From Heterotrichella gracilis (taxonomy: Eukaryota > Sar > Xanthophyceae > Tribonematales > Xanthonemataceae), in contig JAULBX010026607.1 in NCBI GenBank assembly GCA_032358255.1, positions 62,001 to 126,000 of the forward strand: DNA of 64,000 nt. Direction: 5' to 3'. Under the pieces are notes generated by a model. The model saw only the letters and a list, made by a program, of their open reading frames with translations, did no database searches and had not been told where the DNA came from. The position numbers were made by a program, and so were the translations under genes. Shown in pieces: positions 1-64,000 of this stretch (its first letter is position 1; each line of letters begins with the position of its first letter).

Positions 1-399
1 TGGTGCAAGGATTCTGGTGAAGGTTCGGTTAAGGGTTTTGGGAATGGCAGTGAGATGTGCGCAAGGCCTTGTCCAACCATACTGTCTGCGATTGTGGAGG
101 GAGGTCAGGTCTTTGTGCAAATGCGCGCTCTAGTGTGGTGGAAGATTGAAACAGGGGTAAATTTCAATTGGTTTTTGATCCAACCCATATCTCATGTGGC
201 GTTCATTGTGAGTGCCATTGACAAAGGCGGGCAATACAGTTCAGATCACATAAAGAGGGATGGCTGCCTGGCTGCAATCCATGAGCAGCCCCTTCCCCAT
301 CATGCATCCCTAACCCCCATCCACCATACCCCTTGCGCGGCAACGCCACCACCACCACCGCCTCGCCACTGCTAAAAAGCAAAATTAAAACCGCCTCAC
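1..399 (-). other. Intron of the starch synthase gene running off the left edge
   Basis: The starch synthase exon ends at position 400 on the minus strand with AAG followed by a GTGAGG donor, so these bases are intron. No starch synthase C-terminal sequence is visible here on the minus strand. The only notable content is a 35-bp stretch at 79-114 that recurs at about 31957-31992. Confidence 0.7.
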
Positions 400-3300
400 C
401 TTTGCAAAGGGGTTGAAGTCAGCAATGGTGTCCCTTAGGCCGCCAGTGGCGTGCGCGATGGGGATGGTGCCGTAGCGCATGGCAAACAGCTGGTTCAGGC
501 CGCAGGGCTCAAACCGCGAGGGCATGAGCAGTATGTCCGACCCCGCCAGGATGCGGTGCGCCACCGGCACCGAGAAGCCCACCCAGCCCCTGAAGCAGTC
601 CTTGTGGCGCACCTCCATCTCGCGCATGGCGTCCTCGTACTCAGCCACGCCACTGCCCAGCAGGATGACCTGGCGGGATGCAGGCGGCGGCAATATTAAG
701 GCTCTTTATGCACTTTATAGTACCACAAGGACCATGAGTACCATTGTATCTATTACACTTTCTTTTTCTGAACGGCTCAATTGTTAAGGATCTGATCGCG
801 ACATAAAATCGGATACATAAAATTGTTTGTATACATTACGAGGCGTTATGTGATTTAGCGGCATTGGCACCGCCAGTGCAGGAATTGCTGAAGCAGTGCC
901 AAGACAGGGCGGGTAGGGCTAGGCATGTAGGACAGATTCATTATCAGGTTGTACTCGAACGCATGTAGGTAGCAGCACCACACCCTGGGCTAGGGTTACC
1001 CACCTGGCAGTTCCTGCAGCACAGCTCGTTGATAGACTCCAGCACCACGTCCGGACCCTTCTGGTAGTCCAGGCGCCCGATGAAGCCCATCAAAGGTTTG
1101 TTGGGGTCAACGGCAAACCCTAGCTCCTTCTGCAGGGCGGCCTTGCACATGGCCTTGCCTGGAGGGGGAAGGCTTTAGGTTTTAGGGAGCAGGCGTTAAA
1201 GGCCGGCACGGGGCCTTGCCTGTTAGGAGGGGTAGTGTGCATAGGAGGACACAGCTGCTGCACAGATACCCTGGAGGTAGGGTATGCATCCAAGGGTAGT
1301 AGCATGCTTATGTGTTTGCCGTGATCATGAGGGTCAAGGCACGTGGATTCAGCTCGCAGATTAAGCAGAAAATGATGGTATGGCCTTCGCAATTTGCTCA
1401 GACCATGTGCAGTACCACCCCTCCCCTCCGGCACCACCCACCCACCCCCACCTGTCATGTCATCCGGCCCAAAGTTGGCGGCGATGTACTCGTCAGTCAG
1501 CGGGTTCCACTCATCCATGTCCACCCCGTTGGTCACCCCGTTCAACACCCCCTGGCGCTGCTTCAGCAGCTCGTGCAGTCCCCAGCCGCCCTCGGGGGTG
1601 GTGATCTCCCAGGCGTATCCCTGGGACACCGTGCACACCCTGTCTGATGCTAGGATTCCTCCCTTGAGGATGTTGACTGCGTCCCCGTTGATCTCAGCCC
1701 ACTCGGGGAACTCCCAGCCAACCACCTCATACCTGCAAGTGGGAGAGGTCTGTGTGATCAACGTGCAGGTGCAGAGGTGCCCCTGGCAATGGGTTAATGT
1801 GCTATGGCCGCAGTGGCAAGTACTCATGAATGCATAAATATAATCTTGATCTGTGGCAGGAGCATGGCATGGGATGCCCTGAGGTGGAAGATAACAACCT
1901 GATTGCCTTTGCACAGCAGTGAGGTCCATAAAGCGCCACATCCCCTCCGCTCCCTCTGCCCCCAGTTCCCCTCTACCCACCTCAGCACCTCGCCCCCTCC
2001 ACATCCACATGCATCCCCCTCCCATGACCCCCCCACACTCACACGCACCAGTCTTCAGGGTACCCAGGTTGCTGTACGTCAGTGCCCGCCCCACTACTCA
2101 CCTCTGCAATGTCCTCCCCGCCACCTCTCCACCACGTCATGCAGCGTGATGCCCCTCCCCATCCCCTCATTCCACAGCCCCACCCCCAACAACACTCGCC
2201 CCTTGAGACCCCACCCCCCCAACAAGCCATCCGTCAACCCCCCTCCCACCCCCCACCCCCCCCCTCACACCCACCAGTCCTCGGGCAGCCCCAGGTTGCT
2301 GTAGGTCACACTTGGCTCCACCCCTTGGTGCGACAGGTTGTGGATGACAAGTACCGTGCGCGCAGCCTGGTACACCCCGTGACGCCTGTAGTTGGCTGCC
2401 AGGTAGGAGGGGACCAGCGCCGCGTGCCAGTCGTTGGCCACAAACAGGCAGCGGTCGCCATAGGGGAAGCCAGGGGGGGTGCCGGATCTGGGGGCGGGTG
2501 GCGAGGGGGGTCATGGGGGAACGCGTGGGGCTACTGGGTGGATTTTATTTTTTTTAAAGATGTGGGGTAGCGCATCACCCCCAATCCCTGCACCCACTCC
2601 CCCCACAGCAGCACCATTGCTTGAAAACAGGCCCCATACCCTAAGAAGCGACACCATGCATGTGCCCACGTAGCTGCCCACCCAAATCCACCCCGCTCAC
2701 CCTCCCCGCCGCACCTGTACCCGCCAATCGGCAGCACCAGCGGTGCCTCACATGCAGCCATACTCAGCAGCGCGTATCGGAACTGATTGTCCCCAAAGGG
2801 TCCATAGGAGTCACCGTAGGGGTTGCCTGGAAAAGGAGGGGAGGTTGTTGGGTGGGTGGGAGTGTGCTTGTCACATGGTGGAATTGAGGAGTTACCTATG
2901 CCCGACGGCCATAAACATATGCTATGCATTGGTGAGCAGCAAATGCTATACCCTTGAGGTGGTTGCAAGAGTGGCCCCGGATACCATGCAACCTCAGTGT
3001 TGCTTCCGTGGCCACCGCCATGTCTGTGGCAGCATGCATGGACCCCACCCACCCCAGCTCTGTGCCCACCCCTGCACTGTCACACCCTATACCCTAGCTT
3101 GACTCCCACCCCATCCACCACCACCCCACCCAACTGCCCCCCCTCTTTCCCCCATCCACATCCATCCAACTCACCTCTGGGAGCACAGGATTTCACCTGC
3201 ATAGCAACCTATCTCGTCCGAGACCTGCTCAACCCCCCTCCCCATACCTTTCCCCCACCACCCAGTCCACCCAATTCCCTACGCTGTGTGCCCACTCAAT

Positions 3301-5470
3301 CCCCCACCTCTTGACCCCCCCCTCACCGGGCCTGTGGTAGCAAGGGTGGTCCGCAAACACCCCCCAGACCCCCCCTCACCCTCCCACGGACCCTCCCACC
3401 CCACCCCCTCACCTGGCCTGTGGTAGCACGGATGGTCCACAAACACCCAGTCCACCCCGTCCCTGTGCAGATGGTAGAAGGCAACCTCCTGGGACCCGCA
3501 CCCCCCCAGCTGCAGGTTGACGGTCACACCGGTGTCCACAGCACTGTCATACTTGTCGTCGGTGACACCGTTCAGGTACCTGCGGGGGAGTGGGGGGGGT
3601 GGGGGGTTGATGATGCCCATCACATGGGTATCCTCGTCAGGATTGGCCAGATGTTGACGTGCACCGCGCCCATGACCCTGCACCCTCTCAAACCCTAAAC
3701 CCACCTTGAGACAATACCCATGACCCTGCCACACATCAAACTAAGCCCTACCACAGGGCACTGATCACGACCGTCCTCAACCTATACCCTATCATAGGGC
3801 TATGACCATCACCCTGTGCCCGCACGCACTCTAACCAATGACCATGGCCATGAATCGTTTCCAACCCTAAACCCTCTTAAACCCTACCTTGGGGCGATGA
3901 CCATGACCCTGTGCCCACGTGCAGCCAGCGCCGGCGGCAGCGACCCCACCACATCCCCCAGGCCCCCCGTCTTGCTCCAGGGGTGCACCTCGGCAGACAC
4001 AAACACAATGTCCATGGGGTTGTCGGCCATGGGGGCCACAGCGGACTGAATGGCCACCTCCTGCGCATGGAGTGATGGGGGTGGGTTATAGCAAGTGATG
4101 GCAACTTTGGTGCGCGTCATGGGGTTGTGCTTAGGTAGTCGCTCTTGTCAAAATGCAGGTTAGTAACAACTGCACAACCACTCACCCCTGCACAAAACCA
4201 TCACATTGCAGGCCAGCAACAAGTGCGCAAGTCTGCAGCCAACCAGGTGCGAGTGCACACTCCCGGTTTTAATCCTAAACCCTACTAGGGTTCGCAGCCG
4301 CGCGCACACCTTCTCCGCTGGCTTGAGCAGGTTCTCCTTCTGCAGCATCTGCTGCTGCACGCGCCTGAACTCATCCTGCATGGTCTCCTCGGGCTGGGAG
4401 GGGATGAAGGGAGGGGCAGCGGGGGTGATGGGGGCCGGCTGGACGGGGCGGGGGAGGTGGGTGGGGGTGTGGGTGGGGGTGGGGGCGGGAGGCGCCATGG
4501 GGAGTGCCGCCGCAGGTGGTGGCGTGGGGATTGGCTCAGGTTCGGGTTGAAATTCCAGGAAGGATGGTTTGCTGGGCTCCCGTTTCGGCAGTGGGGGGAG
4601 TGGGGGGATGGGTTGGGGGTTGAGGGGCGCAGTGGGGGTCGGGGCCGTGGGGAGCCGGGTGGTGGCTGTTGGCTTGGGGGGCGCGGCGACTGGCGGTGGT
4701 GGTGGTGGTGGTGGTGGGGCCAGTGCCGCGTTCATCTGGGTGGCGCCTGCCATGGCGTGCTGCTCGCGATCTGCAGGCAGCACCGGGGTGTGGGTACCCA
4801 GACATGGCTTATATAACAATATGCCACTGGGATGGAATAAACACCCACCCAAGGATAACAGTGCTTCATGCTGCAGTTTAGGGTACTGTTGCTGCTGGGA
4901 ACCCACTCACAAGTGCACCAGGGGGAAAGTGGCACCAAGGTGCAGGTGGGGTGTGTGTGCCACAGTGCCCTCACCACTAATAATCAGCTGCTGCTCCGTG
5001 ACAGTATCCGCCACCAAGCTGTCGGAACCAAACATCTCGTCCCAGTCCAGGCTCTGCAGCGCCACCTTGGCCTCCTCGATCGACCTCCGGATCTTGTCGT
5101 TCTCGCTCTTGAGCCTGCCAATCTCCACCTGCAGCTCCTTGGGGTCCTTGCTCACCAGTGTGTACTCCTCCGTGGTCACTGAGGTGGGCCGGGAGTCGTC
5201 ATTCCCAACCGCCCCGGGAGCCTTGCGGTCCACCGAGCTCACATGGACCGTCTGCAGGCGGGCACGGGCCTTGCCTGCGGTCAAACCCGGCACGCTGGGC
5301 CGGTCATGTCGAGCGCTGCCCTGCTTGGAGGTGCCAATTGGCGTGCGAGCAGACCTTGTCAACCCCGCTTGCAGCACGGAAGGCTGCATTGCGGCGGGGG
5401 GAAGTGGCCCCAGTGACGGGGAAATTTTGTAGCTAGGTAGAGTGCACACCCGGGTCCCGCTAGTCAACAC
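400..5470 (-). CDS. Starch synthase II-like, granule/soluble starch synthase (GT5), 3' end missing
   Basis: It transfers glucose from ADP-glucose onto alpha-1,4-glucan ends in the plastid stroma. Nine exons read on the minus strand: 5470-4975, 4770-4310, 4060-3888, 3579-3413, 2826-2715, 2487-2275, 1732-1452, 1158-1004 and 669-400. All phases agree and give 776 residues, with roughly 80 C-terminal residues still to come beyond the left edge. Residues 1-90 look like a plastid transit region; a second possible start Met lies at 5389. A short coiled coil follows at about 110-145, then a long Pro-rich linker (about 180-290). The GT5 catalytic core begins at about 325 and holds KTGGLGDV (ADP-glucose binding), then [30 protein letters not shown] and ATGGLRDT. 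The spacing and WEFPEWA block fit SSII better than SSIII/IV. Several introns contain copies of exon ends (see findings). It is divergent from the HEAT-repeat gene. Confidence 0.93.
2049..2087 (-). repeat. Intronic copy of a starch synthase exon end plus donor
   Basis: This 39-bp stretch resembles the last about 39 bases of the true exon at 2275-2313, including the ACAGCAACCTGG block and a GACTG|GTGCGT donor-like junction. It lies about 225 bp further into the same intron. The true exon is identified by continuity of the GT5 reading frame into the [10 protein letters not shown] exon. Confidence 0.7.
3324..3362 (-). repeat. Intronic copy of a starch synthase exon end plus donor
   Basis: The true exon ends at 3413 with ACCACAGGCCAG|GTGAGG. 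A near copy of its last about 36 bases, ending ACCACAGGCCCG|GTGAGG, lies 86 bp downstream in the intron with only a few mismatches. The copied segment encodes the [12 protein letters not shown] block in the real exon but is out of frame in the copy. Confidence 0.8.
3670..3829 (-). repeat. Degenerate intronic copies of a starch synthase exon end, with telomere-like motifs
   Basis: The true exon ends at 3888 (GTCATCGCCCCAAG|GTAGGG). Within the following intron, diverged copies of the GCACAGGGTCATGG block lie at about 3797-3829 and 3703-3735, and a fragment at about 3670-3685. The copy at 3703 regains an AAG|GTGGGTTTAGGG donor-like junction. TTTAGGG-type motifs separate the copies. Confidence 0.6.
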
Positions 5471-6085
5471 GAAGCAGGGTGCTGGGGCCTAGCAAGCCGG
5501 CATGTGCGGGTAGGATGCACGTGTGCAACCTTGTTTGCGGGAGCTTTGCGCCACGCAGCTGGACACAAGGGCAATACACGGTATAAAATACGGCGAGGCC
5601 AAGTCAATTGTCAAGCTAGGCGAGCTTGGCGCGTCATTAATCAAAGACCGGTTGAGCAGTTCTACAACAACTGTTTCGGTGGCTTGTGGTGGGAAAAGCG
5701 TGATCACTTTTTTGGGAAAGCAAGATAGAGTAATACTCAAGTCACAGGGAAGGAATCCAGTTGGTTTAATGGCGCCAAATCCAAAGACCCTGTTTTGCTT
5801 TGGGTACTATTTATCTGCAGCCTTGCTCGTTGCCCACAAACTTTCGATAAGTGGGTGGTGTCTCCTGATTGCGCGACAGCCGACATTGGTGATATCCCAC
5901 AATGCATGCAATGCATGCATGCATGCTTGTTGCTGCGCAACTCGGTGCACCCTGCCCCGTTGTGGCACGAGTTGCAGTGGAACGAGTGGATATAGCGATC
6001 TAGCTGTCTATCTGGTGGCAATGTAAGCACTTTGGTAGACATGAAATAGCATTGGCTGTCTCCGTTGATTGAACACTTGTGCAGC
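5471..6085. promoter_or_regulatory. Divergent promoter region, starch synthase / HEAT-repeat gene
   Basis: This 615-bp spacer lies between two start codons pointing apart. It contains a TATA-like TATAAAAT at 5582-5589 (plus orientation) and an ATGCATGC-rich tract at 5901-5928. No coding sequence is supported. The transcription start sites cannot be fixed from sequence. Confidence 0.5.
5901..5928. repeat. Alternating TGCATGCA tract
   Basis: Nested copies of the palindrome ATGCATGC lie about 160 bp upstream of the HEAT-repeat start codon. Similar tracts occur in other spacers here (23679-23694, 34614-34628). CATGCATG is the plant RY element bound by B3 proteins; any role here is inference. Confidence 0.6.
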
Positions 6086-8364
6086 ATGGTGCCTGGCTTG
6101 CACCCCTTACAGTCCCTCCTGGCCACGTCGCTCCAGCTGCGGGACTGTCTCGATACCTACAGCGTGCGGATACTCCACGACACCGACCTTCACTTGCAGT
6201 CCATACTGGTCCCCAACATAGCACTGGATCTAACCATCGATGACCTCGAGCACTGGACCCCCTATGTCACTTGCTGCACGCACCTTGCTCAGCTCGTCAC
6301 CCAGGTGGATGATGCAACGTACACAGACGTGGGAGGCGACCCTTCCGAGCCCACCCAGGAGCAGGCGCCAGCAGCCAGGCAGTATGCTCAACTTGTGGAG
6401 GCAGCCCTCCGCCTGCTCACAACCCTCTGCAAGGGTTTGCCTGCGCAGCTGCTGTTCCATTGGCACCTGCAGCGCCAATGGGAGGTCCAGGAGGAGGCAC
6501 AACAGAAGCTTCGACCGCGGCTGTTAATCGAGGAGGTGACGGGTGAAGTGGAGGACGCGGAAATCACATACTGCAGGGCCTTGGTACCGTCGCTACTGCT
6601 GGCGTGTGGCTTGTATGGGGAGGACGCACACCTCGACTCCCCTTGGAGCTCGGGTAATGCACCCACCCAAGCCAGGGACCTCGCCGCATTGTTGGTTGAA
6701 AAGTACAGGGGGTTACAGCCTATCGGCAGTAGGAGGGGAGGGAAGGGCAATGACCCTCAGCTGGTGGTGGAGGCGCTGCCATCGGTCCTGGACAGCCTGC
6801 GGCTGGTGCTAGTGCCCAAGAAGGCGCCAAAAGCCAGTGCGCCAATCCATGATCCGTTCAGAGGTATGTTGCCCGTTCAGCACGGTTCTTGCTCCTTGCC
6901 GTTGAATGAGCACCAACTGCGTCACTGACCCTGTGCATCCAGTGAGTTATCCACTGTTCTGCACAAGGCTGATTGGCATCTGACCTACACAACAGAACAA
7001 TCGCAGCTGGCAATTCCATTTCATTGACAATATCAGTATTTCACTGATTTTTTACTCATGTATCCCGCCCAGGTGCCAACAACTTTGCATGCGTCATGGC
7101 AGCTCGCCAGCTGGCGTGGGTCCTCATGCAGCTCGACCCGCCAGTCCTGGGCGATGCCTTCCAGCCTGCCTTCCCCGTCATCCTGGCGGCCATGGACCAC
7201 CCCTCCCCCTGCGTGGAGCGCCAGGCCCTGTGGCTGCTGCACCACATGGCGCGCACAGCACCCCCCGCGCAGCTGACCTGGCAGAAGGAGCTGGTGCTGG
7301 ATGTGACTCGGCGGGCGGTGGCGGGGGCCGACGACCGCATGTGGGCGGCGGCGGCGCACGCGGGGTGCAGCATGGCGGTGGCGCTGGAAGGTGGGGCCCC
7401 AGCGTATGGTCTGGGGAGGGTGATGCATGGATCTTGTGTTAGTTCAGTTGTACGACCCACGTGGCGCTACAGAACACATGATGTGGAGCAGGGCTGTGTA
7501 TACATCTGATGGGGCGTGTGCTGCCGGGTACATGGGCTGATTAGCTTCTCCACTGTAATCGCTGCAACTGTTGGCGCTTGGGTATTCCTCACCAGTGATC
7601 CACTCGGCACATGCCTACAGCCAGCGCATGCCTGCAGCAACCACGTGCCTGTCGAACGCTGCTCACGAGCTGCATGTGGTGTATCTGCAGGGCGGCAAGG
7701 GGACTCCAAGGGGTACACGCTACTGATGAAGGAGCTGCTGGTGGAGGGGGAACGCAACAGCAACAAGCGGGAGAGGGCGCGAGTGTGGCTGGATGCGACA
7801 GCACAGCTGTGGCCGGTGGGTGGCGGCTCAGGGTTACAATTGCAAGCTTGATTCGTAGTCAGGAGGCATGTGTGTCGATTCCAAAATCTAGCAACCAACT
7901 GCCATGGTCCTGCATGCTTGACTTGGTTAGGTGAACATGTGCTGTGCTTGCTTGGCAAAGTACCATCATCCCTAACAGCACCTGCACGCGGACATTGCTC
8001 TGAAATGGCTTTGCTCCGTCTGCAGGCCCTGGGCTTGTGCGTGGTGCGGTACTTCAGCCGCCTCATGCCCCTGCTGCTGTTGTGGTGCTGCTCCATAGAA
8101 CCTCAGGTGCAGCTGGGGGCCCTTGAGGGCCTGAGGGCGGTGGCGCTGGCGGGGTGGCCCCGCATGCCAGCACATGCCCAGCTGGTGCTGGATACCCTTG
8201 TCCTGGCAGAGAGGGGTGTGGAGGACATAAGGGAGCAGGAGTCGAGATTCCGGGTGCAGCAGGCTCTTGCAGGGACCAGGGAGGTGATGGTGAGCTGTTT
8301 GGGACAGGTGGCGGGTGGGCAGGGCGAGCAAAGAGCTGGGGAAGCAGGGGTGGAGGTGGGCTGA
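6086..8364 (+). CDS. HEAT/ARM-repeat protein, TTI2-like
   Basis: Four exons (6086-6863, 7073-7390, 7691-7815, 8026-8364) join in phase to 519 residues. The protein is almost wholly helical in character, with Leu/Ala-rich repeats expected of HEAT/ARM folds and no catalytic motif. The block at about 260-300 (VMAARQLAWVLMQLDPPVLG) and the C-terminal block LGLCVVRYFSRLMPLLLLW followed by GLRAVALAGWPR resemble the conserved half of TTI2, the third member of the TELO2-TTI1-TTI2 co-chaperone that matures PIKK kinases such as TOR and ATM. The length is close to that of human TTI2 (about 508). The TTI2 call rests on remembered family pattern and length only; another ARM-repeat family is possible. The start ATG at 6086 is the first in frame after the divergent promoter. 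Confidence 0.6.
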
Positions 8365-9668
8365 TTACCCGCATACGTATGGCGCTGGAAATAAAGGAAC
8401 ATATCGTGTTGGTCACAGGTGCAATTTTTGGGCGGCTGAAGCATTGCACTGGTCCACCTGGTAGGCTAGGGGGGGGAAGCTTGGACGCTTTGGGGCATGG
8501 ACACATATATTTTTGTGGCAGTGCTGGTGGCCTTGGGGCCTGCCGAGGTCTTATTTACTGCGGCGGTGCTGCAAAGCAGTGCACTACTGGCGAAAGTTCA
8601 AGGCGTGGGCAGTGAATGACTTGTACAAGGAGTTTTCTTTCCATTCTTTGACACATCTCAATCATTGTGCGCAGTCATGTTGAGGGCAAATAATGTCAGG
8701 CGTCCTGCATTCCTGAGCTGGTTAAGGCCAGCTGTAGACAAAAAGAGGATCTTATTGGATCAGAATCGGTTTTTTTAATGGGCGGTGTTTGTGGCGTGTA
8801 AATTTGATAGTGGCAATTGAAATAACTGCCAAAAAGAATTTCGATTTGCCCTTAGGGCGGGGATGAAATTAGTTTTACTGGGGATGTGGATGCGATGGGG
8901 ACCAGCGTTCGTCATTTTTTGCAAAAACCTGCATCACTCAGCTTCGCCTAAGAGCACGGGAGATGGGGTTACGTTGGACTGCTCAGGGTTGCATAACCTC
9001 TCAGGAACCTTGCACCACCAGCAGATCACTTCGCATCGTCGCGGCAACGTACTTGTACCGTAGAGGTACTAGCGGTATCGGCCATCGCCTGGTTTCAGTG
9101 CCCAAAGTCTAGAACGTTGTTGACACCCCACCCTCGCGAGCCTGTTCACACGCGAAGCGAACGTCTGAGAGGGAAGCAGTACTGCTCCTCTCTACTGTGC
9201 TACAACCCTCCACCAAGTTTGTTGCAATTGGGGAGGTGCTAGTTGTTCAGTGTGATAAGGGACCCAGTCACTTGCTTTTTCGAATGCCTTGTTGCATGCG
9301 CGCCAAGGAGAACTGAGGAGGAAAACATACACACCGCGTTTGGGCCAACCAATTGCCACAGGTATAAAGCAGGCGGGACCTCCTGTTGGTGGATATACCG
9401 AGTTGGCTCATATTCCGTAGCATATAGGGAAGACCCACGTTGCACACAAAAGACCCACAACATCCGTTTTCGCCCAGTTTTGTGCAGTCACTTAGCACCC
9501 ACCCGAAGGAGTGGGTTGCTAGCGTCCTTCCTCCCACAGTATCGATTGGAAAATGTCTCAGTTGTAGGTTGCACACGGACCGCGGACCTTGATCAACTTT
9601 GAACTTTGAACTTTGAACAGGCAGGGGTGAGCTAGTGGGCTGGAGATATATGCACGGGCTGACTCGAG
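8365..9668. other. Spacer between HEAT-repeat gene and START-like gene
   Basis: About 1.3 kb without a supported gene. It should hold the 3' UTR of the upstream gene (a TGTAA poly(A)-type motif lies near 8797) and the promoter of the START-like gene. It also contains a TATAAA at 9363-9368 and three tandem CTTTGAA units ending about 45 bp before the start codon at 9669. Confidence 0.5.
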
Positions 9669-12600
9669 ATGGGCAACGCCTGTACCCGACCCCAAGTACT
9701 GGGAGACGACCTGCTTGAGCTCTCCAGTCCTCAACTGGAGTCTAACCGTACTAGTCTTCACAACAGCAGCAAGTCCGCAGCAGTCGTCTCAGTTCGTGGG
9801 CGTCACACTCTGAACGACTCTTGTGAGTTGAGCGAGCAGGACAGCCGCAACCTAGATGGCTTCTTCAGCAACCAACTCCCAACATCCAGTAGCTTGCAAG
9901 CAGCACAGCAGCTGGAAGATGAGCTCACCAGCGAGCAAGCCTTGGCTGCATTGAACAAGCTAACCCAGGTATGATACATCGGAAGCTTCCACTGCCCACC
10001 TTTGTATTGCATAACCTACTCGACATATCACCACACGGTGTGCAAGGAATATTGGAGATACAAAACGAACAGATGTGCTTGGTTCCAAGGCCAGTTGTGC
10101 CGGTGAAATATTAGTTTTCCTTGACAGCTACCATTGTGCCATTGTTCCAGGAGATCCAGCATGGCAAATTGCAGCTGCAGCGCCTGCAACAGGCGTGCAC
10201 GACCAGTGGCACATATGACCACAGTAGTCTGAATGACAGCTACGATGCCTTTGCCCCAGAGCCGTTCCGCCCCTCAACCAGCAAGGAAGAGGAAGCACCA
10301 GCCTCAACCGCTGCCCTACTGCGCCACCCGTCCACCCCCAGGGCGCTTGCAGAAAGGGTTTCTGGGGCCCTCCCAGCAGCCAGGGTAGGGAGTGATCTTG
10401 ACAGCGCGCCGCTTGGGGAGGGTGGCGCTGGGCCAGAGGGCAGCGCTCTGTCCGCTGAGTGCCAAGCGCTGGTGGAGGAGGCTGGGGAGCTGTTCAAACG
10501 TAGGTGGTGGCTGGTTGATGTCAGGGTGCTAGTACTGCAGATGCAATGCATGTTTCTTAGCATTAAACCCCTTGCACCCGTGTCAAGAATACCTGCCAGG
10601 GTACTTAAAAAGCTTCGATGTTCTGCTACTCTGAAACCAGGGTACACACATGTGCACCATTGGCATATATCTCTGAAACCAGACGCTCTCAACCTAAGAG
10701 CTGGCTAGTACAAGTACGGCGGCATGCGCCACCTGCCCTCCCCGCAGCCCTCCCCAGCATTCACACCTCCATTCTCACCCCCTGCCCTCCTCACACCCGC
10801 AGTCTGGAAGATCCTCCAGGCCGACGCCAAGCTGCAGCAGGCATGCGGGATCGCTGGCCTCTCCCCCGCCCAGCTGGCGGCAGCCGCCCCCCACCTGGCT
10901 GTGCCTGTGGAGCAGATCGCATCCGAGGCGCAGGTGGTGCGCGTGTGCCTGCGGGAGCACGCGGACAACAGCGGGTGGACGCACAGCCACCAGCGCGAGC
11001 CGGAGGTGTGGTACAAGCACACGCGAGGTGAGGCAAAGCTTTGGAAGATTGGGTATCTGAGGAAATGTTTGAAACAGAAAGGTGTTCTGTAAAAACTGCC
11101 TCAAAGAGCCATTTGTAGATAGGTTGAGGTAAGGGGAGAGGGGGGAGGGTACGGGCCCGCTGGCGCGCAGCCCATTGCCACGCTGCGCCATTGCATGCCA
11201 GCGGTGCATTTTCTATGCTATGGAGCTTGCTGCAGCTAATGGGAGCACCACAGCGGTGCAGCTGCTGCCTGCTGATGCTGTTCTGCTCCTTGTGAGCCTG
11301 AATTGCATCCCCATTCCTTACACGGCGCACTACTTCACCCCCCACCGTGCCTCCCCTCTTCAGACACACATGCGCACCCCCTGTGCTACCGCACCATGCC
11401 TTTTCTCGCCACGCACACAGCTGCACCCCCTTACCCCACCCACCCCACCCGCAGGCTCCACCGTCCACAGCCTCAAGTACGCTGCTGCCTTTGACGAGCC
11501 CATGGAGCGCATCGCGGCGCTGGCGCACGAGTTTGACCTGGTCAAGGAGTGGGACAGGTTCACGGAGGCCAGCCTGGTTGTTGATGGCAGCAGGATGCAG
11601 GGGTACCACCTGTATGCGGCGCTGGGGATGCCCTTCCCCTTCCCCAGCTTTGATGCGCTCATGTGGGGCAAGTGCTACGACCTGGGGGAGGTAAGTGCCC
11701 CAACCACGAGGGACTTTAGCATTGTAGGAATGCACGCCCTCACTGGAATCCTGTGGCATTATGCCCTCCTGGATGCACTGTATGCGTTTAAACATGCAGT
11801 GTTTGCAGCATCGCACCTACACCGGATTGTATTGAACATGCGCACCAATGGCAGCTACTGGAGTCTCCCTCCGCTTGACCCCCCACACCCATCCCCTTCG
11901 TCGCAGGAAGAGCGCTGCATGCTGATGGTTGTGTACAGCGTGGCCCAGGAGGAGCTGGCACCTGGCGGTCCTCCGCTGCCTGAGCACCGCAAGCCCCACC
12001 GCAGGCTTGACCTGCTGCCCAGGAGCTCTGTCAAGATGCGCGCGCTGCAGCCGCTCCCAAACGGCACCCCGCGCTGCCAAGGTAGGTGGCGCGGGGATCA
12101 TGCCTGGCCCTTTAGCTGGCTTCTCGCGCGTGCATTGTTCCTGGGGTGCCTGTCTTGCCATGTTCCATCTTGCGCCGTTCAGGGGCAGGCGTATGCTTGT
12201 AGATGTGCGCAATGTCGGCGTGCGGCAATGCACTGCCGGGGCCCCCACTGCCTGCCGCGCCTGCACCCCATCATGTGCACATCCCTTGAAACCCGCATCA
12301 CCTCTCTTGACCCCTCCCCTCAGCCCCCCCCCCCCGAACACCCCCACCGGTTGTATGTGCGCCCTAAATATAAACTCTAAACTTTTTACCCTGCAGGCGA
12401 GCTGGTGCTCCACATCGACGCGCACACGCGCTACATCCCCGGCCCCCTGGTCAACTTCATCCTCAAGGTCTTCTCCCCCATGGGCTTCCACCAGATGGTC
12501 AAGGTGCTCAAGACGCAGTTCAAGGACGAGGCCACCGCGCTGTGCCGCCGCGTCAAGGCGAACGTGGAGATCTACGACTACATGCGGTCCAGGATTGCGC

Positions 12601-12698
12601 ACTATCTGGAGCTGGACCGGGTGGAGGGGCCGGCCAGTCGGCCCACGTCCCGGCGGCTCATGTCCATGTCGTCATTTGGCATTGATGGGTCCACGTAG
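9669..12698 (+). CDS. START-like lipid-binding domain protein with N-terminal acylation motif
   Basis: Six exons (9669-9968, 10151-10499, 10803-11027, 11455-11690, 11907-12081, 12397-12698) join in phase to 528 residues. The protein starts MGNACTRP: Gly2 with small residues at positions 3-6 fits N-myristoylation, and Cys5 is a likely palmitoylation site, so it should be anchored to a membrane. Residues about 60-260 are polar, with coiled-coil-like stretches. From about residue 250 to the end the pattern fits a START/StAR-related helix-grip domain: a substrate-facing segment at about 270-350 (DLVKEWDRFTEA), a central strand region (GELVLHIDAHTRYIP) and the long final amphipathic helix around FKDEATALCRRVKANVEIY. 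Lipid ligand unknown. The START assignment is by fold pattern and not by a diagnostic motif. Confidence 0.75.
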
Positions 12699-13897
12699 CG
12701 CAGGGCATGCCGGGGGTGGGGCCACGGGGGCGCCAAGTGGGCCTCGAGGGGGGCGTGTGCTTCCTTGGTGAAGTCAGCGGGCAGGGGGGGGTGGCTCGGG
12801 GGCTAGCGTGAGTCTTGTATCAATACCCAGTCTGGCAGAAAATTGTAGCAAGGCAAGCCTTGACCACTGTAGGCAACGTATGTCACCTGGGACATGTGTT
12901 TCAGGAAAAACGTTTAACAATGACGATCCCACCTGGGGATAGTCTGACTCAGGCAGAAGATGGTTGTGATTTTAAATGTAGACTGTTAGACTAGCAAAAC
13001 TTGTGATATCAATATTGATTAGTGAAGTCATCTTTTGTTTACGTATAATACGATACTTGTAATAATTACAAGTATCGATATTATCAAGATAATCATTTTT
13101 GTTGGTAAAGTTGGCATACTTCAGACTCTTGAGTACTCGTTTTTGCCCGGCATAGATACAGACTGGTCGATCAGGTTCTGTGATTTTTTGAAGCCATGGA
13201 CTTGGTTACACTTCACTATTGCAGCAGCTGCGGGTATCCCGCTCAGCGTGCAGCATTGCCGTGTGTGGTCTGTGCCCACCACCTAGCCTTCGCCTAAGCC
13301 TTAGGCCCGACATTTCCTGCATGGGCTGTGACCATAATGAGCAACAGCATGCGATCCCGTAACATGTTCACCACAAACCCACTGCTGTTCTGCCACAAGT
13401 ATTTTGACAGCAACCACGCAGTGGCTGTGGCCCCCGCCGGGGTAAGGCGCTTGCGCTGCACCACTTGGCACCTGTAAATTTGCTTCTAATAGTATGTCAA
13501 CATGGTAACACTGAGTGTTACCAAAGTCTCTCCCGTGCCACGAGGCTCTGGTACGCAGCTGCAGACAGCCACCCAGTGCATGCATGCACCCCTACATGTG
13601 ACGGCCCATGCCAAGCTGCTGCACAGCCAACCCACGCATCAGACCATCACCAGGCCACCTCGCACCCTCCTCCCCTGTTACCATAACAGTCACAAGGCAA
13701 TAAGCCAATGGCGGCTGGGAATGCCTTTCTGACTCTTTCTTTGTAACAGTCACATGTGCATGGCCACCACATTGGCCCCTTTGGGCCATGCCACCTGGCA
13801 AATATTTACGTCCATCAAAAATCTGCGCCGCATCGGGTTAACACAATACCCCTCCCAAGAGCCCCCTCCCCCCTCCCCCCCCCCCTTCCCCCTGCTG
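12699..13897. other. Convergent 3' spacer, START-like gene / VPS35
   Basis: No gene is supported in these 1.2 kb. They hold the 3' UTRs of two genes that face each other. An AT-rich island near 12980-13100 contains a strong palindrome (13043-13087). A second minus-strand TGTAA lies at 13205-13209. Confidence 0.6.
13043..13087. terminator. AT-rich palindrome carrying TGTAA on both strands; candidate bidirectional poly(A) signal
   Basis: The core at 13051-13077 is a perfect inverted repeat with 13-bp arms (CGATACTTGTAAT) around one central base. Imperfect pairing extends it to about 45 bp. Each arm contains TGTAA read outward on its own strand, which is the known chlorophyte polyadenylation signal. 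It sits between two convergent genes. The role is inference. Confidence 0.45.
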
Positions 13898-16800
13898 TCA
13901 CGTGGCTGTGATCTGCAGGCTCCGGTACTGCTCCGCCAGGCGCCCCTCCTTGCCCTGCTGCGCCGCGATGTGCCTCAGGGTGTTGCTGTAGTAGGACAGC
14001 AGCGTGGGGTCGCCGCGGCACACCTGGTTAGACATCTCGTTGGCAACAAGCTCAAGCAGGCTCTGCGGGAAGGGGAAAAGGAGGGTGAGCAAACCACCTG
14101 TACAGGGTCAGCCGCAGCACTGGCATGGCATGGTAGGGGCACAGTACTTGTGGGGAAGGGGGAGGTAGTAAGATCGGAGTTGGGTGAAGATGTGCTGGCG
14201 CATTCAGCTACAGTTCCTCAATCGTCCCTGCAGATCCAGCAGCGATTGCCGCATTGCCACTCCAGACAAAAGGCATATCATCTGCAGCATATGATACACG
14301 TAGTAAACACCCACCTGCAGCACAGCGGCGGTGATGTTTGCATTCCCCTGGTCAAAGTAGTACAGGTAGTGGTTCAGGATCTCAACAAACAGGGCCACAG
14401 GCGCGGTGTCGCCACCCGCCCGTGCAGCCACCAGCGCCTGTTGCTGTGCCGCGTTTGCGATCTTGAGCGCGCGCTTGAGGCACATCATCACGTTGCTGGG
14501 GTCGCGCACCGGCGGCTGGGGGGCGGCCGGTGGGTTGGTGGTGGTGGTGCTGGGTTCCTCCGTGGCGGGGGTGCTGGGCTCGGGGGCGCTCCCTGCCTCA
14601 GAATCTGGCTGGGTGGTGGGCTCGGCAGGGGTGGGTGCGGGGGCGGGCGTGGGCTCCGCCTGAAGGGAGGGAGGGGTGGGGTAAGGCGGACAGAATACGC
14701 GAATGCTCTCCTTTATTGCAGAGTGCATTAGTAATACATTGCAATAGTTACAAGGGCTGCGCATGGAACCTCTTCCTCCTCACATTGCGCAACAGACCCC
14801 CATCCCTCCATCCCCCACACGGCCCCGATCCCCCAACCCCCGGCCCCGACCCCCCACCCCCCGCCCCTCACCGCATCCCCTGCCTCTGGCAGCTCCTGCC
14901 AGAACAGGTGCGAGCACGCGCACACCGCCAGGCACTGGTCGGTCTTCTTCAGCAGCTTGGCCGAGTAGCCGGTAGCCTTGTGCACCAGCGCCCCGCGGTT
15001 GTCCTCGGAGAAGCAGCGGCAGCGGTGCAGCGTGCCCACGATGGCGTGCAGCGCAGACACCTCGGAGCGCGAGTCGGGGGTGGCCTCTTCGTACAGCGTG
15101 AAGGCCTGTGGAGGGGGGTGTGGGTGTGGGGGGTCAGGTGGAGGTGGAGGTGGCTCATTCCATGCAAATGCTTATGCAATACAGTGAAGCCCCAATGCCA
15201 GCCGTGGGAGAAATTATGGAGAATTTATGACCATGCACCACCATCACAGCCACAACACTCCACCATGCAATCGGGGGCCAGGACAATGCAGCATGCCATT
15301 CCATGCACCACCCACCTGCTTGAAGAACTCTAACCCTCAAAACCCTAAACTCTACCCTGAAACCCTAGACCCTCCACCCCACCTGCTCGAAGAACTCGTA
15401 TGCCGACAGCTCCAGGTACGCCTCCTCGCGTGAAGAAGTCTAAACCCTTAACCCTTAACCCTACACCCTCGTCCCCACCTGCTCAAAGAACTCGTACGCC
15501 GACAGCTCCAGGTGCGCCTCCTCGCTGGCCGCGTGCGCCGCCGCCAGGTACATGTGCAGCGCCACCTGGGTCATGCGCGGGTCCTCGCACAGCAGCGCGA
15601 TGGTGGCCTGCAGGAACTGGAACAGCTTCTCGTAGGTCACCTGCGGGCAAGGGGGGGAGGATCAGGCAGGGCATGTGGGATTGGGAAGTGACAGTGGGCG
15701 CTGGATGGGTGGCAATCGGAGCTCCAGCTAAATGGGGTAGGAGTATGAGTGGCGGTGGAGAGAAATGGCGACAGTGGGTACCCCACCTACCCACCAACAC
15801 AAACATGAGCCGAGTGGCATCGACCCAACAAGTCGAAATGTCCCCTCTCCCACCCCTTCCAAAGGGAACCTCCTTTCCCCTCACCTCCGCTGCTGCGCCC
15901 GCCTCCTGCTGCCTGCTGACGGTGCGTATGCACTGCAGCGCAGAAAACGCCAGCGCGGGAAGCGTGTGCTTCAAGCGCTGAGGCCCGCCCGGCGTCAGGC
16001 TGTCCCTTGCCGTCTGCAGAATGCGGTACATGGTGTCTGCGTCGTCCGAGTGCAGCCAGTGCAGCAGCCGCGCAACCATCACCTGCTCGTCCTCAATCTC
16101 CTGCGCACGGGTGGGCAGCTACGTGAAAGAATACTATAGTAAACATACATTTATAATATAAATTTCCTGCAGCAGTGGTGGCGCAGCAGTGGTGGGTGGG
16201 TGAAATGGCTTCAAAGCGCACAGCAGTGGTACAGGCTGGAAGGATGCGCCAGCATTCCACTGAAAATTCATGCTGTAATGCATGTTGGAATGCATGGACC
16301 ACATGCATTCCGCCAGTATAAAAAGGAATGCTGATTGCATGAAGCCACATGTATTGCGCCAGCATTTGACAGCCAGCGTATATATAATGATGCCATACAA
16401 GGAACGGAAAATGAACGCCGCGCGGCCTCTTCCGCCCCCCCTCACCTCCTCGTCCAGGTCCGCTATCGTCTCCCCCTCCGTGTCGCACACCAGCGGCCGC
16501 ACAAAGTCAAACAGCTTCTCCACCTTCTCTACCTCAGAAACCTGCACAAAACACAGGTGCTCAACATTTGGTCGGCATGCTGCTCCAGATGCAATCAACC
16601 AAGCCCCTGTCTACTCTCCCACACCCCATGCAACTTTTTTGTATTGGCATCAGGACAGGATGCTATGCTGGCACCAGGCGCTGCCTGCTGTGGGGCCAAC
16701 AAGCTCAGCTACAACAGCCAAAACACAATGCACAACACCAGCTGCACTTTGTGAACAAGTGCAGATGATGAGCATGCTGCACTGGCTAAGAGTGATTATC

Positions 16801-19800
16801 TGTTAACGCACGCACATGTGCGTGTGCAATGCCTCCCCCACCTTGGCCCCCGTCTTGATGATGGTCTTGACGATGCGGATGGCCATGTCCTTGCGCGTGG
16901 GTGGGCGCAGCAGGTCCACGATTCGCGGGTAGTAGGCCATGTCTAGCACCTCCATGAGCGGGTAGCGGTCCAGCGGCACCGCCAGCAGCGTAATCAGCTG
17001 CTTCTCGGCCTTGGGGTCAACGATGGGGGCGCGGGACTGGAGCGCCTGCGGAAAAGTGGGGGAAGGGGGGCTGTTTCTACAGCTGTACACACTCTTTATC
17101 TGTTTTTATTTTTATTTTTATTTTTTGGTGTGGCTGGGGATGATGCTGGGCCCCTGCTCTTGCCCTAAAATTGGGGAGTGGGGAAAGCAACCCTAGCTTT
17201 GATTGTCACTATTTCCATGACAATAAACACTTGGAGAGGTACAACATGGTCCACGCGAAAGGCCGTTTGGTAAGATGCACACACGTGCCTTGGTGGTATT
17301 GTCCCGTGCCCCACCTCCTAGCAGCTACCATTACCTCGCCACCGCCGCCCGCCACCCCCACCACCACAGCCCCCACCACCACAACCGCCACTCCCGCCAC
17401 CCCCCCACCACCCACCTCATAGCAGCTCTGCAGCGTGTGATCCACAAAGTCCAGCCGCGTGGGGTGCACCGCGCCCACAAAGTTGAGCAGCCCGATGTAC
17501 ATGGCTGCGGCGTCGCCTGCGGGCATGTCCGCGTGCTGTGCTGTGATCTTGCCAGTGGCGCTAGTGAACTGCGTGAAGCTATCCACGCTGTGGAACTGCT
17601 GGATGGAGGCGGGGTTGTCCTGCGCGAACCTGGGCGGGCACGGTGTGGGGGCGGGTGAGAAAGGCGAACTAGCCCTCCAGTATCCCCACAGTCACGCAGG
17701 TGGGCCGCGGCACGCATGATCCCCATGGTCACAGTTGCGCATGAGGCTCCCAGCTTGAGCCTCCCAGTATCCACATTTATGCACACAAAAATGTTGTGTG
17801 ATCCTGATAAGCCCTAGCCATGCACGATGTAATCCACAAATCCTTCCGTAGTCATGCAGGCCAAAACCCAGCACACGCCCAACAGGCCCATGGCCCAGGC
17901 AGCTCCATGCGGTTGCAAAGAGGTGCATGTAGGACCGCATGCATGGCCTTGTAACTTTATTCCACCAAATCGCTGCTGGTTCCTCATCGCCATTCCATGT
18001 GCAACCCCACCAACACATCCCCACCCCTTTCGCCCACCCACCATCCTCCGCCGGCCTCCCCACCCCACCCACCTTGCCAGTCGCTCCATGAGGCTCGCCA
18101 TGACCGCGTGCAGCTTCACCCCTGTCTGCAGCTCTGGGCATGCGTTGAGCAGCGTCTCCAGGGTGCCCAGATGGAACTCGTCCGGGAAACCCTGCAGCCA
18201 CACACCATGTAGCATGAAACACAGATTGTGACATTCACAGCAATATACCATGGTACGGTGTTCCCACGGGCTGATAGGTGCCACATGCACCACGATAGTG
18301 TCAATGAATGCAGGCCCACATGGGCCGGGCTTTAACACATCTGGGTGTTCCAGAATCGCCACACCCGCCACCCACCCTGCATGCCCCACCCACCCACCTG
18401 GATGACGCACTGCATGAGGTACTGCTGCGCGATGTCGTCCTTGCAGCTCACGATCTGCTCCAGCACGCGCGGCAGCACCGTGTGCTTGTACAGCTGGAAG
18501 TCAAGCCCGTCCAGCATGCTGAGGTAGGTCAGGTTCTTGCCAACCAGGTCTGCCAGCTGCTGCCGCTCCTTCTCGCGCCGCTCCTTGTCGCGGGGACCAC
18601 CCTGCGCGCACAGGTGGGGATGCGGTCTTCGTCGCCATATTTGGAACCCTATGTACCCTAGTAATGCAAGCAGATTCCCCTGCCATGATCCCACCCCCAT
18701 GTGCACCTGTGCATCCCCCACCCGGACCTGTCCACCGATACTATTGTCTCCCCTCGCGTTCCACCCTTCCTCGTCGCCAAGCACGCCCAGCTCCTTATGC
18801 ACAAGCAAAGCAGGTGTGCACGTATGCGTGCGAGCAGCCCACCAGCTGGCCATGCTCTTTCCGCCACCCACCTGGTGCTGAAGAATAAACCCTAAACCCA
18901 AAGCCCTAAACCCACCTGGTGCTGAAGCATAAACCCTAAACCCAAAGCCCTAAACCCACCTGGTGCTGAAGCATAAACCCTAAACCTAAACCCCTAAACC
19001 CACCTGGTGCTGAAGAATACACCCTAAACACAAAGCCCTAAACCCACCTGGTGCTGCATGCGGACCCAGAGCTTGTTCATCTCTGTGAAGTTCTGCAGCA
19101 GGAACTCCACCGCGTCCACCACGGTGCCCCCCTCGCCCTCGTACTCCGACCCGCTGTCCGGCAGCAGCCCCTTGGACACCTGGCACAGGTAGCTGCGCAG
19201 GAAGAGGCCGCGCGTGGGGTGCTGCACGCCCTTGCACATCTCCACCAGGTCCTTGAGGATGTCCTTGGCGTGCGCCTCCTTGGAGCGGATGAAGCAGGCG
19301 CCCACGGTGCACAGCAGGTACCTGCAGAGGGTTAATGGGGCTTCCTTGGACGTGGATCTAGTGGGCAAAGGTATGGAGGACAAGGTTGCAGCCACCTTGG
19401 ATTTTAAGCTGTGCATAAGGGCTGGTGGGTGTCTGTACATGTGCAGCGACTTACAGCCTTGGTAGCACATTCCCTGCGTGTTGCACCAGCTCATAGAGGT
19501 CGGAGTACGACCTCCCCTTCTTGTGCTCCTCTGCAAAGTACACCTGCAGCCACACGGTTGTGAGTGAGCCACAAGGCTGTGTGTGTTGGCTATGCACCCA
19601 GCGGTGAAGCTACCGCACCATACCTCCAAGTACCGCAGCTCGTCAAAAGCTTGCATGTACAGCTCGTAGTACTTTTGAGGGGACAGCAGCGAGGTCCGCA
19701 GCTCCCCTAGCATGGCTGCGGAGTAGCGCAACGCCTCGCGCAGGTTGTCCTCGTCCTATACACATGCATGCACATGGGTTAGGGGATGGCCAGGTTGGAG

Positions 19801-20008
19801 GGAGGACGTGCAAGCGGGCCATGCCGCACCAGTGCGCGCTTCATGTAGAAGGCGTTGCGCTTGACGTTGTTGCTGGCTTCCTGCAGCCACTTCATCTGCT
19901 CGTCTGAGGGAGACATTCCAGAGTCCACCTGTGGGTCGTACAAGTGGGTTGTGAAGCTTGGGTCTCAGATGCTTTGAACACAGGTGATGGCTGAACGCAA
20001 CGTACCAT
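13898..20008 (-). CDS. VPS35: Retromer subunit VPS35
   Basis: Scaffold of the retromer cargo-recognition trimer (VPS26-VPS29-VPS35), which recycles receptors from endosomes. Fifteen exons on the minus strand join in phase to 851 residues. The first exon contributes only the ATG (20008-20006), immediately followed by a GTACGT donor; the second begins at 19928. N-terminal blocks are diagnostic of VPS35: [42 protein letters not shown] and [19 protein letters not shown]. The remainder is the alpha-solenoid ending [14 protein letters not shown]...[10 protein letters not shown]. It is slightly longer than the usual about 790 residues because of an acidic Pro/Thr/Glu-rich insert (about residues 685-730) before the last helices. 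Two of its introns contain tandem copies of exon ends. It shares a 615-bp divergent promoter with SEC13. Confidence 0.96.
15313..15430 (-). repeat. Two intronic copies of a VPS35 exon end plus donor, separated by telomere-like repeats
   Basis: The true exon ends at 15479 with GAGTTCTTTGAGCAG|GTGGGG. A copy of its last about 50 bases with three mismatches occupies about 15379-15430 and also ends GAGCAG|GTGGGG. A shorter copy (GAGTTCTTCAAGCAG|GTGGGT) ends at about 15314. CCCTAAA-type motifs on the plus strand fill the gaps (15331-15372, 15440-15470). Confidence 0.85.
16287..16311. repeat. Perfect 10-bp hairpin in a VPS35 intron
   Basis: The arms GGAATGCATG and CATGCATTCC pair exactly around a 5-base loop. 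Diverged relatives of the flanking text (GCGCCAGCATT-like) recur at about 16242, 16311 and 16355, suggesting a small local repeat family. Confidence 0.6.
18869..19056 (-). repeat. Tandem 44-bp repeat recreating a VPS35 exon end and 5' splice site
   Basis: The true exon ends at 19048 with CAGCACCAG|GTGGGTTTAGGG. The sequence TCAGCACCAG|GTGGGT then recurs with a 44-45 bp period, with plus-strand copies starting at 18869, 18913, 18957 and 19001 and the exon itself at 19046. Each unit is mostly TTTAGGG-type telomere-like sequence plus the copied exon end. Every unit therefore carries its own potential donor. Confidence 0.9.
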
Positions 20009-20623
20009 GATGCCCAATTTTCCCTGTCAAACTTTCAACACAACCCACACAGTCCAGTGGTCTCGGGCAGGGCTTCACGGTTCCATCTGAAACCGTGGGT
20101 GGGACATGTGAGCGAAATGGCACAATGGCGCGGCAACACCAACCACTTGAAAAGACAGGTGCGAACTGAGCGTATCAGGCAGTGCGCTCCAAGGGCTTTT
20201 GCAGGGTGCGTTTGCCCAAGTGGGTTTCCAGTAGGAACTTTTGTACGCACTTGTACGCAGCTCGATGCCCTCTCTGCCCACTTCCCTGTAGAATAATGAC
20301 GAGGAGGAAACAGGCGTCACCCAACATCAGAGCAACCCATCAGCAGATAGTGTAAAGATAAGTAGCGACAAGAGCTGGGTACAATTAAGGCCCGCAGCAC
20401 ACTCTTTTCTCAAAGACCTAGCGAGCACAGTCCGCTCCGGCATTTGTCTTGGCATGTAATCTGCCTCCAAATCGTGCCTTAAACAACACGGCAGTTACAC
20501 AGTATACTCGACGGTGCTGATAGATTGGCGCGTGATACTTGCACAGCTTCTGTAGTTGGTGCTCTTGCCCTCTTGCAACACTTGGCCTGCCGGGTTGGGC
20601 ACCTGCAGCAGCTGCGAGCAAGG
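20009..20623. promoter_or_regulatory. Divergent promoter region, VPS35 / SEC13
   Basis: A 615-bp spacer between two outward-facing start codons. I see no clear TATA box and no coding sequence. An in-frame extension upstream of the SEC13 ATG exists but does not resemble SEC13 N-termini. Confidence 0.5.
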
Positions 20624-21773
20624 ATGGCCTCAACGCTCGCTGCCTTTGACAGCGGGCACTTGGATATGGTGCACGACGTCCAGCTGGACTACTACGGTCG
20701 CAAGCTTGCGACTTGCTCGTCTGATCGCACCATCAAGGTGTTTGATGTGGCCGGGGACCAGCCCACGTTCCTTGCAGACATCCAGGGCCATGAAGGGCCG
20801 GTGTGGCAAGTGGCTTGGGCGCATCCCAAGTTTGGCAACTTGCTGGCGTCTTGCTCCTTCGATCACAAAGTCATCGTGTGGAAGGAGACCCCAGAGAACG
20901 TGTGGAGTCAGGTGCGTGTGTATGATATGCATGCATATGCACCCTTTGAGGCAGCACTGGGTCTGATGTCCCTGGTGCACCCATGCAGGTGTACCAATCA
21001 CAACTTCACACAGCATCAGTCAACAGCATCGCGTGGGCACCGTTTGAGCTGGGCCTGATCCTGGCTTGTGGCTCATCAGACGGGTCCATCTCCATACTCA
21101 CCCATCAACCAGACTCGAACTGGACAGAAGTCAAGGTGGGTGAAGAGCCACTCCACTCACAGCTTGTGACCCCTCTGGGTCAGGGAATTTTGTAGGTAAC
21201 ATATTCGCTGCCTGTGGGTTCTGCAGGTAGACAAGGCACATGCCCCTGGAACGATGGGTGTATCGTGGGCGCCTGCCATCGTGTCACCCTCGATAGGTGT
21301 CCCCGCAAAGCGCTTGGTGAGCGGAGGGTGCGACAACACAGTCCGGGTAAGCTGACAGGCAACGAACTTGACACCAGAAGCCAGCCTGGGATTCACTGTT
21401 TGCGATCTGATGGGTCCTGACACAAACCCTATTGGTGATGCAGGTGTGGCAGTTCAACGACCAAACGCAAAACTGGGAGCCAGATGCCGTGCTGAAGGGC
21501 CACAGCGATTGGGTGAGGGACGTGGCGTGGGCTCCCAGCCCAGGCTTCCCTTCCAGCACAGTTGCTAGTGCCTCCCAGGACGGCAAGGTGTACATCTGGG
21601 CAGAGGCGGGCCCCGGGGAATGGACCAAGGTGTTGTTGCACGACTTCCAAACAGCTGTGTGGAGGGTGAGCTGGTCAGTGACAGGCAACATCTTGGCAGT
21701 GTCAGATGGGAAGTCGGAAACCACTGTATGGAAGCAGTCGTTGGATGGCGAGTGGCAGCAGGTGGCCTCGTGA
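20624..21773 (+). CDS. SEC13: SEC13, COPII and nuclear pore WD40 protein
   Basis: SEC13 forms the outer COPII cage with SEC31 and sits in the Y-complex of the nuclear pore. Four exons (20624-20911, 20989-21135, 21227-21346, 21444-21773) join in phase to 294 residues, near the usual about 300. The start is typical: [20 protein letters not shown], then [19 protein letters not shown]. Six WD40 blades can be followed, including [34 protein letters not shown] and [17 protein letters not shown], ending in a Trp-Arg blade ([17 protein letters not shown]). An upstream in-frame ATG at 20525 was not used because the resulting extension does not match the family. Convergent with mL46. Confidence 0.97.
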
Positions 21774-22137
21774 CTGCAACACCTTGGGTGACTCCTGTGA
21801 AGAGTGGGCATCTGACAAGGTGCACATTGGTTTGCAGCCAGGATAGTGACAGCGAGATTCCTGGAGTGAGGGATGGATGAGGGGGCAATGTATGGCACAG
21901 TCGCGGTGTCCGACCAGCTGCCCTTAGGGTTTTTAACAGCAATCGGCAAGCATCGGCCGCTGTGTTGCACAGCCAGTTGCCAGGAGGGTAGCTGCTTTTT
22001 TTAATTATTGGCCAAACTTTGCACTGATGGACTGGACTGTTACAGCAGGCATTGAACAGTATTTGCCCGAACAATTGTTCATGGGTTACTTTAATTGCTG
22101 CACAATAATTGCCTTCTTTTTCCCCCAAGCAGAAGCG
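21774..22137. other. Convergent 3' spacer, SEC13 / mL46
   Basis: A 364-bp spacer with no gene. A TGTAA on the minus strand (22038-22042) lies about 96 bases past the mL46 stop and is a likely poly(A) signal. A 12-bp palindrome GAACAATTGTTC lies near 22069. Confidence 0.5.
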
Positions 22138-23409
22138 TCATATGAGGATTTTCGACAGCAGGTCTTGGAGTGCCTCATCAGTTATATACTGGTTCACCTC
22201 ATCCTTGGCCACCCATGCATACTCATAGTACTTGCGCTTGGGCACCACGTCCCCCTGGATGAGTTGTGTTTTGTGGAAAAACAGCGTGCCCGCAGGCGTC
22301 GGATGGTGGCCAATGGGAGCATTGCCAATGAAGTGCGTTGTCACCCCCCCTTCCTCTATCGACTCTGACAGACACCGCTCTGCCCCCTTGCGCATGGTCT
22401 CGGGGTCTGAGTGGGCGGCAGAGGGGAACTGCCACTCCCCGGTAGCCAACCCATCAGGCTTGCCTGCATACACCACCAACATCATCAACAAACCAATATA
22501 AACCCCAAACAAGTGCTACAGCAGGTGTTGTGTGCGCTACAGCCGTATGGATAGCGGGTTCCCTGATTGACTTGACATGGGGGCTATGCGTGGCTGCTCT
22601 GCCGCCTTATCTTCGCCTTTGACGTCCATTTTCTTTTCTTTACTATGCACCAGTCCCACCCACCTTTGACCAGGAGGTACAGGCACTCGTCCAGCCGCCG
22701 CCAGGTTGTGCGCACATCGCCCGACTCGTCCGCCGGCGTGGTACTGGGCGCAGGCTGCCACCGCATCTCGTCATCCTCCTCAGGCTCCTCCATCCCCGCC
22801 TTACCCTCCATGAACTCCTTAGGGTACACCTTGAAGGAGCGCTCCTTGAGGGCCATGCTCCAGGCCTGGTACTCCAGCTCCCAGTCCTCATCGCTCTTGA
22901 CAATCACCTGACCAGCGTGGGAAAGTCCGTGTGCCAGGTCGCCTCACGCTCTTGGTGCATGTGTGATGCACCAGGTCAGGGTCAGCGATGTTGGGTGCAT
23001 GCAACCGTTACAGATGCAACACCAACTTAATATCTACTTTGCGGTATTGATTTACAGGTGGATTTTATAGGTTGGGCAGGCTGCCTAGCAGAGAATAACA
23101 GTGCTCGCAAGTTCTGTGAAAGCAGCGTATGCATGCATATGCACACTCACCGGTAGGCGTTCTAGTAACAACGATATGACGACTTTAGAGGGACCTGCCT
23201 CCTCCTGCGCACACTTTGGTCGGTCAGTGAACGTGCAGAAAGCACTCGACAACAGATACCAGCAAACAGGGCCCAGCTGTCACCTGTGATGCAAAGCATC
23301 GGTGCGCTTGCTGTGCTGTGGCTGCTACCCAACTGGGCTGCTGGCTGCTGCTGGCGGCCTGTAACCGCTGGGTTGCTAACAAGCACCCACGGGACAGTGC
23401 TCGTAGCAT
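22138..23409 (-). CDS. MRPL46: Mitochondrial ribosomal protein mL46 (MRPL46)
   Basis: A Nudix-fold protein of the mitochondrial large ribosomal subunit without hydrolase activity. Four exons (23409-23284, 23204-23151, 22907-22664, 22463-22138) join in phase to 249 residues. The N-terminus (MLRALSRGCLLATQRLQAA) is basic with no acidic residues, as expected of a mitochondrial presequence. The 54-bp second exon gives KVVISLLLERLP, matching the family's ERLPV start of the mature domain. The C-terminal half has the Nudix-like core with HFIGNAPIGHH, LFFHKTQLIQGDV and YEYAWVAKDEVNQYI, which are characteristic of mL46. It is divergent from the unrecognised gene at 24088. Confidence 0.92.
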
Positions 23410-24087
23410 GTGACCGCCTCAGCTGCCCACCGTGTACCTGCTGAAGGGCTGTGTTGAGGCTGTTGCCCTTCGTGCATGCACGATTACTAGCGGGCTAGAG
23501 ACGTAGGCACCCAGCGCCAACAGTTGACAGCACTAGGTACAGGACGCGAGGGACTGGAGGCACACTTTGTCAGACTAGTTCCTGTGTTACGATATGTAGC
23601 ACGTAGTTGCCAGGCATTTATTGCCTGCATTGATGCATTGGCAACTCCCCACTGTTTTCAATGCTGTCTCTCCCTGCGATGCATGCATGCATGTGCTGCA
23701 AGGAGAACCAACAAACGCCCAGCACAAGTGCTGCAAAGTGGTCAACTGCTTATGACATCGTTTTGCGCTGTTCCGTACTGTCAACTGTGGTATACTTTTG
23801 TGGGCGATTAACATGCCGTCCGATGCATGCATAGCCCCTAGCCACACGTTGGCACACGCACGACTAAGTACCCCTAGTTTGCTGTTCTTAACTTGTGTCA
23901 CGTAGTAACATAGTGCATATAGATAGTATTTATTTCCGTATCTAGCTACGCTACAGATACCGCAGCTGGCTGGGCAACCCACCCCTGGAATAAGGACTGT
24001 ATGTTGTCCGGGAGACTGCGTTGTGCTCACGTCTACTGAGAGGGCAACCGAGTCAGCTGCTCCCTCTTTCACCTCCAACACGTCACC
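23410..24087. promoter_or_regulatory. Divergent promoter region, mL46 / unrecognised gene
   Basis: A 678-bp spacer between outward-facing start codons. It contains a TGCATGCATGCATG tract at 23679-23694 and a shorter GATGCATGCAT near 23823. No coding sequence is supported. Confidence 0.5.
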
Positions 24088-27000
24088 ATGCAGCCAGTTC
24101 CAGCCAGCAGGGGCCTCCACCCTCTTGCTGCGCCCAGGGCACCACATCCGCACCTACAAGCACAGCCCCACCCACATATGCAGCCCACTCTCCGCCCCAT
24201 GACCGGTATCAGCCCGCAGCACATCCACCTGAACCCTTGCCAGGCTATTCAACCCGATCAGTGCAGCACCGGTGCCAGCACGCAGCATGGCGTGCCGGCA
24301 GCGGGTGCGCCTTCGGCGGTGAGCAGGCGCTGGCTATGCGGTGCAGCAGCGGGCAGCGCAGCCCTCCTGCTACAAGCGGCACAGGTAAGCACACGTGATC
24401 CACCTGCATGGTTTAATTGCGGCAGGCAGTTCACCCTCTCCCGCCTTGTGTGCAACTGTGTTACAGCAGCAGTGCATGCACCATGCGGTCCCGTGAACAG
24501 CACATCTCAGATGCCACCTGGGACAATCCATGTAGCTAGAAAATGCACTCTTTAAACTCCTATCCTGCATCAAGACCCTGCAACCTTCATCTCCAACCCC
24601 TGAAACCCTAAAACATAAACCCCGAGCCCCCCCCATCCCCCCCTGCACACAGCCCCAACAGGCCCTGGCAGGGCCCTTTGACAACATCGCCTCTGCGCTG
24701 TTTGAGCTCATCCCCCCGGTGGTACCTGGCCCGGTGCGCTTCCCGCGCAAGGTGCTTGACCTGCGCTTTGCAGTCATGCTGCTCAGGTCAACCTACGAGG
24801 CGGTGGATGACCTGGACTTCATACCTATGGTGGGGTACTTTGCATTACTTTCTTGTGCAATTGTATGGGTTTGCGTGGAGTACCTGCTTTATCACGAGGT
24901 GTAGGTGGACGACATGGACTTCATACCCATGGTTATGTGTCTAGATGATTCGTCTATTGCTGTGCCATTTCAGCAGTACAGCCAGATTAGCAGTTTGCCC
25001 TGCACGGGCTGGTGCAGGGGTTGTTGTGGCTTTCAGGGAACAAAGTGGTGTCTGGTGGTGAGTGCACTCCCATGGGTTTTGGAGACTTCATGCAGGTCGC
25101 CGTCATAGGACTGGTTCTTAATTGTGTGCATTCTTTAGTCAGACTACTACTCACTTACATGCAGGAGGATACAGAACCCCACAGGGCCAGAAGTACTGCT
25201 GTTATGCCCTGCTTTTATTGCTTGGATGTGCTGCGGTGTAGCAAGATGTTTGACAATGCCAGATGTGTGTCCAGGATGAGTTCCAGAAGCAGTTTTGGAA
25301 GCTGCGTCAGGGGCAGTACGAAGCCTACACCTTCCAGTACGCACCAATCAAAATCCGCCAGGTGGGGCAACTGACCCATGGAACCGACTGGTGCACTGTC
25401 CACAGGGCACTGCATACATCGTCATGTCCCATTGCACACAGTCTCAAGCACAACGTCAAATGATTTCATGAAGTGTAATGCATTTCCCATGATCAAATGT
25501 TCATTGCCATGGTGTGTGATCCGTTCCCATGATCAGGCATAACCCGCCTTGATGGAAGCCCCTGATTCACACCCCGATTCCGCAATGCACAGAGGCCATA
25601 CACACCCGTCTATGCAATTTCACCTCCTTTGCCCACATAATGCCTACATGAAACAGTGTCAGCTCCCAGCCGGTGTGCACATAGACAGCATCAGCAGCCC
25701 CATGCCACATGTTTGACCCATGTCCGTTGCCCCACTTGCAGGGTGACCTCAGTGACCCGCTGTACTTTGACTTCATCAGCTTTGCACAGTACGCCACTGT
25801 ATCGCAGGAGATCCCACGGGGACGGCAGGTGTTTGAGGTGGGGACTTGAAACCGCAGCAGGCGCTCTCTAGGGAGCTCACATGGGAGGGAACCATCATAC
25901 AAAATTAAAAACCAAACACGCGCATGCAAGCTACAGATTTTTTTACTATGATGTGCCTTGAAATGAAAATTGCAAAATGACGACTGTGCGAAGGAGACTG
26001 TTGCACCTGTGGGTGAGCACTACCCTCTCAATCCGCCCTGCAGGAGTTTTGCGAGGAGTGCCCCAACGAGCGCCTGATGGTGACGCGGGACCCTAGGCTG
26101 CAGGACAATGCAGGCCTGCCCAAGGCTGTGCAGGACAGGGCAGCAGACAGGATCTATGAGGGACTGCGCTTTGGGTTCAGGGTGAGGCGGGGTCAGGGTC
26201 CAGGGCTCCGGGGTTAGGGTTTAGGGTAGAGTGCCACGAGAGCCTGCGGGACTAGGGACGCGGCACCAAGCCATGGGCAGCTGGACGGCCGTGGCATAAC
26301 TGTCTGAGTTCATGTGTATTGGATATCCAATGCTCACCACTGGGGCCCCAACGTTTAGGTAAATGTGTGCATTGTTCAGTCACGACGGCCGTTGGTGAGT
26401 GGTCAATCCCCAGTTCGCTTGCCCATGAGGGCTGCTGCGTGGCATCATACACGCTGTGCTCTGAAAACGAGGACTTGGATGAGGCCCTGCCAGGCAATTT
26501 AAGTTGTAATTTGTTGCAGGAGGAGGACTTTAATGGTCCCGCACCCGCACCGCATGGGGCAGGCTGGGCAGAGGTGATGAAGGGCGTAACAAAAATCCTG
26601 GACATTTTTGTGGACAAGGGGTACGCCATCAAGGTGCGGCTTGAGGTTACATTGATGGCGTATGATCTTCTGGACATTTCCGTGATTGTGTTTTTCGTAA
26701 TTCTTTTTGTTTTGTTTGGATGTTTTCCCTCCCATTAGGCGCAGCAGCACATCAGGCGCCATGAGCTCGGTGGATGTATTCACCACGCCATTGATTGACT
26801 GTCTTCAACAATGTTTCATTTAGTTGTGCATCTTTCAACCACATGCGTACAGCTCCAATCCAAGCCATTGCATGTCTCCCCTGCAGGCCCAAGTGGTGGA
26901 TTTCAGGTCCCAATCTGCGGACAGCGCGTCCTTCACGGTCAAGACTGAGGGGCCGGCAAACCTATGGGGTGGGTTGTGCATGCAGATAGCAGTGGCCTAG

Positions 27001-27621
27001 AACCCACAAGGGTTTGCGCATGTATCACAGAGGGAGCTGCCCATATATGCTACCGTGCGGCGCATGCATGCACCACCTTCATCTCTGGCAGAGCCTCTAC
27101 TAAATGCAAATGTACTAAAGATATTTAGTCGCCGTCCGATAAGATTTCAATGTTTTTTTAAAAGTACCCATCACAAGTCTGTAAATAAACGTAGTCTGCA
27201 CAATCTAATTTGAGTACCGTAGAGCCACACCCAAAGCCCTGCCTACACTACAGGTGTGGCTGCCCTTGCCAGCCGTCGGTCCCTGGTGGTCAACGCGTAT
27301 GACGCCCTGGCCCTAGATGCATACCTGCGAGCCAGTGGGCTGCGAGGCACCTACACCATCAGCCGCAGCGACACAGGGGTGGAGCACCGGTGGGTGGTGG
27401 GGGGAAGCCTGGAGGGGGACAGCTGATAGGGGTAGACGCTGGTGGTTTGTCTGACGGTCCATTTCAGAAACCTGCAGCGGACCGTTTTGTATCGACGGAC
27501 TACCTACGAGCCATGGCATCGTGTGGGCCCCTCAAATGCTCCAAATTTGGTGACAGCAACAGCCTGTACTCAATGCTGGACGAGTAGCCTAATATTAGGA
27601 TTTTATATCCGAGTTTTGTAA
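24088..27621 (+). CDS. Unrecognised protein, possibly plastid-targeted, conserved-looking core
   Basis: Nine exons (24088-24384, 24653-24829, 25275-25361, 25742-25837, 26044-26181, 26520-26633, 26887-26968, 27254-27389, 27468-27621) join in phase to 426 residues. The ATG follows CACC, a good context. The first about 100 residues are Pro/His/Gln/Ala-rich, lack acidic residues at the start and resemble an organellar targeting region. The core looks well constrained: FDNIASALFELIPP, FRLP-like RFPRKVLDLRFAVMLLRS, YEAVDDLDFIPMDEFQKQ, KLRQGQYEAYTFQY and PLYFDFISFAQYATVSQ. I cannot name the family. The last junction is uncertain: the alternative acceptor frame would stop at 27587. The second exon's end is copied in the next intron. 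Confidence 0.7.
24905..24931 (+). repeat. Intronic copy of an exon end (VDD-DFIPM block) plus donor
   Basis: The true second exon of this gene ends at 24829 in a 27-bp block coding VDDLDFIPM. A 27-bp copy with a few synonymous or conservative changes (VDDMDFIPM) lies 102 bp further on, preceded by TAG and followed by GTTATG. It could be spliced as a 27-nt in-frame microexon or be a decoy donor. Confidence 0.75.
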
Positions 27622-28464
27622 CAAGTTTCTGAGAGATGGTGTTTAGTTGCGTGCAAGGACGCCCACCTAAACTTCAATGGAGATTCCCTGTGGGCAATAA
27701 TACCAACAGTCTACTGTAATAAACCTATCACCGTCCTGGTACCGCGCCGAATCAGAAAACATGCAGCGTCGCAGACAGCTGTGCATGCGCATGTGCATGC
27801 TTGAGAATCTATACAATTTGTGAAATATTCAATTCAGGTTTAAAAGTCCCATTACAATTATTAAAATCCCATAAGACACCCCAGACGCCACTGCCAAACT
27901 GGATTAAAATATGGGCCGAATAGGTATTCTGTGTACAATTATAATGACATTGTAGTGGTGGCCACAATGCCACATCATGTTAGTAACATGCACTGCAGAG
28001 CAAGGCCATACACTGCAAGTCCACTGCAATGTTTTTTGCTTGCTTGATTGTCAATGAATAAAGGTGAATTTCTGCTAATAAAGGTGGTGCCCCAGTCCAC
28101 CACTAATTCAACCCTGCATGTGGCCCTGCCGGCAGTGCTCCTGCGGAGCAGCGCTGGCTCCGCTTGTCTGCCTACCAGTAGTGCTGCTCTGGGTTATGCT
28201 ACACTGTGACAATGACCTTATGAGTTGGCCTGTTGTCACAACTTGCACGTCTGCAATTGCCATTGATGGCCTTATTAAAGTGGGGCAAACCATCTCGCAT
28301 GGGCATCACAACATACGTTGCAAACCCACATCTCCACTGTTGGGACCTATTATAAGGTGACCCATTATTAAGGCGCCAGGATGCCGCTGCCACTGGCTTA
28401 GTGCCCATCATTCCATGCACCCATACGGATTACCCTTTCTGTCGCTGTCAATGTGGCGCCACCG
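27622..28464. other. Convergent 3' spacer, unrecognised gene / ankyrin gene
   Basis: About 840 bp, AT-richer than the genes, with no supported gene. TGTAA motifs at about 27713 (plus) and at about 27851 (minus) are plausible poly(A) signals for the two convergent genes. Confidence 0.5.
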
Positions 28465-30490
28465 CTACCTGCAGCTGAGTGACTGCATGCGCAGCTCCTC
28501 CTCTGTCATTGGCCGCAGGAAGCAGGAGCCATCGCCATCACCAGCCTGCAGGGGGGGATATCAGTGCAAGGCCCTTACGTTGGGCATTCTAGTGACAATT
28601 GAGGCACTTTTGAGGTGCGTGCCTATTGAGTTATGTTCAATAAACAAATGCCATTGCGATTTTTAACGGCGTTGGTTGATGGGAAAGGCACCAAGGCACC
28701 AATGATTATCCAGGGTTGAGGCATTGATTTAGGAATCCTTATTGCAATTGCTTCATGGCAATGCATTGCACTGGCACTGGCCCCATCACCCACGCACCGG
28801 CCTCCATGGCTCCTTGCTGGCCGGCCGCATGCCCTGTGCTCCCACATATCCGGCAGGAGGGGGTGGGCACCAGTTGTCCGGCGGCACGCGCACAGGTGTC
28901 GCCTCCCACACATCGAACACCTTCTTGGCAGCGGGGCCTGGCACAGACGCAGTGCTGGGCGTTGGCAATGAGGTGCGCGTGCAGAATGGCTGCTTGTTGA
29001 CATTGTCTAAATCTGATTGAGCTTGCAACGGTAAACTTGAGGTGCGTGTACCCTATCATTTAATTTAATTTATCATCTATGGCCATACTTTGCTGAGGGG
29101 CTGTTTGCTGAGGGGCCATATATGGCCATACTGAGGGCCATCTATGGCCATACTTTGCTGAGGGGCCATACTTTGCTGAGGGGCCCACTGCCGCAAGACT
29201 GGTGCAGCATTGCTTGTGCAGCGTCGCACCTATATGGGGCCCGTCATACGTGTATGTTGGCTTCTTGGGTACATCCTTGTACCTGTCTATCAGCTCCAGT
29301 AGGAGCGTTCGCACCTGCCCAGGCTCCCACTGATAGCCCTACAAGGACACAGGCACCTCAGCGCCAGCCAGGCAACACAGCAACTGACTTGCAGAATGCC
29401 CTCTGGTGGGTGCATTTTAGAAATACCCTGTACAGGTACAGGTAATTGAGAGAACTGCACTGACCTTCTTCACCACCAGATCCATCACCGACAGCGGTGG
29501 CCCCTTCTCGCCCTGCAAACAGTAGCGCTGCCTGTCAACAAACCCTACAGGGTATTGTGTAAACCCTCGCGCGTACTGAAAGAACCCTTGGGTTGAAGGA
29601 AAGCTTGGCAAGCTTACCGTGTCCAGGTCCTCAAACCCATGGAAGGTCAAGACGCCTGGGTCTGCGCCTTTCTGCAGCAGGTACTCAAACACCTTGAGGA
29701 AGGGCGCGTGCTTGTAGTGCGCCATCCGCGCACACCTGTGCAGCGGCGTCCAGCCATTGGCCCTGTCCTGCTGGTTGATCTCGGCCCCTCTGTGCTCTAT
29801 CAAGAACTTTACAACGTCCAGCTGCACACGGGAACCAGTTATCAGTTACATAGAGAACCCTAGTGTAAGGGTACACAGAGGTAGACCTTATAGGGGGGTC
29901 AGCTGAGCTGGCACTTGGCACCCGTGGTGCAGCACCAAAAGCCCTACCTGCCCATGATCAACAGCAAAGTGCAAGGCTGCTCCCGCGCCCCTGTCTAGTG
30001 TGACAAACCACCACTCGCCGCTTTGGCTCTCTATCTGCTTGAACCGTGCCAGGTCCCCAAACCGCAGTGCATCAATATACTGTAGAGGCAACGCCCATCT
30101 TGTTGTATTGCAATCATCGCGATGAGGGTGATTAGCCGCGGAAAAAGGATATAAAGGCTATATGAGACGACTAACAAGGATTCGACAAAGATATTTCGTG
30201 CAGATGCACTTGTACAACGGCGCTGGGTGCGTGCCATTGAACGGTGGCATGGGTTGGCATGTGAAAGGTCACCTGAAAAAAGCTGTGCTTGAAGGTTGGC
30301 GCTACCCCAAACTCAATCCCAGGCCACGTGTATCCCCCAATAGCCTGCAAGCACTCAATGCTGTGTCATCGCTGCAGTATGGGTTGCCAACGAGGTGCTT
30401 GCTTCCACCCACCTTGATGTGTTCCCCGTCGGTCGTCACTGTGTCTGGGATGCGTGGCATGGCCAGGAACGATGTGTCGTTGGCCGACAT
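28465..30490 (-). CDS. Ankyrin-repeat protein
   Basis: Seven exons on the minus strand (30490-30413, 30079-29948, 29821-29618, 29512-29465, 29338-29230, 29006-28798, 28545-28465) join in phase to 286 residues. After a short polar start, ankyrin repeats run from about residue 27 to 140. The clearest parts are AALHFAVDHGQLDVVKFLIE and NGWTPLHRCARMAHYKHAPF, followed by LLQKGADPGVLTFHGFEDLD. The C-terminal part has no repeat and is Pro-rich, ending with the block DGDGSCFLRPMTEEELRMQS. I do not recognise the subfamily. No transit peptide is obvious. An in-frame ATG 39 bp upstream (30529) is an alternative start. Exon five to six crosses an intron with a minisatellite; the acceptor was chosen by phase. 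Confidence 0.8.
29075..29184 (-). repeat. Intronic minisatellite in the ankyrin gene
   Basis: Irregular tandem units built from CATACTTTGCTGAGGGGC and a shorter TATGGCCAT element, about five copies in 110 bp. It lies wholly in the intron before the sixth exon. Confidence 0.8.
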
Positions 30491-30582
30491 AGCATTGCGA
30501 CGCCTGTGCGTTCCGCAATCATGAACCAAATCACGTATCTTTGTGGAGACAAGCGGTTCCAGGGCTCGAGACTGGCGACTTT
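30491..30582. promoter_or_regulatory. Very short divergent promoter, ankyrin / SRI-like gene
   Basis: Only 92 bp separate the two predicted start codons (30490 minus, 30583 plus). Both first exons join in phase with well-supported downstream exons. If both starts are right, the core promoters overlap and the 5' UTRs are very short or overlap. Confidence 0.45.
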
Positions 30583-33500
30583 ATGGTTGCACTTTCTACT
30601 GCCTCAAATCGGGACGGAAAGTATATTATATTTGGAATATGCATGCATTGCATTGTCAAACATAACTACATAAAGTACAACGGTGTCCACAAAGGAGCTG
30701 AGAGTACAGCAGTGATACTTATTAAAACACCGTTACCTTCAAATGCACGGTTGGTGGCCGTATTGATGACCTTCGTGGTACCTCACCAGTACTGCGTTCT
30801 ATGCTTGCGGGGAGTCGGTGCAGGCGATGGACTTGACCAAGGCCTGCGAGTCAGCTCCCAAGTATGGCGTGAATGCAAAGACTCTGATCCTGCAAGCGGC
30901 AGTAGCGGGGGAAGAGGACGATGACTTCGACTTTGGTGGAGAGGTGCAAGCAGGTGACGAGTTCACACAGTTCAAGCCTTAATTGCACCTGCTCACCACA
31001 CGGTATTGCCAACTATGGGCCTCTGATGTGGTTAAACTCTCCCGCCGCTGTCCAGCCAACTTCTATTCACCACCTTACCTGGCATGCAGGGCCTGACGAG
31101 CCAACCCTCCCCCCAGCTTCCCGGGTGTTCACAAAGGCAGAAGGTAACTTGGCAACGCCACAGTCTTGCCACTAACTTGCAAAGGCGGTAGTAGCGAGGG
31201 AGTTAACAGGTCCACACACCAGCATACATACACCACCACACTGAGCAGCATGCCACCACACCACACCCCTCCCGTCCCACCACGTGCATGGCTCCACCAC
31301 CCTCCCTCCCACGCCAACGCGCCTCCCCCTCCCTTCAGCCAAGGCAGCCCTTGACCAGCTCCCCCTCAAGGAGCGCCCCATGGTGGCCTTCATCAACCGG
31401 GCGCTGGTCCCCCGCGTGAGCCGCCAGGCCCTGCTGGACACACTGGTAGGCAGGTACCTGTGCTATGCGCTGGAGCTGGAAGGGGGCGGTGACATCGCTG
31501 CCATTCGGGACAACAGCCACATCAGGTGAGCGAAACACAGCATCATCCGGTGGCCTGAATTGTGACCTGAATTGTGACCTGAATTTCGGCCTGAATTTTG
31601 ACTGCATTCCCATGTAAGACCTTGCAACAGCCAGCGCGCTGACCTGCCGGTGCAATCTTCATCAACGCCAAGCCTGCTGGTGTGAGCCTTGCCAAGTCTT
31701 TGCAGAACGGCGTATGGGACGGGCATGGCATGCCGCCCCAGGCTCTATGGTCCAGTTGACCTTGTCCGTCCCCAGGCAATTTGCACCACCATTGTTTAAC
31801 AGGTTTGGCGCTGACAAGCTAGGCGCTGTGGTGTGCAGGGATCGAGCCATTGCTGCAGCTTGGCGTCACGAGCAGGAGGTGTACCAGCAGAGCTCAGGCA
31901 AGCAGGTAAGCCATCATGACATGGAGGGTGGAACCTTGTACATTGTGCATCCACTCATACTGTCTGCGGTTGTGGAGGGAGGTCTGGTCTTCGTTTGTGT
32001 CCATACGTAGCGTGGGTGTTGCTCATGTCTTTCTTTGCCCGCCCGCCATGTGTGCATAACCTTGCTGAATCAGCAATGCTAACGTGTGGCTGTCCCGCTG
32101 GGATGTCAGCGCGTTGGCACTCTGGTCCTTACCAATGAGGCTGCCTTTTTTTTTTGCAATGACAAGGGAACTGCGCTAGACAATATCAATCCTCATACTT
32201 GAAAAATTATTGATACACATTCGTCATTTTTTCTTTTGCATTTTCTTATCCCCGCACCAAAGATTAAATTACCTATTAAATAATTTGAAACATATTTTTC
32301 ACCACTGCTTGCCATGTGACTGCCTTCTTCTACCTTCCCCAGGTGTACTTGCACCTGGCCGCCAAGGCCCACCCCCAACCGCTGTACATGCAGCCACCGC
32401 CACCACCACCACCATCAGCTGACGCAGCCAGTGATGCCGCGCTGGCACCCATCTTTGCAGAGGTGTTTGGGGGGGATGATGATGATGTCGATAGTGGTGA
32501 TGATGGTCATGGTGGAACCAGTGGCGCAGATGCTTTGCAAGGGGTGCATGGTGGTAAGAATGAAGTAGGGATGGCATCTGCGGTGGGAGAGGGCCAGTTC
32601 AGTTCTGAGTCGGCGGATTGGGATGGGGGTGGGGATGCGGCACCGGCTGGGGAGGGGGAGGGGTGTCAGCAGGCAGGCGAGTCACCACAGCCTACCCCGC
32701 CGCAACCTGGCAATGGTGCCGCTACTGGTGCTGCACCAGTCACGGCTGCACAGCCGGCAGCAGCAGCTGGAGACAGCTTGGTGGCCAGTGCATCGGCGGA
32801 GGGTGGCAGGAAGCGAGACAGGGAGCCTACTGGCGCAGATGCCTCAGTCAATGGGAATGGCACAGCACCAGGCGCACATGCAGCCAACGGAGATGCAGCG
32901 CGCCAGTCCAAACGGGGCAAGGCAGGGGAGAAAGGGGTCCAAGATGGGGGAACCACAGTGCCAATGAACCATAACACCCATCAATCTGCAGTTGCCATAC
33001 AGCCTGTTGTTCCTGCCAGTGACAAGTGCCGACCACAGCCGGGGAATGAGGAAGCAACTCCTTCACACCCAGCGCCGCCAACATCAGGCAAACCCCACAA
33101 CCCTGACCAGGCCGGCCATCAACCGCAACACCCTGCCACTACCCAAGATGGTGACAGGGGTGCACATCCAATGGCAGCGCACCCCAGCCATGCGCGGCAC
33201 ACGCAGCAGGAGGGTGATCATGACCATCCCCAGCAACAGGGAGGTAGGCATCCCCAGGAAAAGCGCGCTCCCCGAGACAAGGGCACCGATCAAGGGGAGA
33301 GGCGTGGCAAGGATCGCAGGCATGGCGAGCACGAGGATCAACATGAGGTGCAACGTGCTGTGGTGCATGACCAGGTGCTGCGCTATGTGAAGGGGTGCCT
33401 AGACCCGCTGTACCAGGCAGGGGTGGTGTCAAGGGAGGTGAGGCAGTTAGGACGATGGGGAAGGAGGGGGAGGAGAACAACGTAATGGCATTTACAGAGG

Positions 33501-34185
33501 CTCTGTTGCTTCCCACAATGCATTGCTGTAGTGTGGGGCAGTGGGGGTTTGTCCCATGGGTGTCCAGCAGGGTTTGATGGCAACGTGCAAAGGTCAGGTG
33601 CATCCTTGGGTCTGGCATGTGCACGGTAAGGAAGGTGTTTGATATGACAGGTGTGCATTGCAGCATGCCTGGTGTGTTCAGCTGGCTGTTTCTATTTTCC
33701 GCAGGTGTACAAGCAGGTGGCAGCAAAGGCAGCTGACAAGGTGAGCACAACTGATCCCAGAGGGGGGAAACCTCTTTGCTGGCGAGGCCAATGCGTAACC
33801 CTGTTTCATTACTCTCTATCACTCAATGCGCCAAGTTCGCTCGCATTGACCTTTGCATGAAAGTTATTGGTGCCATTCCCTCTGAAGATTCATAGGCGTG
33901 ATAAAAGGGACAGCAAACATGCTCCATGCTACACAATGCCCCATCCACCCGCCCCACATTAGGCCCACCCTCACCGTCAAACCCTTCTCCCCGCCTTTCC
34001 AGGTGATGCACATGCACGGCCACGAGGCTAACGCTGCCTTCCTGCTGCGCGAGGGGGAGCGCGTGCAGCGGCTGGTGCGGCAGTACGTGGAGTACATGAG
34101 CGTGATGGGGGTGGGGGGCCAATTGGGAGGGGGCAAAGCGCCCGTTAGCAGGGGGGCAGGCGGTGCGCAAGCCTCGGAGAGCTAA
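30583..34185 (+). CDS. Protein with SRI-like C-terminal domain (possible RNA polymerase II CTD binder)
   Basis: Seven exons (30583-30620, 30790-30953, 31339-31525, 31803-31905, 32343-33437, 33705-33740, 34003-34185) join in phase to about 601 residues; an acceptor at 31776 instead of 31803 would add nine residues in frame. The N-terminus has an acidic patch (EEDDDFDF). The large exon encodes a disordered Ala/Gly/His/Gln-rich region of about 300 residues with basic, KR-rich stretches. The C-terminus VLRYVKGCLDPLYQAGVVSR through VAAKAADKV to ERVQRLVRQYVEYM is a three-helix pattern like the SRI domain of SETD2 and PHRF1, which binds the phosphorylated RNA polymerase II CTD. No RING, PHD or SET domain is visible. 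Exon six is a 36-nt microexon. Confidence 0.7.
31552..31599 (+). repeat. 12-bp intronic minisatellite
   Basis: Four tandem 12-bp units of the form GRCCTGAATTKT lie just after the third exon of the SRI-like gene. Confidence 0.8.
31957..31992. repeat. Dispersed 35-bp repeat, second copy at 79-114
   Basis: ATACTGTCTGCG then TTGTGGAGGGAGGTC and GGTCTT occur in both places with about two mismatches over 35 bp. One copy lies in an intron of the SRI-like gene, the other in the starch synthase intron. This is too short to call an element but not expected by chance. Confidence 0.5.
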
Positions 34186-34978
34186 TGCCAGTAGCTTGAA
34201 GCTGCCACACGAGACACCTGAACAGTACCTTTTGTTGCCAATCATTGTATCAAGCCAACTGCAATGCCATCAATGTGCACAGTGTGTCACTCCAAGACGT
34301 GGGAGCATGCGGCCGCTGTGATTTTAACTACGATTTTCTCCCTTGGTTTCCATTGTTAGCTGAGGGTATGCGCACGTCGACCGTTTGAATCTGAAATCTG
34401 TTTATTGTCTGTTGAATGTTGTTTTTTGCTATTGACAGCCTGTTCTGGTGCTACAGTCTACTAGAAGGGCCTTCACAATGCTACTCAGCAAAGTCTAGCT
34501 GCAGGCAGCAACTGATCAACCGTGACTCAAAATACCAGCAAGATGAGAAGAAAGGAATGTTGATCCGTTGTTGAGGCCTGCCACGTGTGCCTCATAATAT
34601 ACACATTGACAATTGCATGCATGCATGCCACGATGGCCACTGGTTGCACGGCGCACTTGCCGCGATCGCACCTAGGTCAGCTAATAAATATTACCTGACA
34701 GTGTACAGCACCAAATCAACTTGTAACATTATCATGCCAACCGCAAATTATTAATACGTGAATGTTATGCTGTTGACATCACTTGCGGCATCAACGCCAT
34801 ACACGTTGCATACACCTCCAAGCCCACATAGCCAGTATGACTGAGTGGTCCTGGGTGGCACCTTCCAAAGAGTCGTGTGTCACTTGTATCATAGTGCACT
34901 CAGCGTGACGCAGAGCATGAGGTCAAACCCTCCAACTTGAAGGCCGTGACCCCCAAGCCCTGTCTCCCCTCCCCCTGC
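34186..34978. other. Convergent 3' spacer, SRI-like gene / METTL3
   Basis: About 790 bp with no supported gene. It contains a TGCATGCATGCATGC tract at 34614-34628 and a plus-strand TGTAA near 34721. Confidence 0.5.
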
Positions 34979-37900
34979 CTATGCCGCCTTGGTCTCGTGC
35001 GGTGCCGCCCCCGCATTTGTCTCCCCCTCCAGCTTGCCGTACGCCTCCTCGTACCTGGCCAGCATGTCCGGCTCCTTGATGACCGTGGACGGGAGCTGGT
35101 TGCCCAGGCTGACCCACCCGGGGACCAGGTTGTGCGTGCGCGCAAACACCTCAAGCTTGCGAGTGCCGGGCGACAGGCGCTCCAGCAGCGGGTACATCTC
35201 GTCGGGCTTGCGGGAGGTTTCGCGCACCTGGGGAGGGGGAGCGGGGCTCTGAGGTGATGCGGATGGAATGACAAGTAATTGTTTGGGGTAGTGGTGCGAG
35301 CGTGACCATGCCACGCGTGCATGTGGCGTGAGGAGGCGGTAATACAACTCAAGTGGAGGGCAGCGGCACTGCTATGTGGTACATAAAGGCTCCCCATGTC
35401 CATGCATGAAGATTGGCGCACATGCTCTGTGCGGTGAAGGTGGCAACATGGAGGAGGGAACATCATCGCTCCACAACCGCATGACAAGCACTCGCAGCAT
35501 GCACATTGTCACCAATCCATCTCCACCAGCCCGCCCATCACTACTGTGCACCCGCCCCCTGCACCCACCTCTGCCACCACCACATCACAGTCCACATTGC
35601 GGTTGATGTCTGGGTTGCCCTTTACCCCAACCAAGCAGTGCTCCTTGGAGTGGTTCAGCCAGTGCCCCGTCCGACCTGGAAGGTGGGGGACATTGCATCA
35701 ACAATATACAGTCAGGGGCAGATTTATACCTATATTTTAAACATTTGCTTGGGAAAGGGAATTGCGGCAGCACACTACAATTCTCTGTCAGTAAGGTCCC
35801 CTCTTGGTGCATGCAATAGACGGCAGCTGTCCACCGGGGTTTCCCGTCCTGGCACCTCCCATGACATGGGGCATGAGTTGCGAGGAGTACATCTAGGCAG
35901 CCTACCCAGACCTGGACTTCACCCTTCCCAAAAGAGTCACGGGCAGATATCAATCATGTCACACAGCGCCCAGATCATGCACACACAACCACCATGACAA
36001 CAACAGTCAGCCCCCACCTGTCCTGATGAGCCTCTGCAGCTGGTTTGTCTTGACCCAAATGAGCTCATCCACGCGCTTGTAGCCCCACAGGTCAAGCAGC
36101 TCACGGCCAAGCTCCATGGCGCGGCCTGGGCAAGGGGAAGCCATTGTTGGTTCTGATGCACACAGCTGCGATGAAAACCCTCCCCCTGGGATTGAACACC
36201 AGAGGATGGCCTCAGACCCTATCCCACCGTTGGCCCCACCCGCGTACAGCAGCGCACCTGTGACCCACATGAATATGACCCCGTCGTCCTGCAGGCTGCC
36301 CAGGTTGAGCTTGCGCATCTCGTCATCCGCCATGGTCCCATAGGGCAGGTCCTGGTGGATCTCCCAGGGGGGGTCCGTCATGATCACACCAAACTTGCCC
36401 AAGATGGAGGTGTCGAACTTGCGCACATCGCAGTTGACCCACTGGGGCTCCGGCAGCGCCGCCAAGTACTTTGGCACTTTGGGCCCCGCCTTGAGGGCCG
36501 CCATTTGGTCCGAGGTCAGAATGTCTGGCTCGTCATCCAGCTCGTAGTGGATGTATTTGCACGTCTTCATGTGGCGGCAGGTGTCCAGGTAGGAGCAGTT
36601 GCCGATGGAGGGGTCCGTCCACGGGAAGATGAGCTTGCGGAAGTGCACCCGGGGGCAGGCAAAGGGGCTCCTGTGCACCCTGAAAGATGCGCGGCAAAGG
36701 GTCAGGCTGATGCTGCGCCCCCCACTCCACACCCAACAGCTGTGGCTGCTCTTGTCCCATGGTGTGGTTCCTTGCCCGTAGTGGTATACCACACCTTATG
36801 AGCGACGCAGCGCATGTATGCCACACCAGTGTGCAATGTGCTATGAAATCTTTCGCCATAGAAGCACACAGCACTGCTGCCAAACTGGCGCTGCAACCAT
36901 CGATGATCAAACGTGACACATGTTGGGTTCCCCATCACCCAACCGCACTCGCAATCGCCCTGTTCCCTACCACCCCCCACCTTCTGCAGTCGTCCTTTGT
37001 GAGGTGCGGGCAGTACTCCCTCACAATTGGCCCCCCTTCGCTCTTGAACCGCTGCACAGTGGCGCTCTCCTTGGCGGTGGGCTTGTGGATCAGGTCAAGG
37101 AGCTCCTCGCCACTGGGAGGGGGGACAGGGAAAGGCTTTAAAGGGCCAATGACCATAGAAAAGTGACAATGCCAGGGGTGGGCACAAATGCCACCCCTTG
37201 ACAAGTGCGGGCGATGTGAGCGCGGTTGTGCGCCGCATGCAGGGACGGTCAGCCAACCACGACACAAAAGCCATCCTATCCAGTATGCTACCATGCTTGA
37301 CGAGTGCGCTATGTTAACTATAAAACTTTTGAAATGCACCATGCTTGTGTCCTGACACCAAATGTCCACGCACCGTTCCGTGCGTTTTTGTTGCCCAATG
37401 GTTGGCCGGTTCAGCAGCAGGTCCAGGCTGTCCCCGCCCTGCATCCCCCCCATGTGTTGCTCCATCCCCATCCGGTGTTCCATCTCCATGCGCGGATCCA
37501 TATGCATGTGGGGCGGCATGCCAGGGGGTCTGGGCGGCGGCCGCATGCCGGGGCCCATAAATGGCATCATGCCGTGCATGCCCATCATCTGGCGCATGCC
37601 GTGCGGGGGCGGCATGAAGGGCATGGGTGGGCCGGGCGGCATGGGCGGCGGGGGCAGGTTGGGGCGCATGCCGCCGCCACCGGGCATGGGGGGCTCGGGG
37701 AGCGACTCCCGTGGGGGCTCCCCTGCAAGCCTGCAAGTGGGCAAAAGTCAATGAGGCCATGGCATGGCTTTCCCAGGGGCCATGGGCTCTCCTGGGTACT
37801 GGGAGACTGGGTTACTGGGTTACTGGGTGGAATGCCTGTCAAGGCAGAGCGGGCTGGCGCAACCTGCGCAAACATGCCTGTACTGCAATGCATGGAGTTA

Positions 37901-38899
37901 CTAACCGAGCATGCATCCCAAACATCGTCCACATCTCATGACCCGAGAGCATGCCAATCCCCGAGCAACCACCACCGCCCCCCCCGACCCCGCCCCGCAC
38001 GTACACAGCCAGGCGCGCGGGCTTGATCTCCAGCACCAGCAGCCCCGCCTTGCCGTTCACGTCCATGTCCTCAGCAACCAGGGGGGCAAGCTCCGCCCCC
38101 GCCAGCCGCCGCAGCAGGGGGTCCAGTGCGGTGGGGCCACCTGCTCGCAGCAGCGCCTCCTCGTATTGCAGGGAGGTGCCGGAGCGGGACAGCTGCGGGG
38201 AGGTGTGGGTGATTAGGGTTTGGGTTGGGGGGCCCAAGGTTAGTTGCGCAAGCAAAGTGTGTGTGTCAGGTAGGACACACAGTTGCACGGGAAACATGAT
38301 GTCATTTATACAATTTATAAAAAGCAACTGAGAAAATCTTTAGATTGGCATGGATGGCATGGTAACAGTGTTGCAAGTTGGTCGCACTTGGGTGGTGAGA
38401 AAATCAACCATGCATGTGCAGCGAATGTGTGTCCAGGCTGGCAAGCAGTGTGATGTTGTGTATGCCTGTGTCTGTGTGATAGTTGTTTTCTTTCCCACGG
38501 CAATGTGGACCTGGTGGCAGCAATTACCTTTCTGTGCAACTGCTGGGAGGTGATTGGTACTTGTGTGTCAGGGTGGAGCAGGGACTGCGCCACGAGTCTT
38601 TGCAGTGGCCCAGCGTCGGGTGCATTGCCGTTTGCATCGCGCTCGCCACTCACTCCGTTAGGGTGTTTGCTTCCGAGTGCATCGCGGTGCGGCACGCCTT
38701 TGCGGGCAGCAAGGCGCCTTGCAGCCCTGGGATGCAGCCAGGGGCTTAAATGCAGGTGTAACAGGGCAGCAGGTGAGATGCAAGGAGATGAGTTTATCTC
38801 TCCTGATGTATTGGACGCTACAAAAGCAACGTTATCCAGTGCTAGGGTAACGAAACCACACTGCTGCGCTTGCCCACGATATGCATGCACAATAGCCAA
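34979..38899 (-). CDS. MTA: N6-adenosine mRNA methyltransferase METTL3/MTA
   Basis: Catalytic subunit of the m6A writer, which methylates adenosine in mRNA with METTL14/MTB in the nucleus. Eight exons on the minus strand (38899-38528, 38192-38005, 37730-37374, 37112-36981, 36679-36258, 36125-36018, 35675-35569, 35227-34979) join in phase to 644 residues. Two CCCH-type zinc-finger segments lie at about 350-400 ([10 protein letters not shown], then [20 protein letters not shown]). The MT-A70 domain holds the catalytic DPPW in [17 protein letters not shown], then [52 protein letters not shown] and [12 protein letters not shown]. Residues about 190-290 are an unusual Met/Pro/His/Gly-rich stretch. 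The start is uncertain; the first exon is weakly conserved. Confidence 0.95.
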
Positions 38900-40125
38900 C
38901 CTACTAGCTGCATATGCATCCGTGACCGAAATGGGTTCATGAAAGTTAAAAGTATTTACCTGTCTTTTAGTCTCGCAATTCGTTGCTTAGAAGCCGCCAG
39001 TTCGCCAGAGTAGGGACTATCTGCAATCATGGCTGCTGTGGTTTGCTTCCGGGAAGTGGCCGGGGATCGGTGTTGCCACCCGTCAGCGATATTTTCTCCG
39101 GCACATCAGACCTACGGTGGTTGTGTCGACGACTAGTACTCTTTCTTGCTGCTGTATCGAACGGGATCAAAGATGCCCCTCAATTTTGCATTGATGCGAA
39201 GTCAATTCCTGGTTTTTCGAAAGACTGGGCGAATCCTCGTTCCTTCCACAACTGCTTCAAAGGTGTGCAAGTGACTTCTGAACCTGGGCAGTGACTGTTA
39301 TACGCTTGCCGACCACGCCCATCTCACCTTTCAGGCAACTGAGGATGACTCCGCCTCGTTTGTCCTCGTTTTGTTAGTTTTTATTTGCCCCCTGTGGCTG
39401 TCGATGCCTGGCTCCATTTCTAAAGTTTGAATGCTTTTAGGCCATGGCCATAGCTGCAAGCGTCTACTTGTGCACACGGTGCTACCACGGAGGTTTACAG
39501 CCGTAGTCTTGTAAGTGTTTACATCGACGAGGGTTGTTGTGCTGCCTCGCTGCGTCGGAACGCTCGCCACCCCTCACAACCTCCCATGTCCCGCTCTCCA
39601 GCTCACGCTCTTTAGCTCCAAGACAAGCTTGCCAACGCGACAGTACTTGCAGCTCAAACATCCACGAAAGTTTCCTTCACCTCAGTGCGGTTCTGTTTAA
39701 CGTATCTGCACTCAGCGTAGTCAGTCCTTCCCCAGGTTTGACTGGGACGATTTGCGGACTCGCTAGCCGTAAAAGGCACTCGAGACGGGGGTAAGGTGGC
39801 GACGCAACGACTTTGCTGTGCACAAGCTTTGCTGATGTTTCATTACTGCTGTCTATGGTCAACGACTGCTGTCTATGGTTTAAAACACTGCAAGAGTCTT
39901 TAGAGTGTTATCTAAGTGGAACACATCATTCCCTTTTGCACAGAAAGCCCTTGACCGGGCTTGGTGTGCCCTAAACCACAGCTGCAGTGGTGTTTGATAC
40001 ATGTATAGCTCTTTATCATGTGCTCCGGAAACGTGATTGCCAGCGCACAAGGTTGCACCAGTCAGCCATTTCACACAAAGCATGACTTGGTGTGACCAAC
40101 CCTCCACAGGTCGTTGACATCCGCA
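38900..40125. promoter_or_regulatory. Divergent region, METTL3 / Ser-Thr-Pro-rich gene
   Basis: About 1.2 kb. It should hold both promoters. Short open stretches with good donor sites exist on the plus strand (for example ATG near 39174 reading MPLNFALMRS and ending at a GTGTGC donor near 39261), so an upstream non-coding or coding first exon of the plus-strand gene is possible but not supported. Confidence 0.4.
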
Positions 40126-42756
40126 ATGCAGCAAGACAACGGCTCACCAAAGCCAGGCAAACTCAACTTTCGACCCTCGGTGGCTTTGCCAACCTGGAAC
40201 AGGCGCCTGGAGCTGCAGGGCCAGAAGGTAGGTGCCTTGTATCTCTCTATACCCACCTGTTGCAGCTGGGCAGCTTTTCACTGTGGGGACTGACTTTCCT
40301 GTGGCACAGGGAAACCTGAACAGCAATGGCGCAGGCAAAGGTGACATGTTCGCTGGTAAGTTTCCTGGACACAGAGGACGTCTTCTATGTTTGTATTACT
40401 GGCTGTCTGTGAAGCTTGGTCTTATTCATGTGTCTTCTGCTGCCTAGGTGCAACGCCTGCCAGGGCAGGACAGGGAACAGCAACCCGCCTTGCAGACAGC
40501 AGTCGGCTACCTACAGCTTCACATGCAGAGGAAAGGTACTGAGGTTGTACTGTTCCAGAACTGCATGCCTTAAGAGTGGGCTCTTCCCCCTGACAACCTG
40601 CCTATCTGTTGCAGCAGTGAGAACTCACCGTTTGCTTCCCCGCCAAGAATGACCCCAGCAAAGTTTCCCTTGCGTACGCCAAAAAGCATCAAGTTGCCAG
40701 GAGGATCTGCAACACGACTTCCTGTCAAAAGTGCTGCTGGTGAGTTCCCTGGCCAAGCTGCAAGTTCTAGTACTGCAGTGTGCTTCCAGTTTTGAACAAA
40801 ACTCAGTTGAAAAAACACAATGCACGCAGGGCCCAGCAACATACCACCTCCTGTGTTTGAGTCCCCTCGCAAAGTGCACTTTGCGTTGGCAACCCCAGCC
40901 ACAAGGGTGCCAGCATCAGCTGTAAAACACATGCCATCAGCCGCAACGCCTGCACCAAGCAAGCCCTTGTGGTGTGCATCCACACGCGTCCAGCCAACGC
41001 CATCCAACGTGCCCTCCACCGTCAGCCGCCAGGTGCAGCACCTGAACCGTGTACCTGTGCTGGACTTGGAGCCAGATAGAAGTGGTGCAGAGGCTCATGC
41101 CTCTATTGAAGCTGAAGTGCCAGCTGTGCAGGTGGGTGGCAGTTGAACCCTGTGGTGCAGCACTCAGTACTCGCTACCAGCCCGTTGTCCAACGGCGCAT
41201 AATAATATTCACAAACATGCTTCCACGTCCTGCAGGATACGCAGGATAGCAGTGCCCTTTGTACCAGCCCTGTGCAGCTGCAACGCTGCAGTGCTGCAGA
41301 GCAGACAAGCGGCCTTGGGCAGTTGCCAGAGCCAGAGGCCAGCTCATCAGGACAAGGGGGACAAGGCTTTGATTTTGGCCCAGCAGCTGAGCGCACATCA
41401 GCAACCCCTGACTTCCACTTCCACCACAGGCCCAGTGACCAGAGCAGTTCACATGTGACACCTGCAGCTTTGATGGCGCGCTTCACACAGCTGAGTCTGG
41501 TTGTAGACGAGAGACCAGAGCAGTTCTTCTACGCGCCCTCTGCCACTCCCGTACAAGCAGAGCAGCAGCGGGCCGAGGAGTTTGTCACCCCAGCAGCAAA
41601 CGTATATGTTCCAGGAGCAGCCTTCAATCCAGTCAGCACAGGACCATTCAGAGCGTTCACAAACAGCAGCAGTGAGGCCACCAACACGCCAGTGGATCTG
41701 GTGGGAGCGCTGACACCTAGAGACTACCAGAGCTATGTTGACGGTTTCAGTGAGGGAGGTGCAGACGGGATGAGCCCAGAGATTCTGGGGTATCATGAAG
41801 AGCACACAACTGACGACGTTGCAGTCAACAGTGATGCCCTGTTTCCCAGAACTCCCATGTCTCTGGTGAAAACTGCAGGTGGTACCAGTGATGCCTCCCT
41901 GTTAGCAAAAGCTCAGCGTGTGAAAACCCCTGCCAGGTCAGTAACGCAAAGGACATAGTTGTGCTATCTTTGTTGACTTGCTATGTGCAGTCCTCTCACC
42001 CCCTGTGTGTCCTTGCAGCCGTGTGAAAGGTCAGAGAGAGCTGCAAACACTGCTGGCTGACTTTGACGCGTTGAACATCACTGATACACATGGCAGCACC
42101 TTCACGCTAGACTCTGTTCGGGCCACTCACAAAATGTCTGATACGCTGGGCTCTTCAACGGTAAGATGACAGGCAGTTTCCTATGTGCTATTAAGCTTGT
42201 GTAGCACCCACGGAACATATCAAAACCAGCCACATGCCTGCCAGGTTGTTGCCGCGGTCAGGCGGTCAACAAGAAAGGCGCACAAGCCATCACAACTTAC
42301 TGCAATGTTGGAGGATGCCAGCTACTCATACGTCCCCAACGAACCTGTGCTGGAGACAAGAAGGCAGCTGGACACGACCAACCTGCAGTCAGACGAGCAG
42401 GTACGTCATAAACCCCTTGCTACTTGCCCTTGCCTAAACTGCGTGTGTGACAGGAGGTTGGCTTAGCACTGGTCTGAACTGCTGCAGGACTCCAGCCTTC
42501 CTCTGCAACAGATAGAAAACAACGCAACTCCTGCTCCTGCAGCAGACAAGGTAAGCTGTGCGTGCAACAGATGGCTTCTAAGGGCAAGGATAGGTTCACA
42601 CGCTTTTGGTGGGGAGCAAAGATATTAACTGCTGATAACCTGCAGGGACAGGGGCGCACAAGTTCTGGTAAACGCAAGACCTCCCAGAAGCTGAAGTTGA
42701 GCCCAACAGAGGCATCTATCAGGGCAAGCTTGAGGAAGTCTCGCCCACAGGATTGA
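40126..42756 (+). CDS. Unrecognised basic Ser/Thr/Pro-rich protein, likely nuclear and phosphorylated
   Basis: Ten exons (40126-40227, 40310-40340, 40448-40535, 40615-40739, 40830-41131, 41236-41936, 42019-42160, 42245-42400, 42488-42550, 42646-42756) join in phase to 606 residues. The sequence is mostly disordered. The N-terminal third is basic and full of SP and TP sites (SENSPFASPPRMTPAKFPLR, FESPRKVHFA), like proteins phosphorylated by cyclin-dependent kinases. The middle is acidic with Gln/Ala/Ser. The C-terminus is basic again, with AVRRSTRKAHKPS and a final SGKRKTSQKLK stretch resembling a nuclear localisation signal. I recognise no domain. A microtubule- or chromatin-associated cell-cycle protein is one guess. 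The start at 40126 was chosen because its frame joins all later exons. Confidence 0.7.
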
Positions 42757-43578
42757 TCATCTGATATGCAGCAGGCACCCATCACCAGCGTTGAAAACAC
42801 GCAACTGTGCTCAGCTCTGCTCCCATGATTGTGTCTGTGGGTGTGCTGTCACTGCTAAACTGTGGTGTGTTAAAAGCTTTTCAGTATACACAACTGGCAG
42901 ACTCTCTATTTGTAGGCGTTCTAAAAGAAAGAGATAGCCAAGGGCTCCCACCCATGCACAACTTTGGCATGGAGCGTTGAATCACACTGTTGCTGGCCAT
43001 GTACAGTTGCGTTTGTTCACTTTGATACAGTTTTCAATACTTCTACTGGCACTGTTTGTTTGTTGTTCTTATGCAGGCAATTCCATTGGGGCAAGCCTAC
43101 CACTAAGATCACTGGCCAGGGCCCTACAGTGAAGTGTGCGTAGTGCAGTAGGGTGCATTTTGCCGTGGTGCGTAAGAGGTGACCTTCTTTCCTATGAAGA
43201 GTCCCTTATGTAACACCGTTTGGACTGTTTCATCGTGGACCATTCCACAGAGGGGCCATCAATAGAGCCCAGAACACGTGCCTCTGAGTCGTGAGTTGAG
43301 TCAACAGGTCCTGAGTCACGAGTCAAAGAGGCGCGGGAAGCACAAAAACAGGGCAAACTGCAGCCCTATTTATCACACTTGCCTGCAAAAGCACAGCAGA
43401 ATGCACGCTTACACATACACTGCGATACGTCTGACTGGTGCTCGTGTTTGTTGGGCTGCGTTCCAACCAGAATCGAGATCAACTCCTGCAAAGGCTGCGA
43501 GGACAGTGGAGTTGCAACATCTTACCAACATCGCGCTGCAGATTGCTCTAAACTGCTTGCAACTTTACTCGCGGCAAC
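42757..43578. other. Spacer upstream of SUMT
   Basis: About 820 bp with no supported gene: the 3' UTR of the upstream gene and the SUMT promoter. It contains a G-box and AP-1-like sites at 43275-43326. Confidence 0.5.
43275..43326. promoter_or_regulatory. G-box plus repeated TGAGTCA sites upstream of SUMT
   Basis: CACGTG at 43275-43280 is followed by TGAGTC, then TGAGTCA at 43297-43303 and 43312-43318 and a further CGAGTCA. CACGTG is bound by plant bZIP/bHLH factors and TGAGTCA by GCN4/AP-1-type bZIPs. The cluster lies about 250 bp before the SUMT start codon. Confidence 0.45.
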
Positions 43579-45444
43579 ATGGAGTACAGTATGCGCCACC
43601 CGGGTTTCTCTGTCGTCCCTCGCTCAGGCCACCAGGCTGCTGCCCCTGGGTGGGTGCGCAGCAGGCCAACCGTGCGCCACGGTCTGAGGTGCCCCGCCCT
43701 CCCCAACAGAGAGCACGCCTGGGAGGAGTGCAGCACAACTGGGCGCCAGGGAACCGATACCAATAGCCTGCTCCAGTTGCTGAGAACCAAATCCGAAGGT
43801 GAGAACACAGGTCTGTGTTGTGCAGGGGTAAGCAGGTCAGTCAACACGCCTTGAGGCGGCGTCTCACTGTGCACGCACCAATAACTCTTGACTTGGAACA
43901 GAGGCAGTTTTACTGGTCTGCGTCATATGGTTTGACGTGGTACTGTCATTTCCCACTGCGGGCAGAAATGTTTTTGGCCCCTTTTGACATGCATGCAACT
44001 GCAAAGTTGGCTCGCAGCTGGAATACGACGGCAAATGAGCTAGGCTGCCTCTTGTACGCTATGGTTACTTGTATTTGGTTTCAAAAGCACTTCACTGACG
44101 AAAATTGTGCCGTTTCGCTTGCAGGCAGTGGTCCAAGGAAAGGCCCTGGGCGGGTGTACCTGGTGGGGACTGGGCCTGGCGACCCCACCCTGCTCACGAT
44201 GAAGGCGGTGCAGCTCATGCAAACGGCAGACGTCGTCTTGTACGACAGGTAACACTCAACGTTTTGTGCAGACCCGGTGCCTGGTGTAGGTGTTGTTGCT
44301 GTTGCCACAGGTCTGCATGTGGTTCAGGAGCACAGGGTCAGGTGCACAGCCTGCAGCATGGCAGCTTGGCACCAGGTCACGAGCTGGCAAAGTCGACACT
44401 CACAATATCATTGGATACGCATCTTTCTCTTATGCTGGGGGTTTGGCATGGTGCAGGCTCATCTCGGACGAGATTCTTCAGCTCATCCACCCCGGCGCCA
44501 GGATGGTGTATGTGGGCAAGGAGAGGAGCTTCCACACGAGGACCCAGGACGAGATCCACGAGCTGCTGTGCTCCTTTGCTTCAGAGGGGTCCACAGTGCT
44601 GCGGCTGAAGGGTGGTGACCCCTTCGTGTTTGGCAGGGGGGGCGAGGAGGTGCAATACCTGCGGGAGAGGGGCATCTCTGTGTACACAGTACCAGGTGGG
44701 TGTAGGGTTTGTGGTTTCTGGTGTTTTTCAAGACTGCGATGCAAGCACATGTACTGTTGACCTTCATTGTTAATCACAAACTGCTGGCGTGCGGTGCAAC
44801 TAAGCAAGGGGCGCCCAGACATGTGCACGCGCACAGCAGCCCTTCATGGTTTCCAAACCCACCTGTTCACTTTGAAGCCAGCTACCAGCTGCCTTACTTA
44901 CCCTCCTCACCCACTCCCCGCTGCAGGTATCACCGCCGCGTCTGGCATCTGCGCCGAGCTGGGCATCCCCCTGACGCACCGCGGCGTGGCCACCAGCGTG
45001 CGCTACCTCACAGGGCACGCGCGCGAGGGCGGGGAGGGCATGCTAAACACCACCGTGGCCGCCGCCTACGACCCCCACACCACCCTCGTGGTCTACATGG
45101 GCCTCAACACGCTGCCGGAGCTGCGCGACCAGCTGCTGGCCACCGGCCTGTCGCCCACCATCCCTGCAGTAGCGGTGGAGCGCGGCACAACGCCCCAGCA
45201 GCGGGTGGTGTACGCTCCGCTCAACCAGCTCCAGGACGAGGTCACGCTGCACGCGCTCAAGTCGCCGACGCTGCTTGTCATTGGCGACGTGGTGGCGCTG
45301 TCGCCCGGGTGGCTGTGGATGGAGCAGACGGGGAGGCGCTTGCAGGATGCGTTTGAGGTGGCATGCTGGCAGCAGTTTGGGCGGCCAGGGGGGGTGGAGG
45401 AAGCACAGGGGGAGAGGACGGAGGCCGGGTGCGGTGTGTGCTAG
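43579..45444 (+). CDS. UPM1: Uroporphyrinogen-III C-methyltransferase (SUMT), siroheme synthesis
   Basis: It methylates uroporphyrinogen III twice with S-adenosylmethionine to precorrin-2, the branch from tetrapyrrole synthesis to siroheme used by plastid nitrite and sulfite reductases. Four exons (43579-43798, 44125-44248, 44457-44695, 44927-45444) join in phase to 366 residues. The first about 80 residues form a basic plastid transit region. The catalytic fold starts with [20 protein letters not shown], then [51 protein letters not shown] and [15 protein letters not shown], with [12 protein letters not shown] near the end. All are standard SUMT motifs. No precorrin-2 dehydrogenase or uroporphyrinogen synthase domain is fused to it. 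An earlier in-frame start is possible but not needed. Confidence 0.95.
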
Positions 45445-48291
45445 GTTTGCACGCAGCCGCACTGTATGTGTACCATGAGACCGATGCTGGTGTGGGAACT
45501 GTGTGCACGCCTTGACACCGGCACCGTGCCGAGCAGATACATACATGGAACTATCTAATGATTGACTATACAATGGGGGTGTGCGCAATTGCTATGCCGC
45601 TGCTTTCTTGGCCCTAGGCGTTATTTTTTATTTTTCCTTCCATATGTACATTACTCAGACTGCCAGTCGAACGTCCTGCCCGGAATATTGCCAACTTTCA
45701 CACTTACAAGTTTTTATCGTGGCCCACCTTTGATGCCATATGCATATTGACCATAGTTGTATGGTCAATAATTGATGCCATGGCAGTAGTCAATTGATCG
45801 TTATAGCATCACATCATATGTAATTGTAGTAGACTCTGAGCTGCTCACTGACAGGCTGATGATCTCATTCCAGGGAGACCAATATCCAATCTGTTTGTAG
45901 ACACAGTCTGACTCAAAGAGTCAAGTAGATTGGGCCATCACTGCAACGCGCCCCGGGGCCGGGTATTTTGCACATGTTGCACTGAAGCCTAGGCCACAAC
46001 CAAGTCTCGTACAGTTACAACTAGACTGGAAAACCCGCTGGACACCAGCGGGTGGGTGACTGGGGGTGGGGAAGGAAAGGTGGTAGCAAGGTGCTAAGGG
46101 TAGGGTGGGTGGGTAGGTGGGATGCATGGTGGATGTGCATGCATTGCAGGTGCATGCCTATACCCGGCCGTACTTGCTGCAGAACCTGCTCTCACCTGCT
46201 GCAAAACCCTCTGAAAACGATACATAACACCCTACAGTTTACCCGCTGGCAACGGCCCCACACCCATGTTGCATCCTACTGTGGGGTGACCCATCATTCC
46301 CTCCACTGCACCCTCCATTGCACACCCACAACCCGCCCGCAAACCCTGCTTGTACTCGTGTGCATACCCTGCTTGGTAACCCTCTAAAGGCCCGTGTAGT
46401 GGTGAGTAACTCGCTGCTGGTGCAACCCTAAACCCTACAGCAACCCTAAAACATGTGCATCTATGCCAGCCTGTTCACCCTATGCAGTGCAGCAGCTGCA
46501 CATGCCCGTTCTCACTTACTGCACTGCCTCAGAAACCTGCTGCGTGTCCCGATCAAAAAGAGCCCTACTATCCAGTTGCAATAGAACTGGAAAGGCAAAC
46601 CCATGGTGGGTATGCATGCATGCCCAGAAACATGCCCACACCCGCCCGTACCCGCTGCCATACCCGCTCGCGCACTGAATAGCCCACAACACAGCCCGTG
46701 GAACACACTGACTGCACCCCTTGCCCGTTAACCCGCCCACTCATCTCTTGCACTCGTAGCCAGGAAAGTCAACCATGGTCAGATGGGGGTACCCGATTCA
46801 CCATAACAGCACACCCACGTCCACTTTCACACCCAGCAACGACTGAATCAAACAAAACACTGCCTACCTTGTCCGCCGGCCCGCTCCAAAGCCGCTGTGC
46901 ACCAGGTGTATATGCATACCAGCCGTTACCCTATAACCGCCCGTGCATCGACCAACGAACACATACCTCGCTTTCCGTCCGCCCGCTCGCAGCCTCCGCA
47001 CCACAAACAGCCCGTGAAAGCAAGCCGTAATTTTATCTACAAACGCCCGCTGCTATTTCCCGCTGCAACCCGTGCTGTCCGTGTTTGTAACCGCCAGTGC
47101 CCGAGCACCCGCCGTGCATCCCCCAAAAACCGCCCATCCACGCCAAGGATGCGTACCCATTCAACGACCCGCGCTTCCCAAACACTCCCAACACATAAAA
47201 CACACTCACCCCTGCCCGTTTCCCACCCGAAACTGCACACAAACGCCCTTCCAACGTGCTTTTGACCGCCAGGATTCGAACTTTTGCACCCACCGCACTG
47301 ACGTGGCCGCCTGACAAAAAAGCAAAAAAAAGGGCAAACTACCACGCTGGGTAAATTTTCTTTTTGACGGCGACACACTGACGGACGGACGGACAATGTT
47401 TTATTCAGGAAAGTAGGATAACCCCAGAAAGGGTGCAATGCAAAATACGTCATAACCACAGTACTACCAGGCTGGATCATGATGCATGCATACCACAACA
47501 ATCAACACCTGGGGGGGCCTTGGCGCAAATCCTGCCATATGCATGACGGCATTCCCCTAAAAAACACAAAGCAAAACACATTTACGACGGCAAAGTCCAT
47601 AATACACCTGCGGCAGCTAGTGCAATCACAAACCGCACTCAGAACAGAGAGCCCCACTGGGATAGAGTATAGAAGGTACAGGTTACCGCCTACAAATACA
47701 ATACACATCCACACCGATAACGCTGAGACCAGCCAAATCTTGGGAAACAGCAACAGCATTTGAGGTGAAATTGCCGCAGCATGCTGCATGCAAAAACAAA
47801 GTGCATCTGTGCAGCAACACATATACACATGCCAAAACTTTGGTGGCCCATTCTGCTCCCACTGCCAACCAGCCCTGCTTGTGCAAGCTTTAAAATACTA
47901 AACGACCAAGCAATCAGTTGACGCTGACGTGCACGCAGCACATGTCCGGTTACCTCCCAAGGCCTTGTACTGCATCTAATGTCAGCCTACCTCGAGGTGT
48001 GCTTTTCGAACCGTTTCTTCTCCTGATAGTACACCACCTCCCTTGCAACCCACAGACTGCTCCCACCCTGCTGTGCTGATGGTGGTGTCGCACGTCCAGT
48101 GCACGCACCTCACCAGCACCCGATACTTGCCCATTTGCCAGTACTGCCTCCCAGTTCCAAGGTCCCTCAATCATACACACATAGCAGCAATTCTTCTCAT
48201 TCCCAGCCAGGAGTGGACACCCCGCTGGCCTTTCAACGCGTCATTGTGCCCCGCGCACAGTTCCACAGCACACCACCCGCTGCTTTCCCCC
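45445..48291. other. Long convergent spacer with C-rich, G-poor stretch
   Basis: About 2.8 kb between SUMT and the tail-anchored gene, with no supported gene. From about 46170 to 47330 the plus strand is rich in C and A and poor in G, with scattered CCCGCNCGTACC-like words and some CCCTAAA near 46430. The longest open frames here have no recognisable protein character. A plus-strand TGTAA near 45819 may end SUMT. Confidence 0.55.
45730..45781. repeat. Perfect hairpin flanked by 10-bp direct repeats
   Basis: ATTGACCATA (45746-45755) and TATGGTCAAT (45760-45769) pair perfectly around a GTTG loop. TTGATGCCAT occurs on both sides (45730-45739 and 45772-45781). The arrangement lies about 300 bp after the SUMT stop. 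Confidence 0.65.
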
Positions 48292-50431
48292 TCACGCCCG
48301 TGCAAAGCGCACGCGCCCCGCCCGCTTGAACAGCAGCACCGCTATCACCGCCACCGCCATGCTGAAGATGGTGCCAGCCCACCATTCCTCCTCAGTGATG
48401 GGATCAGGCGGGGGGGCGGCGGCGTCCTGCCGGCCGGTCACACGGCGGCTGCACAAGGGAGAGGCGTTAAGAAAACGGCACTGGTCGCGAATGTACCACC
48501 TACAGCTGCGAACATGGATGCCAGCACTTCGAATGTGTTATTTTTCTCTTCACACAATTTCAATGGCATGATTTGGTTATAAAAAAATTGGCAGCCAGTG
48601 CACTGGCATAGACTACGGCAGGTGTGGTGTGGTGTGCTGCCCCGTACATGTTGTGCTGCAGATTGGCGCCCAGCTTGACGAAGAAGGAGCCAACCTTGCT
48701 GCCAGCCTCCTTGATCCCCTCACCAGCAGCCTTCAGCCCCGCGCCCACCATGTCGGTGAACTTATCCAGGGGCGACATGTCCTCCTGCAGGCAATGGCTG
48801 CATCCAGTCAGCCAGGTCACGGGGTGGCGCACAGCCCCACCACATGCAGCAGTACAGAGCCTTGCGAGCTGAGAATTAGCCACCAGGCAGGCATGTCTGC
48901 CCTTTGCATGCCCACGGCAGCCTGCGTAGCTATGCAGTGACTAGTCACCTTAAGCTGTGCTAAATTGGTCAAGGGTAGGTTTACCAGGCCGCAGTGCGGG
49001 TGAGCGCACCTGCACGGTTGTCTCCACTTCGGCATAGGCAGGGTGTGTGGCGACGACTTCGGGCTCAGGCTGCAGATACAGGGCACATTGTCAGTGAACC
49101 AGTAGTGCAGTGCAGGTGGATAGGCCACATCAATTCACCCTTCCCAAGGCAACATGCCAGCACAGAACTGTCCAAACAGGCAGTCTAAATACCGATACGC
49201 AACCCTGCCTGTGAACCCTGCCACCATGGTGCTGCATTGTCAGTCAATGGGAACAGGGCTGCCAGTGCAGTGGAGGCCACAGGCGCCAGCCAGCCCTGCC
49301 CCAGGGAGGGTGCCCCGCGGGTTGTGCAGCGTACCAGTCCGATCCTGGTGAGCGCCATGAAGTCTGGGTCCTTGCGCAGGCTGCTGAGGACAGCGCTCTG
49401 GACCTCGGGGTTGGACAGCTGCAACAGCAACATGTCGGATCAACGCGTGCTTACAAAGGCACATGCGAGGCAACGGCGTGAGTGGTGCCCATTGCGGTGC
49501 CAACTGGGTACCCATACCCACCAACCACACACAAGATAATCGATACTGCAGCTCACAACAAGCAGATGCAGATGCCCCCTTGTGGTGACCACGGCATGAA
49601 GTATGCAACACTGGAGTTGAAGTGGTACGTGTGACCGCCATCCAGCGTACCAGTTTAGTGAGCACTGCCCCCATCTGGTGCCTGACCGCCACCACCCCCT
49701 CCGACGCCCTGTCCGCCGCCTCCATGAAGGAGTTTGCCTCCTCACCGCTGCTGTCCTCCCCGTCAGACACAACCTCCTGGATCAGGGTGCGCTCAACCAG
49801 CCTGCGGGGGAGGGCCACCATCAACACAGGCACAGCAAAGGCTGGTAAACATGAGACCATTTTGCAACATTTTGGCCGCCGTACTAGGCCTGTCGCAACT
49901 ACAAAAAAGACTGCAGTGGTTCAGAGGTCTAAACAAGTCATGTTCAGCACTCACTGCTGGCTGGTGCTGCTGGCGCTGCTGCTGGCGCTGCCTCCTCCCA
50001 GCACAAAGTTGACCGCCTCCACCACCTCCTCGGCATCAAACACCACCCGATCCCCAGTCAGGCTGGGCAGCAGCCAGTCGTCGGTGTCCAGCTGCGGGAC
50101 AAGGTGCAGGGATGAGGGCGGGGGTCAGTGACAACTTGACAGCACGGGGGTCCATTGTGCAACAGCAGCTGACAAGGGCAACACCTGGGCACTTGCACGC
50201 ACGCAATTAGAGCCACCGTAGCAGCTGGGTGAACCTAACAACCCAGGTCATTATTGTATCCCAGGTGCAGGACTTGTGTGAGCTGCCCACTGTTCAAATT
50301 ACCTTGGGGTGTTGCCTGTTTTCGGACGCGGGTGCCACCTGGGGTGCCCGGCAGTGTGCTGTAGCCGGCGCAGACGCGGCAGCAGCAGCTCCCACCGCCC
50401 CCGGCATACGCGTGATGACTTTGCGCAGCAT
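48292..50431 (-). CDS. Unrecognised protein with basic N-terminal presequence and C-terminal membrane anchor
   Basis: Seven exons on the minus strand (50431-50303, 50091-49955, 49801-49651, 49418-49335, 49069-49010, 48784-48648, 48448-48292) join in phase to 284 residues. The ATG lies in GCCACCATGC, a strong context. The N-terminus MLRKVITRMPGAVGAAAAAS looks like a mitochondrial or plastid presequence. The middle is acidic and helical (EEVVEAVNFVLGGG, LVERTLIQEVVSDGE, LSNPEVQSAVLSSLRKDPDF). An amphipathic segment with repeated Gly (DMVGAGLKAAGEGIKEAGSK) follows. The C-terminus has one hydrophobic helix (WWAGTIFSMAVAVIAVLLF) and a short basic tail, as in a single-span or tail-anchored protein. 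I do not recognise the family. Confidence 0.75.
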
Positions 50432-51806
50432 GGTGGCAACCTTGGGGGTGCGCCTGCTGGGTGGCAGGCCAAGTGGAGGTGTCAGGTTCCCAGCAGCAAG
50501 CGTGAGGTGGGGTGGTTGCCAACCGTGCACTGAACAGCGAGAAGTCCGTAGCAACAGTTGTGGCATAGCATATGCCCTAGCACTGACCCATGAGGAGCCT
50601 TATTGCTGGCTCTATGGCAGACTAGGTGGCTGGACCAGTATCTGCCCAGCAGATGGCCCAACCCAGTCTCTACAGATACAGGGAAGAGGACCCAAGTGAC
50701 CCGTTTTACGAGATAATATGGAGTGTCTCAAGTTGACTCTCAACGCTTTTTCCAACTGTACAGGCAGATCGATCTATAGAAAATATGGCATCGGCGTGCA
50801 CAGCATGCCGGTAATTTCGAACAGGGAACAGCGAAAACCCTAGCGACAGGCCGTCCAAAGCCTGGAAAGCCGAAATTAAGGCCCCTCCTCTCTATCAAAG
50901 GAGACAGCGCAGAACGCGCAATAAGCACCCGTTGAATCAGTGGCTACAAGGAAAAACTACCCCGATTCAAGGTCTGGATTCAGGGTAACGCAACATCCGT
51001 GGGTGCACGGTTCGTTTGCGCCCGCACGCAAACACAAGCTAGCAAGAAACGGAAGCTCGTATCGGAAACTACGCCCACAACGCTGACATTTTGCGTTGTT
51101 CCGCGTTACTTCAAAAGGTGGAACCTTGACATACCTCAGATGCTCGGAACAAGGCGACGCTGGCTGCACCTGGAGACCCGTGTACGCCAAACAGCAGTCT
51201 ACGCCCACAACAAGCACCGCAAAATGGATCGCTGTATCGCAGTCGGTTATTCGTGGGTTTGTTTAGGACAAAGTGGGGGGTTGAACTGTCGGACAAGTCC
51301 CGGAACGGCGGAAAACGGACCGCCGGTCACACCGCCTTCACCATCTTGAGCCATTTTCTCAAAAGCATCGCCGATGCCATCGGCCTTATACATTGTTATC
51401 ACTGTGATAGACGCCTTCCAGTCTGCACTCTCTTGGTTCTTCCAACCATCGCTAATATCTGGTAGGCTGCCTACCCGTTGCGCATATGCATGCATATACA
51501 CCGGACAACTGTCTATACGCCTAGAACTGTAGCACCACGCAGCAGCAGCCACACAGCTCGGGCAGCCTGTCCTACGCACTGCCCGTGAAATAACTGGACG
51601 TTTACAGTCGTGCACCAGTCGCTCCAGGCAGTGGTGGGCTGACAACCGTGGCCCCAGTCCCCCGCGCCAAACACAGTTTGGGAGACCAGCTGGGTAGGGT
51701 GACCATGTAGCTGCAGGACACCCACGGGTTGGTAGATTTTCAGATCAGACACGACAGCTGTCTGGAACCTCGAACCTGCAGCCAGCTACCACGGCTTGAT
51801 GGTGAC
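50432..51806. promoter_or_regulatory. Divergent region, membrane-anchored protein / UVRAG-like
   Basis: About 1.4 kb between outward-facing start codons with no supported gene. A minus-strand open frame at 50740-50928 starts MLIARSALSPL but connects to no exon. Confidence 0.4.
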
Positions 51807-54800
51807 ATGCCACCTCGCAAAGCAGACCAGGAGCGAGCCAGCAACCGTGACTTAGCTTCGGAAGCAAGCACCAGCGGCCGCACAGCAGATACACTGCTGG
51901 TGCGTGCAGGATATGGCTGTACACAGGGCGCACATTGCTCTCGCTTGCTGCCGTCGTCTGAGAGCAACCCACCAATGGAGTATTAGGATTTGCCTAGCTT
52001 CCTCATGGGCTTTAAAGGGCTTCGTGTTGTTCCCTTGCTGCATCCACGCAGTGCATGTGCATTAGATTGCACGCTTTGCATTGCGGTTAGCAGCATGCCA
52101 TGCACAGGCTCTACCTGCCAGCATGCCCTGGAGAGGCGGCAAGCCATCCCCACCCTTTACAGGTCCCGCTTCATGCGTACCGAGTGCGCCTCCATGACCT
52201 CTGGCATGCGCGGCAGCAGGCACAGGAGGTAGTTGCGCGGCAGCAACATATTGTGGACAGCCTGAACCAGGTCAGCCCCACACGCCACTTGCACCCCACC
52301 CACACACGCCACTGCCTGAACGCCAATGCCCTTGGCGGAGGCAATGCGTTGCATGGGTAATATGGTCATGCATCTGCTGAAACACCCAGGATGGTGTCCC
52401 CACAGGCTGTGGAGGTGCGGCGTCAGTGCAACAGCCAGCGAGAGGCGGTGGAGGGGGTGCGGGAGCAGGCACGCCTGGCGCGCAACCAATCGGAGCACCT
52501 GCAACGAAAAATAACCGAGACGCGGCGGCGTACGGCCCTGGCACAGACCATACTTTTCAACCAGCTGACAGTGCTGCAGCAAGCTGCGCACGCTCTGCAG
52601 GTGTGGGTCGACATAGCACTGACTGGCATGTGGTGGCATGTGGCGGCATGGCATGACACCGCGTGCTGTTCGTTGCCAGCCGCTCCCCATGGTTTGTCTA
52701 TAGTTACCAGCGTTGTTCCATTGCCAGTCATATCAATGCCAGCAGCACCCACACCGGCACAGATATGCACCACCTTTCCAAGGGAACCATGCCGCAACGC
52801 TGGCAAGGCGAACCTTTATTTAGTGGAGGGAGCCAACCAGATCAGAGCGATCTAGTGTCATTTGCTGCGCATGATCCTGCTGATGCCACCTGCAGGGGGC
52901 CGATGGCAGGTTGCATGAAGCTGATCGGCTCCTGCAAGGTCCGGCGGGCGCGGGGCGGGCAGCGGAGTTGCATGCCCTGCTGGTGGGGCGCCGCTGTCGC
53001 CTAGTTGCGGGCCTGGCACACATCTACGCACTGGGGCCACAGACAGGTGGGTGGGTGAGGGGTAGGTGTATGCTTGCCGCACATCTGCATGCTGGGATTG
53101 CAGGAGAGTGGGCTGACTGGAGGGCCGCCGCCGTAACAATTGTAATTTTGGAGCTGAGTTTTCAGAGCTCCAAAAAAGTATGTGGATGTGCATGCATCCA
53201 CAGAGCCATGGAGCCATGACAGCTGTGTTCCAGCAGTGGAATGCATCAGGGTGCTTCATTACTGCATGCCTTCATGACAGTGGCATTCACGGCACAGATA
53301 ATGTGCCTCTCCATCCAAAGAAAACGGAGTAATTAGTGTATGCGGTGTTGCCCTGCAGCCCCCATGCTGGAGGCGCCTAGGGGAGGGTTCCTGGAGGACC
53401 GCATGGACCAGCAGTGGTGGGCCACAGGGTCGGAGGCAGGCGACTCGGACGACATCCTCCTGGCATCCGCTGACGCATCCCCCATGGGCAGCACCAGGAC
53501 CAATGGCAGCGCGACCAGTGACATGCTCAACTCACGCATCAAGTAGGGCGCACATGCATGATTTGCAGCCCTGCATGGTTTGGTGCTCTGCGCTAGGCAT
53601 GGTGGAAAGCTGCCCAACATGCGTTAGCTGATCATGGAACATGGTGCGCACACTGAGCTCCATTTGCCTACTACGTAGTAATGTTATGTCCGTCCACGCC
53701 CACAAGGCAGGGTGAATTTGCCCTGCGTGGCCAACTGATATCACCATTGCGCCCAACAAACCCTACTATATCACCTCCCCTGACACCCTCCTCACCCTCT
53801 CCCATTTCCCCCCTGCCAGGGAGGTGGCCCTCCTAGCCATCTGCGGCCTGGTGCTGGACCCTAATGTAGGGCGGAGGGGCATCGACGGCAGCATGGGGTG
53901 GGCGGGCCAGGACCGCGAGGAGGCGCTGCGCGTGGGCGCCGCCCTTGGCTACCTGAGCCATATGGTGGAGCGGGTGGCGGACTACTGCGCGGTGCCTCTG
54001 CGCTACCCGCTGGTTCTGGGCAACACTCGGTCAAGGGTTGCAGAGGCGCCCAGGGCAATCTCGGTCTGCGGGTGAGGATGCAGGGGGGGGGGTGGGGTAC
54101 TGTACGTGAAAGGAGTGCAGTGGAATACGTCCGCAGTTTGGTACTAATATGCACAGCCGTACCTTGCTCGCCATGCATGCATATGTCTTATGTACATAAG
54201 TTATATTGCTTTGGCATTCGCGGCATGTACACATATGCTCGCCAATTTTGCCATTCATGCCACAACCCCTCACCTCCCACCCGCATCGCAGCCAAGAGGT
54301 GTGCGGCCCTGCCCACCGCCACGCCTCCCCCCAGCAGCCCAAGACCGCGTTCATCGACACCGGCGTTGAGGCGCTGCCTGACCCCGCCACCTTTCCGCTG
54401 TACTACGAGGGGACTGAGGGGACCAAGTTTGCATATGCAATCTTCCTGCTCAACAAGGTGAGGGGGGCAAACAAACAGATTATAAACGACAAGCCATTAT
54501 GGGGCTGCAGGGGGTGCGCACTGTGGTGTGTGACACAAGCACTGTGGATCGTGCTTGATTTGTCAGTGCACCTCCACGCTGCAATGGTCGTCGTGTTGCA
54601 CCAGGGCAATGCCACATGGGCTGAGCCATTGTTCTATACACATGTGTCCTGATGGGCAGTGCTTGTGCCGCAGGACGTTGAGCAGCTGCTGTGTGCACAT
54701 GGCCTCACCAGTGCGGGCCCCGGCCAGCTGCTGCCCAACCTGTACAAGCTGGTGTGTGCCGCCACGTCAGCACTTCCAGTCGCGCCGCGGGCCCTGCCCC

Positions 54801-54823
54801 GCCGCACCAACCAGCGGAGCTGA
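51807..54823 (+). CDS. UVRAG/VPS38-like subunit of the VPS34 PI3-kinase complex II
   Basis: UVRAG/VPS38 joins VPS34, VPS15 and Beclin-1/ATG6 in the endosomal PI3-kinase complex. Eight exons (51807-51899, 52163-52270, 52406-52600, 52896-53046, 53359-53542, 53820-54071, 54292-54457, 54674-54823) join in phase to 432 residues. Residues about 35-135 form a coiled coil (DLWHARQQAQEVVARQQHIV, QSEHLQRKITETRRRTALAQ). The C-terminal BARA2-like half has VALLAICGLVLDP, ALGYLSHMVERVADYCAVPL, RYPLVLGNTRS, FPLYYEGTEGTKFAYAIFLL and NKDVEQLLCAHGL, the usual UVRAG order. There is no N-terminal C2 domain, and a Ser/Asp-rich linker precedes the C-terminal half. ATG14 is the alternative, but the N-terminal cysteine repeats of ATG14 are absent. 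Confidence 0.88.
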
Positions 54824-55675
54824 TAGCAGGCTATGGCAGCATTTTGGACGTCTGTTGCGGCGTGGATGTCCCTTTTTATTCTTTTTGCTAGTGAACAAGT
54901 AGTGGTGGTAGCACTCAGCAACACTCGTATTTCCAGCGTAACAAATCTCCAGTAAAAAACTTTTAGTATGCATACTGCAATATTGGGTTTAAATGCCTTG
55001 GAGTGCTTGAAGCGGTCCGTCCAGACTGTTCTAGGCGCAGCCACGGACTGTGCGGACGGACTGGGTTGAGCACTGCAGGGCATTTAAACCCCAAAATTGT
55101 AGTATGGATGCTAGAGTTTTCCTCTAAGGTTATAAAGGTCCATACCAGTGCAACATGTCAGTGACCCAATTTTCAACTGTGACACAATCTGGCTGTGGCC
55201 CTGCCGCAGTGGAATTCTGTAGTGTGCGAGGCCAGATGCAATTTGGCTTGGTAAGTACATGGGACCCTGTTGACAACTCCCTTGCTATTGCATAACGCAT
55301 TGTGTGCCTCGGTGGGGGGCAGGGTGTTGATAGGCAGACTTCAGGGGGGCATAGCAGAGGGCATACTAGTACCCAGAACCCTAAACCCTAACATGGACCA
55401 AGGGGAGATTTGGAGTATGTGAAATCGGGAAGGTTGGCAACAGTACTGGCGACCGGACTTTGTGCCGCCGTCTGCCCTTACAACAAACCGAGGCAGGACA
55501 ACCGCGTAGTCACTTTGCAAGCAACAACACACACATACAGACGCAAAGAGCTGTAGTGTTTGAGTATGTGAGGCACGCCCGTTACCTGCTGGCGACTCAC
55601 TGAGCTGCGGCTGGTAGGAACATAGCGTTAGGGCAGCCTTGAAGGTGCAGCTTTTCAGCTGCGGTAGTCCCCAAG
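54824..55675. other. Spacer UVRAG-like to NOG1 with a large inverted repeat
   Basis: About 850 bp, no gene. It holds a roughly 140-bp inverted repeat (54971-55108) and a short CCCTAAACCCTA telomere-like run near 55378. Confidence 0.6.
54971..55108. repeat. Large imperfect inverted repeat (hairpin or MITE-like element)
   Basis: The left arm begins near CATACTGCAATATTGGG and passes TTTAAATGCC, GAGTGCTTGA and GGTCCGTCC. The right arm contains the reverse complement of these words in mirrored order: GGACGGACT, TTGAGCACT, GGGCATTTAAA, then AGTATG. The arms are about 60 bp and the loop about 10 bp. No coding capacity. Confidence 0.85.
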
Positions 55676-58600
55676 ATGCCTCTGTACAACTTCAAGCAAA
55701 TACAGGTGGTCCCAACCTCCAAGGACTTCATAGATATCGTGCTCTCCAAGACACAGCGTCAGACCCCCACCGTGGTGCACAATGGGTGGAACATACAGCG
55801 TATCCGGGCGTTCTACATGCGCAAGTGCAAGTACACGCAGCAGAGCTGGCACGACAAGATAACAAAAGTGCTGGACGACTTCCCGCGCGTGGACGACATC
55901 CACCCCTTCTATGGCGACCTGCTCAACGTGCTGTACGACAAGGATCACTACAAGCTGGCGCTGGGGCAGCTCAACATGGCGCGCAACCTCATAGACCGAG
56001 TCTCGCAAGGTACGCCCTCGCCCTTGCCGTGCAAAGAACACAGGGAGACGTACGTTAAGGGTGTTACCGTTTGGGGCACCCACACTGGGCGTGGGAGTCT
56101 GCAAAATCGCGCAACTTACACCGTTTTTTGCTCAGTGCTCCGGTGCCCGCCTGCCAAGTGCAGTTGCCATGGCTGCGGCCTCAACCCAGCCCTCGTCACG
56201 TTGTGGAACGTGCAAGTATCGCGTGATAGTTGTTGCTAGCGCCTATTGGCACTTGCAGAACCTGTTTGCGTCCGTGCATGCATATGAAAAGAGCCGGAAA
56301 TGTGAATCATCCCGTTACTGCCAAGCAGTACTCGGCTGCACTCCTGACACCATGGCAAGGTGTTCTGTCTATTGTTGTGCAGCCGTCAGCAGTGAGCTCT
56401 TTGTAAACTGCGTGTCAGTGTGTGAAATCTTTTTTAGGGTCCTTTTTATGCTTGAAAGGAACTGCCCTCCACTTGTTGGGGTGGTTGCGCCGTATTGCAG
56501 CCGCTGTTCTTGTTCCTGTGTGACCCCCCTGTGACCCCTGTGTGTGTGCCCTGCCTCCAGACTACGTGCGCCTGCTCAAGTATGGTGACTCCCTCTATCG
56601 GTGCAAGCAGCTCAAGCGCGCAGCACTGGTGCGCCCTCACCCCTGCACAACCCTGCCCCACTCGCACCTCACGCCTTGCACCCGACAGGCCACCACATGT
56701 GAAGCTTGCAGCGTTGTCACGCTGCCTCACCACTGCAAGCACTCTGCCCCACCCACACGTGCATGTGCAGCACCACCAAGGCAACACGCCAACCTAGTCA
56801 CACCCCGCCAGTTGCGCCAGCAGCCAACAGTGCTGCAACCCCCCTCGCTGACCTCCGACCCACCCCCGCAGGGCCGCATGTGCACCATCATGAAGCGCCA
56901 GGGCCCCTCCCTGCAGTACCTCGAGCAGGTGCGGCAGCACATGTCCCGCCTGCCCTCCATCGACCCCAACACCCGCACCCTGCTGGTGTGCGGCTACCCC
57001 AACGTCGGCAAGAGCAGCTTCATGAACACAGTCACGCGCGCCGACGTGGACGTGCAGCCCTACGCCTTTACCACAAAGTCGCTGTTTGTGGGCCACATGG
57101 ACTACAAGTACCTGCGCTGGCAGGTCATTGACACGCCGGGGATCCTGGACAGGCCGCTGGAGGAGCGGAATACCATCGAGATGCAGGTAGGGGGGCGCAG
57201 GCAGCAGCAGCATGTGTTGCAGTGGACGACATGGGCAGTGCGGTGGCACCCTGTGTGCATGGGAGTGCATGCCAAAGGCAGTGGCGGATGGGTTGATGGG
57301 GAGGGCATGCGCAGGGCGGTGGCATCGTGCTGCACCCAAGAGTGCCTGAAAATCAGGTGGCCAGGGTGGCACAACTATGACTATTGCTCATGGCTGGGGC
57401 GCATTGTTGCAAGCTACGGGACACCGCGCTTTCTTCTATCACTGGCCCATCCCAGCACGCCACTCCATGCCACCATCATATCACCTCACCCTTTTTTCCT
57501 CCCCATTGTAGTCCATCACCGCGCTGGCCCACCTGCGCGCCGCCGTGCTGTACCTGGTCGACCTGTCGGAGCAGTGCGGCTACACCATCAGCCAGCAGGC
57601 TGCGCTGTTCCACTCCATCAAGCCGCTGTTTGCCAACAAGCCGCTGCTGGTGGTGTGCAACAAGGTGGACGTGACGGCATTCGAGGCGCTGCCCGTGGCG
57701 GACCAGGCGACGCTCAAGGAGATGGCGCTGGAGGCAGCCAAAGTCAGCACGGGAGGTGGGTGTGGAGGGTCGAGGGTTTAGGGGCAGAGCGAGAAGGGGG
57801 ATTGTTGTATATCAGCATGGAGCATATGCTTGACCACTTGCCAAGCAGCCAGCCATGTCGTATTGGCTAGACCTGCAGCGGCAACGGCAGCGGCAGCAGG
57901 TGGTGGTTGTGGTATTCACTGTCAGGCACACGACCATTGCACGCACATCCTGACGTGTGCATCCCTCCGCCCCGTCCCCAGACATCAACGTGACTGATGA
58001 GGAGGCCCAGCTTCTGTTCATGAGCACCCTGAAGGAGGATGGTGTGATGGATGTGAAGCACACCGCCTGCGACAGGCTGCTGGCAACAAGGGTGGAGATG
58101 AAGCTCAAGGTGGGAGGGGAGGGGAGTGGTGGAGGTAGCGGCAGGGCTGTGTGGTGTTCATGTGCATTGGTAGGCCGGGCGCATAGCGCTGGTTCATGCG
58201 GTTAGTGATCTACACTGCGCAGAACGTTTTTTTAATACATCTTGCAGATTGATAAAATGCGCTCATTATGCGAGGCTCTACAAAACACTGCATAACGGCG
58301 TTTTAATCCATTGCATGCAGCCTTGGTATGGCTGGCGGCGCGCGTGCCCAGCAACGAAACCATGCCCATTACACATACCGTCGCTGGACTTGATCACCCA
58401 CGTGGCCCGCTCCTGGGAAAGGGGTATATGGCTGGCTTGCACAACCTGACCAGCAGGGCCCGAGCTATACAGCATTTGACCAGGGGTTGCATGGTTTCCC
58501 CAGGGCAAGAAGGTGAACGACGTGATGCACCGCATCCATGTGGCCCAGCCCAGCAAGGTGAACGGGGCGCGGCCGCCGGTCATCCCAGCTGGCGTGGCGC

Positions 58601-61138
58601 AGGCAAGGGCAAGGCGGGATGCAGGCGAGCGGAGACGTACCGAGAAGGACATCCAGGTGGGGGGCGGGAATCGGGTTCTGAAGGCATTTCAGAATGGCTG
58701 TAAATTGCTGGCTGGTTGTGGATGTGGGACATAGGGAGCGATGCATTGGCCTTTGGTGTGCTGGATGGCAATGGCGTCAGCCCTACACATTACACATTGC
58801 AGTTTAATCACACCTATCAGCAAACCTGTTGGCTGGCAATTTCTGGGGAGGCGAGAAGGTGGGGGGGGGGGGAATCTTGTTGGCAATTGCGGTGCAGCTG
58901 CGTGAACGCGTGCAACGACTGTCATGTGGCGGTGGGAGACGTTCCCGTTCCAGTGGTCTCCCCCCAGTTGCGCCAACCCTAAATTGCTCTCTCCCTTTTT
59001 CTCCTCTAGGAGGAGATGGGTGGTGCCGGCGCCTACTCTGCGGACCTCCGTAAGCACTACGACCTCAAGAACGACGACTGGAAATACGACATCATGCCAG
59101 AAATCTGGGAGGGGCACAATATCGCCGACTTCATCGACCCCGACATCGATGCCAAGCTTGAGGCGCTTGAGCGTGAGGAGGAGCTGCTGGAGCAACAGGC
59201 GGCAATGGAGGTGAGGGGCAGGCGCTAGGGTTTTTGTGTAGGGTTTACAGGTGGATGAAGTGGAGGCACAGGACTGATGGCACATGGCTTGTAAAGGCAT
59301 TGCAAGGTTGACTAGGGTATGTATGTGGGGTTATGGCATTGCACGGCTGGTTGGGGGCTGAAGGGGATTGCGCACTGAAATGAGCAGGGGGAGGTATGTG
59401 GGCTGATGGCTCTGGTGGAGTCACATGCCTGCTGTAACAGGCGCAGCTGCACCACCTAAAACCGTGGCTCCGCACCACTGGGCACATCTTGGGAGGACAC
59501 GGGTTGGACCAGACGCTGGCAAATGGGGGAGCATTGCAAAGCATGTCCTCATACACGCCATGGACGCCTCCCACATGGGGCTTGCATATAAGCTGCTAAG
59601 CACACCGTTGTCCCCCCAGTGGATGCCCCCTTATTTTGTCCCGCCTTGTGTCTCTCTCATTTTATCCTGCTCTTAACCCTCCCACCTTGTCCCCCTTGTC
59701 CCAGGGCGAGGACATGGATGCCGAGCACCTCACCCCCGAGGAGCAGGCCACGCTTGCCGAGATCCGGTCGCGCAAGTCCAAGATCATTGTGCGGCACCGG
59801 CAGCGCAAACAGGCGGCAAACAACGCGCCCATCCTGCCGCACAAGGCCGACAAGGAGCGCACGCTCAACACCAGGCAGATGAAGGTAGGGTTTAGGGTTT
59901 AGGGTTTAGGATTTAGGTACTGCACCCATACATGCAGGGGTACGGTGACACCTTCCAATGTCCTCACGCGCAATACCGTGCAGATGGAGGTATATGGGGT
60001 AGCAAGGGGCTGGCTGAGACCATGTGCTTGGGCACATATGGCATGGGGAAACTGTGCCTGCCAGGTGTCACCGCCCACTTGCATTTGTACGCATGCATGG
60101 ATAATACATACATACATGCAAGGGAAGGTGACATCTGCCAGCCATGATCTTCTCATGCATAATACATATGCATGCACCCCACCCCACGCTCTCCACACCT
60201 ATCCACCCCTGCCCGCTCGGCCCCACATGCCCCTCCCCTTCCTGACACCCCCTTCGCATCTCCCCTCATCGCAGGACTCCCTGTCGCGCATGGGCATCGA
60301 CCCCAGCGCCGCAATCGAGCGCGCCCGATTCCGCTCCCAGTCGCGCGTGGGCCGCAAGCGCACGCGGTCAGTGGCGGACGAGGAGATGGCGGACGCCGAG
60401 CCCCAGAAGCGCATCCACTCCTCCAAGTCGCGCTCCATGTCCCGCGGGAGGGCGCTTAGCACGGCGGGCGACCCCGGCCAGGGGCTCAAGGACTCGATGC
60501 AAAAGGTGTGGTCGTGGGTGGGAAGGAGGGAAGGGGGTTGTTTTGTGGGCGAATTGATGGGGGTGTATGGGGGTGTGTCGCAGGGTTGTGCGCTTGCTGG
60601 TGGTACAACTTGGTTTCTGTTTGTTGTCGAATTTTTCATTATTATTTTAATATATTTGGCGACATATTTCATTAGTACTGTAAAATTAACGCTCAAATCT
60701 TACCATTGGTTGTCACGTCAAATTAGGGTTTCATTCGGCAGCAAAGGGTTAGAACCCCAGGGGGTGAAGCCCCCTACGAAGACGAAAACTCACAGTTGGA
60801 TTTGCCGCATACCTTGAGTCGAATTTATGCGCAGGTGTGCATGTACCCATTATATCAGGTGGTGTCCTGTGCCCTCTTCCCCGTCCCGTGTGGCCCCCTG
60901 TGCCTTTGGGCAGGCCTTTGGGCACCTGTGTCACCCTCCCCATCCCACCCCCTTGTTGCTCACTGGCTGCGTGTTCCCTGTGCCCCTGCAGAACCGGGCC
61001 ATCAAGATGGCGGACAAGGCGCAGTTCCTGCCCGGCAAGAACGCGCGGCGGGGAGAGGCCGATAGGCACGTGCCGGACTTCAAGCCGAAGCACTTGTTCT
61101 CGGGGAAGAGGGGCAAGGGGAAGACGGACTGGCGATAG
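55676..61138 (+). CDS. NOG1: Nucleolar GTP-binding protein 1 (NOG1/GTPBP4)
   Basis: An OBG-family GTPase needed for maturation of the 60S ribosomal subunit in the nucleolus. Ten exons (55676-56009, 56561-56628, 56872-57186, 57512-57755, 57982-58109, 58504-58656, 59010-59210, 59705-59884, 60275-60505, 60992-61138) join in phase to 666 residues, the usual length. The N-terminal helical domain starts [20 protein letters not shown]. The G domain shows G1 GYPNVGKSS (about 175-183), G3 [19 protein letters not shown] and G4 NKVD. The C-terminal half has [20 protein letters not shown] and a basic tail ([13 protein letters not shown], then [20 protein letters not shown]), all diagnostic for NOG1. The intron after 59884 begins with four telomere-like units. 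Confidence 0.97.
59885..59916 (+). repeat. Interstitial telomere-like repeat directly at a NOG1 donor
   Basis: The intron starts GTAGGGTTTAGGGTTTAGGG and continues with two degenerate units. These are about four TTTAGGG-type copies beginning at the 5' splice site itself. Confidence 0.9.
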
Positions 61139-62310
61139 GAGGGGGAGGCCAGGGGGGTGGAGGAGTGGGGAAAGTATCACAGGGTGGGGGGGGTGGGGGG
61201 CATGCTGGGGAATGCCGCTGGTGTGGTGCTATGGCTGGCGGGGCAGTTGTACTCTTTCAATTGCTGGGAGATTTTCCTTTTTTGCTCGGCTCCTGGCCGG
61301 GCTAGCCACCCCTGGGTGTTTATGTAGGTAGGCAGTGAGGTTGGGCAGGGCTGCCCTCTAGAGGGCAATGCTGGGCAGGGCACAACAGCTTGTGGGCAGT
61401 GGGAGTGGGTTTAGTGCAGCACCACACACGGTGTGCACCACGCCAACCCGTTTGAGATGATGGCGAACGAATGAGGCTTTTATTGTTCAGTGTATTTTGC
61501 GTATGGATGCAGATTTATTGCCTGGCATGTCCATGACGTATTTTGGGACACCCAGTCGGACTCTACCCTGCAGTATGGGGTTACTCTTCGACTTGCAACG
61601 AACTAACCTGTAACGAACAAGCTTGCAACACAACGGGTCCACTGCTACTTTGCTAGCTACAGAGTTGACACCAACTTGCGGACCAAGCTAATTGGCATGT
61701 TAATGCCTTTAACTACACCAAGCAGCCAAGAAATGCTGCCGACCACCGCCACGCGACTACCATAAGTTCACAGGCTCAAGCGCTTCGTGTGGTGACTGCC
61801 CGCAGGCTTGCTCTTTCATGCCAGGTTCAAAGGTTCACCAGCAGCGGCATCAAGACCGCACAACTGTTGGCAACACCGCTCCAATGGGGCACCTTTACGC
61901 CTCTTGTTTTGCTGCTTGAGCGTGTCGGTAGATATAACCCGTTTGCTGGAAGTGCACAGTGCCCACAGTGCAGGTAAGTGGGCAAACTTGGGCATTAACG
62001 TCTATAACGACATATGTTGGAAGTTACGGACAAGTACGGTAAATTCTAAATATCTAGACGAACTTACTGTACCGGTCCCTAGGTTGTACAGGCGCCACCT
62101 GGCACCTCACATGGGCCCAAGATCAAGTTCAGAAGGAAAGCTTTAGGGTGGTGCGTGAACGCCTCGAGGCAGATACTTCACACGTTGATACGTTGCCGCC
62201 TTCTTAACACTGCATACGATAGTCATCGTCCCTTTGGCATGCCTTTTCTGTTTTGACCAGCGTCGCCCCACAGTGGTCCGCTCGTCCAAGCTTTGGTGGG
62301 CGTGCTAGCA
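61139..62310. other. Spacer NOG1 to Tyr-Pro-Pro repeat gene
   Basis: About 1.2 kb without a supported gene. A plus-strand TGTAA lies near 61608, next to partly repeated CTTGCAACGAAC-like words. An open frame at 61808-62146 lacks protein-like composition. Confidence 0.5.
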
Positions 62311-64000
62311 ATGCCTTCCGCAGACGACCCACGGAAACTGTTCGAAGGATGGACCGTCAGCCAGTTGCAGGTATGTGTGCTGTAGGATGACGAAGACCAT
62401 ACAGCTCTGCCATATGCATGCATGTGCATGTCCCCAGCACTTGCAGTGCCGTGGGTGGGTTGTCCTTGTAACGCTCCTCCTTGGACAAACAAACCCTTCT
62501 TTAGAAAAGAGCACGCTTTGCTGCTGAGCACGTTTGCTGGCATGTTCCTGCGGCATTAAACTAATGTTAACAGCCAGTTCGGGACTAGTGGCTCGTTAGC
62601 ATGGTTGCCTAGTGGTTCAGACCTAGCTTCTGCCTCATTCACATATCCTGTGGGATTGTACCCCAGGCGTACGTGCGCGACAACCGCGGCAACAGCTCCC
62701 TGTCTGATAAGCAGCAGCTGATCAGCGAGGCGGTCAAGCTCAGCCAGGCGGCACAGGCAGAGGTGCGGGGGGGGGCAGTGCACTGCCTTAAGTGGACGGT
62801 GTGCAACAGCCGAGTGCATGCCTCACATGCTTCTGCCATGTGATGTCACTGGTACCCATGGCGGTGCTGCGCTGGTGCATATGGCTGTGGCTGTGCTTGT
62901 GCTTGTGGCATGTAGGCAGCGCTGGTGCGCCACAGTGTGCGCTTTCCTACCAAATGCATGCTTGTACTTGCATCTTCGCCGAGGAACTCAATTCGCTGCT
63001 GGATTGCACCCCACTGCTGGCTTGCACCCCACCACCCTACCACCCCGCTGCGTGAGAGGTGTGCTTTTGCTCCCCTGCAGCACAACGCCAGCAGGCCAGG
63101 TGGCGCCCCACCCACCACCAGCTACCCACCAGCAAGGGCACGAGGGCCGGACCCCTATGCCTCGCCATACCCTCCCATGAACTCTGGCGCCTACCCTCCA
63201 CCCGGTGGCGCACCCCCGTATCCACCAGCCGCGCAGGGGGGGTACCCACCACTCGGGGGCTACCCACCTCAGCAGGGGGGGTATCCGCCAGCGGGGGGAT
63301 ACCCACCACCAGCCCAAGGGGGGTATCCACCACCCGCGCAAGGGGGTTATCCCCCGCCAGCCCAGGGGGGATACCCACCACCCGCACAAGGGGCGTACCC
63401 ACCACCCGCACAAGGGGGGTACCCATCAACCCCTGCGCCTGGTGTCGGGGCCCTAGAGCAGGGTTTGCAGGGGCTGTCACTTGGTGGTCAGCCTCCTAAG
63501 CAGGTGCGGCGTGGGCCATGCAGTAGGGTTTGGGGCCACATACCCTGCCCCTCTGATTTCTTTTAAGTTTAAACTGAATCGGGTTTAGCACGTGTGGGTT
63601 CCTTGTATTGCTGATCAAGGAGGAAAGGGTTTGTTGCCAGCACCTTTTGCTGTACAAGGGTTGTGGTGTGATCTTGCCAATCCGCCGAAAGGCAGCGCAT
63701 CCACAAAGATCAGCGTCATTCTCAGCACCCCTGGTTTGTGATCTTGGTGCAGGAGGCATACCCCAGCAGCACCAGCTCAGCGCCCTACCCACCCACTACT
63801 TCCCCATATGGCTCGGGAGCACCTGCGTACCCACCGCCAGGAGGCAGCACACCTGCATACCCACCGCCGGGGAGCAGCACACCCGCGTACCCACCGCCTG
63901 GGGGCAGCACACCGTATCCGCCGCTGGCTAGCGGCAGCGCTCCTGCATACCCGCCGCCAGGTGGCGCCGCACCCTACCCGCCGCCAGGTGGTGCTGCCCC
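62311..64000 (+). CDS. Tyr-Pro-Pro repeat protein, cut by the right edge
   Basis: Four exons are visible (62311-62370, 62667-62762, 63081-63503, 63753 to the edge), all in phase, giving about 275 residues before the window ends. The first about 55 residues look folded: MPSADDPRKLFEGWTVSQLQ joins AYVRDNRGNSSLSDKQQLIS and a short helix. The rest is low complexity: about six GGYPPPAQ-type units in the third exon and STPAYPPPGG-type units in the fourth. Such YPP repeats are known from annexin A7, ALG-2/PEF proteins, ESCRT partners and condensate-forming proteins, usually before a folded C-terminal domain, which would lie outside this window. The family cannot be decided here. Confidence 0.75.
63225..63430 (+). 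repeat. 24-bp coding minisatellite (GGYPPPAQ units)
   Basis: Tandem units of about 24 bp encode GGYPP(P/L/Q/A)xx. Units from about 63290 onward are nearly identical (TATCCACCACCCGCGCAAGG-like), while those before are diverged. Period and reading frame agree. Confidence 0.85.

Follow-up and report, generated by a model that had tools for sequence, protein, structure and literature searches.

Introns of the alga Heterotrichella gracilis hold genuine copies of the exon edges that they adjoin, a result confirmed here beyond the starch synthase gene and beyond the window, that is, the whole 64,000-nucleotide stretch of DNA analyzed. In a survey of 17 contigs, 403 introns measured 150 nt or more and 52 of these hold such a copy, against 0.3 expected with mispaired introns as control. 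This excess reaches far beyond the window and so supports the suggestion of the preliminary description that the process is not a single accident. We consider it probable, at about three chances in four, that introns grow through short tandem duplications that span one or the other splice site, the outer functional site being kept.

Exon-end copies in the window

Starch synthase homologues align along the catalytic part of the protein predicted from the first gene of the window. The splice sites and the joined frame agree with exon ends at 2275, 3413 and 3888, and seven homologues read through all three junctions with no insert or extra sequence. The features of the gene are as follows.

400..5389, minus strand: starch synthase gene, reaching past the window start by about 645 bases; joined exons form a single open frame, ATG to stop
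2275..2320, minus strand: source, exon end at 2275, placed by splice sites and joined frame
2049..2094, minus strand: intronic copy of the 2275 exon end, 35/48
3410..3448, minus strand: source, exon end at 3413 plus 3 intron nt
3324..3362, minus strand: intronic copy of the 3413 exon end, 35/39 ungapped, offset 86
3878..3923, minus strand: source, exon end at 3888 plus 10 intron nt
3783..3828, minus strand: first intronic copy of the 3888 exon end, 37/46, offset 95
3697..3728, minus strand: second intronic copy of the 3888 exon end, 78% over 32 nt

Each of the three introns thus holds a copy of its own upstream exon end, as had been claimed, with a score unmatched in 2000 dinucleotide shuffles of each intron, and the copy at 3324 has the identity of about 90% over 39 bp ascribed to it. 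With the last 50 exon nucleotides as query, the best gapped copy of the 3413 exon end is 3327-3375 (40/49), and that of the exon part alone at 3888 is 3793-3828 (29/36). When about 436 other predicted exon tails were set against introns 2275, 3413 and 3888, 3, 1 and 0 of them scored as high, in a control that counted the high-scoring tails and in which some predicted exons of the starch synthase gene are themselves copies. The first 40 intron nucleotides after 3888 resembled the sequence past its copy in one test; the 3888 row was not significant in the spacer test described below.

The copies reported in VPS35 (two introns; gene assigned by Pfam PF03635) and in a gene at 24 kb (one intron) were likewise found, and a scan added one more exon end, whose intron opens with telomere-like repeats (59886-59917).

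15473..15525, minus strand: VPS35 source, exon end plus 6 intron nt
15440..15469, minus strand: VPS35 telomere-like tract between source and copy
15377..15429, minus strand: VPS35 intronic copy, 50/53, in part miscalled as exon by the gene finder
18866..19056, minus strand: VPS35 array, 4.3 units of 44 nt (exon end, donor, telomere-like repeats); exon ends at 19048
24795..24831, plus strand: 24 kb gene source, exon end at 24829 plus 2 intron nt
24894..24933, plus strand: 24 kb gene intronic copy, 33/40
59851..59887, plus strand: source, exon end at 59884 plus 3 intron nt, added by the scan
59956..59992, plus strand: intronic copy of the 59884 exon end, 28/37

An automatic count at score 90 found copies in 7 of the 110 window introns with 100 nt or more; it takes in 29154 and a row at 15383 that starts from a copy miscalled as exon, and omits 3413 for the same kind of cause. 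Despite its score, 29154 was dropped as a copy, since it lies in an 18-22 nt tandem repeat and its exon boundary differed between gene models. The window lies under the sample average, with 5 of 98 introns on its contig as against 52/403 overall (score 95). On the practical side, gene finders can take copies for exons, as ours did in VPS35 and in the GH20 gene.

Frequency, structure and proposed origin of the copies

The survey sample comprised 291 kb, 17 contigs and 500 introns, annotated by a gene finder trained in this analysis. Left out of the intron counts were contig C1 (L002, L020; bacterial-looking), L018 (1.3 kb long) and L001 (which lies within the window), and every test drops introns or exons under its own length limit. 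At score 90, copies of exon tails occur in the next intron in 22/359 cases and in the previous one in 1/262, whereas copies of exon heads occur in the previous intron in 20/359 and in the next in 2/259; inverted copies number one donor and one acceptor among 345. By these controls, the copies are direct and adjoin their source. Among 36 genes with at least four introns, third-position GC bore no relation to copy load.

Donor copies are present in 33 and acceptor copies in 23 of the 403 introns. The preliminary description had proposed intron growth by repeated duplication of the donor region, with acceptor-side copies as a control; that intron length is gained by duplication near splice sites stands, but donor specificity does not, and growth from donors only was rejected because acceptor copies are almost as frequent.

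Source and copy are separated by a spacer, which in 21 of 47 events resembles the sequence past the copy (p<0.05). No significant homology of this kind was found in the other 26, which include all four rows of the window contig (3888, 24829, 29154, 2052) and L013 6822, L015 2378, L011 3323 and C240 15534, whose exon parts are at least 90% identical; in these four, a joint duplication of exon and intron flank cannot be seen, which counts against the proposed unit duplication. The copies are local, direct and decayed and lie on both sides, and the intron flank is detectably doubled in slightly under half of the tested events. The offset from source to copy is 63-136 nt in 27/47 events, and multi-unit arrays occur at C120 13380-13728 and in VPS35.

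We propose that a tandem duplication unit, usually of about 60-140 nt and at times larger or repeated, would arise frequently in genes of the alga. Where the unit straddles a splice site, exon edge, splice site and intron start would be doubled in tandem. The event would be tolerated because splicing at the outermost site (the first donor or the last acceptor), as inferred here, would leave mRNA and protein unaltered; the inner exon piece would turn intronic and decay, and the intron would be longer by one unit. The duplications may originate in staggered breaks or paired nicks repaired by fill-in and end joining, and telomere-like intron ends may be favoured places for them.

Intron lengthening is usually put down to transposons. 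A search with one 198-nt spacer, of a kind that would reveal the similar introns at many loci expected of introner elements, revealed no large mobile-element family: the spacer retrieved itself, a piece beside its own source and two partial hits at other places (44 and 57 nt of its length, 84-89%). On the duplication reading, about one in eight introns of at least 150 nt documents its own growth by short duplication, and the nearly frozen exon is a standard against which the size of each event and its relative age can be read. Moreover, the introns offer many natural cases of two similar splice sites, presumably with only the outer one used, and hence direct tests of splice-site choice.

Position, telomere-like repeats and alternative readings

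Copies are most frequent at donor -30..+10 and at acceptor +0..+50, with fewer farther into the exon. Duplications also occur inside introns, at all depths, but in about 4% of 40-nt windows as against 9% at donors, less than half the junction rate; the control at other intron positions thus tells, like the acceptor-side copies, against growth from the donor region, while leaving junction copies the more frequent class. Intergenic windows are nearly empty (1/364), which runs counter to an even, neutral duplication process. This distribution is what a process aimed at junctions, for example through transcription- or splicing-linked breaks, would give, and we hold such preferential duplication possible but unlikely. 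Much of the peak is expected, since one member of each pair is exon sequence under conservation, and selection should purge most exon-internal duplications; duplications are present throughout introns, and repeats were found in 62/651 exon-internal windows, a count that pools in-frame duplications and repetitive proteins. The observed junction-to-interior ratios are 2.4, 3.7 and 5.5, against 1.4-2.5 from simulated detection bias, which accounts for most, perhaps not all, of the excess, and targeting is unproven. The CDS-end controls (score 80), small in number, gave 2/35 at stop sides and 0/25 at start sides. Copy-bearing introns are linked to telomere-like repeats (odds ratio 3.6). It is conceivable, though we doubt it, that in this lineage junctions with such repeats are genuine hot spots of duplication, where telomere-type processing of break ends copies exon edge and splice site, so that introns grow by some 100 nt at a time and gather intact decoy splice sites. 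Direct repeats flank 27/69 telomere-like tracts (score 80), where mispairing leads one to expect 2.6 and random intron positions give 14% (276/1920), and in 6 of the 22 tracts listed both copies, 54-73 nt long, lie 0-3 nt from the tract. Both observations would suit a staggered break, about 60 nt wide, into which telomere-like or other filler DNA was inserted, with a target duplication on each side and no exon-plus-intron unit duplicated. By eye, C320 16062 and L014 6539 have no tract past the second copy, in line with that reading, but a related tract does follow in L014 7847, C240 12030, VPS35 and C120, as unit duplication predicts, and 33 of the 52 copy-bearing introns contain no telomere 10-mer; we regard filler insertion as improbable. 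The apparent order in L014 6535 and C320 16096 is exon piece, telomere repeats, exon piece, which counts against unit duplication there. A strictly telomeric insertion was set aside, patterns of unit duplication being seen as well.

The decay of the copies bears on two further readings. In alignments covering the splice site, GT is kept in 18/22 and AG in 15/16 copies, which fits boundary-spanning tandem duplication. These kept dinucleotides, an offset divisible by three in 18/38 cases and the predominance of third-position differences in a few copies (L011 3323: 0,0,6; C320 16096: 1,0,9) might also be expected of alternative exons under selection. Across 58 alignments, however, differences at codon positions 1/2/3 number 257/234/330, a third-position share of 40% (330/821), and 111 indels break the frame while 16 keep it; this spread and these indels are what a copy decaying as free non-coding DNA beside a constrained exon should show. 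The copies examined are, moreover, exon pieces, that at L011 3033 ending within the exon, and we consider selected alternative exons very improbable. Unmerged alleles or read errors might be suspected in a draft assembly of 903 contigs, but exon-part identity spans 69 to 97% across events, exon part and intron flank have diverged unequally and multi-copy arrays exist, so that assembly error is the least credible reading.

Comparison with known duplications

That the process is distinct from intron gain by AGGT duplication, as the preliminary description held, is borne out. In the Rogers model, as PMC4974935 describes it, introns are gained by AGGT duplication, and exon sequence beside splice signals is tandemly duplicated as in the alga. 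The model predicts, however, the tail of exon 1 at the intron end and the head of exon 2 at its start, and in the alga both are near chance: at score 80 each occurs in 1/377 introns (0.1 expected each), against 23/377 with a copy at intron +40..+140, and at score 60 in 3 and 4 introns (about 2 expected each). AGGT intron gain was rejected on this ground. According to PMC8355091 (Nat Commun 2021), breaks induced in mouse and human cells can give small tandem duplications when CST / Pol alpha-primase fills in the 3′ overhangs. For the alga this may serve as an analogy: the duplications are small and adjacent, end joining completes them there and is proposed here, and the complex acts also at telomeres. 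A paper cited in PMC2809761 concerns, by its title, duplications inside genes, as in the alga.

In the literature searched, with subscription papers mostly outside the search, no account turned up of exon-edge copies in introns across a whole genome. New here are the copy frequency and the link to telomere-like repeats, and the closest precedent found is a single case in potato, where a tandem duplication across an intron-exon boundary of RdRp made an extra intron at one locus (Ma, Lan and Niu 2016; PMC4974935). There, as in the alga, the tandem duplication is local and lies over the intron-exon boundary, and the exon piece of the upstream copy becomes intronic; in contrast to that one extra intron, the introns of the alga appear to have been lengthened, at both splice sites and in 52/403 cases.

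Exon-edge copies in the starch synthase gene and in the wider genome

The window (G000:C409:62001-126000, in a genome of 68.5 Mb and 903 contigs) holds a starch synthase gene on the minus strand, in which the following introns carry copies:

exon end 2275, minus strand: starch synthase intron in which the preceding exon's end recurs
exon end 3413, minus strand: starch synthase intron in which the preceding exon's end recurs
exon end 3888, minus strand: starch synthase intron in which the preceding exon's end recurs

As the preliminary description had proposed, the end of the preceding exon recurs in each of the three introns, the best copy with an identity of 35/39, and 0 of 2000 dinucleotide shuffles per intron matched the observed score. 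The exons, when joined, form a single open frame, and seven homologues cross all three junctions without an insert. The named algal best matches of the protein are from Myrmecia bisecta and Coccomyxa, both trebouxiophytes, and from Elliptochloris, likewise a trebouxiophyte; the top row overall is labelled Lupinus. The additional cases described for VPS35 and for a gene at 24 kb are also present, and a further copy lies downstream of exon end 59884; a case at 29154 is doubtful, because it is located within a short tandem repeat. No Rfam match at the gathering threshold was found in the window (1-64000).

Stretches were also taken from other contigs, giving a final sample of 290,828 bases on 17 contigs; it contains 500 introns (403 of at least 150 nt) in 49 genes, whose models were predicted by a gene finder trained on the sampled stretches themselves. 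For each junction, a query of up to 40 exon nt and 10 intron nt was searched against its own intron, length-matched introns from other genes serving as control. At an alignment score of 95, 52 of the 403 introns carry a copy on either side (expected, 0.3), so that the excess extends beyond the window; the gene finder at times predicts copies as exons, which lowered these counts and placed some false junctions among them. The pattern is not, as first thought, confined to donors: 33 introns have donor copies (expected, 0.2) and 23 have acceptor copies (0.1), that is, repeats of the downstream exon head. The corresponding figures for donor, acceptor and either side are 42 (1.3), 33 (1.3) and 67 (2.6) at score 80, and 21, 14 (0.0 each) and 33 at score 125. 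Copy-bearing introns cluster by gene (equally extreme in 3/2000 permutations): a GH20 hexosaminidase gene (L011 433-8922) is a strong outlier, with copies in 7 of the 12 introns that reach 150 nt, while the window's contig has 5/98 and the sampled C200, C160 and L012 have 0/68. Contig C1 (L002, L020; 894 kb) is probably a bacterial contaminant or associate, which we take to belong to the Bacteroidota: its reading frames are long and lack introns, it encodes a type 9 secretion plug domain, and its GC content is 36% over the 20 kb sampled.

Locality, anatomy and fate of the copies

The exon-edge copies are local direct duplications. In an earlier set of 421 introns, on which the codon-position and frameshift counts below are also based, exon tails at score 90 match the following intron in 22/359 cases and the preceding intron in 1/262; exon heads match the preceding intron in 20/359 and the following intron in 2/259. 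Inverted matches number one at donors and one at acceptors, against 21 and 20 direct matches (n=345, score 90).

Source and copy are 63 to 289 nt apart, and at most 136 nt apart in 27/47 events. The spacer is significantly similar to the sequence after the copy in 21/47 events, and thus the duplicated unit took in the exon edge, the splice site and the start of the intron together. Clear examples, named by sampled stretch and position, and the multi-unit arrays are:

C240 12064: exon-plus-intron-flank duplication
C240 959: exon-plus-intron-flank duplication
L011 4268: exon-plus-intron-flank duplication
L014 7834: exon-plus-intron-flank duplication
L011 3837: exon-plus-intron-flank duplication
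VPS35 18866-19056: multi-unit array
C120 13380-13728: multi-unit array

No such spacer homology was seen in 26/47 events, including some young copies and all four tested rows from the window's contig. Three copies of one exon head in L011 (3033, 3181, 3321) share the same end base, and their AT-rich spacers are barely related. Within one spacer (L013 6918-6974), a piece of 44-57 nt matches contigs C663 and C804 at 84-89% and is perhaps a short dispersed repeat. A predicted coding exon (C320 3204-4649, sample coordinates) contains a tandem repeat of about 125 nt with ten or more units.

In 58 alignments, some in repetitive sequence, exon and copy differ by codon position 257/234/330 times, and the indels between them are frameshifting in 111 cases and in frame in 16. 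Among copies whose alignment reaches the splice site, GT is retained in 18/22 and AG in 15/16; therefore intact-looking splice sites persist inside the introns, where they are presumably unused. Slightly more offsets than expected are multiples of three (18/38 aligned events), which might reflect occasional use of inner sites.

Possible junction excess and telomere-like repeats

Is duplication concentrated at junctions? In 40-nt windows across 349 introns no shorter than 200 nt (score 80), copies were found for 32/338 windows at donor -30..+10 (expected, 0.6), 7/278 at -80..-40 and 14/349 at +60..+100, and for 23/325 at acceptor +0..+40 and 8/349 at -40..0. Intron-internal positions also have nearby copies (3-5% of windows up to 400 nt from the donor, 1.8% farther in), which are rarer than at the donor junction. 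A simulation with evenly placed duplications and conservation on the exon half only gave junction-to-interior ratios of 1.4-2.5, and therefore most of the peak may result from detection bias plus selection. In the real introns the ratio was 2.4 at score 80, 3.7 at score 100 and 5.5 at score 125, from small counts (16 vs 3 at 125), and a genuine excess of duplications at junctions is possible. Intergenic DNA has a copy in 1/364 windows (3.8 expected) and, with overlapping windows, in 9/1410; this shortage is only suggestive, given the clustering of copies by gene and the small amount of intergenic sequence covered (about 33 kb).

A telomere-like 10-mer occurs in 19/52 copy-bearing introns vs 46/351 others (length-adjusted odds ratio, 3.6; permutation p=0.014 within genes and p=0.0002 within length classes). 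Of 69 longer telomere-like tracts, which are partly non-independent since some come from a single array (C120), 64 are intronic, 5 intergenic and none exonic; direct repeats flank 27/69, while mispairing gives 2.6 and random intron positions 14%. Genome-wide, the 21-mer (TTTAGGG)3 is found at 834 interstitial places and its reversed control at none.

Proposed mechanism and known systems

The mechanism that we consider most likely is a short tandem duplication across a splice site: with splicing at the outer site (the first donor or the last acceptor), the mRNA would stay the same, and the inner exon piece would turn into intron and drift. The initiating lesion is one that we infer. In mouse and human cells, such duplications arise when CST and Pol alpha-primase fill in 3-prime overhangs and the ends are then joined (PMC8355091). 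CST would be an attractive link between the duplications and the telomere-like repeats because of its role at telomeres.

The AGGT model of intron gain, considered as a general cause, is unsupported by the geometry of the copies tested. A tandem duplication across an intron-exon boundary is known from one potato gene (PMC4974935). Judged against a limited search of the open-access literature, what appears to be new here is the frequency of the duplications, their presence on both splice sides and their association with telomere-like repeats.
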